64,000 nucleotides of DNA from Pseudomonas sp. N3-W (GTDB taxonomy: Bacteria > Pseudomonadota > Gammaproteobacteria > Pseudomonadales > Pseudomonadaceae), in NCBI RefSeq assembly GCF_024970185.1, contig NZ_CP103965.1, positions 4,026,001-4,090,000 on the forward strand, read 5' to 3'. A program made the translations under genes and the position numbers. Positions 1-64,000 of the stretch are shown here, one piece after another (position 1 is the first letter of the stretch; each line of letters starts with the position of its first letter). The notes beneath the pieces were generated by a model. That model was not told the DNA's origin. It saw only the letters and a program-made list of their open reading frames with translations, and ran no database searches.

Positions 1-1008
1 TACAACTGGTACGACTATATCGGCCCCACGACCCTGCACGACTTCAAGCGCGACACCGGCATCGTGCCGGTCTACGACACCTTCGACAGCGCCGAAGTAC
101 TGGAAGGCAAACTGCTGACCAGCCGCAGCGGCTACGACGTGGTGGTGGCGAGCAATTTCAGCCTGCCGACCCTGATCAAGGCCGGCGCCCTGCAACCGCT
201 TCCCCGCGCACAGATGCCGGGTTTCAAGAACATGGACGCCGACCTGCTGGCCAAACTGGCCAACAACGACCCCGGCAACCAATACGCCGTGCCGTACCTG
301 TGGGGCACCAATGGCATTGGCTACAACGTCGACAAGGTCCGCGCCGCACTCGGTGACAAGGCGCCCGTGGATTCCTGGGATTTGATTTTCAAGGAAGAAA
401 ACCTGGCCAAACTGGGCGACTGCGGCGTGGCGATGCTTGATTCGCCGTCGGAGATGTTGCCGGTGGCCCTCCATTATCTGGGCTTGCCGCCCAACAGCAC
501 CAACGCCCAAGACTACAAAAAAGCCGAGGCGCTGTTACTCAAGTTGCGCCCGCACATCGCCTACTTCAACTCGTCCAAATTCATCAGCGATCTGGCCAAC
601 GGCAATATCTGCGTCGCAGTGGGCTGGTCCGGGGCGATGCTGGAAGCCAAGACCAACGCGGAGCAGGCCGGCAATGGCGTGAAGATCGCCTACAGCTTGC
701 CCAAGGAAGGCGCTCCGGTGTGGTTTGACACGCTGGTCATGCTCAAGGACGCGCCGAATCCGCAGCAGGGACTGGCCTTTATCGACTACCTGATGCGCCC
801 CGAGGTCATCGCCCCGATCAGTGATCTTCTGAATTACCCCAACGGCAACCGCACCGCGACGCCGCTGGTGGCCGAAGCGACGCGCAACAACCCGGCGGTC
901 TACCCCTCGGCCGAGGCCATGGCCACGCTGTTTACCCTGCAACCCCTGCCGCCGGCGACCGAGCGCGTACGCACGCGGGTATGGAGCAAGGTCAAAAACG
1001 GCCAGTAA
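1..1008 (+). CDS. PotF/SpuD-like periplasmic solute-binding protein, 5' partial
   Basis: Periplasmic binding protein of the polyamine ABC-uptake family. The frame is open from the first base, so the start and signal peptide lie upstream; about 335 of the usual 365 residues are present. The opening motif reads YNWYDYI where E. coli PotF has NWSDYI, and the pocket motif GWSGDVWQA of PotF reads GWSGAMLEA. Two residues that contact the diamine in PotF (Ser38 and Asp247, numbering from memory) are therefore Tyr and Ala, while the acidic residue in WFDTLVM (Asp278) is kept. The family assignment is firm. The altered pocket and the aminopeptidase gene downstream suggest a ligand other than putrescine, which is inference. 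Confidence 0.9.
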   Translation, partial: YNWYDYIGPTTLHDFKRDTGIVPVYDTFDSAEVLEGKLLTSRSGYDVVVASNFSLPTLIKAGALQPLPRAQMPGFKNMDADLLAKLANNDPGNQYAVPYLWGTNGIGYNVDKVRAALGDKAPVDSWDLIFKEENLAKLGDCGVAMLDSPSEMLPVALHYLGLPPNSTNAQDYKKAEALLLKLRPHIAYFNSSKFISDLANGNICVAVGWSGAMLEAKTNAEQAGNGVKIAYSLPKEGAPVWFDTLVMLKDAPNPQQGLAFIDYLMRPEVIAPISDLLNYPNGNRTATPLVAEATRNNPAVYPSAEAMATLFTLQPLPPATERVRTRVWSKVKNGQ

Positions 1009-1024
1009 CCACACCGCAATCCCC

Positions 1025-1112
1025 GTGGGAGCGGGCTTGCCCGCGATGGGGCCAGCACTTCCAACAGGGACCGTGACCGGCGCATCGCTATCGCGGGCAA
1101 GCCCGCTCCCAC
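1025..1112. repeat. REP pair (inverted, BIME-like)
   Basis: GTGGGAGCGGGCTTGCCCGC is followed about 45 bp later by its inverted partner GCGGGCAAGCCCGCTCCCAC. It lies between the binding-protein gene and the aminopeptidase gene, where it could act as a 3' stabiliser or terminator. Confidence 0.9.
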
Positions 1113-1161
1113 AGGGGCCTGTGCCCGTCTGTGAATACTTGAACTGAAGATGAGAACACCC

Positions 1162-2277
1162 ATGAAACCACGTGCCCGCGACCTCAATATCCGCTTCGGC
1201 CAATTGCAACCCGGCCCGCTCAATGCCATCACCGATGTGCCCGGCGTACGCGTCGGCCACAGCAACGTGCGCGGCCTCAGCGCCCTTGGCCGCGACATCC
1301 ATACCGGCGTCACGCTGATCGAGCCGCGTGCCGGTTCAACCAATCAACAGCCGTGTTTTGCCGGGGTCCATGTACTCAACGGCAATGGCGATGCGACCGG
1401 CCTGGAATGGATTCGCGAAGCCGGCCTGCTGACCAGCCCTATTGCCTTTACCAACACCCATAGCCTGGGCGTGGTGCGCGACGCGCTGATTGCCCTGGAC
1501 CGTGAACAGCAGCCGGATGACGGCCGCCTCTACTGGAACATGCCTGTCGTGCTGGAAACGTTCGACGGCTTGCTCAACGACATCAACGGTTTTCACGTAA
1601 AGCCCGAACACGTCACCCAGGCCCTGCACTCAGCGGTGGGTGGTGCGGTCGCCGAAGGCAATGTCGGCGGTGGCAGCGGCATGATCTGCCATGAATTCAA
1701 GGGCGGCATCGGCACCTCGTCCCGGCGTCTGAGCCAAGCCCAGGGCGGCTGGACCGTCGGCGCCATCGTCCAGGCCAACCACGGCATCCGTCACGAACTG
1801 CGGGTCGATGGCTACCCGGTCGGGCGTTACATGGAACAGGTCGATTCGCCATTCCTCAAGGCTTCGTTGCCACATCCGGGCATGGGCTCGATTGTGGTCT
1901 GCCTGGCCACCGATGCGCCGTTGTTGCCGCACCAGTGCACACGCCTGGCCCAGCGCGCCAGCCTCGGCCTGGCCCGTACCGGGGGCGGCAACGAAGACCA
2001 CAGCGGTGACATCTTCATCGCCTTCGCCACTGGCAACCAGGTACCGCCCGCGGCCTATGAAGGCAAAGGCGCGCCAACCTGCGACAACCTGCGCATGGTC
2101 AACAATGATCACATCAGCGAACTGTTCCTGGCCGCCACCGAGGCGGTGGAAGAAGCGATCATCAATGCGTTGCTGGCTTCAGACACCACCCAGGGCAATG
2201 GCCACACAGTGCCGGGACTGGACGCCGCGACACTGCTCGACGCCTTGGCTCAGGCGGGATGGCCGGGAGTCCGGTAA
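1162..2277 (+). CDS. P1 family (DmpA/BapA-type) aminopeptidase
   Basis: Member of the P1 peptidase family, Ntn-type hydrolases that cleave themselves in two and act as L-aminopeptidase/D-esterase or beta-peptidyl aminopeptidase. The family opening ITDVPGVRVGHSNV lies near the N-terminus and GGGSGMICHEFKGGIGTSSR in the middle. The autocleavage Gly-Ser lies in PGMGSIVVCLATDAPLLP; Ser is about residue 243 and would be the new N-terminal nucleophile. About 371 residues, normal for the family. A second ATG 12 bases upstream is in frame; the downstream start was chosen because a GAG motif sits 7 bases before it. Its position behind a periplasmic binding protein suggests breakdown of an imported peptide or amide, which is inference. 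Confidence 0.85.
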   Translation: MKPRARDLNIRFGQLQPGPLNAITDVPGVRVGHSNVRGLSALGRDIHTGVTLIEPRAGSTNQQPCFAGVHVLNGNGDATGLEWIREAGLLTSPIAFTNTHSLGVVRDALIALDREQQPDDGRLYWNMPVVLETFDGLLNDINGFHVKPEHVTQALHSAVGGAVAEGNVGGGSGMICHEFKGGIGTSSRRLSQAQGGWTVGAIVQANHGIRHELRVDGYPVGRYMEQVDSPFLKASLPHPGMGSIVVCLATDAPLLPHQCTRLAQRASLGLARTGGGNEDHSGDIFIAFATGNQVPPAAYEGKGAPTCDNLRMVNNDHISELFLAATEAVEEAIINALLASDTTQGNGHTVPGLDAATLLDALAQAGWPGVR

Positions 2278-2360
2278 ACCCGTCGCCGCCATGGGGATTG
2301 GTCTACATTGAGTGAGTTTGCCCACGTTACGCCACTCACCCGCGATGACAGGAGCCCCCC

Positions 2361-3059
2361 ATGAGCGTGACCACCCAATGGATCGAGATCGACAGCGCCG
2401 ACGGTAAATTCGGCGCCTACCTGGCGATTCCCCATACCCGCAAAGGTCCGGGGATCGTGTTAATTCAAGAGATTTTCGGCGTCAATGAACACATCCGCTC
2501 GGTGGCCGAGCAGTACGCCGCTGATGGTTATCTGGTGATCGCCCCGGACCTGTTCTGGCGCAGTGGTCCGCGCATCGAGCTGGGCTACGACGAAGCCGGC
2601 TGGAAACGGGCGGTCGAGTTGATGAACGCCACCGACGTCGGCAAGGCGCAGACCGATATCAAACTGACCATCAACGCGCTGAAGGCCCAACCCGGTCTGG
2701 TAGGCGGCATCGCAGCCATCGGTTTCTGTTTTGGCGGCATGCTGGCCTACAACACCGCCGCCAACGGCCTGGTCGACGTGGCCATCGCCTATTACGGCGG
2801 CGGCATCCAGAACCAGCTGCAACGGGCCGATGAAATCAAGGTGCCGATGCTGATGCACTTCGGCGAACAGGACAGCCACATCCCGATGGATGCGGTGAAG
2901 AAAATCGCCGAGCGCTTCGAGAACAACGACGGCGTCGATATCCAGGTGTATCCGGGCGCCGAGCATGGTTTCAACTGCTCGCACCGCAGCAGCTACAACC
3001 AGCGAGCGTCGGTGGAGGCGCATGGCAATTCGCTGATATTCCTGAGCCAGAATCTATAA
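2361..3059 (+). CDS. Dienelactone hydrolase family protein
   Basis: Alpha/beta hydrolase of the dienelactone hydrolase (carboxymethylenebutenolidase) family, 232 residues and soluble. The nucleophile elbow is GFCFGG with Cys123. Asp171 (GEQDSHIP) and His202 (GAEHGFNC) complete the Cys-Asp-His triad, and the family Glu sits in QEIFG near residue 37. An ATG with GGAGCC just upstream defines the start. Many Pseudomonas carry such a gene outside chloroaromatic operons, so the true substrate is unknown. No catabolic partner is adjacent. Confidence 0.9.
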   Translation: MSVTTQWIEIDSADGKFGAYLAIPHTRKGPGIVLIQEIFGVNEHIRSVAEQYAADGYLVIAPDLFWRSGPRIELGYDEAGWKRAVELMNATDVGKAQTDIKLTINALKAQPGLVGGIAAIGFCFGGMLAYNTAANGLVDVAIAYYGGGIQNQLQRADEIKVPMLMHFGEQDSHIPMDAVKKIAERFENNDGVDIQVYPGAEHGFNCSHRSSYNQRASVEAHGNSLIFLSQNL

Positions 3060-3081
3060 CCCTGACACCACAACCCCCTTG

Positions 3082-3183
3082 TGGGAGCGACGGTGCGACG
3101 ATTCAACCTGCTCGCGAAGGCGGTATGTCATTCAACATTGATGTCGACTGACACGGCCTCTTCGCGAGCAAGCTCGCTCCCAC
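3082..3183. repeat. REP pair
   Basis: A degenerate left copy (GTGGGAGCGACGGTGCGACG then CTCGCGAAGG) faces a good right copy (TTCGCGAGCAAGCTCGCTCC). It lies between convergent genes. Confidence 0.75.
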
Positions 3184-3211
3184 CAGGTCATGTATTCAGC
3201 CTGAAAGTGCT

Positions 3212-3337
3212 TCAGTAATGGTGATACCCATACCCATAACGCCAGCAGCAAGCATGCGGATGGCCACCATAAAACACACACCCATTCAGACTCGCTACAA
3301 CCAGAGCACAGGCGATCAACTTCAGAAAACGGAACAT
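3212..3337 (-). CDS. Small Cys/His/Tyr-rich lipoprotein
   Basis: A 41-residue protein beginning MFRFLKLIACALVVASLNGC, a lipoprotein signal with lipobox LNGC. After the acylated Cys only about 21 residues remain, rich in Gly, Tyr, His and Cys (FYGGHPHACCWRYGYGYHHY). A longer frame runs upstream, but the internal ATG places the signal peptide correctly. No family is recognised. The mature peptide could bind metal or be a small envelope component. It faces the WxPGHW gene across a shared intergenic region. Confidence 0.6.
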   Translation of the reverse strand: MFRFLKLIACALVVASLNGCVFYGGHPHACCWRYGYGYHHY

Positions 3338-3569
3338 GGTCGGATCCTCATGGGTCAATGACAGGCCAGCAGCGCAGGTCTGCTGGCGGTTACTCATTGA
3401 ACGGGGCGGCGACGAAAATCCGTCGCGGTCTCTCCTACTTTCGATAGCCACCAAACCGTCGATCCCGACCTGACATTAATTTCATTTTCCCCGCGACGGA
3501 TTATTTCCCGGTCTAGCGTTCAACTCATCAACTGCATTCACATTCCGATGCAGGCCTTGAGGAGTTGTC

Positions 3570-3890
3570 ATGAACTTTATGCGCCCCCTGTTCACGTTGC
3601 GGCAGGTTCTGCTCGTGCCGTTGGCGCTCGCCGCGCTGGCGAGCACGCCGGTTTTTGCGCAGCCCCCCATGTACATCCAGCAGGCACCGCCGCCGATGCG
3701 TGCCGAGATGATGCCCGCGCCGCGCCCCGGTTATGCCTGGGATAACGGCCACTGGCGCTGGGATGGTCGCGGTTACGTCTGGGCACCCGGTCACTGGCAG
3801 CCCATGCGCCACGGCCACCGCTGGATGCCGGGACACTGGCAGGCACGCGGCCCGAACTGGTACTGGATCGAAGGCCACTGGGTCCGTTGA
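3570..3890 (+). CDS. YxWxPGHW-repeat exported protein
   Basis: A 106-residue exported protein. A signal peptide ends around VFAQPP. The mature part carries four related aromatic repeats (GYAWDNGHW, GYVWAPGHW, HRWMPGHW, WYWIEGHW), the pattern of YXWXPGHW/WXXGXW small envelope proteins found in many proteobacteria. Function unknown. GGAG upstream supports the start. A second member of the family lies 1.7 kb downstream, on the far side of the ECF sigma operon, suggesting an envelope-related locus. Confidence 0.8.
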   Translation: MNFMRPLFTLRQVLLVPLALAALASTPVFAQPPMYIQQAPPPMRAEMMPAPRPGYAWDNGHWRWDGRGYVWAPGHWQPMRHGHRWMPGHWQARGPNWYWIEGHWVR

Positions 3891-3930
3891 GTCCACGGAC
3901 GGCGACAAGGTTACAGGTGTGATGAATGAC

Positions 3931-3958
3931 CCGTGGCGAGGGAGCGCCCTCGCCACGG
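3931..3958. repeat. Perfect inverted repeat, possible terminator
   Basis: A 12-bp perfect stem CCGTGGCGAGGG/CCCTCGCCACGG with an AGCG loop lies downstream of the WxPGHW gene. There is no clear T-run, so it is either a REP-type hairpin or a weak bidirectional terminator. Confidence 0.6.
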
Positions 3959-4034
3959 GCTCTGTGCCAGAAATCAGCTCTGTCCTGCCGCCGCCCGCCC
4001 CCACTGATCCCGTCACAGGCCCGAGACTTGCCAT

Positions 4035-4616
4035 TTGAACGAAACCGATCCGGACGTTGAGTTGCTGGCCCGTATTGGCAACAACGAACCACAGGCCGTT
4101 AACGAGATGGTCACGCGCAAGCTGCCCCGTCTGCTGGCACTCGCCGGCCGCTTGCTGGGTGATGCCGATGAAGCCAGGGACGTGGCCCAGGACACGTTTT
4201 TGCGTATCTGGAAACAGGCTGGCCAATGGCGCAGCGGTCAGGCGCGCTTCGACACCTGGTTGCACCGGGTGGCGCTGAATCTGTGCTATGACCGCTTGCG
4301 CCGGCGCAAGGAACAGCCCCTGGCCGACAGCGATGAACTGCCCGAAGCCGTGGACCCCGCGCCGCTGCCGGACGAGCTACTGCAAGCCAGTGCCCAGAGC
4401 GACCTGATGGCCGCCGCGCTGGCCGCGTTACCCGAACGCCAGCGCGAAGCCATCGTGCTGCAGTACTACCAGGACCTGTCGAACATCGAGGCGGCGCAAC
4501 TGATGAACATTTCCGTCGATGCACTGGAAAGCCTGCTCTCCCGGGCCCGGCGCAACCTGCGTAATCACCTTGCCGAGTCCCGTGACGACACCGGCCCAAG
4601 GAGGGAAACAAGATGA
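4035..4616 (+). CDS. ECF-type RNA polymerase sigma factor
   Basis: Group 4 (ECF) sigma-70 factor, 193 residues. Region 2 is visible in ARDVAQDTFLRIWKQ (about residues 47-61) and FDTWLHRVALNLCYDRLRRR. Region 4 is the helix-turn-helix around LPERQREAIVLQYYQDLSN and MNISVDALESLLSRARRNLR. The likely start is TTG (TTGAACGAAACC). The last codon and stop overlap the start of the next gene by four bases (ATGA), so it is translationally coupled to its probable anti-sigma factor. The signal is unknown; the downstream Spy/CpxP-like protein hints at envelope or metal stress. Confidence 0.92.
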   Translation: MNETDPDVELLARIGNNEPQAVNEMVTRKLPRLLALAGRLLGDADEARDVAQDTFLRIWKQAGQWRSGQARFDTWLHRVALNLCYDRLRRRKEQPLADSDELPEAVDPAPLPDELLQASAQSDLMAAALAALPERQREAIVLQYYQDLSNIEAAQLMNISVDALESLLSRARRNLRNHLAESRDDTGPRRETR

Positions 4617-5053
4617 CGCCCGAACGCTTCCATCAGTTGGCCGATGCCTATGGCGCCGAGCTGCGACGCTGGCCCTCCGCCGAGCGCACCGGCGCCCAGG
4701 CCCTGCTCGACAGCGGCAATGCCCAGGCGTTGGCGACGTTGCATCAGGCGCGATTGCTCGATCGCCTGCTTGACAGCCATCAAGTGCCCGCAGCGTCACC
4801 GGCACTGGTGCGCAGCATCGTCGCCTCGGCCACGTTGACCCCGGCGCCGTCGTTCTGGCGGCGGCACATGGACTGGTGGTCAAAGGCCGGCTTTGTCGGC
4901 GTCGGGCTGGCGGGGATTGCCGCAGGCATGCTGGTGGTGTCGTTCGGACTGCCGCTGATGTTGCCGACCTCGTCCGAGGCGCTGCCGAGCATCTTTGAGC
5001 AAAGCGATGCGGATGTCGTCATGAGTATCAACGCCGAGGAGACCGACCAGTGA
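4613..5053 (+). CDS. Probable membrane anti-sigma factor
   Basis: 146 residues. The N-terminal ~90 residues are cytoplasmic and helical (MTPERFHQLADAYGAELRRW). One membrane segment follows around residues 95-120 (GFVGVGLAGIAAGMLVVSFG), then a short acidic tail outside. The gene overlaps the sigma gene upstream and the next gene downstream (GTGA), both by four bases. No zinc-binding HxxxCxxC motif is seen, so it is not a classic ZAS protein. The anti-sigma role is inferred from position, size and single-span topology. Confidence 0.7.
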   Translation: MTPERFHQLADAYGAELRRWPSAERTGAQALLDSGNAQALATLHQARLLDRLLDSHQVPAASPALVRSIVASATLTPAPSFWRRHMDWWSKAGFVGVGLAGIAAGMLVVSFGLPLMLPTSSEALPSIFEQSDADVVMSINAEETDQ

Positions 5054-5529
5054 CCCAGCCCACCCAGCATTTCAAGGCCGTTTTGGCGGTGTCCCTGGTG
5101 CTTAATGTGTTTTTGATCGGTGGCCTGGCCGGCGGCCTGTACCAATGGCACAACCAGGCCAAACCGGTGCAGAACCTGGCGCTGCCGCAACACGGCGTGC
5201 GTCAGGTGATGCTGCAATTGCCGCCTGCCAAGCGCCGGGAACTGCGGCAGATGCTGCGCCAGACCCGTGAGGACAACCAGGCGCTGATCGCCGACAGCCG
5301 TCAGGCCCGGCTCGACGTGATCCGCCAGTTGCAGGCACCAAATCTGGATCGCGGTGCGCTGGACAGCGACCTGGGCCGCGCCCGGGACGCCGACATCAGC
5401 CTGCGGGCCAAGGTCGACGCCAACATCGCCGACTTTGCCGCCACCTTGCCAACGGCTGAGCGGCAAACCCTGGCGGACTCGCTGTATGCCCGCAGCAATG
5501 TAAAAGCCAGGAACCCCAATAAGAACTGA
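5050..5529 (+). CDS. Periplasmic Spy/CpxP-like heavy-metal sensor family protein
   Basis: 159 residues with a GTG start that overlaps the preceding stop. An N-terminal anchor (AVLAVSLVLNVFLIGGLAGG) is followed by a helical, charged periplasmic domain with LPPAKRRELRQMLRQ and a second helix pair ending in LPTAERQTLADSLYAR. This is the layout of the periplasmic heavy-metal sensor/resistance family related to CpxP, Spy and CnrX. With the ECF sigma factor and membrane protein it makes a three-gene module like CnrYXH, where an X-type protein senses metal. The ligand is not predictable here. Confidence 0.7.
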   Translation: MTQPTQHFKAVLAVSLVLNVFLIGGLAGGLYQWHNQAKPVQNLALPQHGVRQVMLQLPPAKRRELRQMLRQTREDNQALIADSRQARLDVIRQLQAPNLDRGALDSDLGRARDADISLRAKVDANIADFAATLPTAERQTLADSLYARSNVKARNPNKN

Positions 5530-5616
5530 CGCGGCGCGACGGATTTTTCCGTACGCCGTTGTCCAACCTGTGAGCCCGTCAATCGGACGGGCCGGTTTCA
5601 CGCAAGGAATCAGGCA

Positions 5617-5832
5617 ATGCCTCGACTATTCAAAACTGCCCTCGTCGCCACGCTGCTGGCGGCGTCCCTGTCCGGCTGCATCGTCGAACCGCCGCACCGA
5701 CCGCATCGGCCGCCACCGATGGTGGAAGTGGTGCCGGTAATGCCGGCGCCGGGTTACCACTGGGTCGCCGGGCATTATCGCTGGCAGGCCAATCAATGGG
5801 TCTGGATGCCGGGGCATTGGCGGGCTTATTGA
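5617..5832 (+). CDS. YxWxPGHW-repeat lipoprotein
   Basis: 71-residue lipoprotein with lipobox LSGC at residues 17-20 (TLLAASLSGC). A proline/histidine stretch (PPHRPHRPPP) follows, then the repeat motifs GYHWVAGHYRW and QWVWMPGHW. It is a shorter relative of the protein upstream of the sigma gene. It starts 87 bp after the Spy-like gene on the same strand and may be co-transcribed with it. Function unknown. Confidence 0.75.
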   Translation: MPRLFKTALVATLLAASLSGCIVEPPHRPHRPPPMVEVVPVMPAPGYHWVAGHYRWQANQWVWMPGHWRAY

Positions 5833-5859
5833 GTCTGATCCAATACCAATGCGTGGCTG

Positions 5860-6350
5860 ATGGCCTCTTCGCGGGCAAGCCCGCTCCCACAGTGGACCGC
5901 GTTCATCTGAACCACCCCGTCTACCGTGGGAGCGGGCTTGCCCGCGAAGGCGTCGGAACATTCAACGCAAAACCTGAACGATTGATAGCCCCCACAGTGG
6001 ACCGCGTTCATCTGAACCACCCGGTCTACTGTGGGAGCGGGCTTGCCCGCGAAGGCGTCGGAACATTCAACGCAAAACCTGAACGATTGATATCCCCCAC
6101 AGTGGACCGCGTTCATCTGAACCACCCGGTCTACTGTGGGAGCGGGCCTGCCCGCGAAGGCGTCGGAACATTCAACGCAAAACCTGACAATTGATATCCC
6201 CCACAGTGGACCGCGTTCATCTGAACCACCCGGTCTACTGTGGGAGCGGCCTTGCCCGCGAAGGCGTCGGAACAGTCAGCGCAAAACCTGACAATTGATA
6301 TCCCCCACAGTGGACCGCGTTCATCTGAACCACCCGTCTACTGTGGGAGC
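5860..6350. repeat. Tandem REP array, left part
   Basis: About five copies of a ~106-bp unit. Each has a REP core (GTGGGAGCGGGCTTGCCCGC) followed by GCGTCGGAACATTCAACGC, AACCTGAACGATTGATA and CAGTGGACCGCGTTCATC. The array lies between convergent genes. It stops abruptly after GTGGGAGC, in the middle of a REP core, where the IS110 element begins. The continuation is on the other side of the element. Confidence 0.9.
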
Positions 6351-6373
6351 AACTGTCTTGCCCCTACCATTCG

Positions 6374-7291
6374 TCACCGCCATTCGGTGCCGTCTCGCAG
6401 CATGGCATTCAGCCTGATCAGCAGTATCCGCATGCAGGCGATGAGCGCGACTTTCGCGCTCTTGCCTCTCTCCCGTAGAGCCTCATAGCGCGCCTTGAAA
6501 TCTGCCTGATGGCGGATCACGACCCAGCAGGACATGTAGAGAGCACGTCTAACTCGGGCTCTTCCTCCGAAGATCTGACGTTTTCCGCTGTGATTGCCGC
6601 TGTCGTCATTGTAGGGTGCGATTCCCGCCAGGGCCGCAATCTCCCGGCGATCAAGCTCACCGAGCTCGGGCAAGTAAACCAGCAAACTGGCAGTAGCCAC
6701 CGTGCCGATGCCTTTAACAGAAATCAGCCGCTCGGCTTTTTCTGCATCCAGGTCGCGCATGCTTTGATTGATGGCTTTCTCGAGCTGCTTGATCTGCGTT
6801 TGCAGATAACGAATATGTTCTTTGATCGCTGTGATTGCAGTTGGCAACTGAGCCTGCTGAAGCCTGCGTTTGTTATCGTCCCGCTGCTGGACAAAGTGCT
6901 CGCGCAGTTGAACCAGCTCGCGCAGGGCTTCACGTTCAGGCGAAATGACTTTGTCACGAGACGCGTGCAGGACTTCGGCGAAATCAGCCAGAACAGCCGC
7001 GTCGATGGGGTCGGTCTTGGCATTCTTGCCCATTGCTACAGCGAAGGCCCTGGCCCGACGAGGATTGATCCTGAGCACGTTGAAGTTCGCGTCTTGCAAT
7101 GCCGCCATGACCCTTCGTTCATAGCCACCAGTGGCTTCCAGCAATACCCGACCGACCTCGTAACAACTCAAATGCTCGATCAGTTCAACAAAGCCTTGCG
7201 AAGTGTTTGAAACGTCGAAGCCTTCGTTCTGTGGCTGAACCCAGACAACGAGGTTTGTTTTAGAGATATCGATGCCGACCCAGGAAATCAT
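6374..7291 (-). CDS. IS110-family transposase (DEDD recombinase)
   Basis: 305 residues, full length for the family. The N-terminal RuvC-like domain shows the DEDD residues Asp8 (GIDISK), Glu52 (LLEATGGYE), Asp94 and Asp97 (KTDPIDAAVLADF). A coiled coil covers about residues 120-185. The C-terminal Tnp domain has LISVKGIGTVATASLL, LAGIAPYNDDSGNHSGKR, and GGRARVRRALYM; the Ser of DSG (residue 231) is the likely nucleophile. The frame appears intact. IS110 recombinases work with a bridge RNA encoded in the element, and one is visible in the leader just upstream. Confidence 0.95.
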   Translation of the reverse strand: MISWVGIDISKTNLVVWVQPQNEGFDVSNTSQGFVELIEHLSCYEVGRVLLEATGGYERRVMAALQDANFNVLRINPRRARAFAVAMGKNAKTDPIDAAVLADFAEVLHASRDKVISPEREALRELVQLREHFVQQRDDNKRRLQQAQLPTAITAIKEHIRYLQTQIKQLEKAINQSMRDLDAEKAERLISVKGIGTVATASLLVYLPELGELDRREIAALAGIAPYNDDSGNHSGKRQIFGGRARVRRALYMSCWVVIRHQADFKARYEALRERGKSAKVALIACMRILLIRLNAMLRDGTEWR

Positions 7292-7324
7292 GGCAAAACC
7301 CTCTTACACTCATGAGTGAGAGCG

Positions 7325-7462
7325 CTCTGGCTTTGCCCACGCTTGTGATTCGAGTGGCGCTCGTCCAACTGTTCGGGCTTATGGGCCAGAGTGGAAAGGT
7401 GGATGGCAGCTTTGCTCCCACTCGTGCTTTAAGCACCGCGGACTCACAGCTTGCCATCCACC
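7325..7462 (-). ncRNA. Predicted IS110 bridge RNA (structured core)
   Basis: Read on the minus strand, the transposase leader forms two stem-loops. The target loop is closed by GGTGGATGGCAAGCT (7448-7462) and AGCTGCCATCCACC (7398-7411). It has an inner hairpin GTGCTTAAAGCAC, a 5' guide AGTCCGC (7438-7444) and a 3' guide GTGGGAGC (7414-7421). The guides match the REP target AAGCCCGC/GCTCCCAC with one G-U wobble. The donor loop is closed by CTCTGGC/GCCAGAG (7385-7391, 7325-7331). It has an inner hairpin CGAGCGCCACTCG, a 5' guide ACAGTTG (7366-7372) and a 3' guide CACAAGC (7341-7347), matching the joined element ends ACAGTT-GC-TTGTG. Folding and pairing were done by eye; the RNA ends are not known. 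Confidence 0.85.
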
Positions 7463-7500
7463 CCTCTCACTTCAGAGTTTATCCCCTGATCTAGACACAA

Positions 7501-7866
7501 GCGGGCTTGCCCGCGAAGGCGTCGGAACAGTCAGCGCAAAACCTGAACGATTGATAGCCCCCACAGTGGACCGCGTTCATCTGAACCACCCGGTCTACTG
7601 TGGGAGCGGGCTTGCCCGCGAAGGCGTCGGAACATTCAACGCAAAACCTGAACGATTGATAGCCCCCACAGTGGACCGCGTTCATCTGAACCACCCGGTC
7701 TACTGTGGGAGCGGGCTTGCCCGCGAAGGCGTCGGAACAGTCAGCGCAAAACCTGAACGATTGATAGCCCCCACAGTGGACCGCGTTCATCTGAACCACC
7801 CGGTCTACCGTGGGAGCGGGCTTGCCCGCGAAGGCGTCGGAACAGTCAGCGCAAAACCTGAACGAT
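7501..7866. repeat. Tandem REP array, right part
   Basis: Continuation of the ~106-bp unit array after the IS. It starts inside a REP core (GCGGGCTTGCCCGCGAAGG) and contains three further full inter-REP segments with CAGTGGACCGCGTTCATC. It runs to within a few bases of the stop codon of the LTA-synthase-like gene. Confidence 0.9.
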
Positions 7867-7872
7867 TGATAT

Positions 7873-9909
7873 CTACTCCCGCACATTGCGATACAGCATC
7901 AACCGCGCACTCTCATGCAGCCCCCGCGTCAATTCCACCAGGCGCTGGAACTCCTCGGGGTTCTGCGCCGCCACATCCTCCAGCGGCGTGTTCGACGCCA
8001 GGTCATGCAGGGTCGGCGAGCTGCCGTCATGCTGCATTTGCAGCAGGTGATGGCGAGTCACGCCGCCAATCAGCGGGAACGTGCCCTCGCGCAACACCAG
8101 CGGCACCACCCGCTCACCCTCGGGCGACGGTTGCTGGATGTCGCGGCCCATCGCGCCATTGCTGAACGGCATACCGGCCATGCCCGCCACGGTCGGCAGC
8201 AAGTCCGCCAGCCCCACCGCCTCCTCGACCACCTTGGGTTGCAGCAACCCCGGCGCATGGATCAGCAGCGGCACATGATTGCTCTCCAACCCCAACTGCT
8301 CAAAGGCCGGCGGCATGTGCGGGATCTGACTGATCCGGGTGTTGTGATCGCCGAAAAACACGAAGATCGTGTTCTCGTAATAGCCGCCAGCCTTGGCAAT
8401 CTCCATCAGCCGGCCAATATTGAAGTCCAGCAGACGCACCGCGTTGTATTGCTCCACGCTGCGCGAACCGGCGGCCTGCACCTGCTCCAGTGACAAGTCC
8501 TGAGCTTTGAAACCGTCATTGTCTTTGGGAATGGTGAACGGCCGATGATTGCCCGAAGTTTGCACGTAGGCGAAAAACGGCTGGTCCCTGGGCACGGCGC
8601 GCAGAATCCGGTCGCCCTCCTTGAACAGGTCCAGGTCAGACACGCCCCACACGTCCACCAACGGCGAGCGCCAGTGACTTTCGTCATACAACTGCACGCC
8701 GTCGATGCTCTGGCGGATCAGCGCATTGATGTTGGCCCAACCGGCATTACCGCCAATCATGTAGAGCTTCTGGTAATTGGTAAACGCGTTGATCAGGGTC
8801 TGTTGCCGGGTGATCAGCGGGTTGCGCGTTGCCGTCTCCTGGCGAGTGACGTCGGGCACGCCGGTAATGCTCGCCCACACGGTTTTCGCCGTGCCGGTGA
8901 CCGGGACGTAGAAGTGCTTGAAAAACCAGCTCTGACTGGCCAGCCGGTCGAGATTCGGCGTCGGGTTCAACGGGTTGCCATAGGCGCCCACGGCGCTGGT
9001 GCCCAGCGATTCGAGCATGACGAACATCACATTCGGCGCCGGCCGCCCCGCTACCCCGTAAGGCTGCACCGCCTGCTCGCGTTGAAAGTTCAGCTTTTGC
9101 AAATCGGGCCGATCAACGCCCAGGTAACGCGCCACGACTGGGTAATGTTGCCGTACCTGCGCCTCGTCGAATTGCGACTGCCCCACCTTGAGCGTGTCAT
9201 AGAGAAACAGCACCGGATTAAGCCCCAGCGCGGCGATCTGCCCGTTGCCGGAAAAGAACGCATCGCTCCAGCGCAGCGGCACCGGGTTCTCCAGGTTCAG
9301 GTTCTCGACACGGCCAAGCAAGGCCAGCAACACCGCGACCAGTCCAAGCCCCGCGCCGACCACCACCGAGCGCCGCCGAATCGTTTTCGGTGCACGATCC
9401 AGCGTCACCCGCTCCAGACGCAGCAAGGCGTAAAGCCAAACCCCAAGTACCGCCAGCCAGCCCAGCGCGATCCATAGCACCGGGTAGGTTTGCCAGACCA
9501 TCTGCCGGGAAATCTGCGCGTCCTCCAGATAACGCAATACCGTGGCGTTGATCCGCACGCCGAGGTAGGCGTAATGGCCGAAATCGACGATGTACACCAA
9601 ACCGACAACGGCCAGCGCCAACAGCAGATATACCCGCGCCAACCCGCGTAACGCCGGTACGCTCAGCAGATTCCAGCGCGGCAGCCAGGCCAGCAACGCC
9701 AGCGGCAGCATCAGCAACACCGCCAGGCGCAGGTCGAAACGCAGGCCGATGCCCAGGGTTTGCAGCCACTGAGGATTATCGCCAATGGCCCGCACATCGA
9801 CCCCGGAAAACCCCAGCAAAAACACCAGCCGCAGCAAGGCGAACAACAGCACCATCAACGCTATCGCGCCCACGCCAAAGCGCAGGCGTCGTGATTGCAA
9901 CCAGCCCAT
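7873..9909 (-). CDS. LTA synthase/OpgB-like phosphoglycerol-transferase family membrane protein
   Basis: 678 residues. About five membrane segments occupy the first ~190 residues. A periplasmic sulfatase-fold domain follows, with PNVMFVMLESLGTSAVGAYG (metal ligand and catalytic Thr/Ser region), TPNLDRLASQ, a Thr-rich TGTAKTVWAS stretch and FVFFGDHNTR near residue 500, all typical of LtaS, OpgB and related alkaline-phosphatase-fold transferases. Such enzymes move phosphoglycerol or phosphoethanolamine from lipids to envelope glycans. It ends a three-gene unit and starts only 3 bp after the preceding gene. The acceptor is unknown. Confidence 0.85.
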   Translation of the reverse strand: MGWLQSRRLRFGVGAIALMVLLFALLRLVFLLGFSGVDVRAIGDNPQWLQTLGIGLRFDLRLAVLLMLPLALLAWLPRWNLLSVPALRGLARVYLLLALAVVGLVYIVDFGHYAYLGVRINATVLRYLEDAQISRQMVWQTYPVLWIALGWLAVLGVWLYALLRLERVTLDRAPKTIRRRSVVVGAGLGLVAVLLALLGRVENLNLENPVPLRWSDAFFSGNGQIAALGLNPVLFLYDTLKVGQSQFDEAQVRQHYPVVARYLGVDRPDLQKLNFQREQAVQPYGVAGRPAPNVMFVMLESLGTSAVGAYGNPLNPTPNLDRLASQSWFFKHFYVPVTGTAKTVWASITGVPDVTRQETATRNPLITRQQTLINAFTNYQKLYMIGGNAGWANINALIRQSIDGVQLYDESHWRSPLVDVWGVSDLDLFKEGDRILRAVPRDQPFFAYVQTSGNHRPFTIPKDNDGFKAQDLSLEQVQAAGSRSVEQYNAVRLLDFNIGRLMEIAKAGGYYENTIFVFFGDHNTRISQIPHMPPAFEQLGLESNHVPLLIHAPGLLQPKVVEEAVGLADLLPTVAGMAGMPFSNGAMGRDIQQPSPEGERVVPLVLREGTFPLIGGVTRHHLLQMQHDGSSPTLHDLASNTPLEDVAAQNPEEFQRLVELTRGLHESARLMLYRNVRE

Positions 9910-9912
9910 TGT

Positions 9913-10530
9913 TCACCCCTGATGTGTATTGAATGAGCCGCGCACGTTGCGCAGACGGCGCCAGATCTCAGCCGCGAGCAGCCCGGCTCCGGCGATCAGG
10001 CAGTAGCCCGCCAGCAGCGGATCGATCAGGTAGTCCCAATAGTTTTCCGAGGCCTTGAGCCGCAGGGCAAACGCCAGCGTAGCGGCCGCCAGCAGCCACA
10101 CCCCAAGGGCGTTGCGCAGGCACAGCAGCAACAGGGCCACCAGCCCGATCGCGACGATCATCGGCCTCGGATTGAAGCCCCAGCGGTACGGATCGACGTA
10201 GGTCAAACCGAGCGTGGCCGGATACAGCACCACCGCGAGTACCGCGAACAACAGCAGCACCTGGCGCCGCTGCGCAACAGCCAACGGCCGCAGCACGCCC
10301 AGGCGCAGCAAACACGCCCAGCCCATGAACACCAATGTGCTGATGGCCAGGTCGTCAGTGAAACTGCGCACATACCCCGCCAGCGACAGCTCGGCGACCG
10401 GCACAAAACCGAGCAGTGCCAGCACCGGCAGCAACCACGGTCGCCAGGGCGCGGTGATACGCAACGCGCTCAACAACAGAAAACCGAGCAGGATAAAACT
10501 CAAATGGGCTTGCCACTCAGAAAGCATCAC
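9913..10530 (-). CDS. Hypothetical polytopic membrane protein
   Basis: 205 residues with five to seven hydrophobic segments (for example LSFILLGFLLLSALRI, PWLLPVLALLGFVPVAEL, VLLLFAVLAVVLYPATLGL, MIVAIGLVALLLLCL). No family is recognised. It overlaps the sialidase-like gene upstream by four bases and is 3 bp from the LTA-synthase-like gene downstream, so the three are almost certainly one operon. It could support transport or assembly of the glycan substrate, which is inference. Confidence 0.75.
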   Translation of the reverse strand: MMLSEWQAHLSFILLGFLLLSALRITAPWRPWLLPVLALLGFVPVAELSLAGYVRSFTDDLAISTLVFMGWACLLRLGVLRPLAVAQRRQVLLLFAVLAVVLYPATLGLTYVDPYRWGFNPRPMIVAIGLVALLLLCLRNALGVWLLAAATLAFALRLKASENYWDYLIDPLLAGYCLIAGAGLLAAEIWRRLRNVRGSFNTHQG

Positions 10531-11861
10531 AGGCGCTCCGCCAGCCAGGCATTGTTGAAGCTGACATGTTTGATGAAGGTGTTATTCCACGAATAGACCA
10601 GGTGATACATGCCGTCCGCGCTGCGGCTGAAGTACGGGTACTCGTACTCGAAGTCGCAGCCTTTGGGTTTGCAGACCCGGTAATCGAGGTTGCTCAGGAA
10701 GCGCTGTTCCAGCGGCAAACGACGTGCGCCACTGGACGCACGAAAGCCTTCGCCGATGATTTCCTTATAGGCCTGTGGTGAGAACGGCTGGCCCAGCGGA
10801 TCGGGGGATTGATCGAGTTCGACGATGCTGCGCCAGTCGTTGAGATCGCCGTCGGTGCCGTACAGGCTGAGCTTGAAGCGCCCGTCCTGCAGATCGTTGA
10901 GCGCCACCAGCATGCCGTCGCCCGCCGTGCCCACCGCCGCCAGCGACGAATTGGGGTTGGACGGCTCCAGCGGATACGGCTCGCTCCAGGTCTGCCCGGC
11001 ATCTTCGGTGCGGCTGGCCAGCACCCGGTGATGGGTTTCCCCGGCGTAGCGCAACATCGCCACGGCGCGGCGTTCGTCCAGCGGCACGATAGTCGGCTGC
11101 AAGGAATATTTGCCCCGGCTGATGCGAAATTTATCAATCACGGCACCCTCGGCACTCAGGTACAGGTATTCGGCGAATTTACCCATGAACTCGTGATACA
11201 CCGGCAACCCGATCGAGCCGTCGGCATGGAACACCGGCGCGGCACGTACCAGGGTGCTGATGTTGAAAAACGGCGAAGTGATCAACTGCCGGGGCGCCGA
11301 CCAGTGCTTGCCCATGTCCTCAGAGACCATCACGTTGATCGCGCTGGTCGCCCAGCCGCCCACTGACACTGAGACATAGAACAGCCACAGGCGTTGGTCC
11401 GGCGCCAAGGCAATCACCGGATTGCCGAGTTTGCGGATGTAGCGCTGGGTGCCGTCGCGGGTGGACTCGCGGGTGGCCAGCACGTGCTCGGCGCCCCACT
11501 CGCGGCTGCGAGTATCGAACCGTGCGGTGCGCACCTGCACATCGGCGGCGCCTTCGCGCGAGCCGGCAAACCACACCGCCATCAAGTCGCCGCCGGGCAA
11601 GGCCGTGACCGACGATGAGTGCACGAAGTCGTTGAGTTGGGAGGAGACAAAACGGCTGTTGAATTGCGGCGCTTCGACGCCTGGCCCGGCATCGGCGGCC
11701 GGTTGTGCCTGGGCGAACAGCGACAGCGAGTGATCAGGGTGACTGCGCCAGGCGGCAACAAAAATTACCGCCAGCAGCAGGCTGCTACAGACAAACATCA
11801 GGCGAAAGGAAAGCGCACGCATAAATGACCCGTTACTGCTGCGTTGGGAAACGAAGGACAT
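10527..11861 (-). CDS. BNR-repeat sialidase-like exported protein
   Basis: 444 residues. A hydrophobic anchor or signal lies near residues 16-42 (RLMFVCSSLLLAVIFVAAW), then a six-bladed propeller-type domain of the sialidase superfamily. Asp-box-like motifs appear as SEDMGKHWSAPR and TEDAGQTWSEPYPL, with an RYIRKLGNPVIAL stretch near the N-terminus. Whether it hydrolyses sialic acid is unclear, because many bacterial members act on other glycans or are lectin-like. An in-frame ATG 39 bases downstream (MRALSFRLMF) is an alternative start. First gene of the three-gene unit. Confidence 0.8.
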   Translation of the reverse strand: MSFVSQRSSNGSFMRALSFRLMFVCSSLLLAVIFVAAWRSHPDHSLSLFAQAQPAADAGPGVEAPQFNSRFVSSQLNDFVHSSSVTALPGGDLMAVWFAGSREGAADVQVRTARFDTRSREWGAEHVLATRESTRDGTQRYIRKLGNPVIALAPDQRLWLFYVSVSVGGWATSAINVMVSEDMGKHWSAPRQLITSPFFNISTLVRAAPVFHADGSIGLPVYHEFMGKFAEYLYLSAEGAVIDKFRISRGKYSLQPTIVPLDERRAVAMLRYAGETHHRVLASRTEDAGQTWSEPYPLEPSNPNSSLAAVGTAGDGMLVALNDLQDGRFKLSLYGTDGDLNDWRSIVELDQSPDPLGQPFSPQAYKEIIGEGFRASSGARRLPLEQRFLSNLDYRVCKPKGCDFEYEYPYFSRSADGMYHLVYSWNNTFIKHVSFNNAWLAERL

Positions 11862-11921
11862 CCCTGTGGGAACAGAATTTGTATGGCACTAAACAGTCTC
11901 TGTCGGAGCGAGCTTGATGTG

Positions 11922-12467
11922 TTAGCCGCTGACGTCATCCGGCAAGCGCCGCCGGCGCCCGGTGATCATCGACAACGGCAGGTTGTCGCGCACTTGCAGG
12001 CTCTCGACGATCGCCGCGCAGACATGCACGCCGACCAACCCCATCAACACATCAGCAGCAGTCTCGTGCACCTGCAACGGCCAGTCGGCCCCCCACAGGG
12101 CATCGACCTCTTCCATGGCCCAGCCGCTGAGCCCGAGGGTCAGCAACGCCAGCATCATCAAAATCATCACCAATGCCCCCAACGGCGAATGACCCAGGCG
12201 ATGCTGCGGGCTCCCCGCTACCAGCGAACACAGGTGAGCGCCAAGCCTGGCCGGTGTCGGCCAGAAATCGGCCCAACGGGCACTGCGCGGGCCGATGAAT
12301 CCCCACACCACCCGCACCAGCAGCCAGGCCCCGGCGTAATAACCGAGCCAGACATGCCAGTCGCCACCGGCTTCATTGAAGAAGTAGTTAGTGATGAAGA
12401 CGCCCGCGATGGAGAGGTGAAACAGTCTCACCACGGGGTCCCAGAGGCGCAGGGACTGCGCTGGCAT
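11922..12467 (-). CDS. Cytochrome b561-type membrane protein
   Basis: 181 residues, four membrane helices, di-haem cytochrome b561 family. Candidate haem ligands are His17 (VRLFHLSIAG) and His38 (DWHVWLGYYAG), plus two late His (LQVHETAADV and VGVHVCAAIV). These proteins shuttle electrons across the inner membrane. Its start overlaps the stop of the PepSY gene by one base (TGATG), so the pair is co-translated. The divergent two-component system is the likely regulator. Confidence 0.88.
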   Translation of the reverse strand: MPAQSLRLWDPVVRLFHLSIAGVFITNYFFNEAGGDWHVWLGYYAGAWLLVRVVWGFIGPRSARWADFWPTPARLGAHLCSLVAGSPQHRLGHSPLGALVMILMMLALLTLGLSGWAMEEVDALWGADWPLQVHETAADVLMGLVGVHVCAAIVESLQVRDNLPLSMITGRRRRLPDDVSG

Positions 12468-12733
12468 CAGCCCTTGATCTCGGTCTTGACCGCTTTGCCG
12501 GTCACCGGATCGTGGTAGATCTCGACCTTGCGCTTGTCTTTGTCAAAGCCGTAGATCTCGTAGCAGTTGCCGTCGGTGACCTTGAACTTGCTGATCTCAT
12601 AACCCTGCGCCTTGAGTTGCTCCTGGAAGACTTTCTGGTCTTGCCATTGCGAACGCTCGGCGGTGGTGCACTGCGGGCCGGCGACGGCCAGGGGGCTGGC
12701 AATGATCAGGGAAAGCAGCAGTAGTTTGCGCAT
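12467..12733 (-). CDS. PepSY-domain periplasmic protein
   Basis: 88 residues. A signal peptide (MRKLLLLSLIIASPLAVAGP) is followed by a single PepSY-like domain (FQEQLKAQGYEISKFKVTDG ... DKDKRKVEIYHDPVTGKAV). A longer frame exists, but this ATG gives the clean signal peptide. Small exported PepSY proteins often sit beside cytochrome b561 genes and QseBC-like systems. Their role is unclear; protease inhibition or redox partnering has been suggested. Confidence 0.88.
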   Translation of the reverse strand: MRKLLLLSLIIASPLAVAGPQCTTAERSQWQDQKVFQEQLKAQGYEISKFKVTDGNCYEIYGFDKDKRKVEIYHDPVTGKAVKTEIKG

Positions 12734-12779
12734 GGAGACACTCTCTCGTTTGAGGAAGGCCTCACTGTGCGAAACCAAG

Positions 12780-12796
12780 CTTAATGAAAGCTTAGT
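12780..12796 (+). promoter_or_regulatory. PmrA/QseB-like direct-repeat box
   Basis: CTTAAT-GAAAG-CTTAGT, two half-sites with 5-bp spacing, fits the PmrA-type consensus (YTTAAK-N5-YTTAAK) except in the second half. It lies between the divergent PepSY operon and the response-regulator gene, so it is a good candidate binding site for that regulator. Confidence 0.55.
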
Positions 12797-12901
12797 TGGC
12801 AACGCGCCGTTACATCTTTACCCGGGCCGGGGCTGCCAGGTCTTGGAGGAGAACGGCATGATGCCGCCGTTGCCATGCCAGTTTTCCTATAGAGATCATC
12901 C

Positions 12902-13564
12902 ATGCGCCTGCTCCTCGTCGAAGATGACCGTGCCCTCGGCCAAGGCATCCGCGTTGCCCTGAACGCCGAAGGCTATACCCTTGACTGGTTGCAGGACGGG
13001 GTCAATGCGCTACACGCCCTGCGCAGCGAAAACTTCGACTTGCTGCTGCTGGACCTGGGCTTGCCGCGACTCGACGGCCTGGCACTGTTACAGCAATTAC
13101 GCGGCGAGCAGCACAATCTGCCGGTGCTGATCCTGACCGCCCGCGACGGCACCGCCGAGCGCATCGCCGGGCTCGATGCGGGGGCCGACGACTACCTGGT
13201 CAAACCCTTCGACGTTGACGAGCTCAAAGCCCGTGTCCGCGCTCTGCTGCGCCGCAGTCAGGGTCGGGCGCAGCCGCTGCTGGAACACGCCGGCGTCAGC
13301 CTGGACCCGGCCACGCAACAGGTGAATTTTCAGGGCGCCGAGGTGATCGTCACACCGATGGAGTACCAGCTGTTGCATCAACTGATGATCCGCCCCGGCA
13401 AAGTGGTCACCCGCGAACGCCTGTCCCAGGCCTTGTACGGCTGGCAGGACCGGGTCGAGAGCAACACCCTGGAAGTGCTGATCCACAACCTGCGCAAAAA
13501 ACTCTTCAGCGAACTGATTCGCACCGTGCGCGGTGTCGGCTACGCGGTGGAGCTCAAGCCATGA
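12902..13564 (+). CDS. OmpR-family response regulator (QseB/PmrA-like)
   Basis: 220 residues. The receiver domain has the acidic triad Glu7-Asp8-Asp9, phospho-acceptor Asp51 (LLLLDLGLP), Thr79 and Lys101 (DDYLVKPFD). The C-terminal winged helix ends with SNTLEVLIHNLRKKL and IRTVRGVGYAVE. The closest well-known relatives are QseB and PmrA. The last four bases overlap the kinase gene (ATGA). A PmrA-like box upstream and the divergent PepSY/cytochrome pair suggest what it controls. Confidence 0.93.
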   Translation: MRLLLVEDDRALGQGIRVALNAEGYTLDWLQDGVNALHALRSENFDLLLLDLGLPRLDGLALLQQLRGEQHNLPVLILTARDGTAERIAGLDAGADDYLVKPFDVDELKARVRALLRRSQGRAQPLLEHAGVSLDPATQQVNFQGAEVIVTPMEYQLLHQLMIRPGKVVTRERLSQALYGWQDRVESNTLEVLIHNLRKKLFSELIRTVRGVGYAVELKP

Positions 13565-14931
13565 AGTCGGTACGCGCACGCATTCTCGCCCCGGTGCTGG
13601 TGCTGTTGTTGCTCGGCGACCTGCTGATCTGCTGGCTGGTCTTTCGCGACAGTCACCATGAAATCGAAGAAGTCTATGACGCCCAACTGGCGCAGAGCGC
13701 TCGCCTGCTGCAAAGCGTGCTCGCGCAACGGGCACCGGGGGACGCCGACTGGGGGCGTCTCTACCAGGCCTTTGACCAGGCAATGAGCCGCGTCGGCGAC
13801 GGCGAAGCCGCCCACCCTTATGAAACCCGGTTGGCCTTTCAGGTGTGGCGCAGCACCGGCGAGTTGCTGGTGCGCTCTGCCGAAGCGCCAGTGATCGACG
13901 CGCCGCCCACCACCCTCGGTTCCCACGACCTGCTGGAAAATGGCCGTGACTGGTGCGCGTTCCTGTTGGCGGACCCGCAACAGGGGCTGTTGATCTGGGT
14001 CGGTGAACGCGACGATATTCGTCAGGACCTGATTCAGCGCATCGTCCGCCACACATTGTGGCCGACGCTGATCGGCGTGCCGCTGCTGGCGGCCCTGATC
14101 TGGCTGACCATCGGCTGGGGCCTCAAACCCCTGCGGGCCATGACTCAGGCGATCCGGGGCCGCAGCAGCGAGACCCTGCAACCGTTGCAGCTCAAGCCCC
14201 TGCCCCAGGACCTTGAGCCGATGCAGACCGCGCTCAACGGGCTACTGGCGCAGATCGACACACTGCTGGAGCGCGAACGGCGTTTCATCGCCGACGCCGC
14301 CCATGAATTGCGCACGCCGCTGGCGGTACTGCGAATTCATGCACAAAACGCGCAACAGGCCGGCACCGCTGCGCAGCGCGAAGAAGCGCTGGAATATCTG
14401 GTCAGCGGCGTCGACCGGGCAACCCGTATTGCCAGCCAGTTGCTGACCATGGCCCGCCTCGAACCGCAGTTGAACAACACCGATATCCAAACCGTGGACC
14501 TGATCGCGCTGATTCGCGAAGAACTGGCCGAACTCACGCCGCTGGCGATGCACAGGGACGTCGAGCTGATTCTCGATGGCGACCACGGTTGCCCGGTGCA
14601 AACCGATCCGGTGGCGTTCGCCATTGCCTTGCAGAATTTGCTCACCAACGCTCTCAATTTCGCCCCCCAGGGCACTGAAGTGCGGGTGTTGGTGCAAGCG
14701 CAAGCCTGCGGCGCGGTGTACGTCAGCGTCGAGGATTCGGGGCCGGGGATCGATGAACAGGATCAACAGCGATTGTTCGAACGTTTTTACAGCGAGGGCC
14801 ATGCCAACGGCGCCGGTCTGGGGCTGGCGATTGTCGAGATGATCGTCGGCAAGATTGGCAGCAGTCTGCGGCTGTATAACCGGGCAGAAGGTGGGCTGTG
14901 CGCGCAGTTGCGGATCAACCCACCTGCGTGA
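13561..14931 (+). CDS. Sensor histidine kinase (QseC/PmrB-like)
   Basis: 456 residues. Membrane segments lie near residues 8-29 and 166-186, flanking a periplasmic sensor of about 135 residues. A HAMP-like linker follows, then the H-box RRFIADAAHELRTPLAVLRI with His248. The ATPase domain has NLLTNALNFAP (N box), EDSGPGID (G1) and GAGLGLAIVEMI (G2). Forms an operon with the response regulator just upstream. The signal is unknown. Confidence 0.93.
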   Translation: MKSVRARILAPVLVLLLLGDLLICWLVFRDSHHEIEEVYDAQLAQSARLLQSVLAQRAPGDADWGRLYQAFDQAMSRVGDGEAAHPYETRLAFQVWRSTGELLVRSAEAPVIDAPPTTLGSHDLLENGRDWCAFLLADPQQGLLIWVGERDDIRQDLIQRIVRHTLWPTLIGVPLLAALIWLTIGWGLKPLRAMTQAIRGRSSETLQPLQLKPLPQDLEPMQTALNGLLAQIDTLLERERRFIADAAHELRTPLAVLRIHAQNAQQAGTAAQREEALEYLVSGVDRATRIASQLLTMARLEPQLNNTDIQTVDLIALIREELAELTPLAMHRDVELILDGDHGCPVQTDPVAFAIALQNLLTNALNFAPQGTEVRVLVQAQACGAVYVSVEDSGPGIDEQDQQRLFERFYSEGHANGAGLGLAIVEMIVGKIGSSLRLYNRAEGGLCAQLRINPPA

Positions 14932-15060
14932 TCCCACAGGGGGCTTGGTGTTAACTCATCCATCATTTCCTTCGATCATACAAATCACCAAAGCGAATTA
15001 TTCATTGCGCGCCGATGTCTGCACCATAGCAGCACTTCCACCAGCCCGGACCCAGACGCC

Positions 15061-15129
15061 ATGAACATCAATTTCGCCTTCGCCTGCATGATCGTGGTGT
15101 CGTTTGCCGTGGCCCTCGGTCACGCCTGA
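15061..15129 (+). CDS. Possible 22-residue membrane peptide
   Basis: A short frame MNINFAFACMIVVSFAVALG ending HA, hydrophobic throughout. No clear ribosome-binding site is seen. It could be a real small membrane protein or chance. It stops two bases before a REP-like repeat. Confidence 0.25.
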   Translation: MNINFAFACMIVVSFAVALGHA

Positions 15130-15130
15130 C

Positions 15131-15214
15131 CCTGTGGCGAGGGAACTTGCTCGCGCTGGAGGGCGAAGCACTCCCCTGCACGCGAACGGCAGCAAGCTCT
15201 TCCCTCGCCGCAGG
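15131..15214. repeat. Long imperfect REP-type inverted repeat
   Basis: CCTGTGGCGAGGGAACTTGC at one end pairs imperfectly with AGCAAGCTCTTCCCTCGCCG at the other, about 84 bp overall. It separates the short frame from the SleB-type gene. Confidence 0.7.
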
Positions 15215-15219
15215 AACCG

Positions 15220-15843
15220 CTACTTCGCCGAGCCCGCTTTGGGTTTGTAAAACAGAAACCGGCCAATCTGAGCCGTCTTGATGTACTGCTTCGCCCAGAC
15301 CGGTTTGACGTTGCGATCATGGAAATACATGGCGCCACGGGTGCGGTCCGGCAGTTGCTTGTTCAGCGCCTTGCGCGCAATTTCCTTGGCCGTGGCGTAG
15401 GGGCCGTCCTCCTGAACCGTGTCCGAGCGCCCGTCGCACCACCAGGAAAACTGGCAGGCATGTTTCTCCGAGCCCTGCTTGACCACCCCGCAGACCGTGT
15501 CCGGAAAACCCTCGTGGCCGAGGCGGTTCATCACCACGTTGGCCACCGCTTCCATGTCGGCGCTGTCTTTGCCTTTGGCTTCCCAGTAGATGGAACGCGC
15601 CAGGCAGGTGATGGCGTCATCCAACGGTGCCGTACCGGCCGGGTCGACTGCCTGCACTTCAGCCGGGGTGATGGCTTCGGCCTTTTTCACCACCGGTGCG
15701 TCGCTGCCCTTCTCGGCGGCTTTCTGTTCCAGCACCTGGGCCTTGTCTACGGCGACTTCCTTTTTTTGTTCCTGGTCGTCGGCGAACACTTGAGCTGCAA
15801 AAAAACCGAGAGCGAGACAAATCGCGATCCACTTTACGTGCAT
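15220..15843 (-). CDS. SleB-type cell wall hydrolase
   Basis: 207 residues. A signal peptide ends near FFAAQVFA. A charged, Lys/Ala-rich linker follows, then a Hydrolase_2 (SleB) domain from about residue 90: CLARSIYWEAKGKDSADMEA with the probable catalytic Glu in YWEA, then NVVMNRL, CQFSWWCDG and FHDRNVKPVW. These are peptidoglycan lytic enzymes; outside spore formers they act in envelope remodelling. The internal ATG was chosen because it begins the signal sequence MHVKWIAICLALGFF. Confidence 0.87.
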   Translation of the reverse strand: MHVKWIAICLALGFFAAQVFADDQEQKKEVAVDKAQVLEQKAAEKGSDAPVVKKAEAITPAEVQAVDPAGTAPLDDAITCLARSIYWEAKGKDSADMEAVANVVMNRLGHEGFPDTVCGVVKQGSEKHACQFSWWCDGRSDTVQEDGPYATAKEIARKALNKQLPDRTRGAMYFHDRNVKPVWAKQYIKTAQIGRFLFYKPKAGSAK

Positions 15844-16008
15844 GGCAGGAACACTCTGTGAGGCGTCGGGGAGGTGCCAGGATGGCGACCTTGCTCCAGT
15901 GTAGTCGGCAAATCGGTCCCGTAAACCGCCGGTAAAACGCAAAAAGGGATTGCCCTGAACGGGTGGAAATCGCGCATCATGGGCGCAGTCCGATCAAGGG
16001 GGATTTTC

Positions 16009-16860
16009 ATGGGCATCCTGCCATCTGTTTCGCGTCTTGCGGCCTTGTCGCTGGGCCTGGTGTTCGCCACCTCGGCCCTGGCCACTGACGAATCGCAACT
16101 GGTCCAGTCGATCAACGCCTACCGCAGCCAGGTGCAACGCTGCGGCACCCAGGCTTCGCCGGAGCTGCCACCGCTGTCCGCCGACCCGCGACTGGTGCTG
16201 CCCGCCAGCGGCGCCGTCGACCTGCAACAATCGATGGCCCGCGCCGGTTATCCGATGGTCAACGTGCAGGCGATCACCCTCTCCGGCCCGCGTGATGCGG
16301 CGTCGGCCATGCAGGCGGTGCAAGAAAGTTTTTGCCAGGTGGTGCTGAACCCGCAATTCATCGATGTCGGCGTCAGCCGTGATGGCAGGGAATGGCGCAT
16401 CGTGCTGGCGCGCCCCTTGCTGAGCGGGCGTCTGGCCGAGTCCCAGGCAGAAGGCCAAAAGCTGCTGGGCCTGCTCAACGCCGCCCGCGCCCAGCCCCGC
16501 CAGTGCGGTGGCCAACCCTTCGCTGCTACCACGCCGCTGGCCTGGAACGCCACGTTGGGCGGCGCTGCCGAAGCCCACAGCCGTGACATGGCCAACAACA
16601 ATTATTTCGATCACAAGGACCGCAGCGGCGGCACGCCGGGGGATCGCGCTGAACTGGCCGGCTACATCGCCCAGCAGATCGGCGAGAACATCGCCGCCGG
16701 GCAGGACACCACGCAAAAAGTCGTCGATGGCTGGCTCGGCAGCCCCGGCCACTGCGCCAACCTGATGAACCCGCAATTCCGCGAGCTGGGTGCGGCTTAT
16801 GCCGTGGACCCGAAAAGTGACGCGGGGATTTACTGGACAGCGATGTTTGGTACCCAGTAA
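16009..16860 (+). CDS. CAP-domain exported protein
   Basis: 283 residues. A signal peptide ends at TSALA. A long N-terminal region precedes a CAP/SCP domain (about residues 155-283) with GGAAEAHSRDMANNNYFDHK, GENIAAGQ, VVDGWLGSPGHCANLMNPQF and LGAAYAVD. The start was chosen from the strong AAGGGGG ribosome site 7 bases upstream. Bacterial CAP proteins are exported and of varied or unknown function. It is divergent from the cell wall hydrolase gene. Confidence 0.88.
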   Translation: MGILPSVSRLAALSLGLVFATSALATDESQLVQSINAYRSQVQRCGTQASPELPPLSADPRLVLPASGAVDLQQSMARAGYPMVNVQAITLSGPRDAASAMQAVQESFCQVVLNPQFIDVGVSRDGREWRIVLARPLLSGRLAESQAEGQKLLGLLNAARAQPRQCGGQPFAATTPLAWNATLGGAAEAHSRDMANNNYFDHKDRSGGTPGDRAELAGYIAQQIGENIAAGQDTTQKVVDGWLGSPGHCANLMNPQFRELGAAYAVDPKSDAGIYWTAMFGTQ

Positions 16861-16904
16861 ACGCGACAGTCACTGTTGATCAGTTTTTGCTGTGACACGA
16901 TTTT

Positions 16905-16996
16905 TGTGGCGACGGAGCTTGCTCCCGCTGGACGGCGTAGCAAGCCTCATCTGGGGCCGCTTCGCGACCCAGCGGGAGCAAGCTCCCTTGCCACAG
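16905..16996. repeat. REP-type inverted repeat
   Basis: TGTGGCGACGGAGCTTGCTC and its partner GAGCAAGCTCCCTTGCCACA flank about 50 bp. Between the CAP gene and the convergent broken cupin gene. Confidence 0.75.
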
Positions 16997-17059
16997 GTTG
17001 CGCATCACACTTCACAGGCAGAGGTGATCCCCTCCACTGTCATTGCCACACCCTGATCA

Positions 17060-17548
17060 TCACTGCGCCTCGGCATACTGCCCATCACTCACCTGCTCCA
17101 GCCAGTCCACCGCCTTGCCATCCTGCATCCCGTTGATGGCAATGTGGGTCAGCGCCGCGCTCGCCGTCGCGCCGTGTCAGTGCTTCACATGCGGTGCAAT
17201 CCACACCGTATCGCCGGGATTGATCGATTGCACTGGCTGCCCCCACTCCTGCACCCAGCCAGAACCGGCGGTGACGATCAACGTCTGCCCCAGCGGGTGC
17301 GTATGCCAGGCCGTGCGCGCGCCCGGCTCGAACGTCACGGTGGCGCCAGTGACCCGCGCCGGCTCGGTACCCTTGAACGGCGCATCGACACGCACAGTGC
17401 CGGTGAAATAATCGGCCGGGCCTTTGGCGCCAGGCTGCGAGCCATTGGGGGTAACTGTGAGCATGGGCGTCTCCTGAGCCTGGGAATCCACCGCCAGCAA
17501 GGAGAGCGATAAGGCGGTTGCGGCAAGGGTGATCATGACCGGGCTCAT
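17060..17548 (-). pseudogene. Exported cupin gene interrupted by an in-frame TGA
   Basis: The frame starts with signal peptide MSPVMITLAATALSLSLLAV and a cupin domain (FEPGARTAWHTHPLGQTLIV, GDTVWIAPHVKH). It then meets TGA at 17177-17179. Past that codon the same frame continues as [17 protein letters not shown] and [16 protein letters not shown] before a final stop, which is the usual end of this family, whose motif is KHWHGAT. So TGG (Trp) appears to have become TGA. The 123-residue product would lose the last ~39 residues, including barrel strands and a metal His. A sequencing error is possible. Confidence 0.82.
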
Positions 17549-17637
17549 TCAAGTGGGTTGGAATATGATGCCAATCTATCAACTGCGGATTGTCATGATT
17601 AGCCGCTACCGTTCGAATGCATTCATGAGGGAGACTC

Positions 17638-19092
17638 ATGAATACCGCGCCCACTGCCAATGACCAGCGTGCATGGCCACTGTCCGAACCGCCCGAGCAC
17701 CGCTACTGTAAACACCGCCGCTATCCGAATAAGGCCAAACCCTTGCGCGACACCGCCCCCGACCAGCATCGAACAAAACCTGAAGCCGTTTCCCTGCGCG
17801 ATGCCTTTCTCTTCTGGCTCAAACTCGGTTTCATCAGTTTCGGCGGCCCGGCCGGGCAGATTTCGATCATGCATCAAGAGCTGGTGGAGCGGCGGCGCTG
17901 GATTTCGGAGCGGCGGTTTTTGCACGCGCTTAACTACTGCATGCTGTTGCCAGGGCCGGAAGCGCAGCAACTGGCAACTTACATCGGCTGGCTGATGCAC
18001 CGAACCTGGGGCGGGGTGATCGCCGGCGTGCTGTTTGTCCTGCCGTCACTGTTCATTCTGATCGGGTTGTCCTGGGTGTACCTCGCCTTCGGTGAAACGC
18101 CAGCAGTGGCCGGCCTGTTCTACGGCATCAAGCCAGCGGTCACCGCCATCGTGGTGCAGGCCGCCCATCGCATCGGCTCGCGGGCATTGAAGAACAACTG
18201 GATGTGGGGAATCGCCGCCGCCTCGTTCATCGCGATCTTCGCGCTCAATGTGCCGTTTCCGCTGATTGTGCTGGGCGCCGCGCTCATCGGTCACCTCGGC
18301 GGGCGCCTGGCCCCGGACACGTTCAAGAGCGGCGGCCATGCGACGGCGAACGCCTCCTTCGGTCCGGCCTTGATCGACGACGACACCCCGACTCCGGAAC
18401 ATGCCCGCTTCAGCCGCTGGAAACTGCTGCGTCTGGCACTGATCGGCGCGGCCCTGTGGCTGCTGCCGATGAGCCTGCTCACCGCGCTGTTTGGCTGGGA
18501 CGGCACGCTGACGCAGATGAGCTGGTTCTTCACCAAAGCGGCGCTGCTGACGTTTGGCGGCGCCTACGCGGTGTTGCCGTACGTGTATCAGGGCGCCGTC
18601 GGGCACTATGGCTGGCTGACGCCGACGCAGATGATCGATGGCCTGGCCCTGGGCGAAACCACCCCCGGTCCGTTGATCATGGTGGTGGCTTTTGTCGGGT
18701 TTATCGGCGGCTATGTGCAGCAGCTGTTCGGCGCCGACCATGTGTTTCTGGCCGGTGCCGTCGCCGCCTCGCTGGTGACCTGGTTTACCTTTCTACCCTC
18801 CTTCTTGTTCATCCTTGCGGGCGGGCCATTGGTGGAAGCGACGCACAACGAACTGAAATTCACCGCACCGCTGACCGCCATTACCGCCGCCGTGGTCGGG
18901 GTGATCCTCAATCTGGCCTGTTTCTTCGGCTATCACGTGCTGTGGCCGAACGGTTTTGGCGGCCGCTTCGACTGGCCTTCGGCGTTGATTGCCCTCGCGG
19001 CGGCGATTGCGTTGTTGCGCTTCAAGCGAGGGGTGATTGAGGTGTTGGTCGGGTGTGCGTTGATCGGCCTGAGCCTAAAACTGTTCATATGA
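17638..19092 (+). CDS. chrA: Chromate transporter, ChrA family
   Basis: 484 residues, two homologous CHR halves. The first half begins after a polar ~50-residue N-terminal extension with FLFWLKLGFISFGGPAGQIS, where the family's GGP motif is clear. The second half starts near FFTKAALLTFGGAYAVLPYV and carries LGETTPGPLIMVVAFVGFIG. About ten to twelve membrane helices. It expels chromate in characterised members; some homologues lack that activity. No chrB or chrF regulator is adjacent. ATG follows GGGAG. Confidence 0.9.
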   Translation: MNTAPTANDQRAWPLSEPPEHRYCKHRRYPNKAKPLRDTAPDQHRTKPEAVSLRDAFLFWLKLGFISFGGPAGQISIMHQELVERRRWISERRFLHALNYCMLLPGPEAQQLATYIGWLMHRTWGGVIAGVLFVLPSLFILIGLSWVYLAFGETPAVAGLFYGIKPAVTAIVVQAAHRIGSRALKNNWMWGIAAASFIAIFALNVPFPLIVLGAALIGHLGGRLAPDTFKSGGHATANASFGPALIDDDTPTPEHARFSRWKLLRLALIGAALWLLPMSLLTALFGWDGTLTQMSWFFTKAALLTFGGAYAVLPYVYQGAVGHYGWLTPTQMIDGLALGETTPGPLIMVVAFVGFIGGYVQQLFGADHVFLAGAVAASLVTWFTFLPSFLFILAGGPLVEATHNELKFTAPLTAITAAVVGVILNLACFFGYHVLWPNGFGGRFDWPSALIALAAAIALLRFKRGVIEVLVGCALIGLSLKLFI

Positions 19093-19101
19093 ATTACCCG
19101 G

Positions 19102-20346
19102 TCACCACAACGCCTTGGTGTACGTCAGCAAAATCCGTGTCTCATCCGCGTCCCGGGCAAACGACGAACGATACGTCGCACTGCGCAGCCGCAACCCCAG
19201 GTTCTTGAAGGTGCCGCTCTGAATCACGTACTTGACCTCGGTGTTGCGCTCCCACTCGTGGCCCTTCCCCGCCACGCCCGGCAGCTGGGCGTTGTCGCCC
19301 GAAATGTAGCGGCTCATCACGGTCAATCCCGGAATGCCCAGGCGTTCGAAATCAAAATCGTAACGCGCCTGCCAGGAGCGCTCCCTGGCTTCGGCGAAAT
19401 CACCGATCTGGGAGAAGTTGACCAGGTACGCATCGCTGCCTTCGACATACGGGAACGCGCTGCTGCCGGACATCTGCTGGTAGCCGGCGCTGACCTTGTG
19501 CCCGCCGTTGGCGTAGCTGAGCATGCCGTTCAGCGCCCGGTTGTCGATCTTGCCACCACGGGCCGCGCCCTGATCCGAACTGGTGAACAGCCGCAGATCC
19601 GCGCCGACGGTGCCTGAACCCAACGGGTGCGAGGCCACCAGCCCGACAAAGTGCTGGCTGTACACATCGCTCAGCGCCGCGTAGTGGTAGCTGAACTTCG
19701 CATCATCGCCAAGCTGACGGTCAAAGCCGCCCAGGCTCAGGTGTTCACCCGGTGCGTTGCGGGCAAAGCGGTTGTTCTTGTTGTTCAGGGCGATGTCTTC
19801 GTAGCGGGTGTCGTTGCGCCCTTTGACCTGTTGCAGTTGCCCGGCGGTGACGACAAAACCCGGCAAGTCTTTGGACGTCACCAGCGCACCTTCGAACGAC
19901 TGCGGCAGGATCATGCCGTCGTTGGGGCGCAAAGTCGGCAGCGATGGAATCAGCGCCCCGGCCTTCAATTCGGTCTGGGAGATTTTCACTTTTGCCGTCA
20001 GGCCCAACTTGCCGTATTGCGAGGCGGCGCGGCCATCGGACTGCACCGGCAACAAGCCGCTGCCGGCGCGGTCGGGGCTTGAATCCAGACGCAAGCCGAC
20101 CATGCCCAGCGCGTCCAGACCGAACCCCACCAGTCCCGGCGTGTAGCCCGATTCGAACTTGAGCATGAGGCCTTGCGCCCACTCTTCGCGTTTCGATTGC
20201 TGGGTGCTGGGGCCGTCGCGAAAATCACGGTTGAAATACACGTTGCGAGTTTCGAAGGTGGCGTGGGAATCAGCGAAGAAATCCGCGTGAGCCCAGGCAC
20301 TGAATCCCGTCACCAGCACCGCGCCGAACACCTTGAATAACGTCAT
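19102..20346 (-). CDS. OprD-family outer membrane porin
   Basis: 414 residues. Signal peptide MTLFKVFGAVLVTGFSAWAHA. The mature part begins DFFADSHATFETRNVYFNRD, the typical OprD start, and the C-terminus ends in an aromatic residue after alternating beta strands (FARDADETRILLTYTKALW). OprD porins admit amino acids, sugar acids or aromatic acids. It lies 11 bp after the DMT transporter gene, so probably in one transcript with it. The upstream part of the open frame was left out because the signal peptide defines the start. Confidence 0.92.
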   Translation of the reverse strand: MTLFKVFGAVLVTGFSAWAHADFFADSHATFETRNVYFNRDFRDGPSTQQSKREEWAQGLMLKFESGYTPGLVGFGLDALGMVGLRLDSSPDRAGSGLLPVQSDGRAASQYGKLGLTAKVKISQTELKAGALIPSLPTLRPNDGMILPQSFEGALVTSKDLPGFVVTAGQLQQVKGRNDTRYEDIALNNKNNRFARNAPGEHLSLGGFDRQLGDDAKFSYHYAALSDVYSQHFVGLVASHPLGSGTVGADLRLFTSSDQGAARGGKIDNRALNGMLSYANGGHKVSAGYQQMSGSSAFPYVEGSDAYLVNFSQIGDFAEARERSWQARYDFDFERLGIPGLTVMSRYISGDNAQLPGVAGKGHEWERNTEVKYVIQSGTFKNLGLRLRSATYRSSFARDADETRILLTYTKALW

Positions 20347-20357
20347 GACAGCGCTCC

Positions 20358-20837
20358 TCAAAAGACCCGGGCCAGCGTTGCGATCAGGCGTTCGCCGAAC
20401 AGCGTCAGGCCGACGCCGACCAGCACTACCACCGCCCCGGCAATCTTGATCGACGCCGCTGGCCGCACCATCGCGCCCAGCCAGCCGAAATGATCGATCG
20501 CCACCGAGGACAACAACTGCCCGGCAATCACCAGCACCAGCAAGTTGGCCAGGCCGATGCGCGGCGCCAGCCACACGGTGCAGAAAATCGCCCCGGCGCC
20601 CAGCACTCCACCGATCAACCGCCAGCCGGGCTGGCCCGGTATGACGCTGAGGGACTCAGTCAAACCGCCCCGGAAAAAGGCAATCGCCCCGAGCAGAATC
20701 ATCCCGGTGAAAAACGAGTAGAACGCAGCGGCCATGGTGTTGCCCGTCATGGCCGCGGCCAACTGACTGTTGACCGCGGCTTGCACCGCTATCGCTATGC
20801 CGGCCAGAAAAGCCAGCGCAAAGGAAATCAGGACCAT
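20358..20837 (-). CDS. DMT-superfamily small membrane transporter (YdcZ/DUF606)
   Basis: 159 residues, five membrane helices, matching the DUF606/YdcZ half-size branch of the drug/metabolite transporters (IAVQAAVNSQLAAAMTGN, SFFTGMILLGAI, LAPRIGLANLLVLVIAGQLL). An internal ATG after a good ribosome site (AGGTAGCGATC) is preferred to the longer frame. It precedes an OprD porin and follows the amidohydrolase gene, suggesting a small uptake or export set for the amidohydrolase substrate. Confidence 0.87.
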   Translation of the reverse strand: MVLISFALAFLAGIAIAVQAAVNSQLAAAMTGNTMAAAFYSFFTGMILLGAIAFFRGGLTESLSVIPGQPGWRLIGGVLGAGAIFCTVWLAPRIGLANLLVLVIAGQLLSSVAIDHFGWLGAMVRPAASIKIAGAVVVLVGVGLTLFGERLIATLARVF

Positions 20838-20882
20838 GATCGCTACCTCTTGGTTAGAATTCAGGGAGAACGCGTATCCAAT

Positions 20883-20969
20883 GTGGGAGCGGGCTTGCTC
20901 GCGAATGCGGTGGTTCAGCTGCATTGAGGCCGACTGACACGGCCTCTTCGCGAGCAAGCCCGCTCCCAC
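20883..20969. repeat. REP pair
   Basis: GTGGGAGCGGGCTTGCTCGC faces GCGAGCAAGCCCGCTCCCAC. It lies between the amidohydrolase stop and the DMT transporter start. Confidence 0.9.
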
Positions 20970-20986
20970 AGGGTTTGGGGTTGGTG

Positions 20987-22390
20987 TTAACTGGCGTGCA
21001 ACGGGGTGAACTGCTCGGCAAACGGATCAGCGCTATAACCCGCTGCGCGGAACAAAAACTCGCGTGATTCTTCAGTGGCCAGGTTCAGTTGCTGACGATC
21101 CACGCCCAGCACCACACCGCCCTGTTTGCGGATGCGCCCGGCGATCAACACGGTGTCGATGTCGCCGCGCTCGGCCGCATGCACCACGGTGCCCAAGGCG
21201 TTGTTGGACGGGTAAACACTGAGGTTGTCAGTGCGGATCAGCACGATGTCGGCCTGTTTACCGGGGGTGATGCTGCCGATTGTCGACTCCAGCCCGGCGC
21301 AGGCCGCGCCGTCGAGCGTGGCGGCCTTGAGCAGTTGGCGGGTGTTGACCAGCGCCGGTGCGGCGGGCTTGCCATGGAAATGCGCGCTGTGGGCAGCCGC
21401 CCGTTGCAGGTAAAACGCGACGCGCATTTCACCGAACATGTCGCCGCCGTAAGAGCTTTCGTTGTCGACGCTCAGGCCGGGGTTCATGCCGTGATCCACG
21501 GCTTTCTGCCAGGCGAAGACACCGTCTTCAAGACCGTAATGCGCATCGGAGCGCGGGCAGACGTTCACCTTGACCCCGGCGTGACGCAGGATCGACCAAC
21601 CCTGATCCGGCAGGCAGGTGCAGTGGTTGAAAATGTTGTCAGGACCCAGCAGGCCTTCTTCCTGCAAGGCGTCCAGTTCCGAGGCCATACCGGCGCCGAA
21701 GAATTCGGTGACGATGTTCAACCCCAGTTCACGGGCCACCGCCCATTGCTCGCGGTTGATCTGCGACATCATCGCCAGCGTCACCAGCGAGTCGCTATGG
21801 CCTGCGACTTTGTCCTTGAGACGCCGCAGATCGCCTGGCCATTGGGTCGATTCCCACTCACCGGACAACGGCGCGCCCGGCGCATGCACGGCGCGAATGC
21901 CGGCATCTTGCAGCGCTTCGATGGCCGCATCGGAATGCGCGCCGCTGCGGGCGTTGTGCGAGTTGTCGATGATGGTGGTGATGCCGGCGTTGATCGCGCC
22001 CAGCGCGCTGAGCATGTTGCCGACGTACATGTCCCGCGGCCGGTAGTACTTGGCGAAGGAGAAATGGGTGGCGTTGCAGTAGTCTTCGAGAGACGGCGAA
22101 TCAGGGTTGATGCGGCGCAGTTGACCTTCCCAGGCGTGGCGATGGGTATCGACCATGCCGGGGATGACGATCATGCCCTTGGCGTCCAGCACCTCGGCGC
22201 CGTCGGCGGGCAGATTGACGCCCACCTGCAGAATTTCAGTGCCGCGAATCAGCACGTCGCCTTCAGCAAAATTGCCCAATGCATCGTCCATGGTGACGAT
22301 CATCCCGCCCTTGATCAGCAACAGGCGTTGCGCGTCGGGCAAGGGTGCGAGGGCCGAATTCAAAACGTCGTAATGGGTCGGGAGTGGCAT
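20987..22390 (-). CDS. Amidohydrolase family deaminase/chlorohydrolase (AtzA/TrzN/SsnA-like)
   Basis: 467 residues, cytosolic metal-dependent TIM-barrel hydrolase. The HxH metal pair is in VDTHRHAWEG, further ligands are expected at His in FNHCTCLP and Asp in LSVDNESSYGGD, and the C-terminal beta-domain reads GSITPGKQADIVLIRTDN. Relatives deaminate purines, pyrimidines or s-triazines. The exact substrate is not clear from sequence. Divergent from a LysR gene that probably controls it; the DMT transporter and OprD genes follow on the same strand. Confidence 0.87.
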   Translation of the reverse strand: MPLPTHYDVLNSALAPLPDAQRLLLIKGGMIVTMDDALGNFAEGDVLIRGTEILQVGVNLPADGAEVLDAKGMIVIPGMVDTHRHAWEGQLRRINPDSPSLEDYCNATHFSFAKYYRPRDMYVGNMLSALGAINAGITTIIDNSHNARSGAHSDAAIEALQDAGIRAVHAPGAPLSGEWESTQWPGDLRRLKDKVAGHSDSLVTLAMMSQINREQWAVARELGLNIVTEFFGAGMASELDALQEEGLLGPDNIFNHCTCLPDQGWSILRHAGVKVNVCPRSDAHYGLEDGVFAWQKAVDHGMNPGLSVDNESSYGGDMFGEMRVAFYLQRAAAHSAHFHGKPAAPALVNTRQLLKAATLDGAACAGLESTIGSITPGKQADIVLIRTDNLSVYPSNNALGTVVHAAERGDIDTVLIAGRIRKQGGVVLGVDRQQLNLATEESREFLFRAAGYSADPFAEQFTPLHAS

Positions 22391-22474
22391 GATGGGTTCC
22401 TTGGGTACGGGGGCAAAGTCGCCGGTTGCCCGCATTGTCTGACCCAAGGTGTTTATTTAGAATACTGAAAGATC

Positions 22475-22489
22475 TTCAAACATTGTGAA
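22475..22489 (+). promoter_or_regulatory. Candidate LysR operator
   Basis: The palindrome TTCAAACATTGTGAA, with an inner T-N11-A, lies 14 bases before the LysR start in the divergent region facing the amidohydrolase gene. It overlaps the ribosome-binding region of the LysR gene, which would suit autoregulation. Confidence 0.4.
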
Positions 22490-22503
22490 GGAGCGCATAC
22501 ATA

Positions 22504-23397
22504 ATGCGCAGTCAGGATTTCAGCCATCTCAAGGCGTTCTTTACCGTGGCCCAGGAGCGCAATTTCTCCCGGGCCGCGCAGGCGCTCGGGGTGTCGCCTT
22601 CGGCGCTGAGCCAGACCATCAAGGGCCTGGAAGAACGCCTGGGGGTGCGCCTGCTCAATCGCACCACCCGCAGCGTGTCCACCACCGAAGCCGGGGGAAA
22701 ACTGGCTGAGCGCCTGCGGGTGATTTTCACTGACCTGGATTCGGCGCTCGAAGCCCTCAACGAGTACCGCGACACCCCGGTCGGCACCTTGCGCATCAGC
22801 GCACCGCAGGTGGCGATGCTGCATTTCATCCAGCCGATCTTGCCGGCGTTCCAGGCGGCGTACCCGGACATCCAGCTGGAACTGACCAACGACGACAGCA
22901 CCCAGGACATCGTCGCGCAGGGTTATGACGCGGCCATTCGCCTGGGCGAATTCATCGAGCAGGACATGATTGCCCTCAAGCTCAGCGAACCGCTGACGCA
23001 AATCGCCATCGCCTCGCCCAAATACCTGGAACATCGCAGCAAACCCGCCAAACCCGTCGACCTGCTGCAACACAGTTGCGTGAACTGGCGCCGCTCCGGG
23101 GAAACCGGGTTGTACAAGTGGCGCTTCTTCAACGAGGGCATGCCGTTCGAGCTGAGCGTCAAAGGCTCGCTGGTGGTCAGCGACTGCGCCGTGGCATTGC
23201 AATCGGCAGTGGACGGGCTGGGGATCACGGTGTGGATCCGCGAGTGGCTCAAGGACGAACTCGACAGCGGCGCACTGGTGCCACTGCTGGAAGAATTTTC
23301 CACGCCCTTTCCCAGTTTCTATTTGTATTACCCGAGCAACCGGCAGATGTCGTCGGCGTTGCAGGTGTTTATTGCGGCGTTGCGAAACCCTGCCTGA
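22504..23397 (+). CDS. LysR-family transcriptional regulator
   Basis: 297 residues. The N-terminal winged helix is clear: FFTVAQERNFSRAAQALGVS then LSQTIKGLEERLGVRLLNRT. The C-terminal effector-binding domain has the RISAPQVAMLHFIQPILPAF opening. It starts with ATG behind GAAGGAG. Divergent from the amidohydrolase operon, its likely target. Effector unknown. Confidence 0.92.
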   Translation: MRSQDFSHLKAFFTVAQERNFSRAAQALGVSPSALSQTIKGLEERLGVRLLNRTTRSVSTTEAGGKLAERLRVIFTDLDSALEALNEYRDTPVGTLRISAPQVAMLHFIQPILPAFQAAYPDIQLELTNDDSTQDIVAQGYDAAIRLGEFIEQDMIALKLSEPLTQIAIASPKYLEHRSKPAKPVDLLQHSCVNWRRSGETGLYKWRFFNEGMPFELSVKGSLVVSDCAVALQSAVDGLGITVWIREWLKDELDSGALVPLLEEFSTPFPSFYLYYPSNRQMSSALQVFIAALRNPA

Positions 23398-23442
23398 TCG
23401 GGATTTTATTGGATGAACCACAATCCCTGTGGGTTAGGTGTC

Positions 23443-24633
23443 TTAGTTGGTCATTTGCAGGTTCAGCGCCTGACGCTTATCCCGATAGGCCACCGCCTTC
23501 GCCACAATCACCAGCAACGACGCCGCCGCAAACAACCAGCCGCACCAGATCGTCCCCGGCAATCCGTAGGCATTGATAAACACCCCGCCGATCCACGCGC
23601 CGATTGCAATCCCGCCGTTGGCCGCCGACACGTACAGGCTGGTGGCAAACGAATGCGCCTCGGGTGCTGACGACGTCAGCCACATCTGGGTGATAACCAT
23701 GCCGCTGGTATGGATCGCGCCCCAGACGAAAACAATCGCGATCATCGAACCCAGCGAAGCGCTGCCGAACAGCGACAGGATCAGGTACGCCACACTCAAC
23801 AGGATCGGGAACATGACCACCGTCATCACCAGATGCCCGCCCAACGCACGACCCGCGAGCAGATTGCCCACCACCCCGCCGACACCGAAAATCACCAACA
23901 GCAAGCTGATGGTTTCACCGTCCAGTCCGGTCTGGTTTTTCAAGTATTCGGCGGCGTAGCTGTAGACCGCGAACTTGGTGGTGAACACCAGGATGGTGGC
24001 GAAGATCGCCAGCCACACCGCCGGCTTTTTCAGGGTCGACAACTGGCTGGCAAAGCTCTCAGGTGCTGATGCCTGACGTGGCAATTTCAGCCACAGACCT
24101 AGTCCGGCAAGGAGCGTCGCCACCGCGCAAAACAGGATCGATGCCTCATAGGAAAACCGCCCCGCCACCCACGCCGTGATCGGCACGCCGAACACCAGGC
24201 CCAGGGTGGTGCCGATGAACGCCACGGTCGTGGCATGGGTCGCGCGCTCCTTGGGGTACAGCGAAATCGCCGCCGCGAACGCCGCCGAGAAGAACACCGG
24301 GTGCAGCATTGCCGGAACGACGCGCAGGGCCATCAAGATCGAAAAATTCGGTGCGTAGGCCGACAACACGCTGCACAGTGAAAAGCACAACAACGCGCCA
24401 ACCAGCACTTTCTTGCGATCAAAACGTGAAAACACCAGCACCAGAAACGGCCCGGTGATGGCGACGATGAACGCAAACAGGCTCATCAACAAACCGGCCT
24501 GGGCCACCGTCACCCCGAAGCGCTCGACGATCAGCGGCAGAATGCCGACCACGCCGAGTTCCAGGGTGTACAAGCCGAACAGGCCCAGGATGATGAAGGG
24601 CATGACACTCATGGGTTTTATCGAATGGGGCAT
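23443..24633 (-). CDS. MFS transporter (AraJ/arabinose-efflux type)
   Basis: 396 residues, twelve membrane helices of the DHA1 (AraJ/PbuE-like) group. The internal ATG (MPHSIKPMSVMPFIILGLFG) is the natural start. SRFDRKKVLVGALLCFSL matches the loop 2-3 motif of the superfamily. Such pumps export sugars, purines or drugs. It is the gene downstream of the alcohol dehydrogenase on the same strand, though a REP pair separates them. Confidence 0.88.
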   Translation of the reverse strand: MPHSIKPMSVMPFIILGLFGLYTLELGVVGILPLIVERFGVTVAQAGLLMSLFAFIVAITGPFLVLVFSRFDRKKVLVGALLCFSLCSVLSAYAPNFSILMALRVVPAMLHPVFFSAAFAAAISLYPKERATHATTVAFIGTTLGLVFGVPITAWVAGRFSYEASILFCAVATLLAGLGLWLKLPRQASAPESFASQLSTLKKPAVWLAIFATILVFTTKFAVYSYAAEYLKNQTGLDGETISLLLVIFGVGGVVGNLLAGRALGGHLVMTVVMFPILLSVAYLILSLFGSASLGSMIAIVFVWGAIHTSGMVITQMWLTSSAPEAHSFATSLYVSAANGGIAIGAWIGGVFINAYGLPGTIWCGWLFAAASLLVIVAKAVAYRDKRQALNLQMTN

Positions 24634-24681
24634 TTGAGATCCATCTTGTGTGCGGATACCTGAAAAATGAGCACACTCCCT

Positions 24682-24768
24682 GTGGAAGCGGGCTTGCTCG
24701 CGAAGATGGCAGCCCATTCAGCATTGATGTGACTGACGCACCGCTTTCGCGAGCAAGCCCGCTCCCAC
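24682..24768. repeat. REP pair
   Basis: GTGGAAGCGGGCTTGCTCGC faces GCGAGCAAGCCCGCTCCCAC, between the alcohol dehydrogenase and MFS genes. The left copy carries one base change (GTGGAAG for GTGGGAG). Confidence 0.9.
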
Positions 24769-24791
24769 AGGGAATTGCGCAACTTTTGGAA

Positions 24792-25817
24792 TCAAGCCTT
24801 GTTGAAATCCACCACCACTTTTCCGAACGCCCCGCGATTGAGGTGAGCGAACGCCTGCGGCACCTGGGCGAAGGAATAGGTGGCATCGATGACCGGCGTG
24901 ATGCCGTGGTGATCAATCATGCGCACCATGTCTTCCAGCGCACGGCGCGGGCCGACGGCCACGGCGACGATGCTGGCGCGGCTGCCGAGCAGCGGCATGA
25001 TCGGTGTACGCAACTCGTCGGAGTCCAGCAGGCCGATGATCGACACGCGGCCACCCGGCACCACCGATTGCAGGGAGCGACCGAGGTTGTCGCCGCCGGC
25101 CATTTCCAGAATGTGATCGGCGCCGCGCCCGTCGGTCAGTTCGAGCACAGCGTGTTGCCATTCAGGCGTCGTGCTGCGATTGATGCCGTGGGTGGCGCCG
25201 AGCTTCTTCGCCTCGGCGATTTTCTCGTCGCTGCTGCTGGTCACTATCACGATGGCGCCACTGGCGGCGGCCAGTTGCACGGCAAACAGTGAAACCCCGC
25301 CCGTGCCCTGCACTACCACGGTTTGCCCGGCATGCAGATGGCCCAGTTCAATCAACGCCATCCACGCGGTCAGCGCAGCGATGGGCAGCGTGCTGGCCTG
25401 CACGGCAGTGAGGTTTTTCGGCGCCATGACGCACCAGTCGGCCGGCGTCGCCACGTATTGCGCGAGCATGCCCTGGATCGGTCCGCCCTGAGTCGGCATC
25501 TGCGCCCAGGTTTTTGGATTGCCATCGATCCAGTTGGTAATGTAGGTGGAGATCACGCGATCCCCCACGGTGAAGCGGCTGACGCCCTCACCCACTGCGA
25601 CCACCGTACCGGCCATGTCGGAGGCCGGGGTGAACGGGAAATCCAGGGCAGCAGTCATGCCGTTTTCGGCAACCTGGGTGTCGCGGTAGTTCAGGGACAC
25701 GGCGTCGATCTTTACCAGTATTTCCCCGGCTTTCGGGGTCGGCACCGGGCGATTGGCCAGGCTCAGGTTATCAAGACCAAACGCGGAAATTTCCCAGCGG
25801 CTCATTGATTCGGACAT
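24792..25817 (-). CDS. MDR-family NAD(P)-dependent alcohol dehydrogenase/quinone oxidoreductase
   Basis: 341 residues. A GroES-like N-terminal domain (AVSLNYRDTQVAENGM ... PASDMAGTVVAVGEGVSRF) is followed by a Rossmann domain with VVVQGTGGVSLFAVQLAAA. The catalytic-zinc Cys and the structural-zinc Cys cluster of classical alcohol dehydrogenases are not evident, which points to a zinc-free quinone-oxidoreductase-like enzyme. Divergent from a LysR-family gene that may regulate it. Substrate unknown. Confidence 0.87.
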   Translation of the reverse strand: MSESMSRWEISAFGLDNLSLANRPVPTPKAGEILVKIDAVSLNYRDTQVAENGMTAALDFPFTPASDMAGTVVAVGEGVSRFTVGDRVISTYITNWIDGNPKTWAQMPTQGGPIQGMLAQYVATPADWCVMAPKNLTAVQASTLPIAALTAWMALIELGHLHAGQTVVVQGTGGVSLFAVQLAAASGAIVIVTSSSDEKIAEAKKLGATHGINRSTTPEWQHAVLELTDGRGADHILEMAGGDNLGRSLQSVVPGGRVSIIGLLDSDELRTPIMPLLGSRASIVAVAVGPRRALEDMVRMIDHHGITPVIDATYSFAQVPQAFAHLNRGAFGKVVVDFNKA

Positions 25818-25959
25818 GACGGTTATCTCGGTGGGTGACAGTGGAACCGATGATAGAACTCGCCGTTGCGCGGATTAAGTAGGTGGGAGATCCGCTGTGT
25901 GCGGACGTTTTGCTCCGCAATGGAGTAAGGTGACACTGTGTGCCTGATGCACAACCCCT

Positions 25960-26045
25960 GTGGGAGCGAGCCTGCTCGCGAAGGCGATATGACCGCCGAC
26001 AAAGATGTTGAATGTAATGGCCTCTTCGCGAGCAGGCTCACTCCC
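25960..26045. repeat. REP pair
   Basis: GTGGGAGCGAGCCTGCTCGC faces TCGCGAGCAGGCTCACTCCC. It lies between the divergent dehydrogenase and LysR genes, which is unusual because REPs mostly lie at 3' ends. Confidence 0.85.
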
Positions 26046-26092
26046 ACAGGGATTTGCGGCGTTCAATCGACATACACATACCGAGAAAACCA

Positions 26093-27010
26093 ATGGACAG
26101 CCTCAACGCCCTGAACGTCTTCGTCTGCGTCGCCGAAACCCGCAGTTTCGTCGCCACTGGCCGCCTGTTGGGCGTGTCCGCCTCGGCCATCGGCAAAAGC
26201 ATCGTGCGCCTGGAAGAACGCTTCGGCGTACGCCTGTTCAACCGCAGCACCCGCAGCGTCACGTTGACCGATGAAGGCCTGCGCTTTCTGCAACGCAGCC
26301 TGCGCATCCTCGCCGAGATCGAAGCGGCCGAAGCCGAGTTTTCGCAAACCACCACCGCGCCCCGTGGCCGTCTGAAAATCAGCCTGCCGCTGGTCAGCGA
26401 CCCGTTCCTGCCGGTGCTGGCGCAATTCAAAAAGACCTACCCGGCGGTGGATCTGGACCTGACATTCGACGACCGCCGCGTCGATGTGATCGAAGAAGGC
26501 TATGACGCAGTGCTGCGCGCCGGCGAAGTTCCGGACTCCAGCCTGACGTCGCGCCTGCTCGGCGGCTACCGCATGATCCTGGTGGGCGCGCCGGACTACT
26601 TCCAGGCGTACGGCACACCGCAACAGCCGCTGGATCTGCTGCACCACGCCTGCATCCAGTTCCGCTTTCCCAACACCGGCAAGTTGCAGGTCTGGCCGTT
26701 GCGCGGTGCCGATCAGGACATCGATCTGCAACTGCCCACGTCCATGGTCTGCAACAATCTTGAGGCGCGTATCTGCTTTGCCGTGCAGGGCGTCGGCATC
26801 GCCTACTTGCCGGATTTCGCCATCCGCCATTGGCTGGAGAGCGGCAAACTGGTGCGAATTCTCGACGACTGTTCGCAGATCGGCGTCTACCGAATCATGT
26901 GGCCGTCGGGCAAGCACCCGGCGCTGAAATTGCGGGTGTTCATCGACTTTCTCAAGGAGCATCTGTTTCCCGATCAGAGCAAACAGCCGCGACCGGGCGA
27001 GTCCATCTAG
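26093..27010 (+). CDS. LysR-family transcriptional regulator
   Basis: 305 residues of the CrgA/YhjC-like LysR branch. Helix-turn-helix: VFVCVAETRSFVATGRLLGV then IVRLEERFGVRLFNRSTRSV. The effector domain begins RGRLKISLPLVSDPFLPVLA. The start was taken at the ATG before DSLNALNVF, which fits the family N-terminus. Divergent from the alcohol dehydrogenase and MFS genes, its likely targets. Confidence 0.92.
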   Translation: MDSLNALNVFVCVAETRSFVATGRLLGVSASAIGKSIVRLEERFGVRLFNRSTRSVTLTDEGLRFLQRSLRILAEIEAAEAEFSQTTTAPRGRLKISLPLVSDPFLPVLAQFKKTYPAVDLDLTFDDRRVDVIEEGYDAVLRAGEVPDSSLTSRLLGGYRMILVGAPDYFQAYGTPQQPLDLLHHACIQFRFPNTGKLQVWPLRGADQDIDLQLPTSMVCNNLEARICFAVQGVGIAYLPDFAIRHWLESGKLVRILDDCSQIGVYRIMWPSGKHPALKLRVFIDFLKEHLFPDQSKQPRPGESI

Positions 27011-27045
27011 ACTCCGGCAACGCTCACGCAATGGAAGCCGGCAAA

Positions 27046-27807
27046 ATGTCCCGAATCCTGTGGTACCTCGTTGCAGCCATTGCCGCCATCTACCTGGTGC
27101 TTTGCGTGGCGCTGCTGGTGTTTCAGCGCTCGCTTATCTACTTTCCGCAACCCGGTTCCATTACCGCCCCGGCCACACTCACCCTGGCCGTGGACGACGC
27201 ACAGGTGCAGGTTGCTGTAAGGCCGCACGACGGCCCCGATGCCTTGATCTACTTCGGTGGAAATGCCGAGGATGTGTCGCGCAATCTGCCGACATTTTCG
27301 GCGGCGTTCCCGGACCGTGCACTGTATTTGATGAATTACCGGGGTTTTGCCGGCAGTTCCGGGGAGCCGTCCGAGGCGGCCATTGCCCGTGATGCGCTGG
27401 CCCTGTTCGATCAGGTGCACGCCACGCACCCGAATATCGCAGTGGTCGGGCGCAGTCTGGGCACAGGCGTGGCCGTGCGTCTGGCGAGCCAGCGCCCGGC
27501 GGCGCGGTTGATCCTGATCACGCCGTTCAACAGCCTGCAGGACCTTGCTGTCCGTCAGTACCCGATGTTCCCGGTGAAGTGGCTCCTCAAGGACACGTTC
27601 GAATCCTGGAAGTACGCCGCGCGCATCAGCGTACCGACACGCCTGATCGCCGCTGAAAATGACGAAGTGGTACCGCGTGACAGCACCGAGCAGCTGTACA
27701 CACAGTTCACCAAGGGCGTGGCGACGCTGCAAGTGATTGGCGGCGTGGGGCATAACTCGATTTCCGAAAGCCCTGAGTATCTGAAGCTGATTGGGGATGG
27801 GTTGTAG
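27046..27807 (+). CDS. Membrane-anchored alpha/beta hydrolase
   Basis: 253 residues. An N-terminal membrane anchor (ILWYLVAAIAAIYLVLCVAL) is followed by a serine hydrolase domain of the BEM46/YfhR (ABHD13-like) type. Nucleophile Ser137 lies in VGRSLGTGVAVRL, Asp in AENDEVVP and His in GGVGHNSIS. An earlier in-frame ATG 15 bases upstream is possible; this one has GGAAG at a good distance. Substrate unknown. It ends about 50 bp before the large REP array. Confidence 0.85.
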   Translation: MSRILWYLVAAIAAIYLVLCVALLVFQRSLIYFPQPGSITAPATLTLAVDDAQVQVAVRPHDGPDALIYFGGNAEDVSRNLPTFSAAFPDRALYLMNYRGFAGSSGEPSEAAIARDALALFDQVHATHPNIAVVGRSLGTGVAVRLASQRPAARLILITPFNSLQDLAVRQYPMFPVKWLLKDTFESWKYAARISVPTRLIAAENDEVVPRDSTEQLYTQFTKGVATLQVIGGVGHNSISESPEYLKLIGDGL

Positions 27808-27855
27808 ACAAGAAGATGGCCGGTCCAGTCAGTATTGATGTGACTGACACTGCCC

Positions 27856-30135
27856 CATCGCGGGCAAGCCCGCTCCCACACTGGATCACTGTCGAGGGCC
27901 AATGTTGTGTTCACTGAAGATCAACTGTGGGAGCCGGGCTTGCCCGCGATAGCGGTGGGCATTCAGCAAGGATGGTGCCTGACACTGCCCCATCGCGGGC
28001 AAGCTCGCTCCCACACTGGATCTATGCCGAACACCAATTTTTTGCTCGCTGAGGATCAACTGTGGGAGCCGGGCTTGCCCGCGATAGCGGTGTGTCATTT
28101 GGCAAGGATGGTGACTGACACTGCCCCATCGCGGGCAAGCCCGCTCCCACAGTGGATCGCGGTAGAACACCGATTTTGTGTTCACTGAAGATCAACTGTG
28201 GGAGCCGGGCTTGCCCGCGATAGCGGTGGGTCATTCAGCAAGGATGGTGCCTGGCACTGCCCCATCGCGGGCAAGCCCGACTCCCACACTGGATCTGTGT
28301 GGATCGCCAGTGTTGTGTTCACTGAAGATCACCTGTGGGAGCCGGGCTTGCCCGCGATAGCGGTGGGTCATTCAGCAAGGATGGTGACTGACACTGCCCC
28401 ATCGCGAGCAAGCTCGCTCCCACAGTGGATCGCTATCGAACGCCGATTTTGTGTTTACTGAAGACCAACTGTGGGAGCCGGGCTTGCCCGCGATAGCGGT
28501 GGGTCATTCAGCAAGGATGGTGACTGACACGGCCCCATCGCGAGCAAGCTCGCTCCCACAGTGGATCTCGGTCGAACGCCGATTTTGTGTTCACTGAAGA
28601 TCAACTGTGGGAGCCGGGCTTGCCCGCGATAGCGGTGGGTCATTTGGCAAGGATGGTGACTGACACTGCCCCATCGCGAGCAAGCTCGCTCCCACACTGG
28701 ATCACTGTCGAATGCCAATTTTGTGTTCACTGAAGATCCCCTGTGGGAGCCGGGCTGATCGCGATAGCGGTGGGTCATTTGGCAATGATGGTGACTGACA
28801 CGGCCCCATCGCGGGCAAGCCCGCTCCCACACTGGATCTATGCCGAACACCAATTTTTTGCTCGCTGAGGATCAACTGTGGGAGCCGGGCTTGCCCGCGA
28901 TAGCGGTGGGTCATTTGGCAAGGATGGTGACTGACACGCCCCCATCGCGGGCAAGCCCGCTCCCACAGTGGATCTCGGTCGAACGCCAATTTTGTGCTCG
29001 CTGAAGATCAACTGTGGGAGCCGGGCTTGCCCGCGATGGCGGTGGATCATCAGCAAGGATGGTGGCTGACACTACGCCATCGCGGGCAAGCCCGCTCCCA
29101 CACTGGATCTGTGCGGATCGCCAATTTTGTGCTCGCTGAAGATCAACTGTGGGAGCCGGGCTTGCCCGCGATGGCGGTGGATCATCAGCAAGGATGGTGG
29201 CTGACACTACGCCATCGCGGGCAAGCCCGCTCCCACACTGGATCTCTGCCGAGTGCCAATTTTGTGTTCACTGAAGATCAACTGTGGGAGCCGGGCTTGC
29301 CCGCGATGGCGGTGGGTCATTTGGCAAGGATGGTGACTGACACTGCGCCATCGCGGGCAAGCTCGCTCCCACACTGGATCACTGTCGAATGCCAATTTTG
29401 TGTTCACTGAAGATCCCCTGTGGGAGCCGGGCTTGCCCGCGATAGCGGTGGGTCATTGGGCAATGATGGTGACTGACACTGCCCCATCGCGGGCAAGCCC
29501 GACTCCCACACTGGATCGCTGTCGAATGCCAATGTTGTGTTCACTGAAAATCTCCTGTGGGAGCCGGGCTTGCCCGCGATAGCGGTGGGTCATTCAGCAA
29601 TGATGGTGACTGACACGGCCCCATCGCGAGCAAGCTCGCTCCCACACTGGATCTCTGCCGAACACCAATTTTATGTTCACTGAAGACCAGCTGTGGGAGC
29701 CGGGCTTGCCCGCGATAGCGGTGGGTCATTTGGCAAGGATGGTGCCTGGCACTGCGCCATCGCGGGCAAGCCCGACTCCCACACTGGATCTGTGTGGATC
29801 GCCAGTGTTGTGTTCACTGAAGATCACCTGTGGGAGCCGGGCTTGCCCGCGATAGCGGTGGGTCATTCAGCAATGATGGTGACTGACACGGCCCCATCGC
29901 GGGCAAGCTCGCTCCCACACTGGATCAGTGTCGAACATCAATTTTGTGTTCACTGAAAATCCCCTGTGGGAGCCGGGCTTGCCCGCGATAGCGGTGGATC
30001 ATCAGCAAGGATGGTGCCTGACACGGCCCCATCGCGGGCAAGCCCGCTCCCACACTGGATCGCGGTCGAACGCCGATTTTGTAGTCACTGAAAATCCCCT
30101 GTGGGAGCCGGGCTTGCCCGCGATAGCGGTGTGTC
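27856..30135. repeat. Large 17-unit tandem BIME (REP-pair) array
   Basis: Seventeen copies of a ~136-bp unit. Each has a left REP GTGGGAGCCGGGCTTGCCCG (with an extra C against the usual GAGCGGGC), then CGATAGCGGTGGGTCATT, AAGGATGGTGACTGACAC, an inverted right REP ATCGCGGGCAAGCCCGCTCC, then CACTGGATC, CGAACGCCAATTTTGTG and TTCACTGAAGATCAACT. Left copies start at 27927, 28062, 28198, 28335, 28471, 28607, 28743, 28878, 29013, 29149, 29284, 29420, 29557, 29693, 29830, 29966 and 30101. The array fills the gap between two convergent genes. No protein is encoded in it. Confidence 0.95.
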
Positions 30136-30172
30136 AGGCACCATACCTATTGAAGAACATCACAAACTGCCG

Positions 30173-30961
30173 TCAGGCCTGCGCCTGCACCACTTCAATG
30201 CCCAGCCGTTGATAGTCGGCGACGTTGCCTGAAGCCAGGTGACGCTCGGTAACCAGCGTATGCAAACGGCGACAAGGTGCCACGACAAAGGGCTCCACGG
30301 CGCCGAGTTTGTCGGCGGTGGTCACTGCCACCACACGGGAGGCGCTGTCGAGCATGGCCTGTTTGACTGGCACTTCATCGAAATACACCGACGTGATGCC
30401 CACCTCCGGGTGCAAGGCGCAGACGCCGGTCAGCAGTAAATCGGCCTTGATGCTCTCGATCAGGCGCACGGTCTCGTGACCACTGACCGACATCGTCGCC
30501 GGGTTGAGCTGACCACCGGCCAGAATCACCTTCACGCCTTTGAATTCGGCCAGGGCGATGGCGGTCAACGGTGACGCCGTGACAGCGGTGATGGTGATGT
30601 CCACGGGCAGCTCGCGGGCGATCTGCAAAATGGTGGTGCCGGAGCCGAACAGGACGATCTGGCCGTCCTGCACCTGACGCGCCGCCAGTTGCGCCAGCTG
30701 CGTGCGCGCCTCGTCGGTTTCGCTGATGCGGGTGAAGTAGTCCTTACCGCTGTCCCTGGGCCTGGGCAGTGCGCCGCCGTGTACGCGCTGCACCAAGCCA
30801 GCGGTGTCCAGCTCGGCCAGGTCGCGGCGGATGGTGTCTTCAGAGACGGCGAAATGGGTGCTCAGCTCGGAGGCCATGACCTTGCCGTCGCGCTCGAGAA
30901 TCAAGAGAATTTTTTGACGACGTAGATGCGGGAGTTCTGCGACGGAGTGATGGAGTTGCAT
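30173..30961 (-). CDS. DeoR-family transcriptional regulator
   Basis: 262 residues. DeoR helix-turn-helix: RRQKILLILERDGKVMASEL, then HFAVSEDTIRRDLAELDTAG and LVQRVHGGALPRP. The C-terminal sugar-isomerase-like sensor domain has VLFGSGTTILQIARELP. These repressors usually sense a phosphorylated sugar. No obvious sugar operon lies beside it in the window. The internal ATG (MQLHHSVAELPHLRRQ) is preferred over the longer frame. Confidence 0.92.
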   Translation of the reverse strand: MQLHHSVAELPHLRRQKILLILERDGKVMASELSTHFAVSEDTIRRDLAELDTAGLVQRVHGGALPRPRDSGKDYFTRISETDEARTQLAQLAARQVQDGQIVLFGSGTTILQIARELPVDITITAVTASPLTAIALAEFKGVKVILAGGQLNPATMSVSGHETVRLIESIKADLLLTGVCALHPEVGITSVYFDEVPVKQAMLDSASRVVAVTTADKLGAVEPFVVAPCRRLHTLVTERHLASGNVADYQRLGIEVVQAQA

Positions 30962-31116
30962 GTTTATGCCTGAATCTGCGTGTTTGTGCGAGATTAGCCA
31001 AACCATCCGGGGAACACAATCGGCCATTGATTGATCAGCCCTCAGTCCCGGCCAAGTTTCAGCCCGCAGCCTCTCCCTTGCGCTAACGACAGCGCTGCTC
31101 AGGAGAGGCAAGACCC

Positions 31117-31430
31117 ATGAATTCGACCACAGCCGGCTGGCTCAACAAAGTACCCGAGGCCGAATTGACTTGTCAGTGAGCATCGAAAACGGCCTTGCGC
31201 TGCTGCAAGTCAAGGACTCGGGACCAGGAATTTCGGTTGAGGAGCGGGAGCGGGTATTCGATCCGTTTTACCGCAGCCTGGGCACCGACGAAGCCGGTTC
31301 CGGGTTGGGGCTGTCCATCGTCAAGGCGATTGCTGATCGGGTCGGGGCGCGGATTGAATTGGGTTTTACCGACAAGCGGCAACACCGCGGTCTATGCGTG
31401 TCGGTGTGGTTGAACCTGGGCGAACCGTAG
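31117..31430 (+). pseudogene. Deletion scar: start of a COG4705-like membrane protein joined to the end of a sensor kinase
   Basis: A well-placed AGGAGAGG and ATG open a frame MNSTTAGWLNKVPE that resembles the start of COG4705 membrane-anchored proteins (usually continuing KVPEVTL...) but stops after 20 residues. Overlapping in another frame is the tail of a histidine kinase ATPase domain: GRIDLSVSIENGLALLQVKD, SGPGISVEERERVFDPFYRS, GSGLGLSIVKAIADRVGARI. The kinase part has no start and lacks its dimerisation and sensor domains. The likely join is near CCCGAGG at about 31153. Two neighbouring genes seem to have been fused by a deletion. Confidence 0.65.
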
Positions 31431-31445
31431 TTCGCCCCGTCCCCC

Positions 31446-32117
31446 TTACTTGGCGGCCACCTGAGCACTATTGCCAGTAGTCACCAGCGCCTTGAGCGAA
31501 GCATCGAACTGTTTCAGGGCGTTGACCTGCAAATCACGCTGTTGGTCGATCTGCGCGGCAATTTCGGGGGCTGCTTTGCCATGCACCCACACCGATGGCA
31601 TCTGTTTGGCGCTGCTGCCTTCGGCCTGGCCGATGTATTGCAGGTTGGCATCGTAAAACTTGGCCATGAACCGCGCCTCCACCTGGGAATTGCGTTTCGA
31701 CACCAAGCGGCTGTAGGTATCAAGCATCACCACCACATCCGGGTGTGCCTGCACCACGGCATCGATGTTGTCGTAGACGGTGACCGAGCCGAACTCCTTG
31801 TGCAGCGAATCCATCAGCCAGTTGATCGCCAGTTTCGGATCGGAACTGGCAATAAACGCATTGCTGATGCGCGAATCCAGCTGCGGGTTCTTGCTGCCGT
31901 TCACCGCCACCTCGTGGTAACGCTCAAGGTATTCAAGGGTATTGAGGGTGTTTTCGCTGTACAGCACCCCCACGGACTGGGCGTGTTTGAGGTCAAGCGT
32001 GCTGTCGGCCATCGGCACAAAATGACAGGACTGATCATTGGCCGCATTGGCCGGGAATGTCGCAACCACGCCACTGCTGAGGACCACCACTAGCGCCAGC
32101 AAGGTTGAAATTCTCAT
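31446..32117 (-). CDS. Exported hypothetical protein
   Basis: 223 residues with a signal peptide (MRISTLLALVVVLSSGVVAT ... ANAAND). The mature protein contains LDLKHAQSVGVLYSENTLNT, SKNPQLDSRISNAFIASSDP and VVVMLDTYSRLVSKRNSQVE. No family is recognised. It resembles periplasmic proteins of unknown function with a nucleotide-hydrolase-like alpha/beta pattern, but that is weak. It stands alone between a gene scar and a divergent NTF2-like gene. Confidence 0.7.
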   Translation of the reverse strand: MRISTLLALVVVLSSGVVATFPANAANDQSCHFVPMADSTLDLKHAQSVGVLYSENTLNTLEYLERYHEVAVNGSKNPQLDSRISNAFIASSDPKLAINWLMDSLHKEFGSVTVYDNIDAVVQAHPDVVVMLDTYSRLVSKRNSQVEARFMAKFYDANLQYIGQAEGSSAKQMPSVWVHGKAAPEIAAQIDQQRDLQVNALKQFDASLKALVTTGNSAQVAAK

Positions 32118-32292
32118 CGCGCGGTTTCCTTCTGAAGCAAGTTCGTATAACGCCATCCTCCTCTCTTCCTGAAAAAACAGAACTTGCATTTTGTGATGAT
32201 AACTATCGATTGGACGAATGATTGGAATATGGCGCAAACAGGTCTGGCGCGGTGGTCTACAGTCCAGCACAACAAAAACAAGGGAGTTGAAA

Positions 32293-32721
32293 ATGTCTCA
32301 ACCAACATTGCAGCACAACGCCGCCGAAACCCTGCGCCAATGGCACGCCATGGTCGGCAAGAGCGACATGCGTGATCTACCGGAATTGCTCGACCCGCAG
32401 GTTATCTTCCGCTCGCCCATGGCGCACAATCCTTACCCCGGAGTGGCAGTGGTATCGACGATTCTCACCACGGTACTCGGCGTGTTCGAAGATTTTGTCT
32501 ACCACCGCGAACTGGCGACAGCCGACGGTTTGAATGTGGTGCTGGAGTTCAGCGCCACGGTGGCTGGAAAGGAGCTCAAAGGCATCGACATGATTCGCTT
32601 CAATGAACAGGGGAAAATCGTCGAGTTTGAAGTGATGGTGCGCCCTTTCAGTGGTTTACAGGCCCTGGGCGAGCAGATGGGGCAGCGGCTTGGGGCGTAT
32701 CTGGCTGCCGGTAGACCCTGA
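32293..32721 (+). CDS. SnoaL/NTF2-like domain protein
   Basis: 142 residues, single NTF2-like fold: HAMVGKSDMRDLPELLDPQV, FRSPMAHNPYPG, LEFSATVAGKELKGIDMIRF, IVEFEVMVRPFSGLQALGEQ. These are small cytosolic proteins that bind hydrophobic ligands or act as isomerase-like enzymes; the role is unknown. AGGGAG 7 bases before ATG sets the start. No operon partner. Confidence 0.85.
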   Translation: MSQPTLQHNAAETLRQWHAMVGKSDMRDLPELLDPQVIFRSPMAHNPYPGVAVVSTILTTVLGVFEDFVYHRELATADGLNVVLEFSATVAGKELKGIDMIRFNEQGKIVEFEVMVRPFSGLQALGEQMGQRLGAYLAAGRP

Positions 32722-32742
32722 TCGCCAGCGTCACCCCGTCAA

Positions 32743-32770
32743 CTGTGGCGAGCAAGCGCCCTCGCCACAG
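32743..32770. terminator. Hairpin after the NTF2-like gene
   Basis: CTGTGGCGAG and CTCGCCACAG form a strong stem with an intervening CAAGCGCC loop. There is no T-run, so it is a REP-type or factor-dependent stop. Confidence 0.5.
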
Positions 32771-32910
32771 GGGTCACTCGCTCTGCCTCCCTTATTTATG
32801 CTCAATTAAAAGCTTAATAATATTTTACCGATACCGAGGTGAACCCTAGTCTTTGACCCAAGCGATGGCAGGCCATAAACGGCCTGGCTGCCACTTCAAA
32901 GGGTATAAAG

Positions 32911-34221
32911 ATGACCATTGAAACAATAAAAACAGACACGCTGGTTGTGGGCGCCGGTCAGGCCGGTGTGGCGATGAGTGAACACCTGAGCAAACTCGGG
33001 GTGCCGCACCTGGTGCTGGAGCGCAACCGTATCGCCGAGCGCTGGCGCACCGGGCGCTGGGACTCGCTGGTGGCCAATGGTCCAGCCTGGCACGATCGTT
33101 TTCCGGGGCTTGAGTTCGACGATATCAGCCCCGACGGCTTTGCCCCGAAAGAGCGGGTAGCCGATTATTTCGAAGCCTATGCGAAAAAATTCAAGGCACC
33201 GGTGCGTACCGGCGTGGAAGTAAAGAAGGTCGAGCGCAATGTCGGTCGCCCCGGCTTCACCATCGAAACCTCCGAAGGCGTGATCGAAGCCAATCGCGTG
33301 GTCGCCGCCACCGGGCCGTTCCAGCGGCCGGTGATTCCGCCGATTGCGCCGGACGATCAGTCCTTCCTCCAGCTGCACTCCGCCGACTACCGCAACCCAC
33401 AGCAATTGCCCGACGGTGCCGTGCTGGTGGTCGGTGCCGGCTCGTCCGGGGTGCAGATTGCCGACGAGTTGCAGCGTGCCGGCAAAAAAGTCTACCTCTC
33501 GGTCGGCGCCCACGACCGCCCGCCTCGCGCCTACCGCAACCGTGATTTCTGCTGGTGGCTGGGGGTGCTGGGCGAGTGGGACCAGGCGGCAATGAAGCCC
33601 GGCCGCGAGCACGTGACCATCGCCGTCAGCGGCGCCCATGGCGGTCGCACCGTGGACTTTCGCGGGTTGGCCCATCGCGGCATGACCCTCGTCGGGCTGA
33701 CCCAGTCTTTCAAAGGTGCCGTGGCCACATTCCAGCCGAACCTGGCCGAGAACCTGGCCCGCGGCGACGAGAACTACCTGGCATTGCTCGATGCCGCCGA
33801 TGCCTACATCGAACGCAATGGCCTGGACTTGCCGGAAGAACCTGAAGCGCGCCATACCTTCGCCGACCCCGACTGCGTGACAAATCCCATTCTTGAACTC
33901 GACCTGGCCAGGGCCGGCGTGACGTCGATCATCTGGGCCACCGGTTTTGCCGTGGATTACAGCTGGCTGCAGGTCAATGCCTTCGACGACAACGGCAAGC
34001 CGCAACATCAGCGCGGCGTCTCCAGCGAGCCGGGCGTGTATTTCCTTGGCTTGCCGTGGCAGTCGCGTCGCGGTTCTTCGTTTATCTGGGGCGTTTGGCA
34101 CGACGCCAAGTACGTGGCCGATCACATCGCCATCCAGCGTTCCTACCTCGACTACCACGAGGCCGCGCAACGCGAGGCGCACGCCACCCCGCTCGCCCAT
34201 AAAACCACCGTCAGCGCTTGA
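32911..34221 (+). CDS. Flavin-containing monooxygenase (CzcO/TrkA-like)
   Basis: 436 residues. The FAD-binding Rossmann motif VVGAGQAGVAMSEHL is at residue 12, and the NADPH-binding motif VLVVGAGSSGVQIADEL near residue 170. ATG (ATGPFQRP) and WATGFAVDYSWL are the usual FMO family signatures. The enzyme probably inserts oxygen into a C, N or S centre. It is the first gene of a catabolic cluster with RidA, DUF1028 and M20 deacylase genes on the same strand, so its product may be a deaminated or acylated compound that those genes process. Confidence 0.87.
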   Translation: MTIETIKTDTLVVGAGQAGVAMSEHLSKLGVPHLVLERNRIAERWRTGRWDSLVANGPAWHDRFPGLEFDDISPDGFAPKERVADYFEAYAKKFKAPVRTGVEVKKVERNVGRPGFTIETSEGVIEANRVVAATGPFQRPVIPPIAPDDQSFLQLHSADYRNPQQLPDGAVLVVGAGSSGVQIADELQRAGKKVYLSVGAHDRPPRAYRNRDFCWWLGVLGEWDQAAMKPGREHVTIAVSGAHGGRTVDFRGLAHRGMTLVGLTQSFKGAVATFQPNLAENLARGDENYLALLDAADAYIERNGLDLPEEPEARHTFADPDCVTNPILELDLARAGVTSIIWATGFAVDYSWLQVNAFDDNGKPQHQRGVSSEPGVYFLGLPWQSRRGSSFIWGVWHDAKYVADHIAIQRSYLDYHEAAQREAHATPLAHKTTVSA

Positions 34222-34256
34222 TCCACGCGCAGGTCTTTTTTCGTCAGGAGCTTCAG

Positions 34257-34673
34257 ATGTCCACGCCTACCCATACCCGTATTCGCATGTTCAACACCAA
34301 GGAAACGTACCCGAACCAAAGCCTGGACAACGACCTGTGCCAGGCCGTGCGCGCCGGCAACACCGTCTACGTTCGCGGCCAGGTCGGCACTGATTTCGAC
34401 GGCAAACTGGTGGGCCTCGGCGACCCGCGCGCGCAAGCCGAGCAGGCCATGCGTAACGTCAAACAGTTGCTGGAAGAGGCTGGCAGCGACCTGAGCCACA
34501 TCGTTAAAACCACGACTTATCTGATCGACCCGCGTTATCGCGAGCCCGTGTATCAGGAAGTCGGGAAGTGGCTCAAGGGCGTGTTTCCGATTTCTACCGG
34601 GTTGGTGGTGTCGGCACTGGGGCAGCCACAGTGGTTGATGGAGATTGATGTGATTGCGGTGATTCCTGAGTAA
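34257..34673 (+). CDS. RidA/YjgF family protein
   Basis: 138 residues of the RidA (YjgF/YER057c/UK114) family, homotrimeric imine deaminases. Family signatures: AVRAGNTVYVRGQVGTDFDG, AEQAMRNVKQLLEEAGSDLS, IVKTTTYLIDPRYREPVYQE. RutC in pyrimidine breakdown is a relative. GAGGAGCTTCAG (partly TCAGGAG) sets the start. It follows the monooxygenase by about 35 bp, so one transcript is likely, consistent with clearing a reactive imine or enamine made by the first enzyme. Confidence 0.9.
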   Translation: MSTPTHTRIRMFNTKETYPNQSLDNDLCQAVRAGNTVYVRGQVGTDFDGKLVGLGDPRAQAEQAMRNVKQLLEEAGSDLSHIVKTTTYLIDPRYREPVYQEVGKWLKGVFPISTGLVVSALGQPQWLMEIDVIAVIPE

Positions 34674-34696
34674 GCACAGATAGACCGAGGTGCGGC

Positions 34697-34892
34697 CTTC
34701 GCGAGCAGGCTCGCTCCCACATTGGATCTTCTGTGACCACAAATGTGTGCATGAGCACTGTCCCCTGTGGGATTGATTTGATTCCTGAGCAGGGAGTCAG
34801 ACCGAGGTGCTGCCATCGCGAGCAAGCTCGCTCCCACAGGGGATTTGCGGTGTTCACAGATCCAGTGTGGGAGCGAGCTTGCTCGCGATGGC
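34697..34892. repeat. REP cluster
   Basis: Three REP cores: one inverted near 34700 (CTTCGCGAGCAGGCTCGCTC), then an inverted and a direct copy near 34815 and 34867 (ATCGCGAGCAAGCTCGCTCC and GTGGGAGCGAGCTTGCTCGC). They lie inside the probable operon between the RidA and DUF1028 genes. Confidence 0.85.
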
Positions 34893-34933
34893 GTCAGTAC
34901 AGACAACCAACATCCAAGGCAAGGAACCTGCCC

Positions 34934-35611
34934 ATGACATTCTCCATCACCGCCCGCTGCCCGGAAACCGGCCAGATCGGCGTCGCCATCAGCTCCTCCA
35001 GCATCGCCGTCGGCGCCCGTTGCCCGTGGCTGCTGCCCGGTGTCGGCGCCGTCTCCACACAGAACATCACCCTGCCCTCCCTCGGTCCGGATGCCCTGGC
35101 CCTGATGGAACAGGGCCTGACACCCGCCGAGGCGCTGGACAAGGTCCTGACCCGCAATGGCTACAGCCAGTACCGGCAGATCACCGCCATCGACCACCTC
35201 GGCCAGACCGCGCATTTCAGCGGCGTGCAAACCCTGGGCATACACAACGCCGTATCCGGCGAGCAATGCGTGGCGGCGGGCAACATGCTCGCCGACCGTG
35301 CCGTGATCGACGCGATGGTCAGCGCGTTCGAACACGCCGAAGGACAACTCGCCGACCGCCTGCTCGCTGCCATGCAAGCTGCCATCGCCGCCGGTGGCGA
35401 AGCCGGGCCGGTGCATTCGGCGGCGATGGTGGTGGTCGGCGAATTGACCTGGCCGATCATCAACCTACGGGTGGATTGGGCCGATGAAGACCCGATCAGC
35501 CAGCTTGAAAAACTGTGGCACGCCTATCGGCCACAGGTTCAGGACTACATCGACCGCGCCCTGGCCCCCGACAAATCCCCAGGCTACGGCGTGGCCGGAG
35601 ACGACCGATGA
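34934..35611 (+). CDS. DUF1028 family protein
   Basis: 225 residues that begin MTFSITARCPETGQIGVAIS, the standard DUF1028 opening, with SSIAVGARCPWLLPGVGAVS and TQNITLPSLGPDALALMEQG next. The family is thought to have an Ntn-hydrolase-like fold; its reaction is not known. It overlaps the M20 deacylase gene by four bases (ATGA). RidA, DUF1028 and acetylornithine-deacetylase-like genes often travel together, pointing to amidohydrolysis in a shared pathway (inference). Confidence 0.9.
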   Translation: MTFSITARCPETGQIGVAISSSSIAVGARCPWLLPGVGAVSTQNITLPSLGPDALALMEQGLTPAEALDKVLTRNGYSQYRQITAIDHLGQTAHFSGVQTLGIHNAVSGEQCVAAGNMLADRAVIDAMVSAFEHAEGQLADRLLAAMQAAIAAGGEAGPVHSAAMVVVGELTWPIINLRVDWADEDPISQLEKLWHAYRPQVQDYIDRALAPDKSPGYGVAGDDR

Positions 35612-36756
35612 ACAGCAGCCGGGATTTGCTGAAAACCCTGGTGGCGTTCGACACCACCAGCCGTGAATCCAACCTGCACCTGATCGACTTTGTCCGTGAC
35701 TACCTCGCTGGCTTCGATGTGCCGTGCGAATTGGTCTACAACGCGTCGCGCAGCAAGGCCAACCTGTTCGCCACCCTTGGCCCGGCGGATCAGCCGGGCA
35801 TCGTGCTGTCGGGGCACACAGACGTGGTGCCGGTGGACGGCCAGCCATGGACCGTCCCGCCGTTCGAACTCAGCGAGCGCGAGGGCAAGCTGTACGGTCG
35901 CGGCACCGCGGACATGAAAGGCTATATCGCCTGCGTGCTCGCGCTGGTGCCGGCGCTGGTGCACGCCCCGCTACGCCGGCCCGTGCACATTGCGCTGTCC
36001 TACGATGAAGAAGTCGGCTGCCTTGGGGTGCGCTCGCTGCTGAAAGCGCTGGAACAACGCCCGGTCAAACCGATGCTGTGCATCATTGGCGAGCCGACCG
36101 AGCTGAAACCGGTGCTGGGCCACAAAGGCAAACTGGCGATGCGCTGCGACGTTCACGGCCAGGCCTGTCATTCGGCGTACGCGCCGCTGGGGGTCAACGC
36201 CATTGAATACGCCGCCGAACTGATTGGCGAGCTGGGCCGAATCGGCCGTCGCCTTCAAGCGCCGGAGCATCATGACAAACGCTTCGATCCGCCATTTTCC
36301 ACGGTGCAGACCGGAGTGATTTGCGGCGGCAAGGCACTGAACATCGTCCCCGCCGACTGTCGCTTCGACTTTGAGATCCGCGCCTTGCCGTCGCATGATC
36401 CGAGCGAGGTTGCGCAGCAGTTGCAGGCCTATGCCGAGCAGCAGGTATTGCCGCGCATGCGTGCCGTCAGTGAACAGAGTGCGATTCACTTTAGTGAATT
36501 GTCGACGTATCCCGGATTGGCTACCGATGCTCACAGTGAAGCTGCGCAATTGATCGCCGAGTTTTCCGGTTCACGGGCGTTCGGCACCGTGGCGTTCGGC
36601 ACCGAGGGCGGGTTGTTTGATGCAGCAGGAATCCCTACCGTGGTCTGCGGACCGGGCAGCATGGAACAGGGGCACAAGCCGGACGAGTTTGTCAGCCTGG
36701 AGCAGTTGGAGGGCTGTGATGCGATGCTGCGGCGGATGCTGGAATCGATCTGCTGA
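35608..36756 (+). CDS. M20 peptidase family deacylase (ArgE-like acetylornithine deacetylase)
   Basis: 382 residues, a dinuclear zinc deacylase. Metal and catalytic residues: His in VLSGHTDVVPVDG, Asp in YGRGTADMKGYIA, the Glu-Glu pair in SYDEEVGCLGV, Glu in CIIGEPTELK, and a late His in EQGHKPDEFV. The lid domain has HSAYAPLGVNAIEYA. Similar to ArgE, but in a catabolic context and probably not the biosynthetic enzyme. Start by the ATGA overlap with the DUF1028 gene. Confidence 0.88.
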   Translation: MNSSRDLLKTLVAFDTTSRESNLHLIDFVRDYLAGFDVPCELVYNASRSKANLFATLGPADQPGIVLSGHTDVVPVDGQPWTVPPFELSEREGKLYGRGTADMKGYIACVLALVPALVHAPLRRPVHIALSYDEEVGCLGVRSLLKALEQRPVKPMLCIIGEPTELKPVLGHKGKLAMRCDVHGQACHSAYAPLGVNAIEYAAELIGELGRIGRRLQAPEHHDKRFDPPFSTVQTGVICGGKALNIVPADCRFDFEIRALPSHDPSEVAQQLQAYAEQQVLPRMRAVSEQSAIHFSELSTYPGLATDAHSEAAQLIAEFSGSRAFGTVAFGTEGGLFDAAGIPTVVCGPGSMEQGHKPDEFVSLEQLEGCDAMLRRMLESIC

Positions 36757-36822
36757 CCACAACTCCACAAGCACCATCCCTGGCTTGTGTCAGACACATC
36801 AAATACAGACACCCCGATAAAC

Positions 36823-36911
36823 TGTGGGAGCGAGCCTGCTCGCGAAAGCGGTGGGTCAGCCAACATCAATATCAGCTGTACCGGCCCCTTCGCGAGCGGG
36901 CTCGCTCCCAC
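36823..36911. repeat. REP pair
   Basis: GTGGGAGCGAGCCTGCTCGC faces TTCGCGAGCGGGCTCGCTCC, downstream of the deacylase gene. Confidence 0.88.
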
Positions 36912-37139
36912 ACTGATTTGTGCCAGGCAAATTGACTACAGGCGCCCACAATTAGCCCGTGTACTTGCCCGTGCCGACGCCAAAACCCCGAGCCACATTT
37001 TTTAGGGTATGAAGCAACAAACTTACTAATTTATCTCTCACCGTCCATTGCACATCATCACTCCAACAAGAAAAGCGTCTGCCCCCGTGCGGCGCTCACC
37101 GAAGTACGTCCACGTACTCACATTGCCTTGGAGTTCGCC
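36912..37139. other. Intergenic region before the NCS1 permease gene
   Basis: About 230 bases lie between the REP pair and the permease start. No gene is seen. The lower-GC stretch with TAGGGTATGAAG and CAACAAACTTACTAATTTATC probably contains the permease promoter. TACGTCCACGTA is a small palindrome nearer the start. No operator could be assigned. Confidence 0.4.
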
Positions 37140-38555
37140 ATGGTCACCGCTGCAAGCACCACCGCACCGCTCATCGAGAAGCACACGATCGGCTACGTGC
37201 CACCCGAAGATCGCCATGGAAAGGTAAGAGATCTGTTCACCCTCTGGTTCGGCGGCAACATCGCGCCGCTGCCCATCGTCACCGGCGCCCTCGGCGTGCA
37301 ACTGTTTCACCTGAACCTGGTGTGGGGTGTCGTCGCCATCCTCGTCGGGCACCTGCTCGGCGGCGTACTGATGGCGCTGCACTCGGCGCAAGGCCCGCAG
37401 ATGGGCATCCCGCAAATGATCCAGAGCCGCGCCCAGTTCGGCTCCCTCGGCGCACTGTTGGTGGTGCTGATTGCCGGCGTCATGTACATCGGCTTCTTCG
37501 CCTCCAACATCGTCCTGGCCGGCAAGTCACTGCACGGCGTGGTCGACAGCGTGCCGGTGCCGGTGGGCATCATCATCGGCGCCCTCGGTTCCGGGATCAT
37601 CGGCATCATCGGCTACCGCTTCATCCACGTACTCAACCGCATCGGCACCTGGGTATTGGGCATCGGCATCGTGCTGGGCTTCGGCTACATCTTCACCCAC
37701 GTACAGACCGCCGACTTCCTCACCCGTGGCAGCTTCAACATCTCCGGCTGGCTGGCCACCGTGTCGCTGGCGGCGCTCTGGCAGATCGCTTTCGCGCCTT
37801 ACGTTTCCGACTACTCGCGCTACCTGCCGGCCAACGTGCCCGTGGCCTCGACCTTCTGGACCACCTACCTGGGCACCGTGCTCGGCTCCAGCCTGTCGTT
37901 CATCTTCGGCGCCGTCGCCGTACTCGCCACGCCCGTGGGCATGGACACCATGGACGCGGTCAAGCTCGCCACCGGCTCCATCGGCCCGTTGATGCTGGTG
38001 CTATTTCTGCTCAGCGTCATCAGCCACAACGCCCTCAACCTGTACGGCGCAGTGCTGTCGCTGATCACCCTGGTACAGACCTTCGCCTACCGCTGGATTC
38101 CCACCGCGAAAAGCCGCGCCGTGATCTCAATCATCGTCCTCGCCAGTTGCTGCATCGCCGCCGTCGGCGCCTCGGCCAACTTCATCGGTCACTTCGTCGA
38201 CATGGTGCTGGTGCTGCTCGTGGTGCTGGTGCCGTGGACGGCGATCAACCTGATCGACTTCTATGCGATCCACAAAGGGCAGTACGACATCGACTCGATC
38301 TTCCACGTCGATGGCGGGATCTATGGCCGCTACAACCCGCAGGCGTTGCTGGCCTACGCGATCGGGATTGCGGTGCAGATTCCGTTCATGAACACGCCGC
38401 TGTATGTCGGGCCGATTTCAGCGCACATCGATGGGGCGGATTTGTCCTGGGTGGTGGGGCTGTTGATTACCACACCGCTGTATTGGTGGCTGGCGACGCG
38501 GGACAGTGCTTACAAGCGGCGGTTGTCCACCGGGAAACTGGCGACCGGCATTTAA
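37140..38555 (+). CDS. NCS1 family purine/cytosine permease
   Basis: 471 residues, about twelve membrane helices, of the nucleobase:cation symporter-1 (CodB-like) family. Family features: VRDLFTLWFGGNIAPLPIVT at the first helix, HSAQGPQMGIPQMIQSRAQF, and WQIAFAPYVSDYSRYLPANV. The ATG was chosen because a TTGGAG ribosome site precedes it; a TTG four codons earlier is an alternative. It probably brings in the heterocyclic or amide substrate that the preceding enzyme cluster degrades (inference). Confidence 0.92.
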   Translation: MVTAASTTAPLIEKHTIGYVPPEDRHGKVRDLFTLWFGGNIAPLPIVTGALGVQLFHLNLVWGVVAILVGHLLGGVLMALHSAQGPQMGIPQMIQSRAQFGSLGALLVVLIAGVMYIGFFASNIVLAGKSLHGVVDSVPVPVGIIIGALGSGIIGIIGYRFIHVLNRIGTWVLGIGIVLGFGYIFTHVQTADFLTRGSFNISGWLATVSLAALWQIAFAPYVSDYSRYLPANVPVASTFWTTYLGTVLGSSLSFIFGAVAVLATPVGMDTMDAVKLATGSIGPLMLVLFLLSVISHNALNLYGAVLSLITLVQTFAYRWIPTAKSRAVISIIVLASCCIAAVGASANFIGHFVDMVLVLLVVLVPWTAINLIDFYAIHKGQYDIDSIFHVDGGIYGRYNPQALLAYAIGIAVQIPFMNTPLYVGPISAHIDGADLSWVVGLLITTPLYWWLATRDSAYKRRLSTGKLATGI

Positions 38556-38574
38556 TCAAACAACACAAAGCCCT

Positions 38575-38662
38575 GTGGGAGCGAGCCTGCTCGCGAAAGC
38601 GGTGGATCAGCCAACATTAATACTGGCTGTGCCGGCCTCTTCGCGAGCGGGCTCGCTCCCAC
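38575..38662. repeat. REP pair
   Basis: GTGGGAGCGAGCCTGCTCGC faces TTCGCGAGCGGGCTCGCTCC. It lies between the convergent permease and AraC genes. Confidence 0.9.
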
Positions 38663-38667
38663 AGGAG

Positions 38668-39603
38668 TCAGGGTGTATCCGCTGTCTGCGATGCCAACAC
38701 AATCCCCGGCACACTCGCGCCATCTTTGCCCTGCCCGGCATTGCCCCGCTCAAACAGATACCGCGCCGGCGGCTTGCCCACTGTCTTGCGAAACATCGTC
38801 ACAAAGCCGCTGGCACTCTCATAACCCAGCTCCAGCGCCACCGTCTGCACACTGTCGCCCTGGGTCAGCCGTTGCAGCGACAGGATGATGTGCAACTGCC
38901 GTCGCCAACGCCCGAAACTCATGCCGATCTCTTCGGCCAGCAACCGACTCATGCTGCGCTCGCTCATACCGATACGCCTGGCCCAATCGCCCATCGACGC
39001 CTTGCTCGAAGGATCGGCCAACAACCTCTGCGCCAACTGCCGCAGCCGTCGATCAACAGGCATCGGCCAATGCAGATCCTCTACCGGCGCCTCGCACAAC
39101 TCGTCCAGCAACGCCGCAATCAACCGCGCTTCCCGCCCTTGCTCGGGATACAACTGCGCAAAACCCGCCGCCTTCATCAGCAACTCACGCAGCAGCGGTG
39201 ACACCGAAATCGTGCAGCACACCGTGGGCAGTCCTGCCACCGCATCGGGTTCGACAAACAGGCAATAACACTCCGTCTCCCCCGAGCCCCGTGACGAATG
39301 TGCCAGCCCGCCCGGAATCCACACCGCACACTGCGGGGGCACCAGCCACACGCCCTCCTCAACCTCACAATTGACGATGCCGCGCACCGAGTAAATCAAC
39401 TGCGCCTTGCGATGCTGATGCCGCGCATGCTCCCAGTCCCGGGCGACCCGCGAGGCATTTACCGCGCAGACTGGCCGGGGAATGCTGTCGACATCCCAAC
39501 CGTGAACCGATTCGCTGGCGGTGTTGGAAAACAAGCGCGGTACTCCCAAGAATATTTGGCCGGATTGAAAAAGAGTGTGACCCGATTGTGCAATGACGTC
39601 CAT
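38668..39603 (-). CDS. AraC-family transcriptional regulator
   Basis: 311 residues. The N-terminal cupin-like sensor (residues ~60-130: RKAQLIYSVRGIVNCEVEEG, VPPQCAVWIPGGLAHSSRGS) is followed by a C-terminal pair of helix-turn-helix motifs: MGDWARRIGMSERSMSRLLA and VQTVALELGYESASGFVTMF with FRKTVGKPPARY. The ATG before DVIAQSGHTLF was chosen. Divergent from a small hypothetical gene and convergent with the permease; it may regulate either. Confidence 0.9.
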   Translation of the reverse strand: MDVIAQSGHTLFQSGQIFLGVPRLFSNTASESVHGWDVDSIPRPVCAVNASRVARDWEHARHQHRKAQLIYSVRGIVNCEVEEGVWLVPPQCAVWIPGGLAHSSRGSGETECYCLFVEPDAVAGLPTVCCTISVSPLLRELLMKAAGFAQLYPEQGREARLIAALLDELCEAPVEDLHWPMPVDRRLRQLAQRLLADPSSKASMGDWARRIGMSERSMSRLLAEEIGMSFGRWRRQLHIILSLQRLTQGDSVQTVALELGYESASGFVTMFRKTVGKPPARYLFERGNAGQGKDGASVPGIVLASQTADTP

Positions 39604-39653
39604 CCGCACGCTGGGTATCGTGAACCCACCATTGAACGCCGAGGACCACCACC

Positions 39654-40028
39654 ATGCTGATAGACGCCAAAGACTTCCCCCTGGTCTGGGTCGAAGCGAG
39701 CCCGAGCAGCGACAGCTCATTCGAAGCCTTCGAAGCCTTGCTCGCACGGGAGCAAACCTTCGTCCTGCTCAACAAGCAAACCGCCGACGAAGGCCAGCAC
39801 GAACACCCACCAGAAGAACGAAAACGTATCTCGCTGTGGATGAAACGTAACAAAGCCGCGCTACGCTCGTTCGTCAAAGCCTCGATCTACATCGAACCCA
39901 ACGCCGCCAAACGCCTCGCGGCCAAACCCTTTGCCGTGCTGTATGAAAAGTTCTGGGGTTTTGCGATGTTCACCACGGCGAGCGAGGCGCAATCCCTGGC
40001 ACTGGCGCGCAAGTTGCTCGCGCAGTGA
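39654..40028 (+). CDS. Conserved hypothetical protein
   Basis: 124 residues, soluble. Sequence landmarks: MLIDAKDFPLVWVEASPSSD, FEALLAREQTFVLLNKQTAD, EERKRISLWMKRNKAALRSF, VLYEKFWGFAMFTTASEAQS. The pattern resembles small SpoIIAA-like or STAS-like proteins, but no firm family is claimed. GAGGACCACC precedes the ATG. Divergent from the AraC gene with only 50 bp between them, so a shared promoter region is likely. Confidence 0.72.
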   Translation: MLIDAKDFPLVWVEASPSSDSSFEAFEALLAREQTFVLLNKQTADEGQHEHPPEERKRISLWMKRNKAALRSFVKASIYIEPNAAKRLAAKPFAVLYEKFWGFAMFTTASEAQSLALARKLLAQ

Positions 40029-40061
40029 AAAACGCTGCTCGTGAGAACCGGCCCAAAACCG

Positions 40062-40149
40062 GTGGGAGCGAGCCTGCTCGCGAAGAGGCCGGCACATTCA
40101 ACGTTGATGTTGATTGACCCTCCGCTTTCGCGAGCAAGCCCGCTCCCAC
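40062..40149. repeat. REP pair
   Basis: GTGGGAGCGAGCCTGCTCGC faces TTCGCGAGCAAGCCCGCTCC. It lies between the hypothetical gene and the monooxygenase-like gene. Confidence 0.9.
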
Positions 40150-40193
40150 AAAACTTGCAGTGTTCAACCCTTAACAGACAGGCATCACTCCCC

Positions 40194-40487
40194 ATGTCTC
40201 TCGCCGCCATCAACACCATCGAAATCCACCCGATCTCCGGCCAGTCCACAGCCCTGCAATCACAGCTGAATGAGCTGCTCGAAACCCTGCGCGACACCCC
40301 CGGCTGCACCGCCTATACCCTCACCTGCAGCACATCCCCCAAAGTCCCCTGGATCATCACTGGCCACTGGCACTCAACCGAACACATGCAAGCTCACTTC
40401 AACCTGCCCTGCCTGGCCCGGTTCTTCGAACTGACCACGCAACACCTCGCCAGCAGCCTTCAATTGCGCACCTTCATCGCCCACTGA
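40194..40487 (+). CDS. ABM-domain (antibiotic biosynthesis monooxygenase-like) protein
   Basis: 97 residues, ferredoxin-like ABM fold: INTIEIHPISGQSTALQSQL, LETLRDTPGCTAYTLTCS, WIITGHWHSTEHMQAHFNLP. Such small proteins bind haem or oxidise quinols, but many act as unknown stress proteins. Start at an ATG where the fold begins. No partner gene is evident. Confidence 0.8.
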   Translation: MSLAAINTIEIHPISGQSTALQSQLNELLETLRDTPGCTAYTLTCSTSPKVPWIITGHWHSTEHMQAHFNLPCLARFFELTTQHLASSLQLRTFIAH

Positions 40488-40564
40488 ACAGCCCCCGCCA
40501 AACAATAAAAATGAACCCTGTCCGCCACCCTCCACCTAACGAGAGGACTATCAGGAGGTGGCTC

Positions 40565-40765
40565 ATGCAAATCGAACATATCTGGATCGCACTGGCGGCA
40601 ATTCTCTTGGTGATTGAATTGTGGGCAATTGGCAGGATCGTCAAAAGCGAGGGGAAGATAGACAACAAATGCGTCTGGATCGTGGTAATCGTGTTTGTGC
40701 CGCTAATCGGGCTGGTGCTGTGGGCGTTGATGGGGCCCAAGCATGATGCGCATCGGCCGATGTAG
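40565..40765 (+). CDS. Small PLDc_N-type membrane protein
   Basis: 66 residues, two membrane helices: IWIALAAILLVIELWAIGRI and CVWIVVIVFVPLIGLVLWAL, ending MGPKHDAHRPM. This is the PLDc_N (phospholipase D-nuclease N-terminal) small-protein pattern. A strong ribosome site AGGAGGTGG before the ATG sets the start. Function unknown. A hairpin terminator follows 34 bases after the stop. Confidence 0.85.
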   Translation: MQIEHIWIALAAILLVIELWAIGRIVKSEGKIDNKCVWIVVIVFVPLIGLVLWALMGPKHDAHRPM

Positions 40766-40798
40766 ACACCCGATGTAATAGCGACCTTGAAGGCAGCG

Positions 40799-40824
40799 CA
40801 AAGCCCCGACATTTCGGGGCTTTG
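40799..40824 (+). terminator. Rho-independent terminator
   Basis: CAAAGCCCCGA and TCGGGGCTTTG form a stem around CATT, followed by a short T-rich tract. Located after the PLDc_N-type gene. Confidence 0.8.
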
Positions 40825-41320
40825 CTGTTTCTGCCCGGGATTTTTGGAGCGCTGCCCATTTGAATCGTCTGGCAGATCGCCCTGTAAGCATATTGGTACG
40901 TCGTCGTACAACAAACCAAAGTCCGTCAATGCGACGCGCATGACGGACACAACATCTCTTAGCCCCCTTTAAATTCGCTTTTATTGATAGCGTAAATACC
41001 TGCCGATGGGCTGAAAGCCAGTTGACACGTGAACACAAGACTCGCTATAAATGCGAAAGATGTACGACGACCTACAACCCATGGGTTTTCGATTATAAAA
41101 ATAAGACATTGAGTGTTATCCCCATGATGACTGCATCCCACGTAGCCGTTTTCCCAATCGCTCTACCCGTTTTCGCGCTGGTCGATGTGCACACCCGCAA
41201 GGTCTCTGCTGCCTGAGTCAGTCACGCGCAGGGCCTGATCGTGTTCGTCGTGCACTCGACATCCTCGATGCGAAGCGGGACGTCACACACTTCAATCCAA
41301 TAATAAATCAAGGTGAAGGG
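40825..41320. other. Intergenic region of about 500 bases
   Basis: AT-richer than its surroundings. Short frames exist but none has a good ribosome site or recognisable product. CGATTATAAAAATAAGACATTG looks AT-rich enough to hold a promoter. The part next to the MFS gene ends in AAGGTGAAGGG, its ribosome site. Nothing else can be supported. Confidence 0.4.
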
Positions 41321-42634
41321 ATGAAAATCAAAGGCATCCGCTGGTGGATGGTCGGCTTGGTAACGGCGGGTCTGATTGTCAATTATCTGGCCCGCAACAC
41401 CCTGTCGGTCGCGGCTCCAACGCTGATGAGCGAATTGAGCATCTCGACCGAGCAATACTCCCACATCGTGGTCGCCTGGCAATTGGCCTACGCATTCATG
41501 CAGCCCGTGGCGGGCTACATCATTGATGCCATCGGGACCAAGATGGGCTTTGCCGTATTTGCCCTGGCCTGGTCGGCTGCCTGTGCAGCGGCTGCGTTGG
41601 CGACTGGCTGGCAAAGCCTGGCATTCGTTCGCGCCTTGCTAGGGCTCACCGAGGCCGCTGGCTTGCCGGCCGGGGTCAAGGCCACCACCGAATGGTTTCC
41701 GGCCAAGGAGCGTTCAGTCGCCATCGGCTGGTTCAACATTGGATCATCGATTGGCGCCCTGCTCGCGCCGCCACTGGTCGTCTGGGCCATCCTGCAAAGC
41801 GGCTGGCAACTGGCGTTTCTGATGGTGGGCGGGCTGGGGCTGATCTGGAGTTTTCTCTGGCTCGTGTTGTACAAGCATCCGCGTGATCAACAACGCCTGA
41901 GCGATAGCGAGCGCGATTACATCCTGTCCGGGCAGGAGTCCCACTTCAAGGAAGCCACGTCGAAAAAAGGCAGCTGGAAGAAGATCATTGGCAGCCGTAA
42001 CTTTTATGCGATCGCCTCTGCACGGATTCTGTCGGAACCGGCCTGGCAGACGTTCAATGCCTGGATCCCGCTGTACCTGATGACTGAACGGCACATGAAC
42101 ATCAAGGAAGTTGCCATGTTTGCCTGGCTACCCTTTCTGGCTGCGGACATCGGCTGCGTATTGGGTGGTTACCTCAGCCCGCTGTTCCACCGTTACTGCA
42201 AAGTGTCGTTGTTTACTTCGCGCAAGATGGTTTTGCTCTTCGGTTGTTCCTGCATGATCGGCCCCGCCTGCATCGGTCTGGTGGACAGTCCCTACACCGC
42301 GATCGCCCTGCTGTGTGTCGGTGGCTTTGCCCATCAGACGCTGTCGGGCGCGCTGTACTCAATTACATCGGACTCGTTCGGTAAAAACGAAGTGGCGACG
42401 GCTACCGGTATGGGCGGCATGTTCGGCTACCTGGGGGCTGCTGCATTCACGGCAGTATTCGGCGTTCTGGTGACACAGATTGGCTACAGCCCGCTGTTCG
42501 TGGTGCTGGCGATTTTTGACATCGCCGCGGCCATTATCGTCTGGGCCGTTGCCCGAGAAATAACGTCCGGACCGGGGCCACAGCCTCTCAATGTGATGGG
42601 CTCCCATCAAGGCTCGGCTTTGCCTTCGGCTTAG
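41321..42634 (+). CDS. MFS transporter, anion:cation symporter family (sugar acid/aromatic acid permease type)
   Basis: 437 residues, twelve membrane helices. The N-terminus RWWMVGLVTAGLIVNYLARN and the motif GLTEAAGLPAGVKATTEWFP match the ACS family (ExuT, GudP, GarP and phthalate permease relatives). The OprD-family porin downstream on the same strand (255 bp away) may admit the same substrate across the outer membrane. The substrate is probably an organic or sugar acid (inference). Confidence 0.9.
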   Translation: MKIKGIRWWMVGLVTAGLIVNYLARNTLSVAAPTLMSELSISTEQYSHIVVAWQLAYAFMQPVAGYIIDAIGTKMGFAVFALAWSAACAAAALATGWQSLAFVRALLGLTEAAGLPAGVKATTEWFPAKERSVAIGWFNIGSSIGALLAPPLVVWAILQSGWQLAFLMVGGLGLIWSFLWLVLYKHPRDQQRLSDSERDYILSGQESHFKEATSKKGSWKKIIGSRNFYAIASARILSEPAWQTFNAWIPLYLMTERHMNIKEVAMFAWLPFLAADIGCVLGGYLSPLFHRYCKVSLFTSRKMVLLFGCSCMIGPACIGLVDSPYTAIALLCVGGFAHQTLSGALYSITSDSFGKNEVATATGMGGMFGYLGAAAFTAVFGVLVTQIGYSPLFVVLAIFDIAAAIIVWAVAREITSGPGPQPLNVMGSHQGSALPSA

Positions 42635-42640
42635 TGATTG

Positions 42641-42667
42641 GCTCGAGCCCGCGTTGTGGGTTCGAGC
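42641..42667 (+). terminator. Hairpin after the MFS gene
   Basis: GCTCGAGCCC pairs with GGGTTCGAGC (one G-T wobble) across a 7-base loop. There is no long T-run, so termination is likely partial. The remaining ~220 bases to the porin start hold no supported gene. Confidence 0.5.
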
Positions 42668-42889
42668 TTGTATCTCACCGCTGCGTCGTATGGACAGTGG
42701 TTACGACAGGGTCGCCTGACTTCAACCAAATCCCCCGGATTTCTGCGAACACGTTCCCAATGTTCTCGGTCAGCGACAGCGCGTTCAACTGCCAGCCCAC
42801 AACCATTCAAATGTTTATGCAGCGCTGATCCGCACAAAGAGTCGGACAGCAAAATTCAATAAAAAAAATGACACCCGAGGAGCATTACA

Positions 42890-44269
42890 TTGAAAAAACA
42901 ACATCTCGCGACCGCTATCGCGCTGGCCGCGCTGTCTCTTCATGCTCAAGCAGATGATGCGGCCAAGCCACAGGGGTTCCTGGAGGACAGCAAGCTGGCC
43001 CTCAGTACCCGCACCTATTACTACGAGAACGATGATCACTCTGCGGGTGCAAACAACCAGCGCGAAACCGCTGAAGTGCTGAAACTTGACTACAGATCCG
43101 GCTTCACCCAAGGCATGATCGGGGTCGGTGTCGACGCTCAGATGCTCTACGGCCTGCACCTCGATGGCGGTCCGGGTCACCACCCAGGTACAGGCAACTC
43201 ATTCTGGCCAAGCGAGCGCGACAACTCGGCTGAGGACGACGTGGCCCGTGGGGACGCAAACGTCAAATTGCGCCTGTCCAAGACTGAATTGCATGTGGGT
43301 GGCGCTCTGTTTCCTCAGTTGCCAATCATGATGGCGACCGACAGCCGCGCGATGCCGCAAAACTTTGACGGCGCCATGCTGACCTCCAGGGAAATCGACA
43401 ACCTGACGCTGAGCGCTGGTCAGCTGGAACACTCCACTGGCCGCGCATCGACCAACAGCACGGCGCTGTCGGTGGCAGGCGCAACCGAGGGCAGCAACCA
43501 ATTCCGTTATGCCGGTGGTGACTACAGCGTCAACAAAAACCTGACCTTGCAGTACTACTACGCCAACCTGGAAAACTTTTATAACCAGAACTTCCTGGGC
43601 TTGATCCACGTACTGCCACTGGGTGACGACCAGTCCTTCAAGACTGATCTGCGCTACTTCAACAGCAGCTCTGACGGCAAGAACAGCAGCGGCGCCGCCG
43701 GTTACGCGTTCAACAACAACGGTGGTTACGCCAAGCACGCCAATGAAGTTGATAACGTCACCTGGAGCACCATGTTTACCTACCAGTTGGGCGGTAGCAA
43801 ATTCATGCTTGGCTATCAGAGCGTCAGTGATGACGGTGGTTTCGTCATGCTGAACCAGGGCAACGTCACCAAAGACGGCAAGCCTTTGGCGGCTAACGGT
43901 TCCAACAGCGAAGACAACGGCGGAACCAGCTTCTACCTGTACACCAACTCCGTGATCGGCAGTTTCATTCGAGCAGGTGAAGACACTTCATTCGGTCAAT
44001 ACACGTACGACTTCGCGCGAGTCGGCATCCCCGGCTTGAGCGCTTTCGTCAACTATCTGCGTGGCGACAATATCAAGGACAAGACACTTGCTGGCGTAGA
44101 CCACACCGAATGGGAGCGTGACGCCGGTGTCGACTACGTGGTTCAGAGCGGCTACCTGAAGGGCTTCGGTACAACACTACGCACTGGCAGCTACCACTCG
44201 GGCGGAACCGGGGTCGCGAACCAGGACCAGACCCGTCTGATTTTCAATTACACCTACAACTTCCTGTAA
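42890..44269 (+). CDS. OprD-family outer membrane porin
   Basis: 459 residues. TTG start behind CCGAGGAGC, then signal peptide MKKQHLATAIALAALSLHAQ. The mature start (FLEDSKLALSTRTYYYEND) and the C-terminal strands ending NQDQTRLIFNYTYNFL are the OprD pattern with a terminal aromatic-Leu motif. Probably works with the MFS transporter upstream. A terminator follows the stop. Confidence 0.93.
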   Translation: MKKQHLATAIALAALSLHAQADDAAKPQGFLEDSKLALSTRTYYYENDDHSAGANNQRETAEVLKLDYRSGFTQGMIGVGVDAQMLYGLHLDGGPGHHPGTGNSFWPSERDNSAEDDVARGDANVKLRLSKTELHVGGALFPQLPIMMATDSRAMPQNFDGAMLTSREIDNLTLSAGQLEHSTGRASTNSTALSVAGATEGSNQFRYAGGDYSVNKNLTLQYYYANLENFYNQNFLGLIHVLPLGDDQSFKTDLRYFNSSSDGKNSSGAAGYAFNNNGGYAKHANEVDNVTWSTMFTYQLGGSKFMLGYQSVSDDGGFVMLNQGNVTKDGKPLAANGSNSEDNGGTSFYLYTNSVIGSFIRAGEDTSFGQYTYDFARVGIPGLSAFVNYLRGDNIKDKTLAGVDHTEWERDAGVDYVVQSGYLKGFGTTLRTGSYHSGGTGVANQDQTRLIFNYTYNFL

Positions 44270-44284
44270 GCGCGCTGATCGCCT

Positions 44285-44310
44285 AAAAAAACCCGCTTGG
44301 CGGGTTTTTT
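44285..44310 (+). terminator. Rho-independent terminator
   Basis: AAACCCGCTTGGCGGGTTTTTTC: six-base stem, short loop, and a T-run. It lies just after the OprD-family gene. A run of A on the other side lets it work in both directions. Confidence 0.9.
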
Positions 44311-44558
44311 CGTTTATGTGGGTGTTGGTTGTGAGGACATTATTTCCAAGCGTCCGCCCCACACACCTTGCGTGATTAGACCGCCCCTCGTGCTTGAATA
44401 ATTCAAGCGCACAGGGTGTTCTGCTCCACGTATTTCTTCGCGCAATCCGCCTCGGAACTTCCCTTCAAATTGACGTCAATATGATGGCGAATCACCCTGC
44501 TATCTCAGCGTGAACCCACAGCGCCCGGCTGCCCCCTGGCAAATCATGGAAGTGTGCA

Positions 44559-44987
44559 ATGAGACTAATCCTCGCGGTGTTGTTGATGTTCAGCGGCTAC
44601 GTTTACGCCAGCTGCGACAACATCAGCAATGATGATCAGCGTAACTACTGCAAAGCCCGGGAAGGCCGGGGCGGATGCCAAAACATCAAGGATGATGACC
44701 AGCGCAATGCCTGCAAAGCGGAAACAGAAGGCACTGGCGACTGTGGAAATATTCGCAACGATGATCAGCGCAACTATTGCAAGGCCAAGCAGGGCTCGGG
44801 GGGCTGCCAAAACATCAAGGATGACGACATGCGCAATGCCTGCAAAGGGGAAACAGGGGGCAGTGATTGTGGAAACATCCGCGATGATGACCAGCGCAAC
44901 TTTTGCAAGGCCAAACAAGGCTCGGACAGTTGCAACAACATCAAGGACGATGGGCTGCGTAATCAGTGCAAATCCATGCAGCACTGA
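44559..44987 (+). CDS. Exported Cys-rich repeat protein
   Basis: 142 residues. A signal peptide (MRLILAVLLMFSGYVYA) is followed by six tandem repeats of about 21 residues with consensus CxNIxDDDQRNxCKA plus a glycine-rich linker. Every repeat has two Cys, twelve in all, and an acidic DDD/NDD cluster. The even Cys count and export suggest disulfide bonds; the acidic loops could bind cations. No named family is recognised. Alternating repeat types (odd and even repeats are more alike) suggest duplication of a two-repeat unit. Confidence 0.8.
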   Translation: MRLILAVLLMFSGYVYASCDNISNDDQRNYCKAREGRGGCQNIKDDDQRNACKAETEGTGDCGNIRNDDQRNYCKAKQGSGGCQNIKDDDMRNACKGETGGSDCGNIRDDDQRNFCKAKQGSDSCNNIKDDGLRNQCKSMQH

Positions 44988-45016
44988 TTGGCACAGGTTT
45001 GATTTCAACTAACAAG

Positions 45017-45040
45017 AACCCGCATCGCTGCGGGTTTTTT
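45017..45040 (+). terminator. Rho-independent terminator
   Basis: AACCCGCATCGCTGCGGGTTTTTTA: stem AACCCGCA/TGCGGGTT with a T-run, 30 bases after the Cys-rich repeat gene. Confidence 0.88.
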
Positions 45041-45050
45041 ATAAGCTGTT

Positions 45051-45140
45051 CTACCCTCTACCTCGTTTCCCGATCACATCAAAAGTCCCTTCACCATAGG
45101 CACACACGCCAATTGGTGTGGCGCGTCTGATTTCGAACAT
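45051..45140 (-). CDS. Possible 29-residue peptide or gene remnant
   Basis: AAGGAGAATGAA directly precedes an ATG that opens MFEIRRATPIGVCAYGEGTF and nine more residues before a stop. The ribosome site is strong, yet the product is short and looks like the start of a longer protein. It could be a remnant or a leader peptide. Confidence 0.3.
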   Translation of the reverse strand: MFEIRRATPIGVCAYGEGTFDVIGKRGRG

Positions 45141-45174
45141 TTCATTCTCCTTCAGCCATCGGTGGACGGAGAAC

Positions 45175-45205
45175 AAAAAGCCCCGTCCATTTCTGGCGGG
45201 GCCTT
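45175..45205 (-). terminator. Minus-strand terminator-like hairpin
   Basis: On the minus strand GCCCCG and CGGGGC pair around an 11-base loop and are followed by TTTTTG. It could end transcripts of the HTH-cupin regulator gene about 220 bp upstream on that strand. Confidence 0.6.
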
Positions 45206-45421
45206 GGGTGCTTACGTCAAATCCTGTGAACGCATGACCTCATGGCCCGCCAGAGGCGGTCATGGGGGAGCACATCATGTTCATACGGAATGTGTTGGTC
45301 ATGGGCAAAGAATGTTTTGGATGAGCCGGGTTGTCAATTCTGCTTTGCCAGAAAACAAACCCAGCGCTGATTTGTCCAGGCATTCAGGTGCGCCGCTAAA
45401 GGTCAGCGCACACTATAAAGA

Positions 45422-45970
45422 TCAGAAGTTGGCCGGCGTGTTGGCACTGATGATCTCCGCCTCATCCGCCCCGATATTCCTGAACCGATGTGGCAATGTC
45501 GTCGGGAAGTAATACCCGTCCCCGGCATTCAACACACTCACCTGCCCGTCCACCGTCAGCTCGACCGTCCCCCGTGTAACCAGCCCACACTCCTCCCCCT
45601 CGGCGTGCACGATCGGCTCTTCCCCGGAACTCGCTCCCGGCGCGTATTGCTCGCGCAGCAAGCGCATCTGCCGGCTCGGCACGGAGGCGCCGATCAGCAG
45701 CAGGCGCAGGCCGTCGCGGCCGAGGTCTGGCTGTTCATTGGCGCGAAATACGTATTGGTGTTCGCGCGGTGGCTGGTCGAAGGTGAAGAAGTCCGCCAGT
45801 GACATGGGGATGCCTTCGAGCAGTTTCTTGAGTGAACTGACAGAGGGGCTGACGCGATTTTGTTCGATCAGGGAGATGGTGGCATTGGTGACGCCGCTAC
45901 GCCGGGCCAGCTCACGCTGGGAGAGTTTGTAGCTTTCGCGTACTAGTTTGAGTCGTGAGCCCGTGTCCAT
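45422..45970 (-). CDS. puuR: HTH-cupin regulator, PuuR-like
   Basis: 182 residues. N-terminal XRE helix-turn-helix: LVRESYKLSQRELARRSGVT then NATISLIEQNRVSPSVSSLK. C-terminal cupin: HAEGEECGLVTRGTVELTVD, LNAGDGYYFPTTLPHRFRNI. Size and architecture match E. coli PuuR (185 residues), the repressor of the putrescine-utilisation genes, and the puu genes lie immediately beyond the next REP cluster. The regulator assignment is firm; the PuuR identity rests on context. Confidence 0.85.
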   Translation of the reverse strand: MDTGSRLKLVRESYKLSQRELARRSGVTNATISLIEQNRVSPSVSSLKKLLEGIPMSLADFFTFDQPPREHQYVFRANEQPDLGRDGLRLLLIGASVPSRQMRLLREQYAPGASSGEEPIVHAEGEECGLVTRGTVELTVDGQVSVLNAGDGYYFPTTLPHRFRNIGADEAEIISANTPANF

Positions 45971-46204
45971 TGACTGCCTTATGTTGAGATCGACTTAAGG
46001 GGTAATGGGGGTGGATGGCGGGCGACTTTTGGCCGCGTGGAACACCGCTTCCCTGTCCCGGAACCTTGAAAGGCGGGTATTAAATCATGTTTGTGGGTGT
46101 TGCTCAGCAGGTTCGATGAATGGTGGTGGAAAAAGGGTGTTGAGCCTTGGTGGGTGGGGCTTGTGGGGTGTCAGGTGGTATTGATGCAGGCTGACAGTCC
46201 GTCT

Positions 46205-46580
46205 TCGCGGGCAAGCCCGCTCCCACAGTTGATTGCGGTCGGGTTCAAATTTTGTGTCCATCTCCCACAGTTGATCTTCAGTGAACATAAAATTGGTGTT
46301 CGACACAGATCCCGTGTGGGAGCGGGCTTGCCCGCGAAAGCGGTGGGTCAGGCACATTGATGCTGGATGTGCTGCCGTCTTCGCGGGCAAGCCCGCTCCC
46401 ACAGTTGATTGCGGTCGGGCTCAAATTTTGTGTCCATCTCCCACGGTTGATCTTCAGTGAACATAAAATTGGTGTTCGTCACAGATCCCGTGTGGGAGCG
46501 GGCTTGCCCGCGAAAGCGGTGGGTCAGGCACATCGATGCTGGATGTGCTGCCGTCTTCGCGGGCAAGCTTGCTCCCACAG
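46205..46580. repeat. REP array with duplicated ~180-bp unit
   Basis: Two near-identical units, each with an inverted REP (TTCGCGGGCAAGCCCGCTCC), the spacer CAGTTGATTGCGGTCGGG, CAGTTGATCTTCAGTGAACA and AAAATTGGTGTTCG, then a direct REP (GTGGGAGCGGGCTTGCCCGC). The spacer pieces CAGTTGATCTTCAGTGAACA and AAAATTGG also occur, inverted, in the large array at 27.9-30.1 kb. The 230 bases between this array and the regulator gene hold no supported gene. Confidence 0.9.
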
Positions 46581-46601
46581 GGTTATGCGTGCGACTTGAG
46601 A

Positions 46602-47885
46602 TTAGATACCGAACCGGTCCCGTAGCGCGTAATACGCGGCACCCATCGCGGTCAGTGGCGCCTGGAACGTGCGGCCGCCGAACATCGGCATGTGTGGCAG
46701 TGAGGCGAAGGCATCGAAGCGCTCGGCGTCGCCGCGGATCATTTCCGAGATGAGTTTGCCGGCCAGGTGCGAGCAGGTCACGCCGTGGCCACTGTAGCCT
46801 TGCATGTAGTAGGCGTTTTTCTCGATGCGGCCAAATTGCGGCATGCGGGACATGGTCAGCAGGAAGTTGCCGGTCCAGCGGTAGTCGATCTTCACGTCTT
46901 TCAATTGCGGGAAGGTCTTGAGGATTTTCGGCTTGATCAGTTGTTCGATGTCGTCCGGCTCGCGAGCGCCATAGACCACGCCACCGCCGTACAACAGGCG
47001 GTTGTCGGCAGTGAGGCGGTAGTAGTCGAGCAGGTAGTTGCAGTCTTCCACGCAGTAGTTGTTGGTGATCAGGCTGCGGGCAACTTTTTCCGACAGCGGC
47101 TCGGTGACGACGATTTGCGAGCCGCACGGCATGCTTTTGCGTGTGACGCGGTTGTCGAGATCCTGTGGCAGATAGGCGTTGCCGGCAATCAGCAGGTATT
47201 TGGCGCGAACCACACCTTTGGCGGTACGCACGGTGATCGGTTCGCCGTAGGTGATTTCCACCGCCGCCGATTGTTCATAGATTTTGCCGCCCAGACCGAT
47301 GATGGCCGAGGCTTCGCCCAAGGCCAGGTTCAGCGGGTGGATGTGGCCGCCCTGCATGTCCAGCAGGCCGCCGACGTAGTTGTCGCAACCGACTTCGCGC
47401 TTCATGTCGTTGGCATCGAGCAGGGTCAGGTTTTTGTTGCCGTAGCGCTCCCAGCCACTTTTCTGCTCGGCCAGGCCTTTGAGCTGTTTCTTGTTCAGCG
47501 CGGCAAAAATACCGCCCGGACGGTAGTCGCACTGGATGTCGTAGTGCTGGATGCGCTGACGAATGATGTCGGCGCCTTCGAAGATCATGCTGCCGAGCAC
47601 TTCGGCGGTTTTGTCGCCGTAGCGTTCTTCGATGACATCGACGTCGCGGCTGTAGGAGTTGACCAGTTGCCCGCCGTTGCGACCGCTGGCGCCGAAGCCG
47701 ACTTTGGCGGCTTCGAGCACAGTTACGCTGTAGCCGGCCTCGGCGAGGAACAGCGCCGAGGACAAGCCAGTGTAGCCGGCGCCAATCACACAGACGTCGC
47801 ATTCCACCAGTTCTTCAAGCACCGGGAAGTCGCCGATGCGATGGGTGGTGGCGGCGTAGTAGCTGTTTACATGAGTCTGTTTCAT
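46602..47885 (-). CDS. puuB: Gamma-glutamylputrescine oxidase (FAD-dependent, PuuB-like)
   Basis: 427 residues, DAO-type flavoprotein. The FAD motif VIGAGYTGLSSALFLAEAG is at about residue 32, and GFGASGRNGGQLVNSYSRDV follows as in PuuB and OrdL. The C-terminal FAD-contacting stretch is GYSGHGVTCSHLAG. The reaction oxidises gamma-glutamylputrescine to the aldehyde with release of H2O2 and ammonia. The next gene upstream on this strand encodes the aldehyde dehydrogenase for that product (51 bp gap). Confidence 0.9.
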   Translation of the reverse strand: MKQTHVNSYYAATTHRIGDFPVLEELVECDVCVIGAGYTGLSSALFLAEAGYSVTVLEAAKVGFGASGRNGGQLVNSYSRDVDVIEERYGDKTAEVLGSMIFEGADIIRQRIQHYDIQCDYRPGGIFAALNKKQLKGLAEQKSGWERYGNKNLTLLDANDMKREVGCDNYVGGLLDMQGGHIHPLNLALGEASAIIGLGGKIYEQSAAVEITYGEPITVRTAKGVVRAKYLLIAGNAYLPQDLDNRVTRKSMPCGSQIVVTEPLSEKVARSLITNNYCVEDCNYLLDYYRLTADNRLLYGGGVVYGAREPDDIEQLIKPKILKTFPQLKDVKIDYRWTGNFLLTMSRMPQFGRIEKNAYYMQGYSGHGVTCSHLAGKLISEMIRGDAERFDAFASLPHMPMFGGRTFQAPLTAMGAAYYALRDRFGI

Positions 47886-47936
47886 AGGTTTCTCCGAGGG
47901 CCGCCGGTACGTGCCGGCAGCCACCGCTTTAATAGG

Positions 47937-49427
47937 TTAGAGCTTGATCCAGGTCGCTTTGAGTTCGGTGTATTTGTCGAACGCGTGCAGCGATTTGTCC
48001 CGACCGTTACCCGACTGCTTGAACCCGCCGAACGGCGCAGTCATGTCGCCGCCGTCGTACTGGTTGACCCAGACGCTGCCGGCCCGCAGGCCGCGAGCGA
48101 AGGTGTGGGCCCTGCTCAGGTTACGGGTCCAGACGCCTGCGGCCAGGCCGAAGATGCTGTCGTTGGCAATCGCCAGCGCCTCTTCCTCGGTGTCGAAGGT
48201 GATCAGCGACAGCACCGGACCGAAAATCTCTTCCCGGGCGATGGTCATGGCATTGGTCACGCCATCGAAAATCGCCGGTTGCAGGTACAGGCCACCGGTT
48301 TCTTCGAGGGTGCGGCTGCCGCCTGCGATCAACTGCGCGCCCTGGTCCTTGCCGACCTGGATGTAGCGCAACACGTTGTCCAGTTGGCGTTGATCGACCA
48401 CGGCGCCAACGGTGGTTGCCGGATCGAGCGCATGCCCCGGCTTCCAGGCTTGCAGCGCTTCCACCAGCAGTGGAATGAACTGCTCACGGATCGAACGCTC
48501 CACCAGCAAACGCGAACCGGCGGTGCAGACTTCGCCCTGGTTGAAGGCAATGCCGCTGGCCGCTGCCTGTGCTGCCGCGCGCAAATCCGGCGCGTCGGCG
48601 AACACCACGTTTGGACTCTTCCCCCCTGCTTCGAGCCAGACGCGTTTCATGTTGCTTTGCCCGGCGTAGATCAGCAGTTGCTTGGCAATCGCCGTGGAGC
48701 CGGTGAAGGCCAGCACGTCGACGTCCATGTGCAACGCCAGCGCCTTGCCAACGGTGTGGCCGTAACCCGGCAGGACGTTGAACACCCCTGCGGGGATGCC
48801 GGCGTCCAGCGCCAACTGGGCGATGCGGATCGCGGTCAGTGGTGACTTTTCCGAAGGCTTGAGGATGAACGAGTTACCCGCCGCCAGCGCCGGGGCGAAC
48901 TTCCAGCTGGCCATGATCAGCGGGAAATTCCACGGCACGATGGCGGCCACCACACCCGCCGGTTCGCGAGTGATCAGGCCCAACTGATCGTGGGGCGTGG
49001 CGGCGACTTCGTCGTAGATCTTGTCGATGGCTTCGGCAGTCCAGCGGATCGCGTTGGCGGTAGCCGGGATGTCGATGGCCATGGAGTCGCTGATCGGTTT
49101 GCCCATGTCCAGGGTTTCGAGCAGTGCCAGTTCTTCCTGGTTGGCCAGGATCAGGTCGGCGAAGCGAATCAGGGTGCGCTTGCGCTCGGCCGGGGCCAAC
49201 CTGGACCAAACGCCGGATTCGAAGGTGCGGCGCGCAACGGCGACGGCTGCGTTGGCGTCGGCTTCATCGGTGCTGGCGACGTTGGCCAGAAAGCGGCCGT
49301 CGACCGGGCTCAGGCATTCGAAGGTGTCGCCGCTGAGTGCTGCGACGTACTGGCCATCGATGAAGGCCCGGCCTTCGAGTGTGAGGGACTGGAAGCGTTG
49401 TTCCCAGTCGCTGCGAGTGTTTGTCAT
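47937..49427 (-). CDS. puuC: Aldehyde dehydrogenase (PuuC-like)
   Basis: 496 residues, full-length ALDH. NAD-binding VPWNFPLIMASWKFAPALAA, Glu in VWLEAGGKSPNVVF, catalytic Cys in FNQGEVCTAGSRLL and the EIFGPVLSLI motif are all present. In this context it oxidises gamma-glutamyl-gamma-aminobutyraldehyde to gamma-glutamyl-GABA, as PuuC does, and may accept other amino aldehydes. It precedes puuB on the same strand. Confidence 0.92.
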   Translation of the reverse strand: MTNTRSDWEQRFQSLTLEGRAFIDGQYVAALSGDTFECLSPVDGRFLANVASTDEADANAAVAVARRTFESGVWSRLAPAERKRTLIRFADLILANQEELALLETLDMGKPISDSMAIDIPATANAIRWTAEAIDKIYDEVAATPHDQLGLITREPAGVVAAIVPWNFPLIMASWKFAPALAAGNSFILKPSEKSPLTAIRIAQLALDAGIPAGVFNVLPGYGHTVGKALALHMDVDVLAFTGSTAIAKQLLIYAGQSNMKRVWLEAGGKSPNVVFADAPDLRAAAQAAASGIAFNQGEVCTAGSRLLVERSIREQFIPLLVEALQAWKPGHALDPATTVGAVVDQRQLDNVLRYIQVGKDQGAQLIAGGSRTLEETGGLYLQPAIFDGVTNAMTIAREEIFGPVLSLITFDTEEEALAIANDSIFGLAAGVWTRNLSRAHTFARGLRAGSVWVNQYDGGDMTAPFGGFKQSGNGRDKSLHAFDKYTELKATWIKL

Positions 49428-49489
49428 TGTTGTGACTCGACGCAGAGGAATAGTTGATCTTCAGTTTAAAACTTGAAATGCAATCCCCT

Positions 49490-49578
49490 GTGGGAGCGGG
49501 CTTGCCCGCGATAGCGGTGTGTCAGTCACCATCAATATCGACAGTAATGACGCCATCGCGGGCAAGCCCGCTCCCACA
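49490..49578. repeat. REP pair
   Basis: GTGGGAGCGGGCTTGCCCGC faces ATCGCGGGCAAGCCCGCTCC, between the puuA and puuC genes. The flanking TAGTTGATCTTCAGT matches the spacer of the neighbouring arrays. Confidence 0.9.
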
Positions 49579-49644
49579 GCGATTGATGGTGTGTGCATAC
49601 GTTGTCACACACCTTTCATCTTTAAATGATCGAGGTTCAGACCA

Positions 49645-51021
49645 TCAAACGGTATGCAAATACCAGTTGTACTCAAGGTCGGAGATGGAGTTCTCGAACT
49701 CCGCCAGCTCGCTTTCCTTGCACGCCACGAACACGTCGATGTACAGCGGGTCGATGTATTTGGCCATGACTTCGCTGTCATCCAGCTCGCGCAAGGCATC
49801 GCGCAGGTTGTTCGGCAGGCTCTGTTCGTTCTGCTCGTAGCTGTTGCCTTCGACCGGTGGGCCAGGCTCGATTTCGTTGGTCAGGCCGTGGTGAATACCG
49901 GCCAGGACCGAGGCCATCAGCAGGTACGGGTTGGCATCGGCGCCGGCGACGCGGTGTTCGATGCGCACCGAATCGGCGGAACCGGTCGGCACGCGTACCG
50001 CTACGGTGCGGTTGTCGATGCCCCAGCTCGGCGAGTTCGGCACGTAGAACTGTGCGCCAAAGCGGCGGTACGAGTTAACGTTCGGGCACAGGAAAGCCAT
50101 CTGCGCCGGCAGGGTCTCGAGCACACCGCCGATCGCGTGACGCAGTGCGGCGTTCTGCTCGGGATCCTCGCTGGCGAAGATGTTGTTGCCTTGCTTGTCG
50201 AGAATCGAAATATGTACGTGTAGACCATTACCCGCCTGGCCCGGATACGGCTTGGCCATGAAAGTGGTGTCCATCTCGTGGTCGTAGGCGATGTTCTTCA
50301 CCAGACGCTTGAGCAGCACCGCGTAGTCGCAAGCCTTGATCGGGTCGGAGACGTGATGCAGGTTGACTTCGAATTGCGCCGGGGCGCTTTCCTTGACGAT
50401 GGCGTCCGCCGGGATGCCCTGCTCTTTCGCGCCTTCAAGGATGTCTTGCAGGCAATCGACGTATTCGTCCAGGTCGTCGATCAGGTACACCTGAGTCGAG
50501 TGCGGACGTTTGCCGGACACCGGCGAGCGTGGTGATTGCGGACGACCGTTCACGTTGTCCTGATCGATCAGATAGAACTCCAGTTCGAACGCCGCACAGA
50601 TGGTCAGGCGCATGTCATCGAACTTGCTCACCACCTGACGCAGCACTTCGCGAGGGTCGGCGAAGAACGGCTGGCCTTCGAGTTCGTGCATGGTCATCAG
50701 CAGTTGCGCAGTCGGGCGCTTCTGCCACGGCTCGATGCTGAGGGTATTGGGGATGGGAAAGCAGATTCGGTCTGAGTCGCCGATGTCCAGACCCAGGCCG
50801 GTGCTTTCCACCGTGGAACCGTTGATGTCCAGAGCAAACAGAGAGGCCGGGAGGTTGATGCCTTTTTCGTAGACCTTATGAAGACTGGTGCGCTCGATGC
50901 GCTTGCCGCGCACCACACCGTTCATATCCGCAATCAGAAGGTCGACGTACAAAACCTCAGGATATTTCTTAAGGAATGCGTTTGCTTCGTTGAGTTGAAC
51001 GGCACGCAGAGGGACCGACAT
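49645..51021 (-). CDS. puuA: Gamma-glutamylpolyamine synthetase (glutamine-synthetase family, PuuA/SpuI-like)
   Basis: 458 residues. Glutamine-synthetase-like catalytic core: CAAFELEFYLIDQDNV, FEVNLHHVSDPIKACDYAVL, DTTFMAKPYPGQAGNGLHVH and VRVPTGSADSVRIEHRVAGA DANPYLLMA in order. The N-terminal domain YVDLLIADMNGVVRGKR is the form seen in PuuA. It ligates glutamate to putrescine or spermidine with ATP. Divergent from puuD. The upstream region shares a TGTTAATTA motif with the puuD promoter region. Confidence 0.9.
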   Translation of the reverse strand: MSVPLRAVQLNEANAFLKKYPEVLYVDLLIADMNGVVRGKRIERTSLHKVYEKGINLPASLFALDINGSTVESTGLGLDIGDSDRICFPIPNTLSIEPWQKRPTAQLLMTMHELEGQPFFADPREVLRQVVSKFDDMRLTICAAFELEFYLIDQDNVNGRPQSPRSPVSGKRPHSTQVYLIDDLDEYVDCLQDILEGAKEQGIPADAIVKESAPAQFEVNLHHVSDPIKACDYAVLLKRLVKNIAYDHEMDTTFMAKPYPGQAGNGLHVHISILDKQGNNIFASEDPEQNAALRHAIGGVLETLPAQMAFLCPNVNSYRRFGAQFYVPNSPSWGIDNRTVAVRVPTGSADSVRIEHRVAGADANPYLLMASVLAGIHHGLTNEIEPGPPVEGNSYEQNEQSLPNNLRDALRELDDSEVMAKYIDPLYIDVFVACKESELAEFENSISDLEYNWYLHTV

Positions 51022-51036
51022 GATGCACCTATTAGC

Positions 51037-51045
51037 TGTTAATTA
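51037..51045 (+). promoter_or_regulatory. TGTTAATTA motif near puuA
   Basis: A nine-base motif 16 bases upstream of the puuA start. The same nine bases recur 62 bases upstream of puuD. It is a candidate operator or AT-rich promoter part; the match could be chance. Confidence 0.3.
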
Positions 51046-51231
51046 TTATGTTCACTACCCTGTCACGAGCCCAGTCAATCCGAAAGGCAAAGTGAAGTCA
51101 ATAGCGAACACATGGCCTTTCAAGGCTTATTTCAGGGGCTTTTTTGGGCACGAGAGTGCCAGATCCGGCGCCAGAGCCGCGCAGACCCTCAGCTTCAGAC
51201 GATCGGCGTTTAGAATTTTTTACATGAGAGT

Positions 51232-51240
51232 TGTTAATTA
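51232..51240 (+). promoter_or_regulatory. TGTTAATTA motif near puuD
   Basis: Second copy of the nine-base motif found near the puuA start, in the shared divergent intergenic region. Confidence 0.3.
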
Positions 51241-51301
51241 AAATCAACAAGGCTAAGCTCCGGAAAAGCTCGTTCAAGTGTGAAACTTCGAGGTGATAAA
51301 A

Positions 51302-52063
51302 ATGGCATTCAAGCCATTGATCGGCGTTACTGCGTGCGTCAAACAGATTGGCCTGCACCCCTACCACGTCAGCGGCGACAAGTACTTGCGTGCTGTCAGC
51401 GTCGCGGCCCTGGGGTTGCCCGTGATCATTCCTTCTTTAGGCGACCTGACCGAAATCGATGATCTGCTCGCGCAGCTCGACGGTCTGTTGCTGACCGGCT
51501 CACCGTCGAATGTGGAGCCCTTTCACTATCAAGGCCCGGCCAGCGCTCCCGGCACGGATCACGATCCGGCGCGGGACGCCACCACCCTCCCTTTATTACG
51601 TGCAGCCATCGCGGCGGGCGTTCCGGTGCTCGGCATTTGCCGGGGCTTCCAGGAAATGAACGTGGCGTTCGGCGGCAGCCTGCACCAGAAGGTGCATGAG
51701 TTGCCCGGCATGCTCGATCACCGCGAGGCGGACAGTCCGGAGCTGGCGGTGCAATACGCACCGGCGCATACGGTCACCGTGCAACCGGGTGGTGTATTCG
51801 AAGCGCTGCAGTTGCCTGGCGAATTCAGGGTCAATTCGATTCACAGTCAGGGCATCGACCGCCTGGCGCCCGGCCTGCGCAGCGAAGCGATTGCGCCGGA
51901 CGGCTTGATCGAGGCGATCTCGGTGGAGCACAGCCCGACCTTTGCTGTCGGCGTGCAATGGCACCCGGAATGGCAGGTGCTGTCGAACCCGCCCTACTTG
52001 AGTATTTTCCAGGCGTTTGGCGATGCGTGCCGGCGACGGGCCGAGTTGCGTAACCAGCGCTGA
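51302..52063 (+). CDS. puuD: Gamma-glutamyl-GABA hydrolase (PuuD/SpuA-like)
   Basis: 253 residues, class I glutamine-amidotransferase-like peptidase of the C26 family. Nucleophile Cys113 in LGICRGFQEMNVAFGG; His221 and Glu223 in VGVQWHPEWQ complete the triad. It releases GABA from gamma-glutamyl-GABA, the last step of the pathway. GAGGTGATAAAA precedes the ATG. Divergent from puuA. In P. aeruginosa the corresponding gene is called spuA. Confidence 0.92.
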   Translation: MAFKPLIGVTACVKQIGLHPYHVSGDKYLRAVSVAALGLPVIIPSLGDLTEIDDLLAQLDGLLLTGSPSNVEPFHYQGPASAPGTDHDPARDATTLPLLRAAIAAGVPVLGICRGFQEMNVAFGGSLHQKVHELPGMLDHREADSPELAVQYAPAHTVTVQPGGVFEALQLPGEFRVNSIHSQGIDRLAPGLRSEAIAPDGLIEAISVEHSPTFAVGVQWHPEWQVLSNPPYLSIFQAFGDACRRRAELRNQR

Positions 52064-52240
52064 TTCAAAAAAACAAATTCAATCCTTTACTGCCCCCGTG
52101 AGCCAGACGGGCGTGCCTTTGCGCGCCGGTCACTCGCGACAACAACACACCGCGATAACAACAAGTACTACCAGGCAGCCAGGACGGCGGCGCCGAATAA
52201 GCCTGATTGGAATGGGCCAGTGATTCAAACGAAAAACCCT

Positions 52241-52328
52241 GTGGGAGCGGGCTTGCCCGCGAAAGCGGTGGATCAGCCAACGATGATGTCGACTGACACG
52301 CAGCCATCGCGGGCAAGCCCGCCCCCAC
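52241..52328. repeat. REP pair
   Basis: GTGGGAGCGGGCTTGCCCGC faces ATCGCGGGCAAGCCCGCCCC, with one base change in the right copy. It lies in the 370-bp gap between puuD and the transporter operon, otherwise without supported genes. Confidence 0.88.
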
Positions 52329-52434
52329 AAGGGATCAGCGTTTCGATTGACTGGCATTACCTGACACGGGCTTGCAATCAACTATTAAGTCAGGCCGCGT
52401 TGGCCCGACGACTGAAACCTGTTGGGAGTTTCAC

Positions 52435-53577
52435 ATGGCAAACGCCTCCAGCACTTACAGGAAGGCTCTTGAAGGTCACCAGGCACCGAAAAAGGTGTTG
52501 GTGAAAGTCGACCGCGTCACCAAGAAATTCGACGAAACCACCGCCGTGGATGACGTCTCGCTGGAAATCCATCAAGGCGAGATCTTCGCCCTGCTCGGCG
52601 GTTCCGGCTCCGGCAAATCGACCCTGCTGCGCATGCTCGCCGGTTTCGAACGGCCGACCGAAGGCCGGATCCTGCTCGACGGTGTCGACATCACCGACAT
52701 GCCGCCCTACGAACGGCCGATCAACATGATGTTCCAGTCCTACGCACTGTTCCCGCACATGACGGTGGCGCAGAACATCGCCTTCGGCCTCAAGCAGGAT
52801 CGTTTGTCCGCCAGCGAAATCGACGCCCGTGTCGAAGAGATGCTGCGCCTGGTGCACATGACCCAATACGCCAAACGCAAACCCCATCAGTTGTCCGGTG
52901 GTCAGCGTCAGCGTGTGGCGCTGGCCCGTTCCCTGGCCAAGCGTCCGAAGCTGCTGCTGCTCGACGAACCGATGGGCGCGCTGGATAAAAAGCTGCGCTC
53001 GCAAATGCAGCTGGAACTGGTGCAGATCATCGAGCGGGTCGGCGTGACCTGCGTGATGGTGACCCACGACCAGGAAGAAGCCATGACCATGGCCGAGCGC
53101 ATCGCGATCATGCACCTGGGCTGGATTGCCCAGATCGGCAGCCCGGTAGACATTTATGAAGCGCCGGTCAGCCGCATGGTCTGCGAATTCATCGGCAACG
53201 TGAACGCCTTCGACGGCACCGTGGTAGACGATCAGGAAGGCCACGCAATCATTCACAGCCCGGACCTGGAGCAGAAGATCTACGTCGGCCACGGCGTCAG
53301 TACATCGGTGCAAGACAAGTCGATCACCTACGCCATCCGCCCGGAAAAAATGCTGGTCAGCACCCTCAAGCCCGAGGTCCTCTACAACTGGTCCCGAGGC
53401 AAGGTGCATGACATCGCCTACCTTGGCGGGCACTCGGTGTTCTACGTCGAATTGCCGGGTGGCAAGATCGTCCAGTCGTTCATGGCCAACGCCGAACGCC
53501 GTGGCGCGCGGCCGACCTGGGACGATCAGGTCTACGTGTGGTGGGAAGACGACAGCGGCGTGGTACTGCGCTCATGA
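52435..53577 (+). CDS. spuF: Polyamine ABC transporter ATP-binding protein (PotG/SpuF)
   Basis: 380 residues. Walker A GGSGSGKST at residues 55-63 (Lys61), Q-loop FQSYALFPHM, signature LSGGQRQRVALARSLA, Walker B LLLLDEPMGAL, and a C-terminal TOBE-like domain (IRPEKMLVSTLKPEVL). It drives uptake through the two permeases that follow, overlapping the first by four bases (ATGA). The start was chosen after TGGGAGTTTCAC. Confidence 0.93.
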   Translation: MANASSTYRKALEGHQAPKKVLVKVDRVTKKFDETTAVDDVSLEIHQGEIFALLGGSGSGKSTLLRMLAGFERPTEGRILLDGVDITDMPPYERPINMMFQSYALFPHMTVAQNIAFGLKQDRLSASEIDARVEEMLRLVHMTQYAKRKPHQLSGGQRQRVALARSLAKRPKLLLLDEPMGALDKKLRSQMQLELVQIIERVGVTCVMVTHDQEEAMTMAERIAIMHLGWIAQIGSPVDIYEAPVSRMVCEFIGNVNAFDGTVVDDQEGHAIIHSPDLEQKIYVGHGVSTSVQDKSITYAIRPEKMLVSTLKPEVLYNWSRGKVHDIAYLGGHSVFYVELPGGKIVQSFMANAERRGARPTWDDQVYVWWEDDSGVVLRS

Positions 53578-54488
53578 AAACCTTCAATCAGCAATTTCTG
53601 AGGCTGGTCCCCAGCGGGCGCAAGATGGTGATCGGCATTCCGTTCATCTGGCTGTTCCTGTTTTTCATGCTGCCGTTCTTCCTGGTGATGAAGATCAGCT
53701 TCTCGGAAGCGGCGCTGGCAATTCCGCCGTACACCGAGATCTACAACTTCGTCGACCAGAAACTGCAAGTGCTGCTGAACCTGGGCAACTACGCGCTGCT
53801 GACCCAGGATGAGCTGTACATCTCGGCTTATCTTGGCTCGTTGAAGGTGGCGTTTTTCAGCACCTTGATGTGCCTGGGCATCGGCTTTCCGATGGCGTAT
53901 GCGATCACCAAAGCGAGCAAGGAAGCGCAAAACGTCCTGCTGCTGTTGATCATGATGCCGACCTGGACCGCGATCCTGATCCGCGTCTACGCGTGGATGG
54001 GCATCCTCAGCAACAACGGTTTGCTCAACGCGTTTCTGATGTGGAGCGGGCTGACCGATCACCCGATCGAGATCCTCAACACCAACACCGCCGTCTACAT
54101 TGGCGTGGTGTATGCGTATCTGCCGTTCATGGTGCTGCCGCTGTATGCCAACCTGGTGAAACACGATGGCAGCCTGCTGGAAGCCGCCTCGGACCTGGGT
54201 TCGAGCAACTTCAACAACTTCTGGAAAATCACCGTGCCGCTGGCCAAGAACGGCATCATCGCCGGCTGCATGCTGGTGTTCATTCCGGTGGTGGGTGAGT
54301 TCGTGATTCCGGAACTGCTGGGTGGCCCGGAGACGCTGATGATCGGCCGTGTGCTGTGGCAAGAATTCTTCAACAACCGCGACTGGCCGGTGGCATCCGC
54401 CTTGGCAGTGGTGATGCTGTTGATCCTGATTGTGCCGATTCTGCTGTTCAACCGCAGTCAGGCCAAAGAGATGGAGGCACGGGGATGA
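53574..54488 (+). CDS. spuG: Polyamine ABC transporter permease (PotH/SpuG)
   Basis: 304 residues, about six helices. The EAA loop is visible as LLEAASDLGSSNFNNFWKIT followed by VPLAKNGIIAG. The long N-terminal helix IPFIWLFLFFMLPFFLVMKI is typical of PotH/PotB. Start and stop overlap the neighbours by four bases on each side, so the three genes are one translation unit. Confidence 0.93.
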   Translation: MKTFNQQFLRLVPSGRKMVIGIPFIWLFLFFMLPFFLVMKISFSEAALAIPPYTEIYNFVDQKLQVLLNLGNYALLTQDELYISAYLGSLKVAFFSTLMCLGIGFPMAYAITKASKEAQNVLLLLIMMPTWTAILIRVYAWMGILSNNGLLNAFLMWSGLTDHPIEILNTNTAVYIGVVYAYLPFMVLPLYANLVKHDGSLLEAASDLGSSNFNNFWKITVPLAKNGIIAGCMLVFIPVVGEFVIPELLGGPETLMIGRVLWQEFFNNRDWPVASALAVVMLLILIVPILLFNRSQAKEMEARG

Positions 54489-55369
54489 AACGCTTCGGAT
54501 TTTCAAAGTTCATGCTGATCTTCGGCCTGACGTTCATCTACCTGCCGATGCTGATCCTGGTGATCTACTCGTTCAACGCCTCCAAACTGGTGACGGTGTG
54601 GGGCGGCTGGTCGGTGAAGTGGTACGTCGGCCTGCTCGACAACACGCAACTGATGGGTTCGGTGGTGCGCTCGCTGGAAATCGCCTGCTACACCGCGATT
54701 GCCGCAGTGGCGCTCGGTACGCTGGCGGCATTTGTGCTGACCCGCGTGACACGTTTCAAGGGTCGCACGCTGTTCGGCGGTTTGGTCACGGCGCCGCTGG
54801 TGATGCCGGAAGTGATTACCGGTCTGTCGTTGTTGCTGCTGTTCGTGGCGATGGCGCAACTGATCGGATGGCCACAGGAGCGCGGCATCGTCACCATCTG
54901 GATCGCCCACACCACGTTTTGTGCCGCCTATGTGGCGGTGGTAGTCTCCGCCCGCCTGCGCGAGCTGGACCTGTCCATCGAAGAGGCTGCCATGGACCTC
55001 GGTGCCAAGCCGTTGAAGGTGTTCTTCCTGATCACCATCCCGATGATCGCGCCATCGCTGGCGGCAGGCGGCATGATGTCCTTCGCCCTGTCGCTGGATG
55101 ACCTGGTGCTGGCGAGCTTCGTCTCCGGCCCTGGCTCCACGACCTTGCCGATGGAAGTGTTCTCGGCGGTGCGTCTGGGTGTGAAACCGGAGATCAACGC
55201 CGTGGCCAGCCTGATTCTGCTGGCAGTGTCCATCGTCACATTCATGGTCTGGTACTTCAGCCGCAAGGCCGAAGCCAACCGCAAACGGGCGATTCAGGAA
55301 GCCATGGACCAGACGGCCAGCGAATCGTGGCAGCAACCGGCCAAGCAGCGAGTTGCAGCGACGGTTTAG
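54485..55369 (+). CDS. spuH: Polyamine ABC transporter permease (PotI/SpuH)
   Basis: 294 residues, six helices. N-terminal FMLIFGLTFIYLPMLILVIY, EAA loop IEEAAMDLGAKPLKVFFLIT followed by IPMIAPSLAAGGM, as in PotI/PotC. It pairs with the preceding permease in the inner membrane. A C-terminal tail of about 30 residues is polar. Confidence 0.93.
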   Translation: MKRFGFSKFMLIFGLTFIYLPMLILVIYSFNASKLVTVWGGWSVKWYVGLLDNTQLMGSVVRSLEIACYTAIAAVALGTLAAFVLTRVTRFKGRTLFGGLVTAPLVMPEVITGLSLLLLFVAMAQLIGWPQERGIVTIWIAHTTFCAAYVAVVVSARLRELDLSIEEAAMDLGAKPLKVFFLITIPMIAPSLAAGGMMSFALSLDDLVLASFVSGPGSTTLPMEVFSAVRLGVKPEINAVASLILLAVSIVTFMVWYFSRKAEANRKRAIQEAMDQTASESWQQPAKQRVAATV

Positions 55370-55390
55370 GACTAAAGCTATCGAGTTAAC

Positions 55391-55524
55391 TGTGGCGAGC
55401 GGGCTTGCTCGCGCTGGGCAGCGAAGCGGCGCCAAGACCTTTGATCCTGGTGTATCAGACGCACCGCGCAGGATGGTTGTGCGACTGCTTCGCAGCCGAG
55501 CGCGAGCAAGCTCCCTCGCCACAG
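55391..55524. repeat. Long imperfect inverted repeat between permease and binding-protein genes
   Basis: TGTGGCGAGCGGGCTTGCTC at the left and GAGCGCGAGCAAGCTCCCTC at the right can form a long hairpin enclosing a second imperfect arm pair (TGGGCAGCGAAGC and GCTTCGCAGCCGA). It sits in the 190-bp gap of the spu operon. Confidence 0.7.
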
Positions 55525-55561
55525 GTTTTGTGTTTTATAAAAAGAAAATGGAGTTGTACCG

Positions 55562-56659
55562 ATGAAAATGTTTGCCAGGACTCTGCTGACACTGTCCTTG
55601 TTGGGCACGATTGCCACCGGCGCCCAGGCCAATGACAAGGTACTGCGCGTCTACAACTGGTCGGATTACATCGCCCCGGACACCGTCAAGAAGTTCGAGG
55701 AGGAGACCGGCATCCGCGTGACCTACGATGTGTTCGACAGCAACGAAACCCTTGAGGCGCGCCTGCTGGCCGGCAAATCCGGGTATGACATCGTGGTGCC
55801 GTCCAACAGTTTCCTGGCCAAGCAGATCAAGGCCGGCGTCTATCAGACGCTGGACAAATCGAAGCTGCCGAACTGGAAAAACCTCAACCCGGTGCTGCTG
55901 AAAAACGCCTCGGCGAGCGATCCGGGCAACGCCCACGCGTTCCCGTACATGTGGGGTTCGATCGGTATCGGCTTTAACCCGGACAAGGTCAGGGAAGTCC
56001 TCGGGGCCGATGCGCCGACCGATTCCTGGGACCTGCTGTTCAAGCCGCAAAACGCCGCCAAACTGAAAGCCTGCGGCATCAGTTTCCTTGATTCGCCCAC
56101 CGAAATGCTGCCAGCCGCCCTGCACTACCTGGGCTACCCGGTGAACTCGCAGGACAAGGCACACATCGCCGAAGCCGAAGCGCTGTTCATGAAGATCCGG
56201 CCGTCGGTGGCGTATTTCCACTCCTCGAAATACATCTCCGACCTGGCCAACGGCAACATCTGCGTGGCGGTCGGTTATTCCGGCGACGTGCTGCAGGCCA
56301 AGGCGCGCGCCAAAGAGGCTGGCGGCATGGTGAAGATCGACTACAGCATCCCCAAAGAAGGCGCCGGCAGTTTCTACGACATGGTTGCCATCCCCCGTGA
56401 TGCCGCCAACGTCGACAACGCCTACCTGTTCATGAATTTCCTGATGCGCCCGGACATCATCGCCGAAGTCACCAACAGCGTCGGCTACAGCAACGCCAAC
56501 GCGGCGGCGACGCCGTTGGTGGATGAAGCGATTCGCAACGATCCGGGGTCTTACCCCCCGCAGGAAGTGATGGCGACGCTGTATGCCATTCCGGACATGC
56601 CGATTGGCATTCAGCGGGTGATGACGCGTGGCTGGACCCGCGTGAAACTCGGCAAGTAA
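55562..56659 (+). CDS. Polyamine-binding periplasmic protein (PotF/SpuD-E-like)
   Basis: 365 residues. Signal peptide [20 protein letters not shown] ending near AQA. It keeps the polyamine pocket motifs [17 protein letters not shown] (Asp retained) and FYDMVAI (Asp retained), so putrescine or spermidine binding is likely. Last gene of the transporter locus. Which of the P. aeruginosa pair SpuD (putrescine) or SpuE (spermidine) it matches cannot be decided by eye. Confidence 0.92.
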
Positions 56660-56692
56660 TTCACTTGGCATCACGGGTGAACCTGCTGCCGC

Positions 56693-56786
56693 CTTCGCGA
56701 GCAGGCTCGCTCCCACCAGGGCTCCGGGACTGCCCAAGGTTTGTGAACAACACTGAACCACTGTGGGAGCGGGCTTGCCCGCGATG
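56693..56786. repeat. Two REP cores
   Basis: CTTCGCGAGCAGGCTCGCTC then GTGGGAGCGGGCTTGCCCGC, facing opposite ways, downstream of the polyamine-binding protein gene. Confidence 0.85.
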
Positions 56787-56904
56787 AGGCCCTGACATTC
56801 AACACAGGTATCAACTTCCCCCCTCTTCCGTTCACGCAGCGCCTTACCACCGCTGCACCTTCTGCGAACGGCCTCACCTGGCTCCCTCGGTCAAGGTGAA
56901 CTTC

Positions 56905-56926
56905 GGCGCCCTCGGGCGCCTTTTTT
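56905..56926 (+). terminator. Orphan rho-independent terminator
   Basis: GGCGCCCTCGGGCGCC followed by six T. The nearest gene end upstream is about 245 bp away, past a REP pair, so it may end a small RNA from about 56800 rather than the transporter operon. Confidence 0.85.
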
Positions 56927-56973
56927 GTGGGCAGCCTATAGTTGATGGCATTCCCGTCAACTGGAGCGCACCC

Positions 56974-57168
56974 ATGCGCCAGATCATCAGCAAAGAGCCC
57001 TGGTGGGCCGTGCCGCCACAACCCGGTCAGGACGAGTCCGATCTGGAATGGGGTTGGCTGGTTCATTACAACGAAGGCGAGCCGCGTTTCGAGTTTGTCC
57101 GCGAGCGCCCCTCGGACAGCGAGATTCAACATCGCAAGAGTTGCAGGATCACCCCGTCAGCGGAGTGA
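56974..57168 (+). CDS. Small conserved hypothetical protein
   Basis: 64 residues, acidic and Trp-rich: MRQIISKEPWWAVPPQPGQD, ESDLEWGWLVHYNEGEPRFE, FVRERPSDSEIQ. No family recognised. The internal ATG after AACTGGAGCGCACCC was chosen; the open frame upstream overlaps the terminator. Convergent with the DUF1428 gene. Confidence 0.6.
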   Translation: MRQIISKEPWWAVPPQPGQDESDLEWGWLVHYNEGEPRFEFVRERPSDSEIQHRKSCRITPSAE

Positions 57169-57180
57169 CCCTGCCAGGGC

Positions 57181-57534
57181 TCAAGCCTGGACGATTATCT
57201 CAAAGCCGCCAAACACCATGCGCTGGCCGTCGAACGGCATCGGATTGACGTCCGGCTGCAGGCGCGGATCGGCCATCAGTTTCTGCATGCCGGCATTGCG
57301 GGTCGCTTTGTCCGGCCAGACGATCCAGGAAAAAACCACCGTTTCATCAGGCTTGAGTTTCACCGCCATCGGGAACGACGTCAGCTTGCCGTCGGGCACG
57401 TCATCGCCCCAGCATTCGACAATGCTCAGGGCGCCATTTTCCTTGAAGATTTCGGCGGCGGACTCCGCGTGTTTCTTGAATTTTTCGCGATTGGCAGTGG
57501 GTACGGCAACAATAAAGCCATCTACGTAGGACAT
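57181..57534 (-). CDS. DUF1428 family protein
   Basis: 117 residues beginning MSYVDGFIVAVPTANREKFK, the family opening, then VECWGDDVPDGKLTSFPMAV and WPDKATRNAGMQKLMADPRL, with a dimeric ferredoxin-like fold expected. Function unknown. The ATG after GCAGGAGACACGACC sets the start. Confidence 0.9.
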   Translation of the reverse strand: MSYVDGFIVAVPTANREKFKKHAESAAEIFKENGALSIVECWGDDVPDGKLTSFPMAVKLKPDETVVFSWIVWPDKATRNAGMQKLMADPRLQPDVNPMPFDGQRMVFGGFEIIVQA

Positions 57535-57611
57535 GGTCGTGTCTCCTGCAAAGGTTGACCGGTCAGCGCAGCGCAACCCTTGTGGGATTTGCGTGTCCTG
57601 ACTTACCGGGT

Positions 57612-58688
57612 TCAGGGGTCCATCTGCTGGATAGTCGAATCGGGCGGCCCCGGATCGACAGTGCCCTCGCCCGACCCGACCGACGGTTCAAGGCTCGGCT
57701 CGACGCTATCACCCAGACGACCCTCGATCTGCCCCGCCATGTACAACGTACCGGCCATCACCCCGGTGGACGGGTCTTTCACCAGTTTCCACCAAGCCTT
57801 GTCAAAGGTGTTGCCCAGGCTGCTGCGGATCAGCGCTTCGCTGTCCGGCCGGTCACTGGCCTGGATAATCGCGCGCACCCCCGCTACCCCTACGGTAATC
57901 AAACCGCCAGCCAGTTTCCCGGCCACGGCCGCCACCGCACTGGCCGCACCGCGTGGAGCCATTTCGGCTTGCATGCGCTGGCTGGCGCGCTTGGCCACGG
58001 GCGCCATGGTCGAGTCGGTCGAGGCAACGCCTTTGTCGCCGCCGGCCTTGTGGATCTTGTCGATCAGCGCGGCGTAGGCCGGCAAGGTGTTCAGCGGTTC
58101 GGTGTGCACCAGCTGATACAACGAAGCGTCCCGCGTCGGGGGCGGTCCGAGGGTGATCACCGGGATTTTCTGGATATGGTCATTGAGTTGCGCCATTGGC
58201 ACACCGTTGCGTTGGGCGATATCCGGCAGTTGCTGAGCGATGAGCTGCACGTAAAACACCGTGGCCTGACCGAGGATCGCCTCCGGATCGATCTCCAGCG
58301 CCACGGGCGCCAGTACTTTCTTTTGATATTCCTCCAGCAGGTAGGCCGCCAGACGCTTGGTCGCGGCATCCTGCTCGCCGCCAGCGCTGACAGAGTACCA
58401 ATCGACTTTCATCGACAGCCATTCCTGGGTCCAGTAACTGCTGAACCAGGGGATGAATTTTTCCTCGGTCTGCTCGTAGACCCGCGTGCGCCAATGCTCC
58501 ATCGACGTCTGGGCAAAAAACCTGGCTTGTTCGGTGGCCTTTTGCGAGACGCTGACGATGTCGCGGTCCACCTGTTGCCAGGTGGCAGGCGACACCACCA
58601 CCGGCGCTTCCACCGGCGCACGGGCCGACGTGGCGCAGCCCGCCAACAGCACCAACAGCACGGCGACGATCAGCGAACGGGGGTTCAA
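57612..58688 (-). CDS. Lipoprotein, hypothetical
   Basis: 358 residues. TTG start with AGGGA 11 bases upstream, then signal LNPRSLIVAVLLVLLAGC with lipobox LAGC. A second TTG 14 codons upstream is possible. The mature protein is mostly helical: QATEQARFFAQ-like (KATEQARFFAQTSMEHWRTR), FIPWFSSYWTQEWLSMKVDW, a glycine/alanine-rich hydrophobic patch AAVAGKLAGGLITVGVAGVR, and a proline-rich tail. No family recognised. Probably an outer-membrane lipoprotein. Confidence 0.75.
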   Translation of the reverse strand: MNPRSLIVAVLLVLLAGCATSARAPVEAPVVVSPATWQQVDRDIVSVSQKATEQARFFAQTSMEHWRTRVYEQTEEKFIPWFSSYWTQEWLSMKVDWYSVSAGGEQDAATKRLAAYLLEEYQKKVLAPVALEIDPEAILGQATVFYVQLIAQQLPDIAQRNGVPMAQLNDHIQKIPVITLGPPPTRDASLYQLVHTEPLNTLPAYAALIDKIHKAGGDKGVASTDSTMAPVAKRASQRMQAEMAPRGAASAVAAVAGKLAGGLITVGVAGVRAIIQASDRPDSEALIRSSLGNTFDKAWWKLVKDPSTGVMAGTLYMAGQIEGRLGDSVEPSLEPSVGSGEGTVDPGPPDSTIQQMDP

Positions 58689-58784
58689 GATCGTGGTGTC
58701 CCTGGAGCCTGCCCCGGGCGGGTTGCCCAAGGTTGATCAGCAGGGTGGAGTATAGGTGGCCCGGATTTGATGTGTTCTCACTGG

Positions 58785-58886
58785 CCCCATCGCGAGCAAG
58801 CTCGCTCCCACAGGGGACAGTTATGAACTGAAGATTGATGCCCGCCGCCAAACCCCTGTGGGAGCGAGCTTGCTCGCGATGGGGCC
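58785..58886. repeat. REP pair
   Basis: ATCGCGAGCAAGCTCGCTCC faces GTGGGAGCGAGCTTGCTCGC, between divergent genes. Confidence 0.9.
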
Positions 58887-59020
58887 ATCAGCCTCAACAA
58901 AAAAACCAGACCATCATTACCATCGATTTCCACCATCGCCACGAATGCCTTCCGCCACACATCAGCCCGGCGCACCCTCTTCTCATACCGCCCCGAAACG
59001 CTCACCGAGGAGCCTCCATC

Positions 59021-59293
59021 ATGATCCACACCGTCACCCTGGCTGTGAGCTTCCCGGTATTTGGCAGCAACTACTACGCGCAACAGGTCGTCTCGCGCAA
59101 AGAGATCGCGCTGGTGTTCGACAAGGAATTCGAAGCCCTGCTGATGCCGGCAGCGGCCAACCACTTCAGCAACGAAGTGGTCGGCTTCAATGATCAGTTC
59201 CGCTTCTTGAATGACGTCCTGCTTGACCACTTGCTGGAAAGCGAACTCGCGCGGCGCCCGGCCCGTCCGTTCACGTTCCAGATCACGCCTTAA
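59021..59293 (+). CDS. Small conserved hypothetical protein
   Basis: 90 residues: MIHTVTLAVSFPVFGSNYYA, VSRKEIALVFDKEFEALLMP, FNDQFRFLNDVLLDHLLESE. No family assigned. ACCGAGGAGCC precedes the ATG. Its stop codon shares bases with the stop codon of the convergent acyltransferase gene. Confidence 0.7.
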   Translation: MIHTVTLAVSFPVFGSNYYAQQVVSRKEIALVFDKEFEALLMPAAANHFSNEVVGFNDQFRFLNDVLLDHLLESELARRPARPFTFQITP

Positions 59294-60288
59294 ACTGCTG
59301 GCTCGCCACCCTGCGACGGGCCAACCTCATATTTCCTGCCGGCCCGAAGCGCATGACGCAGCTTCAGGGCCGGTTTTTCTACGAAATAGTAGGAAATACC
59401 GCTCAACACAAACGCCAGGATCAACACGGCCGCAACGATATGGGCGTCATAGGCCACTGGCCAGAAAGCGCGCAAAAAGTACATCACCACAAAGTGATTG
59501 AGAAACACGCCATAGCTGATGTTGCCGAGGAACTCGTCAATCCGGTGATACCCGAGACGGGTCAACAGGTACACAGCCGGGATGTCCAGCGCGATGCCGG
59601 CAGTCACCTCCGCGTTGAACGGCCGGCGTTCGATAAGTCCGGCCATGATTGCCGCAAACATCAGGGCCGCGACCAGCGCCGTGCCCAGCGCAATCGCCAG
59701 GCCCTTGCCCTGCGGTTTGTACAGATAACTGCCGCACAAAAAGATGAACAGCACGCCCGGCAGCAGCCGGTAGCCGTACACATCGGTGTTGATGTAGCCC
59801 AGGCACGCGACCATGAACACCATGACCGACAGCGCAAATGCCACGCCGCGAGCCTTGAAGATGATCAGGAATGGAATGACCAGGTAGAAACACACCTCCA
59901 GCCCCAGCGACCAGGCGGCAGGCAGGATCTGTGTCCCGCCAACCCCGAACATGTAAAAGCCGAGCGGCAGCATCGCCAGGCCCTGGGCGATGGTCTTGAA
60001 CGTCAGCTCGGCGGCCTGCGGCGTGCCGGGCAGCAGGTAGTAGATCACCGCGCAGGAGGCGACGAAGTACAGCAGGAACTGCGGGTACAGCCTCAGGGCC
60101 CGGTCCAGGTAGAACAGCGGGATTTTCTCCGTTGACGTGTAATTGCGCTCAATCAGCGAGGTCATCACAAAGCCACTGATCAGCAGAAAGGAAATGACGG
60201 CAACCACGCCTGGGTTGAGCCCGAAAAGGGTTTTCCCCATATGTGAAACGGCCACCAGAACGGCCAGCAACAGTCGATAAGCGCCCAC
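59290..60288 (-). CDS. Acyltransferase 3 family membrane protein
   Basis: 332 residues, about ten helices. The family's SFLLISGFVMTSLI and LDRALRLYPQFLLYFVASCA segments are present, then WSLGLEVCFYLVIPFLIIFK and the late GVFLNHFVVMYFLRAFW. The usual active His near the first helix (RxxA-H or FFxxSGF-type) reads VAVSHMGKTLFG. These enzymes add acyl groups to surface sugars or lipids. Acceptor unknown; the gene stands alone. Confidence 0.87.
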   Translation of the reverse strand: MGAYRLLLAVLVAVSHMGKTLFGLNPGVVAVISFLLISGFVMTSLIERNYTSTEKIPLFYLDRALRLYPQFLLYFVASCAVIYYLLPGTPQAAELTFKTIAQGLAMLPLGFYMFGVGGTQILPAAWSLGLEVCFYLVIPFLIIFKARGVAFALSVMVFMVACLGYINTDVYGYRLLPGVLFIFLCGSYLYKPQGKGLAIALGTALVAALMFAAIMAGLIERRPFNAEVTAGIALDIPAVYLLTRLGYHRIDEFLGNISYGVFLNHFVVMYFLRAFWPVAYDAHIVAAVLILAFVLSGISYYFVEKPALKLRHALRAGRKYEVGPSQGGEPAV

Positions 60289-60529
60289 TTGATTCCCTGA
60301 TGTGCTTGTAGTTATGGCGCGTAAATTACGATGCTTTGCGCTCGCGGAACAGGTTTTTCGAGGCGCACCTCAGCCACACCTTGCAAAATTGTCATTGCCC
60401 TATCACCTCCCCGCTATCTTGCGGCTGCAACGATATGACCCGGCACACCGACGCAAGGGCAATCCACTTGCGTTGAACAATAAAACCAAGCCGAAGAATG
60501 TTCGTTCTGCCGAACCTCAGGAGTGATTG

Positions 60530-60678
60530 ATGGTTAACCCCAAGAAATATTCGATGGCCGCCCTGGCCATGGTGGTGAGTTCCGGACCGTGCGCCAGGCC
60601 ACCACCCGTGCCACGGCGTTCGAATCCGACCTGGATGAAGTGCGCCTGATCGTCGAATACCCGCTGGCGATTCTCTAG
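60530..60678 (+). pseudogene. Possible gene remnant
   Basis: ATG behind CAGGAGTGATTG opens MVNPKKYSMAALAMVVSS, which then shifts into an unrelated tail. In another frame, downstream, a protein end is readable: EFRTVRQATTRATAFESDLD then EVRLIVEYPLAIL and a stop. A deletion that fused the front and back of genes would explain both. The parent genes were not recognised. The upstream ~240 bases hold no supported gene. Confidence 0.3.
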
Positions 60679-60734
60679 TTCTGCACATTCACCTTTAGAA
60701 GCTCCTTGCTCCTTTGGAAAGAGGTGAATTTTTT

Positions 60735-60761
60735 GGGCGTCCTTTGGGGCGCCCTTTTTTT
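60735..60761 (+). terminator. Rho-independent terminator
   Basis: GGGCGTCC...GGGGCGCCC hairpin followed by seven T. It follows the gene remnant by about 55 bases, consistent with a once-active transcript. Confidence 0.85.
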
Positions 60762-60827
60762 ATGCCCGGCCCTCAAGAACAACGATACCCCCTGTGGGAT
60801 TGGGGGTTGCCATGGATCTGCGCAGGC

Positions 60828-61160
60828 CTAACCCCCGCGCACACGACAATCCCCCGCCACCGTGTACCTGACGGTATTGAGCTGCCCCTGCGAGTCCTCA
60901 TAAGTCATCGCCGCCGGCACTGCCGCGCAGGCCTTTTGCGGGCGTACCACGCTGACCACCCTGACCACATCCAGCGTCATGCCGTACTCAAACGCCTTGA
61001 CCACCGGCGCGCGCTTGCCCTGACTCGCGGCGTACTGCGCCATGGACTCGGTGTTGGCGCTCATCATCCGTTCGAACGCCCTGTCGCCCCCGCCTTCAGC
61101 CAGTGCGCTGGTGGACATCAGCAACATCCCGGTCAAACCAATCACATTAATCATCCGCAT
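60828..61160 (-). CDS. Exported small protein with PtrA-like N-terminal motif
   Basis: 110 residues. A signal peptide (MINVIGLTGMLLMSTSALA) leads to AEGGGDRAFERMMSANTES and MAQYAASQGKRAPVV, the pattern of Pseudomonas PtrA N-terminal-domain proteins. The rest (VVRPQKACAAVPAAMTYEDS, VRYTVAGDCRVRGG) is an extra domain with two Cys that may form a disulfide. PtrA in P. aeruginosa is copper-responsive; the link is from memory and motif resemblance. Start at MRM or MIN (two codons apart). Confidence 0.65.
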   Translation of the reverse strand: MRMINVIGLTGMLLMSTSALAEGGGDRAFERMMSANTESMAQYAASQGKRAPVVKAFEYGMTLDVVRVVSVVRPQKACAAVPAAMTYEDSQGQLNTVRYTVAGDCRVRGG

Positions 61161-61192
61161 GTTCAGCACCTCGAAGATCAAACCGTCGGCAT

Positions 61193-61227
61193 AAAAAAAC
61201 CCACCACCGAATTGTCGGTAGCGGGTT
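61193..61227 (-). terminator. Rho-independent terminator
   Basis: On the minus strand AACCCGCTACCGAC and GTGGTGGGTT pair and are followed by seven T. It lies between the two PtrA-like genes, after the first-transcribed one. Confidence 0.8.
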
Positions 61228-61243
61228 GATGTGGGTCGCTTCA

Positions 61244-61453
61244 TTACATCTTTTCAGTGTTTTCGGCTTTGTCGGTCTTGGCATCATTCACCACCACCGG
61301 GTCACGCTTGGCTTCGTTCGCGGCGTACTTTTCCATGGCCTGGCTTTGCGTCGCCATCATGCGTTCAAACGCCTTGTCACCACCGCCTTCGGCCATTGCC
61401 AGGGAAGACATGACGAGCGCGCCGACCAGCAGAGTTACTTGAGCACGTTTCAT
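61244..61453 (-). CDS. Exported small protein with PtrA-like N-terminal motif (paralogue)
   Basis: 69 residues. Signal peptide MKRAQVTLLVGALVMSSLAM, then AEGGGDKAFERMMATQSQAM and EKYAANEAKRDPVVVNDAKT. It matches the N-terminal motif of the next gene downstream on this strand (AEGGGDxAFERMM) but lacks the Cys-containing tail. TTGAGGTGTC upstream of the ATG sets the start. It lies beside a heavy-metal RND pump gene, fitting a metal-linked role (inference). Confidence 0.68.
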   Translation of the reverse strand: MKRAQVTLLVGALVMSSLAMAEGGGDKAFERMMATQSQAMEKYAANEAKRDPVVVNDAKTDKAENTEKM

Positions 61454-61569
61454 TCTTGACACCTCAAAGTAGATAACGAACTCAGGGTATCAATGCGAAC
61501 CTATCGAGACGGTGGCGCGCAGATTACATATTCGTTAGGTAAACAAAATCGGGCACGAACACCAAATAT

Positions 61570-61603
61570 CCCTGTGGGAGCGAGCTTGCTCGCTCCCACA
61601 GGG
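61570..61603. repeat. Perfect 34-bp REP palindrome
   Basis: CCCTGTGGGAGCGAG, CTTG, CTCGCTCCCACAGGG: a perfect 15-bp stem and 4-base loop. It lies 7 bases from the RND gene stop and looks like a REP pair collapsed into one hairpin, probably acting as the 3' end structure of that gene. Confidence 0.9.
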
Positions 61604-61610
61604 ATTCCAC

Positions 61611-64000
<2,390 letters not shown>

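What the first reader, a model, noticed from the sequence alone, without database searches (positions are those of the whole stretch)
7325..7500. Predicted bridge RNA of an IS110 element is programmed to recognise REP palindromes
Seen directly: in the transposase leader (minus strand) two stem-loops can be drawn, each with an inner hairpin flanked by guide strands. The first loop carries AGTCCGC and GTGGGAGC, which match the two halves of the interrupted REP (AAGCCCGC and GCTCCCAC) around the core GC; only one U-G wobble is needed. The second carries ACAGTTG and CACAAGC, which match the joined element ends (ACAGTT-GC-TTGTG). Known: IS110 recombinases use a bridge RNA with a target-binding and a donor-binding loop with this guide order. 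Inference: the RNA makes REP elements the programmed landing site, explaining why such elements sit in REPs.
Basis: partly seen in the sequence, partly recalled or inferred. Interest (0 to 1): 0.92.

Follow-up and report, generated by a model that had tools for sequence, protein, structure and literature searches.

The report
RNA-guided jumping gene targeting REP repeats
A small mobile DNA element in a Pseudomonas genome carries an RNA whose guide bases match the repeated palindromes in which its copies sit; it is a clear new example of a recently described mechanism rather than a new kind of system.

Summary
The minus-strand leader of an IS110-group element (window 6350-7501) folds into two guide loops: the first matches both halves of the interrupted REP, the second the joined element ends. 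Six of six copies in the host genome sit in AAGCCCG|CT|CCCAC; 351 intact copies of that 14-mer exist (reversed control 0). Over 80 insertions with 12 guide types, own guides fit own targets better than shuffled ones (3 of 100,000 shuffles as good). In six of seven distant relatives the right guide fits eight or nine bases of a target that is often unrelated. Stems keep pairing through compensatory changes (0 of 500 shuffles). Correction: the core is CT, as in IS621, not GC. Added: the rejoined ends form a promoter-like TTGnnn-17-TAnnnT before the RNA. Against: one host carries a guide mismatch in three of three copies; five of 12 guide types fit some other type's targets better; a blind column scan did not single out the guide; no RNA or recombination was measured. 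Precedent is direct: IS621 targets REPs, and a predicted ISPpu10 bridge RNA with target is in print. Verdict: supported; new member of a known kind. Side result: Rfam sX15 matches the antisense strand of this RNA.

The parts
6350..7501 (-). Whole IS110-group element, 1,152 bp counted with one copy of the CT core (AG on the + strand at 7500-7501, repeated at 6348-6349)
   Evidence: Junctions read; rejoining the flanks gives a stretch found exactly, over 111 bases, at 7698 in the same array; 6 copies in the genome
6374..7291 (-). Recombinase (tnp), 305 aa, RuvC-like DEDD domain and C-terminal serine motif
   Evidence: Pfam PF01548 3.2e-24 and PF02371 1.2e-16; NCBIfam NF033542 'IS110 family RNA-guided transposase' 215.5 bits, cut-off 140; PDB relatives ISCro4 2.1e-32 and IS621 3.6e-30; GID, EAT, KTD-IDA and DSG motifs present in all 22 sequences aligned, this one included (which residues are catalytic is recalled and inferred from the motifs)
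7316..7470 (-). Predicted bridge RNA body: outer stem closing target loop and donor loop
   Evidence: Folds; consensus of 23 leaders with pair counts and controls
7398..7463 (-). Target-binding loop with its stem
7438..7444 (-). [quoted passage not shown]
7414..7421 (-). Right target guide GTGGGAGC, pairs with the top strand GCTCCCAC (G at position 7, core CT, then CCCAC)
7325..7391 (-). Donor-binding loop with its stem
7366..7372 (-). Left donor guide ACAGTTG, equal to the last 7 bases of the right end (6356-6350)
7341..7347 (-). Right donor guide CACAAGC, reverse complement of GCTTGTG at the left end
7476..7481 (-). -10-like hexamer TAAACT; with TTGCTT formed across the rejoined ends at a 17-base spacing it makes a promoter-like site before the RNA body (inference)
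   Evidence: One TAnnnT at exactly 17 bases in 80 of 80 rows (31 distinct leaders; the TTG itself was part of the pattern that selected the rows); the plain scan of the integrated sequence finds no promoter
7315..7476 (+). Antisense strand of the bridge RNA: match to Rfam sX15 (RF02234)
   Evidence: E 1.3e-8, 59.3 bits, gathering score 55; over the cut-off in 6 of 6 genome copies
6336..6349 (.). Right remnant of the interrupted REP: on the minus strand core CT, then CCCACAGTAGAC
7500..7520 (.). Left remnant of the interrupted REP: on the minus strand GCCTTCGCGGGCAAGCCCG, then core CT

Best explanation
An IS110-group insertion sequence moves by bridge-RNA-guided recombination and is programmed for the host's REP palindromes. 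Step 1 (inferred): excision joins the ends into a circle, ACAGTTG-CT-TGTG. Step 2 (inferred): the joined ends create a promoter (TTGCTT, 17 bases, TAAACT) that transcribes the RNA. Step 3 (known for IS621; here supported by structure and covariation): the recombinase binds the RNA, whose second loop pairs with the joined ends and first loop with the REP, left guide on the bottom strand and right guide on the top strand. Step 4 (known for IS621): strands are exchanged at the CT core, leaving CT at both junctions. Step 5 (shown as outcome): copies lie at one fixed point and in one orientation relative to the REP.
For: Recombinase family. Long upstream and short downstream non-coding ends, 208 and 24 bp. 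Fold; 98.3% of pair cells kept against 96.1% in shuffles and 35-53% when partners are slid, 11 pairs changed on both sides against 3.6. 6 of 6 own copies in the exact 14-mer, of which 351 intact copies exist. In the own genome 434 sites carry AAGCTCGCTCCCAC, which the left guide would meet with a mismatch; none of the 6 own copies, and none of the 31 insertions with guide GAGTCCGC in all hosts, is of that kind (its abundance in the other hosts was not counted). Guide-target fit over 12 guide types 14.07 of 16 against 12.75 for shuffles, 3 of 100,000 as good. Natural reprogramming: G018 guide CCATTCGC with 6 of 6 targets ending ATTCGC, one of them (L163) without a palindromic left half; L045 (one copy) changed in both halves and matched in both; five G363 copies with right guide GTAGGAGC in GCTCCTAC. 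Position 7: guide-target G-G 71, C-C 6, G-C 3. Distant relatives: right guide fits 8.5-9 of 9 at the expected place in 6 of 7.
Against: G165 has guide G opposite target C at position 7 in 3 of 3 copies. For 5 of 12 guide types the targets of at least one other type score higher than their own. L048 fits only 4 of 8 on the left. Left-guide positions -8, -9 and -2 pair in only about half of the guide types. A blind scan of all leader columns against all target columns did not put the guide columns first. One of five measures of the stem control is not above shuffles (further pair types 25 against 25.3). L095 does not fit at the expected place. The right-half test alone is weaker (730 of 100,000). 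No transcript, protein-RNA binding or transposition was measured.
Confidence: 0.95

Rival explanations
1. The recombinase protein itself, or the cruciform shape of REPs, picks the site; the leader is only a folded regulatory 5' untranslated region, as first described for ISPpu9.
For: The ISPpu9 leader controls translation and has an antisense RNA (PMC8450116, passages read); the close relatives share both the protein family and REP-like targets.
Against: Guides change with targets; L163 lies at a left half that is not palindromic but still matches its guide; four distant relatives with the same RNA anatomy match targets unlike REPs. A regulatory role in addition is not excluded.
Confidence: 0.03
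2. The match between leader and REP is chance or a leftover of REP sequence captured by the element.
For: REP-like words are common in this genome; one further 8-mer of the leader fits the left half equally well.
Against: 5 of 20,000 resampled leaders show both matches in order; the same positions match across 12 guide types; a captured REP would carry both halves on one strand in REP order, whereas the right guide is of the opposite sense and set apart by a hairpin.
Confidence: 0.01
3. Copies reached REPs by homologous recombination between repeats after one original insertion.
For: The REP array around this copy is a near-identical 105-bp tandem repeat; L004 and L005 have similar flanks on both sides and may not be independent.
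Against: The other four own copies have different flanks beyond the REP; both junctions share CT in 80 of 80 rows from many hosts; distant relatives match targets unlike REPs.
Confidence: 0.01

Closest known systems
IS621 (E. coli) and its bridge RNA
   Same: IS110 group, RuvC DEDD plus serine recombinase, RNA in the left end, target loop then donor loop, same guide strands, CT core, insertion into REPs (PMC11208160 and PMC11208158, passages read; REP targeting by IS621 also in PMC1525189)
   Different: Different REP sequence; the right guide reads 5 bases beyond the core (IS621 2, by the positions; longer ones are reported in orthologues); recombinase only distantly similar (108.7 bits)
ISPpu10 (Pseudomonas putida)
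   Same: IS110 element with 7 of 7 copies in REPs (PMC1525189, table); a predicted bridge RNA with guides, target and donor is shown in Extended Data Fig. 10 of PMC11208160 (legend read; figure not held)
   Different: Its sequence was not obtained here, so identity to this element is not tested
ISPpu9 (P. putida KT2440) with Asr9 and Ssr9
   Same: IS110-type, 7 copies in REPs, long folded leader, antisense RNA over the leader (PMC8450116, passages; 7 of 7)
   Different: AG direct repeat as written there, which is CT on the other strand; some copies carry ssr9 downstream, for which the 24-bp right end here has no room
seekRNA of IS1111 and IS110 types (ISPa11, ISEc21)
   Same: RNA of the long non-coding region guides target choice; ISPa11 targets REPs of P. 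aeruginosa (PMC11187229, passages)
   Different: ISPa11 is of the IS1111 type, with its RNA downstream of tnp and subterminal inverted repeats
Rfam sX15 (RF02234)
   Same: Matches this leader over its full model length
   Different: Defined on the opposite strand; the Xanthomonadaceae origin is from the Rfam line; its original paper could not be opened

Membership tests
IS110 family, IS110 group | Recombinase with PF01548 and PF02371, DEDD and conserved serine | tested here: met
   motifs
IS110 family, IS110 group | Long left non-coding end, short right end, RNA in the left end | tested here: met
   208 bp and 24 bp; RNA in the left end
IS110 family, IS110 group | Circular intermediate with joined ends | not testable with these tools
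   Only inferred from the donor guides and the promoter-like spacing at rejoined ends
IS621-type bridge RNA | Target loop then donor loop, each with an inner hairpin between two guides | tested here: met
   in the consensus the inner hairpin of the target loop is predicted, that of the donor loop is not fully resolved
[quoted passage not shown]
IS621-type bridge RNA | CT core at both junctions | tested here: met
   80 of 80
IS621-type bridge RNA | Recombinase binds the RNA and recombines only with it | not testable with these tools
   Needs an experiment
REP-targeting IS110 elements (ISPpu9, ISPpu10) | All copies at one fixed point in REPs | tested here: met
   6 of 6 in the own genome
ISPpu10 proper | High sequence identity to ISPpu10 | not tested
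   Sequence not obtained; protein database search failed
IS1111 group | RNA downstream of tnp in a long right end | tested here: not met
   Right end 24 bp, RNA upstream; subterminal inverted repeats were not searched for
TIGR-Tas | NCBIfam NF052498 over its cut-off | tested here: not met
   32.2 bits, cut-off 100

The most novel reading that the evidence does not exclude
The leader is read on both strands across this whole class: the sense strand makes the bridge RNA, from a promoter that exists only after circularisation, and the antisense strand makes a stable sX15/Asr9-type RNA that covers both guide loops and so acts as an anti-guide, controlling when the element can be aimed. sX15 in Xanthomonas and Asr9 in P. 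putida would then be the same regulator, so far seen as a free-standing or purely translational small RNA.
Probability: 0.3. Interest if true: 0.55.

Novelty: new member of a known kind. Interest (0 to 1): 0.33.

Why it matters
It gives an independent natural test of bridge-RNA targeting within one genus: guide bases change together with the target, and discrimination among hundreds of near-identical REP sites can be counted in one genome. It ties REP occupancy by a Pseudomonas IS110 element to an RNA guide, corrects the core to CT, and suggests that an existing Rfam family describes the strand opposite to this RNA class.

Tried and rejected
IS1111-type and TIGR-Tas readings were rejected (membership table). 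Protein-only or palindrome-only recognition was rejected as the main cause because guides covary with targets. A blind column-by-column covariation scan over 22 of the 23 aligned leaders did not single out the guides and is a negative result. The idea that each guide follows an abundant REP of its host was not upheld for L045: the intact 16-mer of its target occurs once in its genome and in none of six others. A plasmid search with the L100 leader found nothing. A query meant to count REP variants in five genomes ended in N, which the tool ignores, and gave only counts of GCTCCYACA. The mir-1451 match is below its gathering score and covers two facing REPs. The first junction filter was wrong and dropped 87 of 88 rows; one search used a corrected filter but mis-registered L005 by one base; one search corrects that. 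Gap rules that I set: one extra base before the hairpin for a guide ending CAG (among the rows used, L048), and one extra G at the right end for G018 and G363 (11 rows). Identity of the joined flanks over about 155 bases without gaps was spoilt, by keeping the core twice and, by a one-base indel in the array; the exact match replaces both.

Full report
WHAT IS THERE. Window 6350-7501 holds a 1,152-bp insertion sequence on the minus strand, inside one REP of a 105-bp tandem array (5886-6350 and 7500-7871). Rejoining the flanks with one core gives a stretch found exactly elsewhere in the array over 111 bases. The gene at 7291-6374 encodes a 305-residue recombinase: PF01548 and PF02371, NCBIfam 'IS110 family RNA-guided transposase' over its cut-off, solved relatives ISCro4 and IS621, and the D, E, D, D and serine motifs in all 22 sequences aligned, itself included. 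Upstream lie 208 non-coding bases, downstream 24, the layout of the IS110 group. The host genome, 6.67 Mb, is taken to be a Pseudomonas because its genus-mate G316 carries the same locus as a named Pseudomonas record. It has six copies of leader plus gene and no further leader at E 0.001.

THE RNA. The leader folds far better than shuffles (z -6.3, 0 of 200) into an outer stem enclosing a target loop (7463-7398) and a donor loop (7391-7325). I chose 24 representative leaders, left out one with N, and aligned 23. Of 48 predicted pairs 11 have at least one sequence changed on both sides with the pair kept. Controls: 98.3% of cells paired against 96.1% shuffled (0 of 500), 11 against 3.6 two-sided pairs (0 of 500), 35-53% of cells paired when partners are slid; the number of further pair types is not above shuffles (25 against 25.3). 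The structure came from these sequences, which favours it against the slid versions.

GUIDES AND TARGET. Left guide 7444-7438, right guide 7421-7414, donor guides 7372-7366 and 7347-7341. Both target matches in order occur in 5 of 20,000 Markov resamples. All six own copies lie in AAGCCCG-CT-CCCAC. Intact copies of this 14-mer: 351, reversed control 0. Sites within two mismatches, exact ones included: 1,698, control 70. The variant AAGCTCGCTCCCAC: 434. If insertion did not distinguish these sites, six of six in the exact form would have a chance of about 1 in 10,000 (hand arithmetic); L004 and L005 have similar flanks and may count as one event, which weakens this to about 4 in 10,000.

COVARIATION. 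From 170 loci, many being the same place fetched more than once, a pattern requiring TTGTGTC at the left end, the inner hairpin and GACAGTTG at the right end gave 88 rows. Nine were dropped: seven for left flanks of 4-5 bases at contig ends, one with N, one wrong boundary. L005, missed for a base change in its hairpin, was added: 80 insertions, 31 distinct leaders, 12 guide types. At most five matches per genome were scored in the genus searches, so copy numbers are lower bounds. Copies within one genome are not independent, so the test is on guide types, which are themselves related: own fit 14.07 of 16, shuffled mean 12.75, 3 of 100,000 as good; left half alone 9, right half alone 730 of 100,000; without L048, 1 of 100,000. 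For 7 of 12 types the own targets are the best or tied best; for 5 some other type's targets score higher. Clear cases: G018, guide CCATTCGC, six of six targets ending ATTCGC, one of them (L163) without a palindromic left half; L045, both halves changed and both matched; G363, right guide GTAGGAGC in GCTCCTAC, five of five. The G018 and G363 guides differ in both halves although their recombinases are 74% identical. At position 7 guide and target read G-G 71, C-C 6, G-C 3; the three exceptions are the three copies of genome G165. Right-guide positions 1-8 pair in nearly all types (position 1 is fixed by the row pattern), left positions -7 to -3 in nearly all, -8, -9 and -2 in about half. A blind scan over all columns did not rank the guide columns first.

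DISTANT RELATIVES. Of 369 genomes of the class, 8 including the own one have a relative at E 1e-50 or better. Seven distant elements (L089-L095, 37-44% identity) keep the RNA layout by eye. I located their right ends by eye from the donor-guide motif, so donor matches there are by construction; the right-target match is not. Together with four of the Pseudomonas elements the fit is 8.32 of 9 against 7.01 shuffled, 0 of 100,000. Six of the seven fit at 8.5-9 right behind the hairpin; L095 reaches 7 elsewhere. Of the six, two have targets that begin GCTCCC as REPs do, four do not.

CORE AND PROMOTER. Both junctions share CT in 80 of 80 rows; GC is shared in 71. The core is therefore CT, which PMC11208158 calls highly conserved in IS621 and related orthologues (passage). 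Rejoined ends give TTGnnn, 17 bases, TAnnnT in 80 of 80: 69 as TTGCTT, and 11 as TTGGCT, where an extra G at the right end makes up for a left end one base shorter. The TTG was part of the row pattern; the TAnnnT and its distance were not. In the integrated state the plain scan finds no promoter. The start expected from the -10 hexamer lies at the first bases of the outer stem. PMC11208160 speaks of a natural sigma-70 promoter in the joined ends of IS621 whose -35 box is lost on trimming them (passage), so this too has a precedent.

ANTISENSE. Rfam sX15 matches the opposite strand of the leader over its full model, and of all six copies. The only other genome with a match among 321 gave L100 (120 bits at 1501-1662), which lies just upstream of and antisense to an IS110 recombinase fragment (1463-1071, minus). 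Asr9 of ISPpu9 is an abundant, stable RNA antisense to its leader, and its overproduction raised transposition (PMC8450116). A model of one strand will match any homologous leader, so the Rfam match shows homology, not transcription. A TAnnnT stands before the expected antisense start in 22 of 23 leaders, but this overlaps the presumed ribosome-binding region and may be kept for that.

NOVELTY. REP insertion by IS621, ISPpu9, ISPpu10 and ISPa11 is in PMC1525189 (abstract and passages); large-scale guide-target covariation and a predicted ISPpu10 bridge RNA are in PMC11208160 (passages and legend); seekRNA targeting including ISPa11 is in PMC11187229 (passages). Of the paper searches only three were answered: bridge RNA with IS110 and REP, REP with IS110 and Pseudomonas, sX15 (it led to one paper, PMC6337395, seen only for a table entry naming sX15); I claim no absence from print. 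The element is a new member of a known kind, unusually well supported; what may be new is the within-genus record of guide and target changing together and the identity of sX15.

Noticed in passing
window 7315-7476 (+); L100 1501-1662 (+): Rfam family sX15 (RF02234) matches the antisense strand of IS110-type bridge RNA leaders, here and in a distant genome where it abuts an IS110 recombinase fragment; its annotation may need revision.
   Followed up: partly
window 5886-6350 and 7500-7871: Tandem array of a 105-bp unit with one full REP and part of a facing one per unit (by eye), split by the element.
   Followed up: partly
L091, L092, L094: Three distant IS110 relatives sit at CTTGTTA-type sites that by eye and recall look like integron attC sites, with right guides that match.
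   Followed up: partly
ISPpu9 literature (PMC8450116): Ssr9 is on the tnp strand, about 180 nt, partly complementary to Asr9, and occurs as orphan copies flanked by the element's end boxes; it may be a second, separately mobile bridge RNA rather than only a sponge. Inference from the passages, no sequence examined.
   Followed up: no
G018 (L044, L083-L086, L163) and G363 (L047, L087, L164-L166): One extra G at the right end and a left end one base shorter keep the promoter-like spacing at 17; the donor guide then seems out of step with the core by one base (by eye), which I cannot explain.
   Followed up: partly
L164, L165, L166: Three G363 copies match the recombinase only over residues 132-309, with an open frame of 177 aa and one TAG in the matched stretch, yet keep ends and guides; they may move only in trans.
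   Followed up: no
L100: The recombinase gene beside the sX15 match is only a fragment (residues 6-134); by eye another insertion sequence follows.
   Followed up: no
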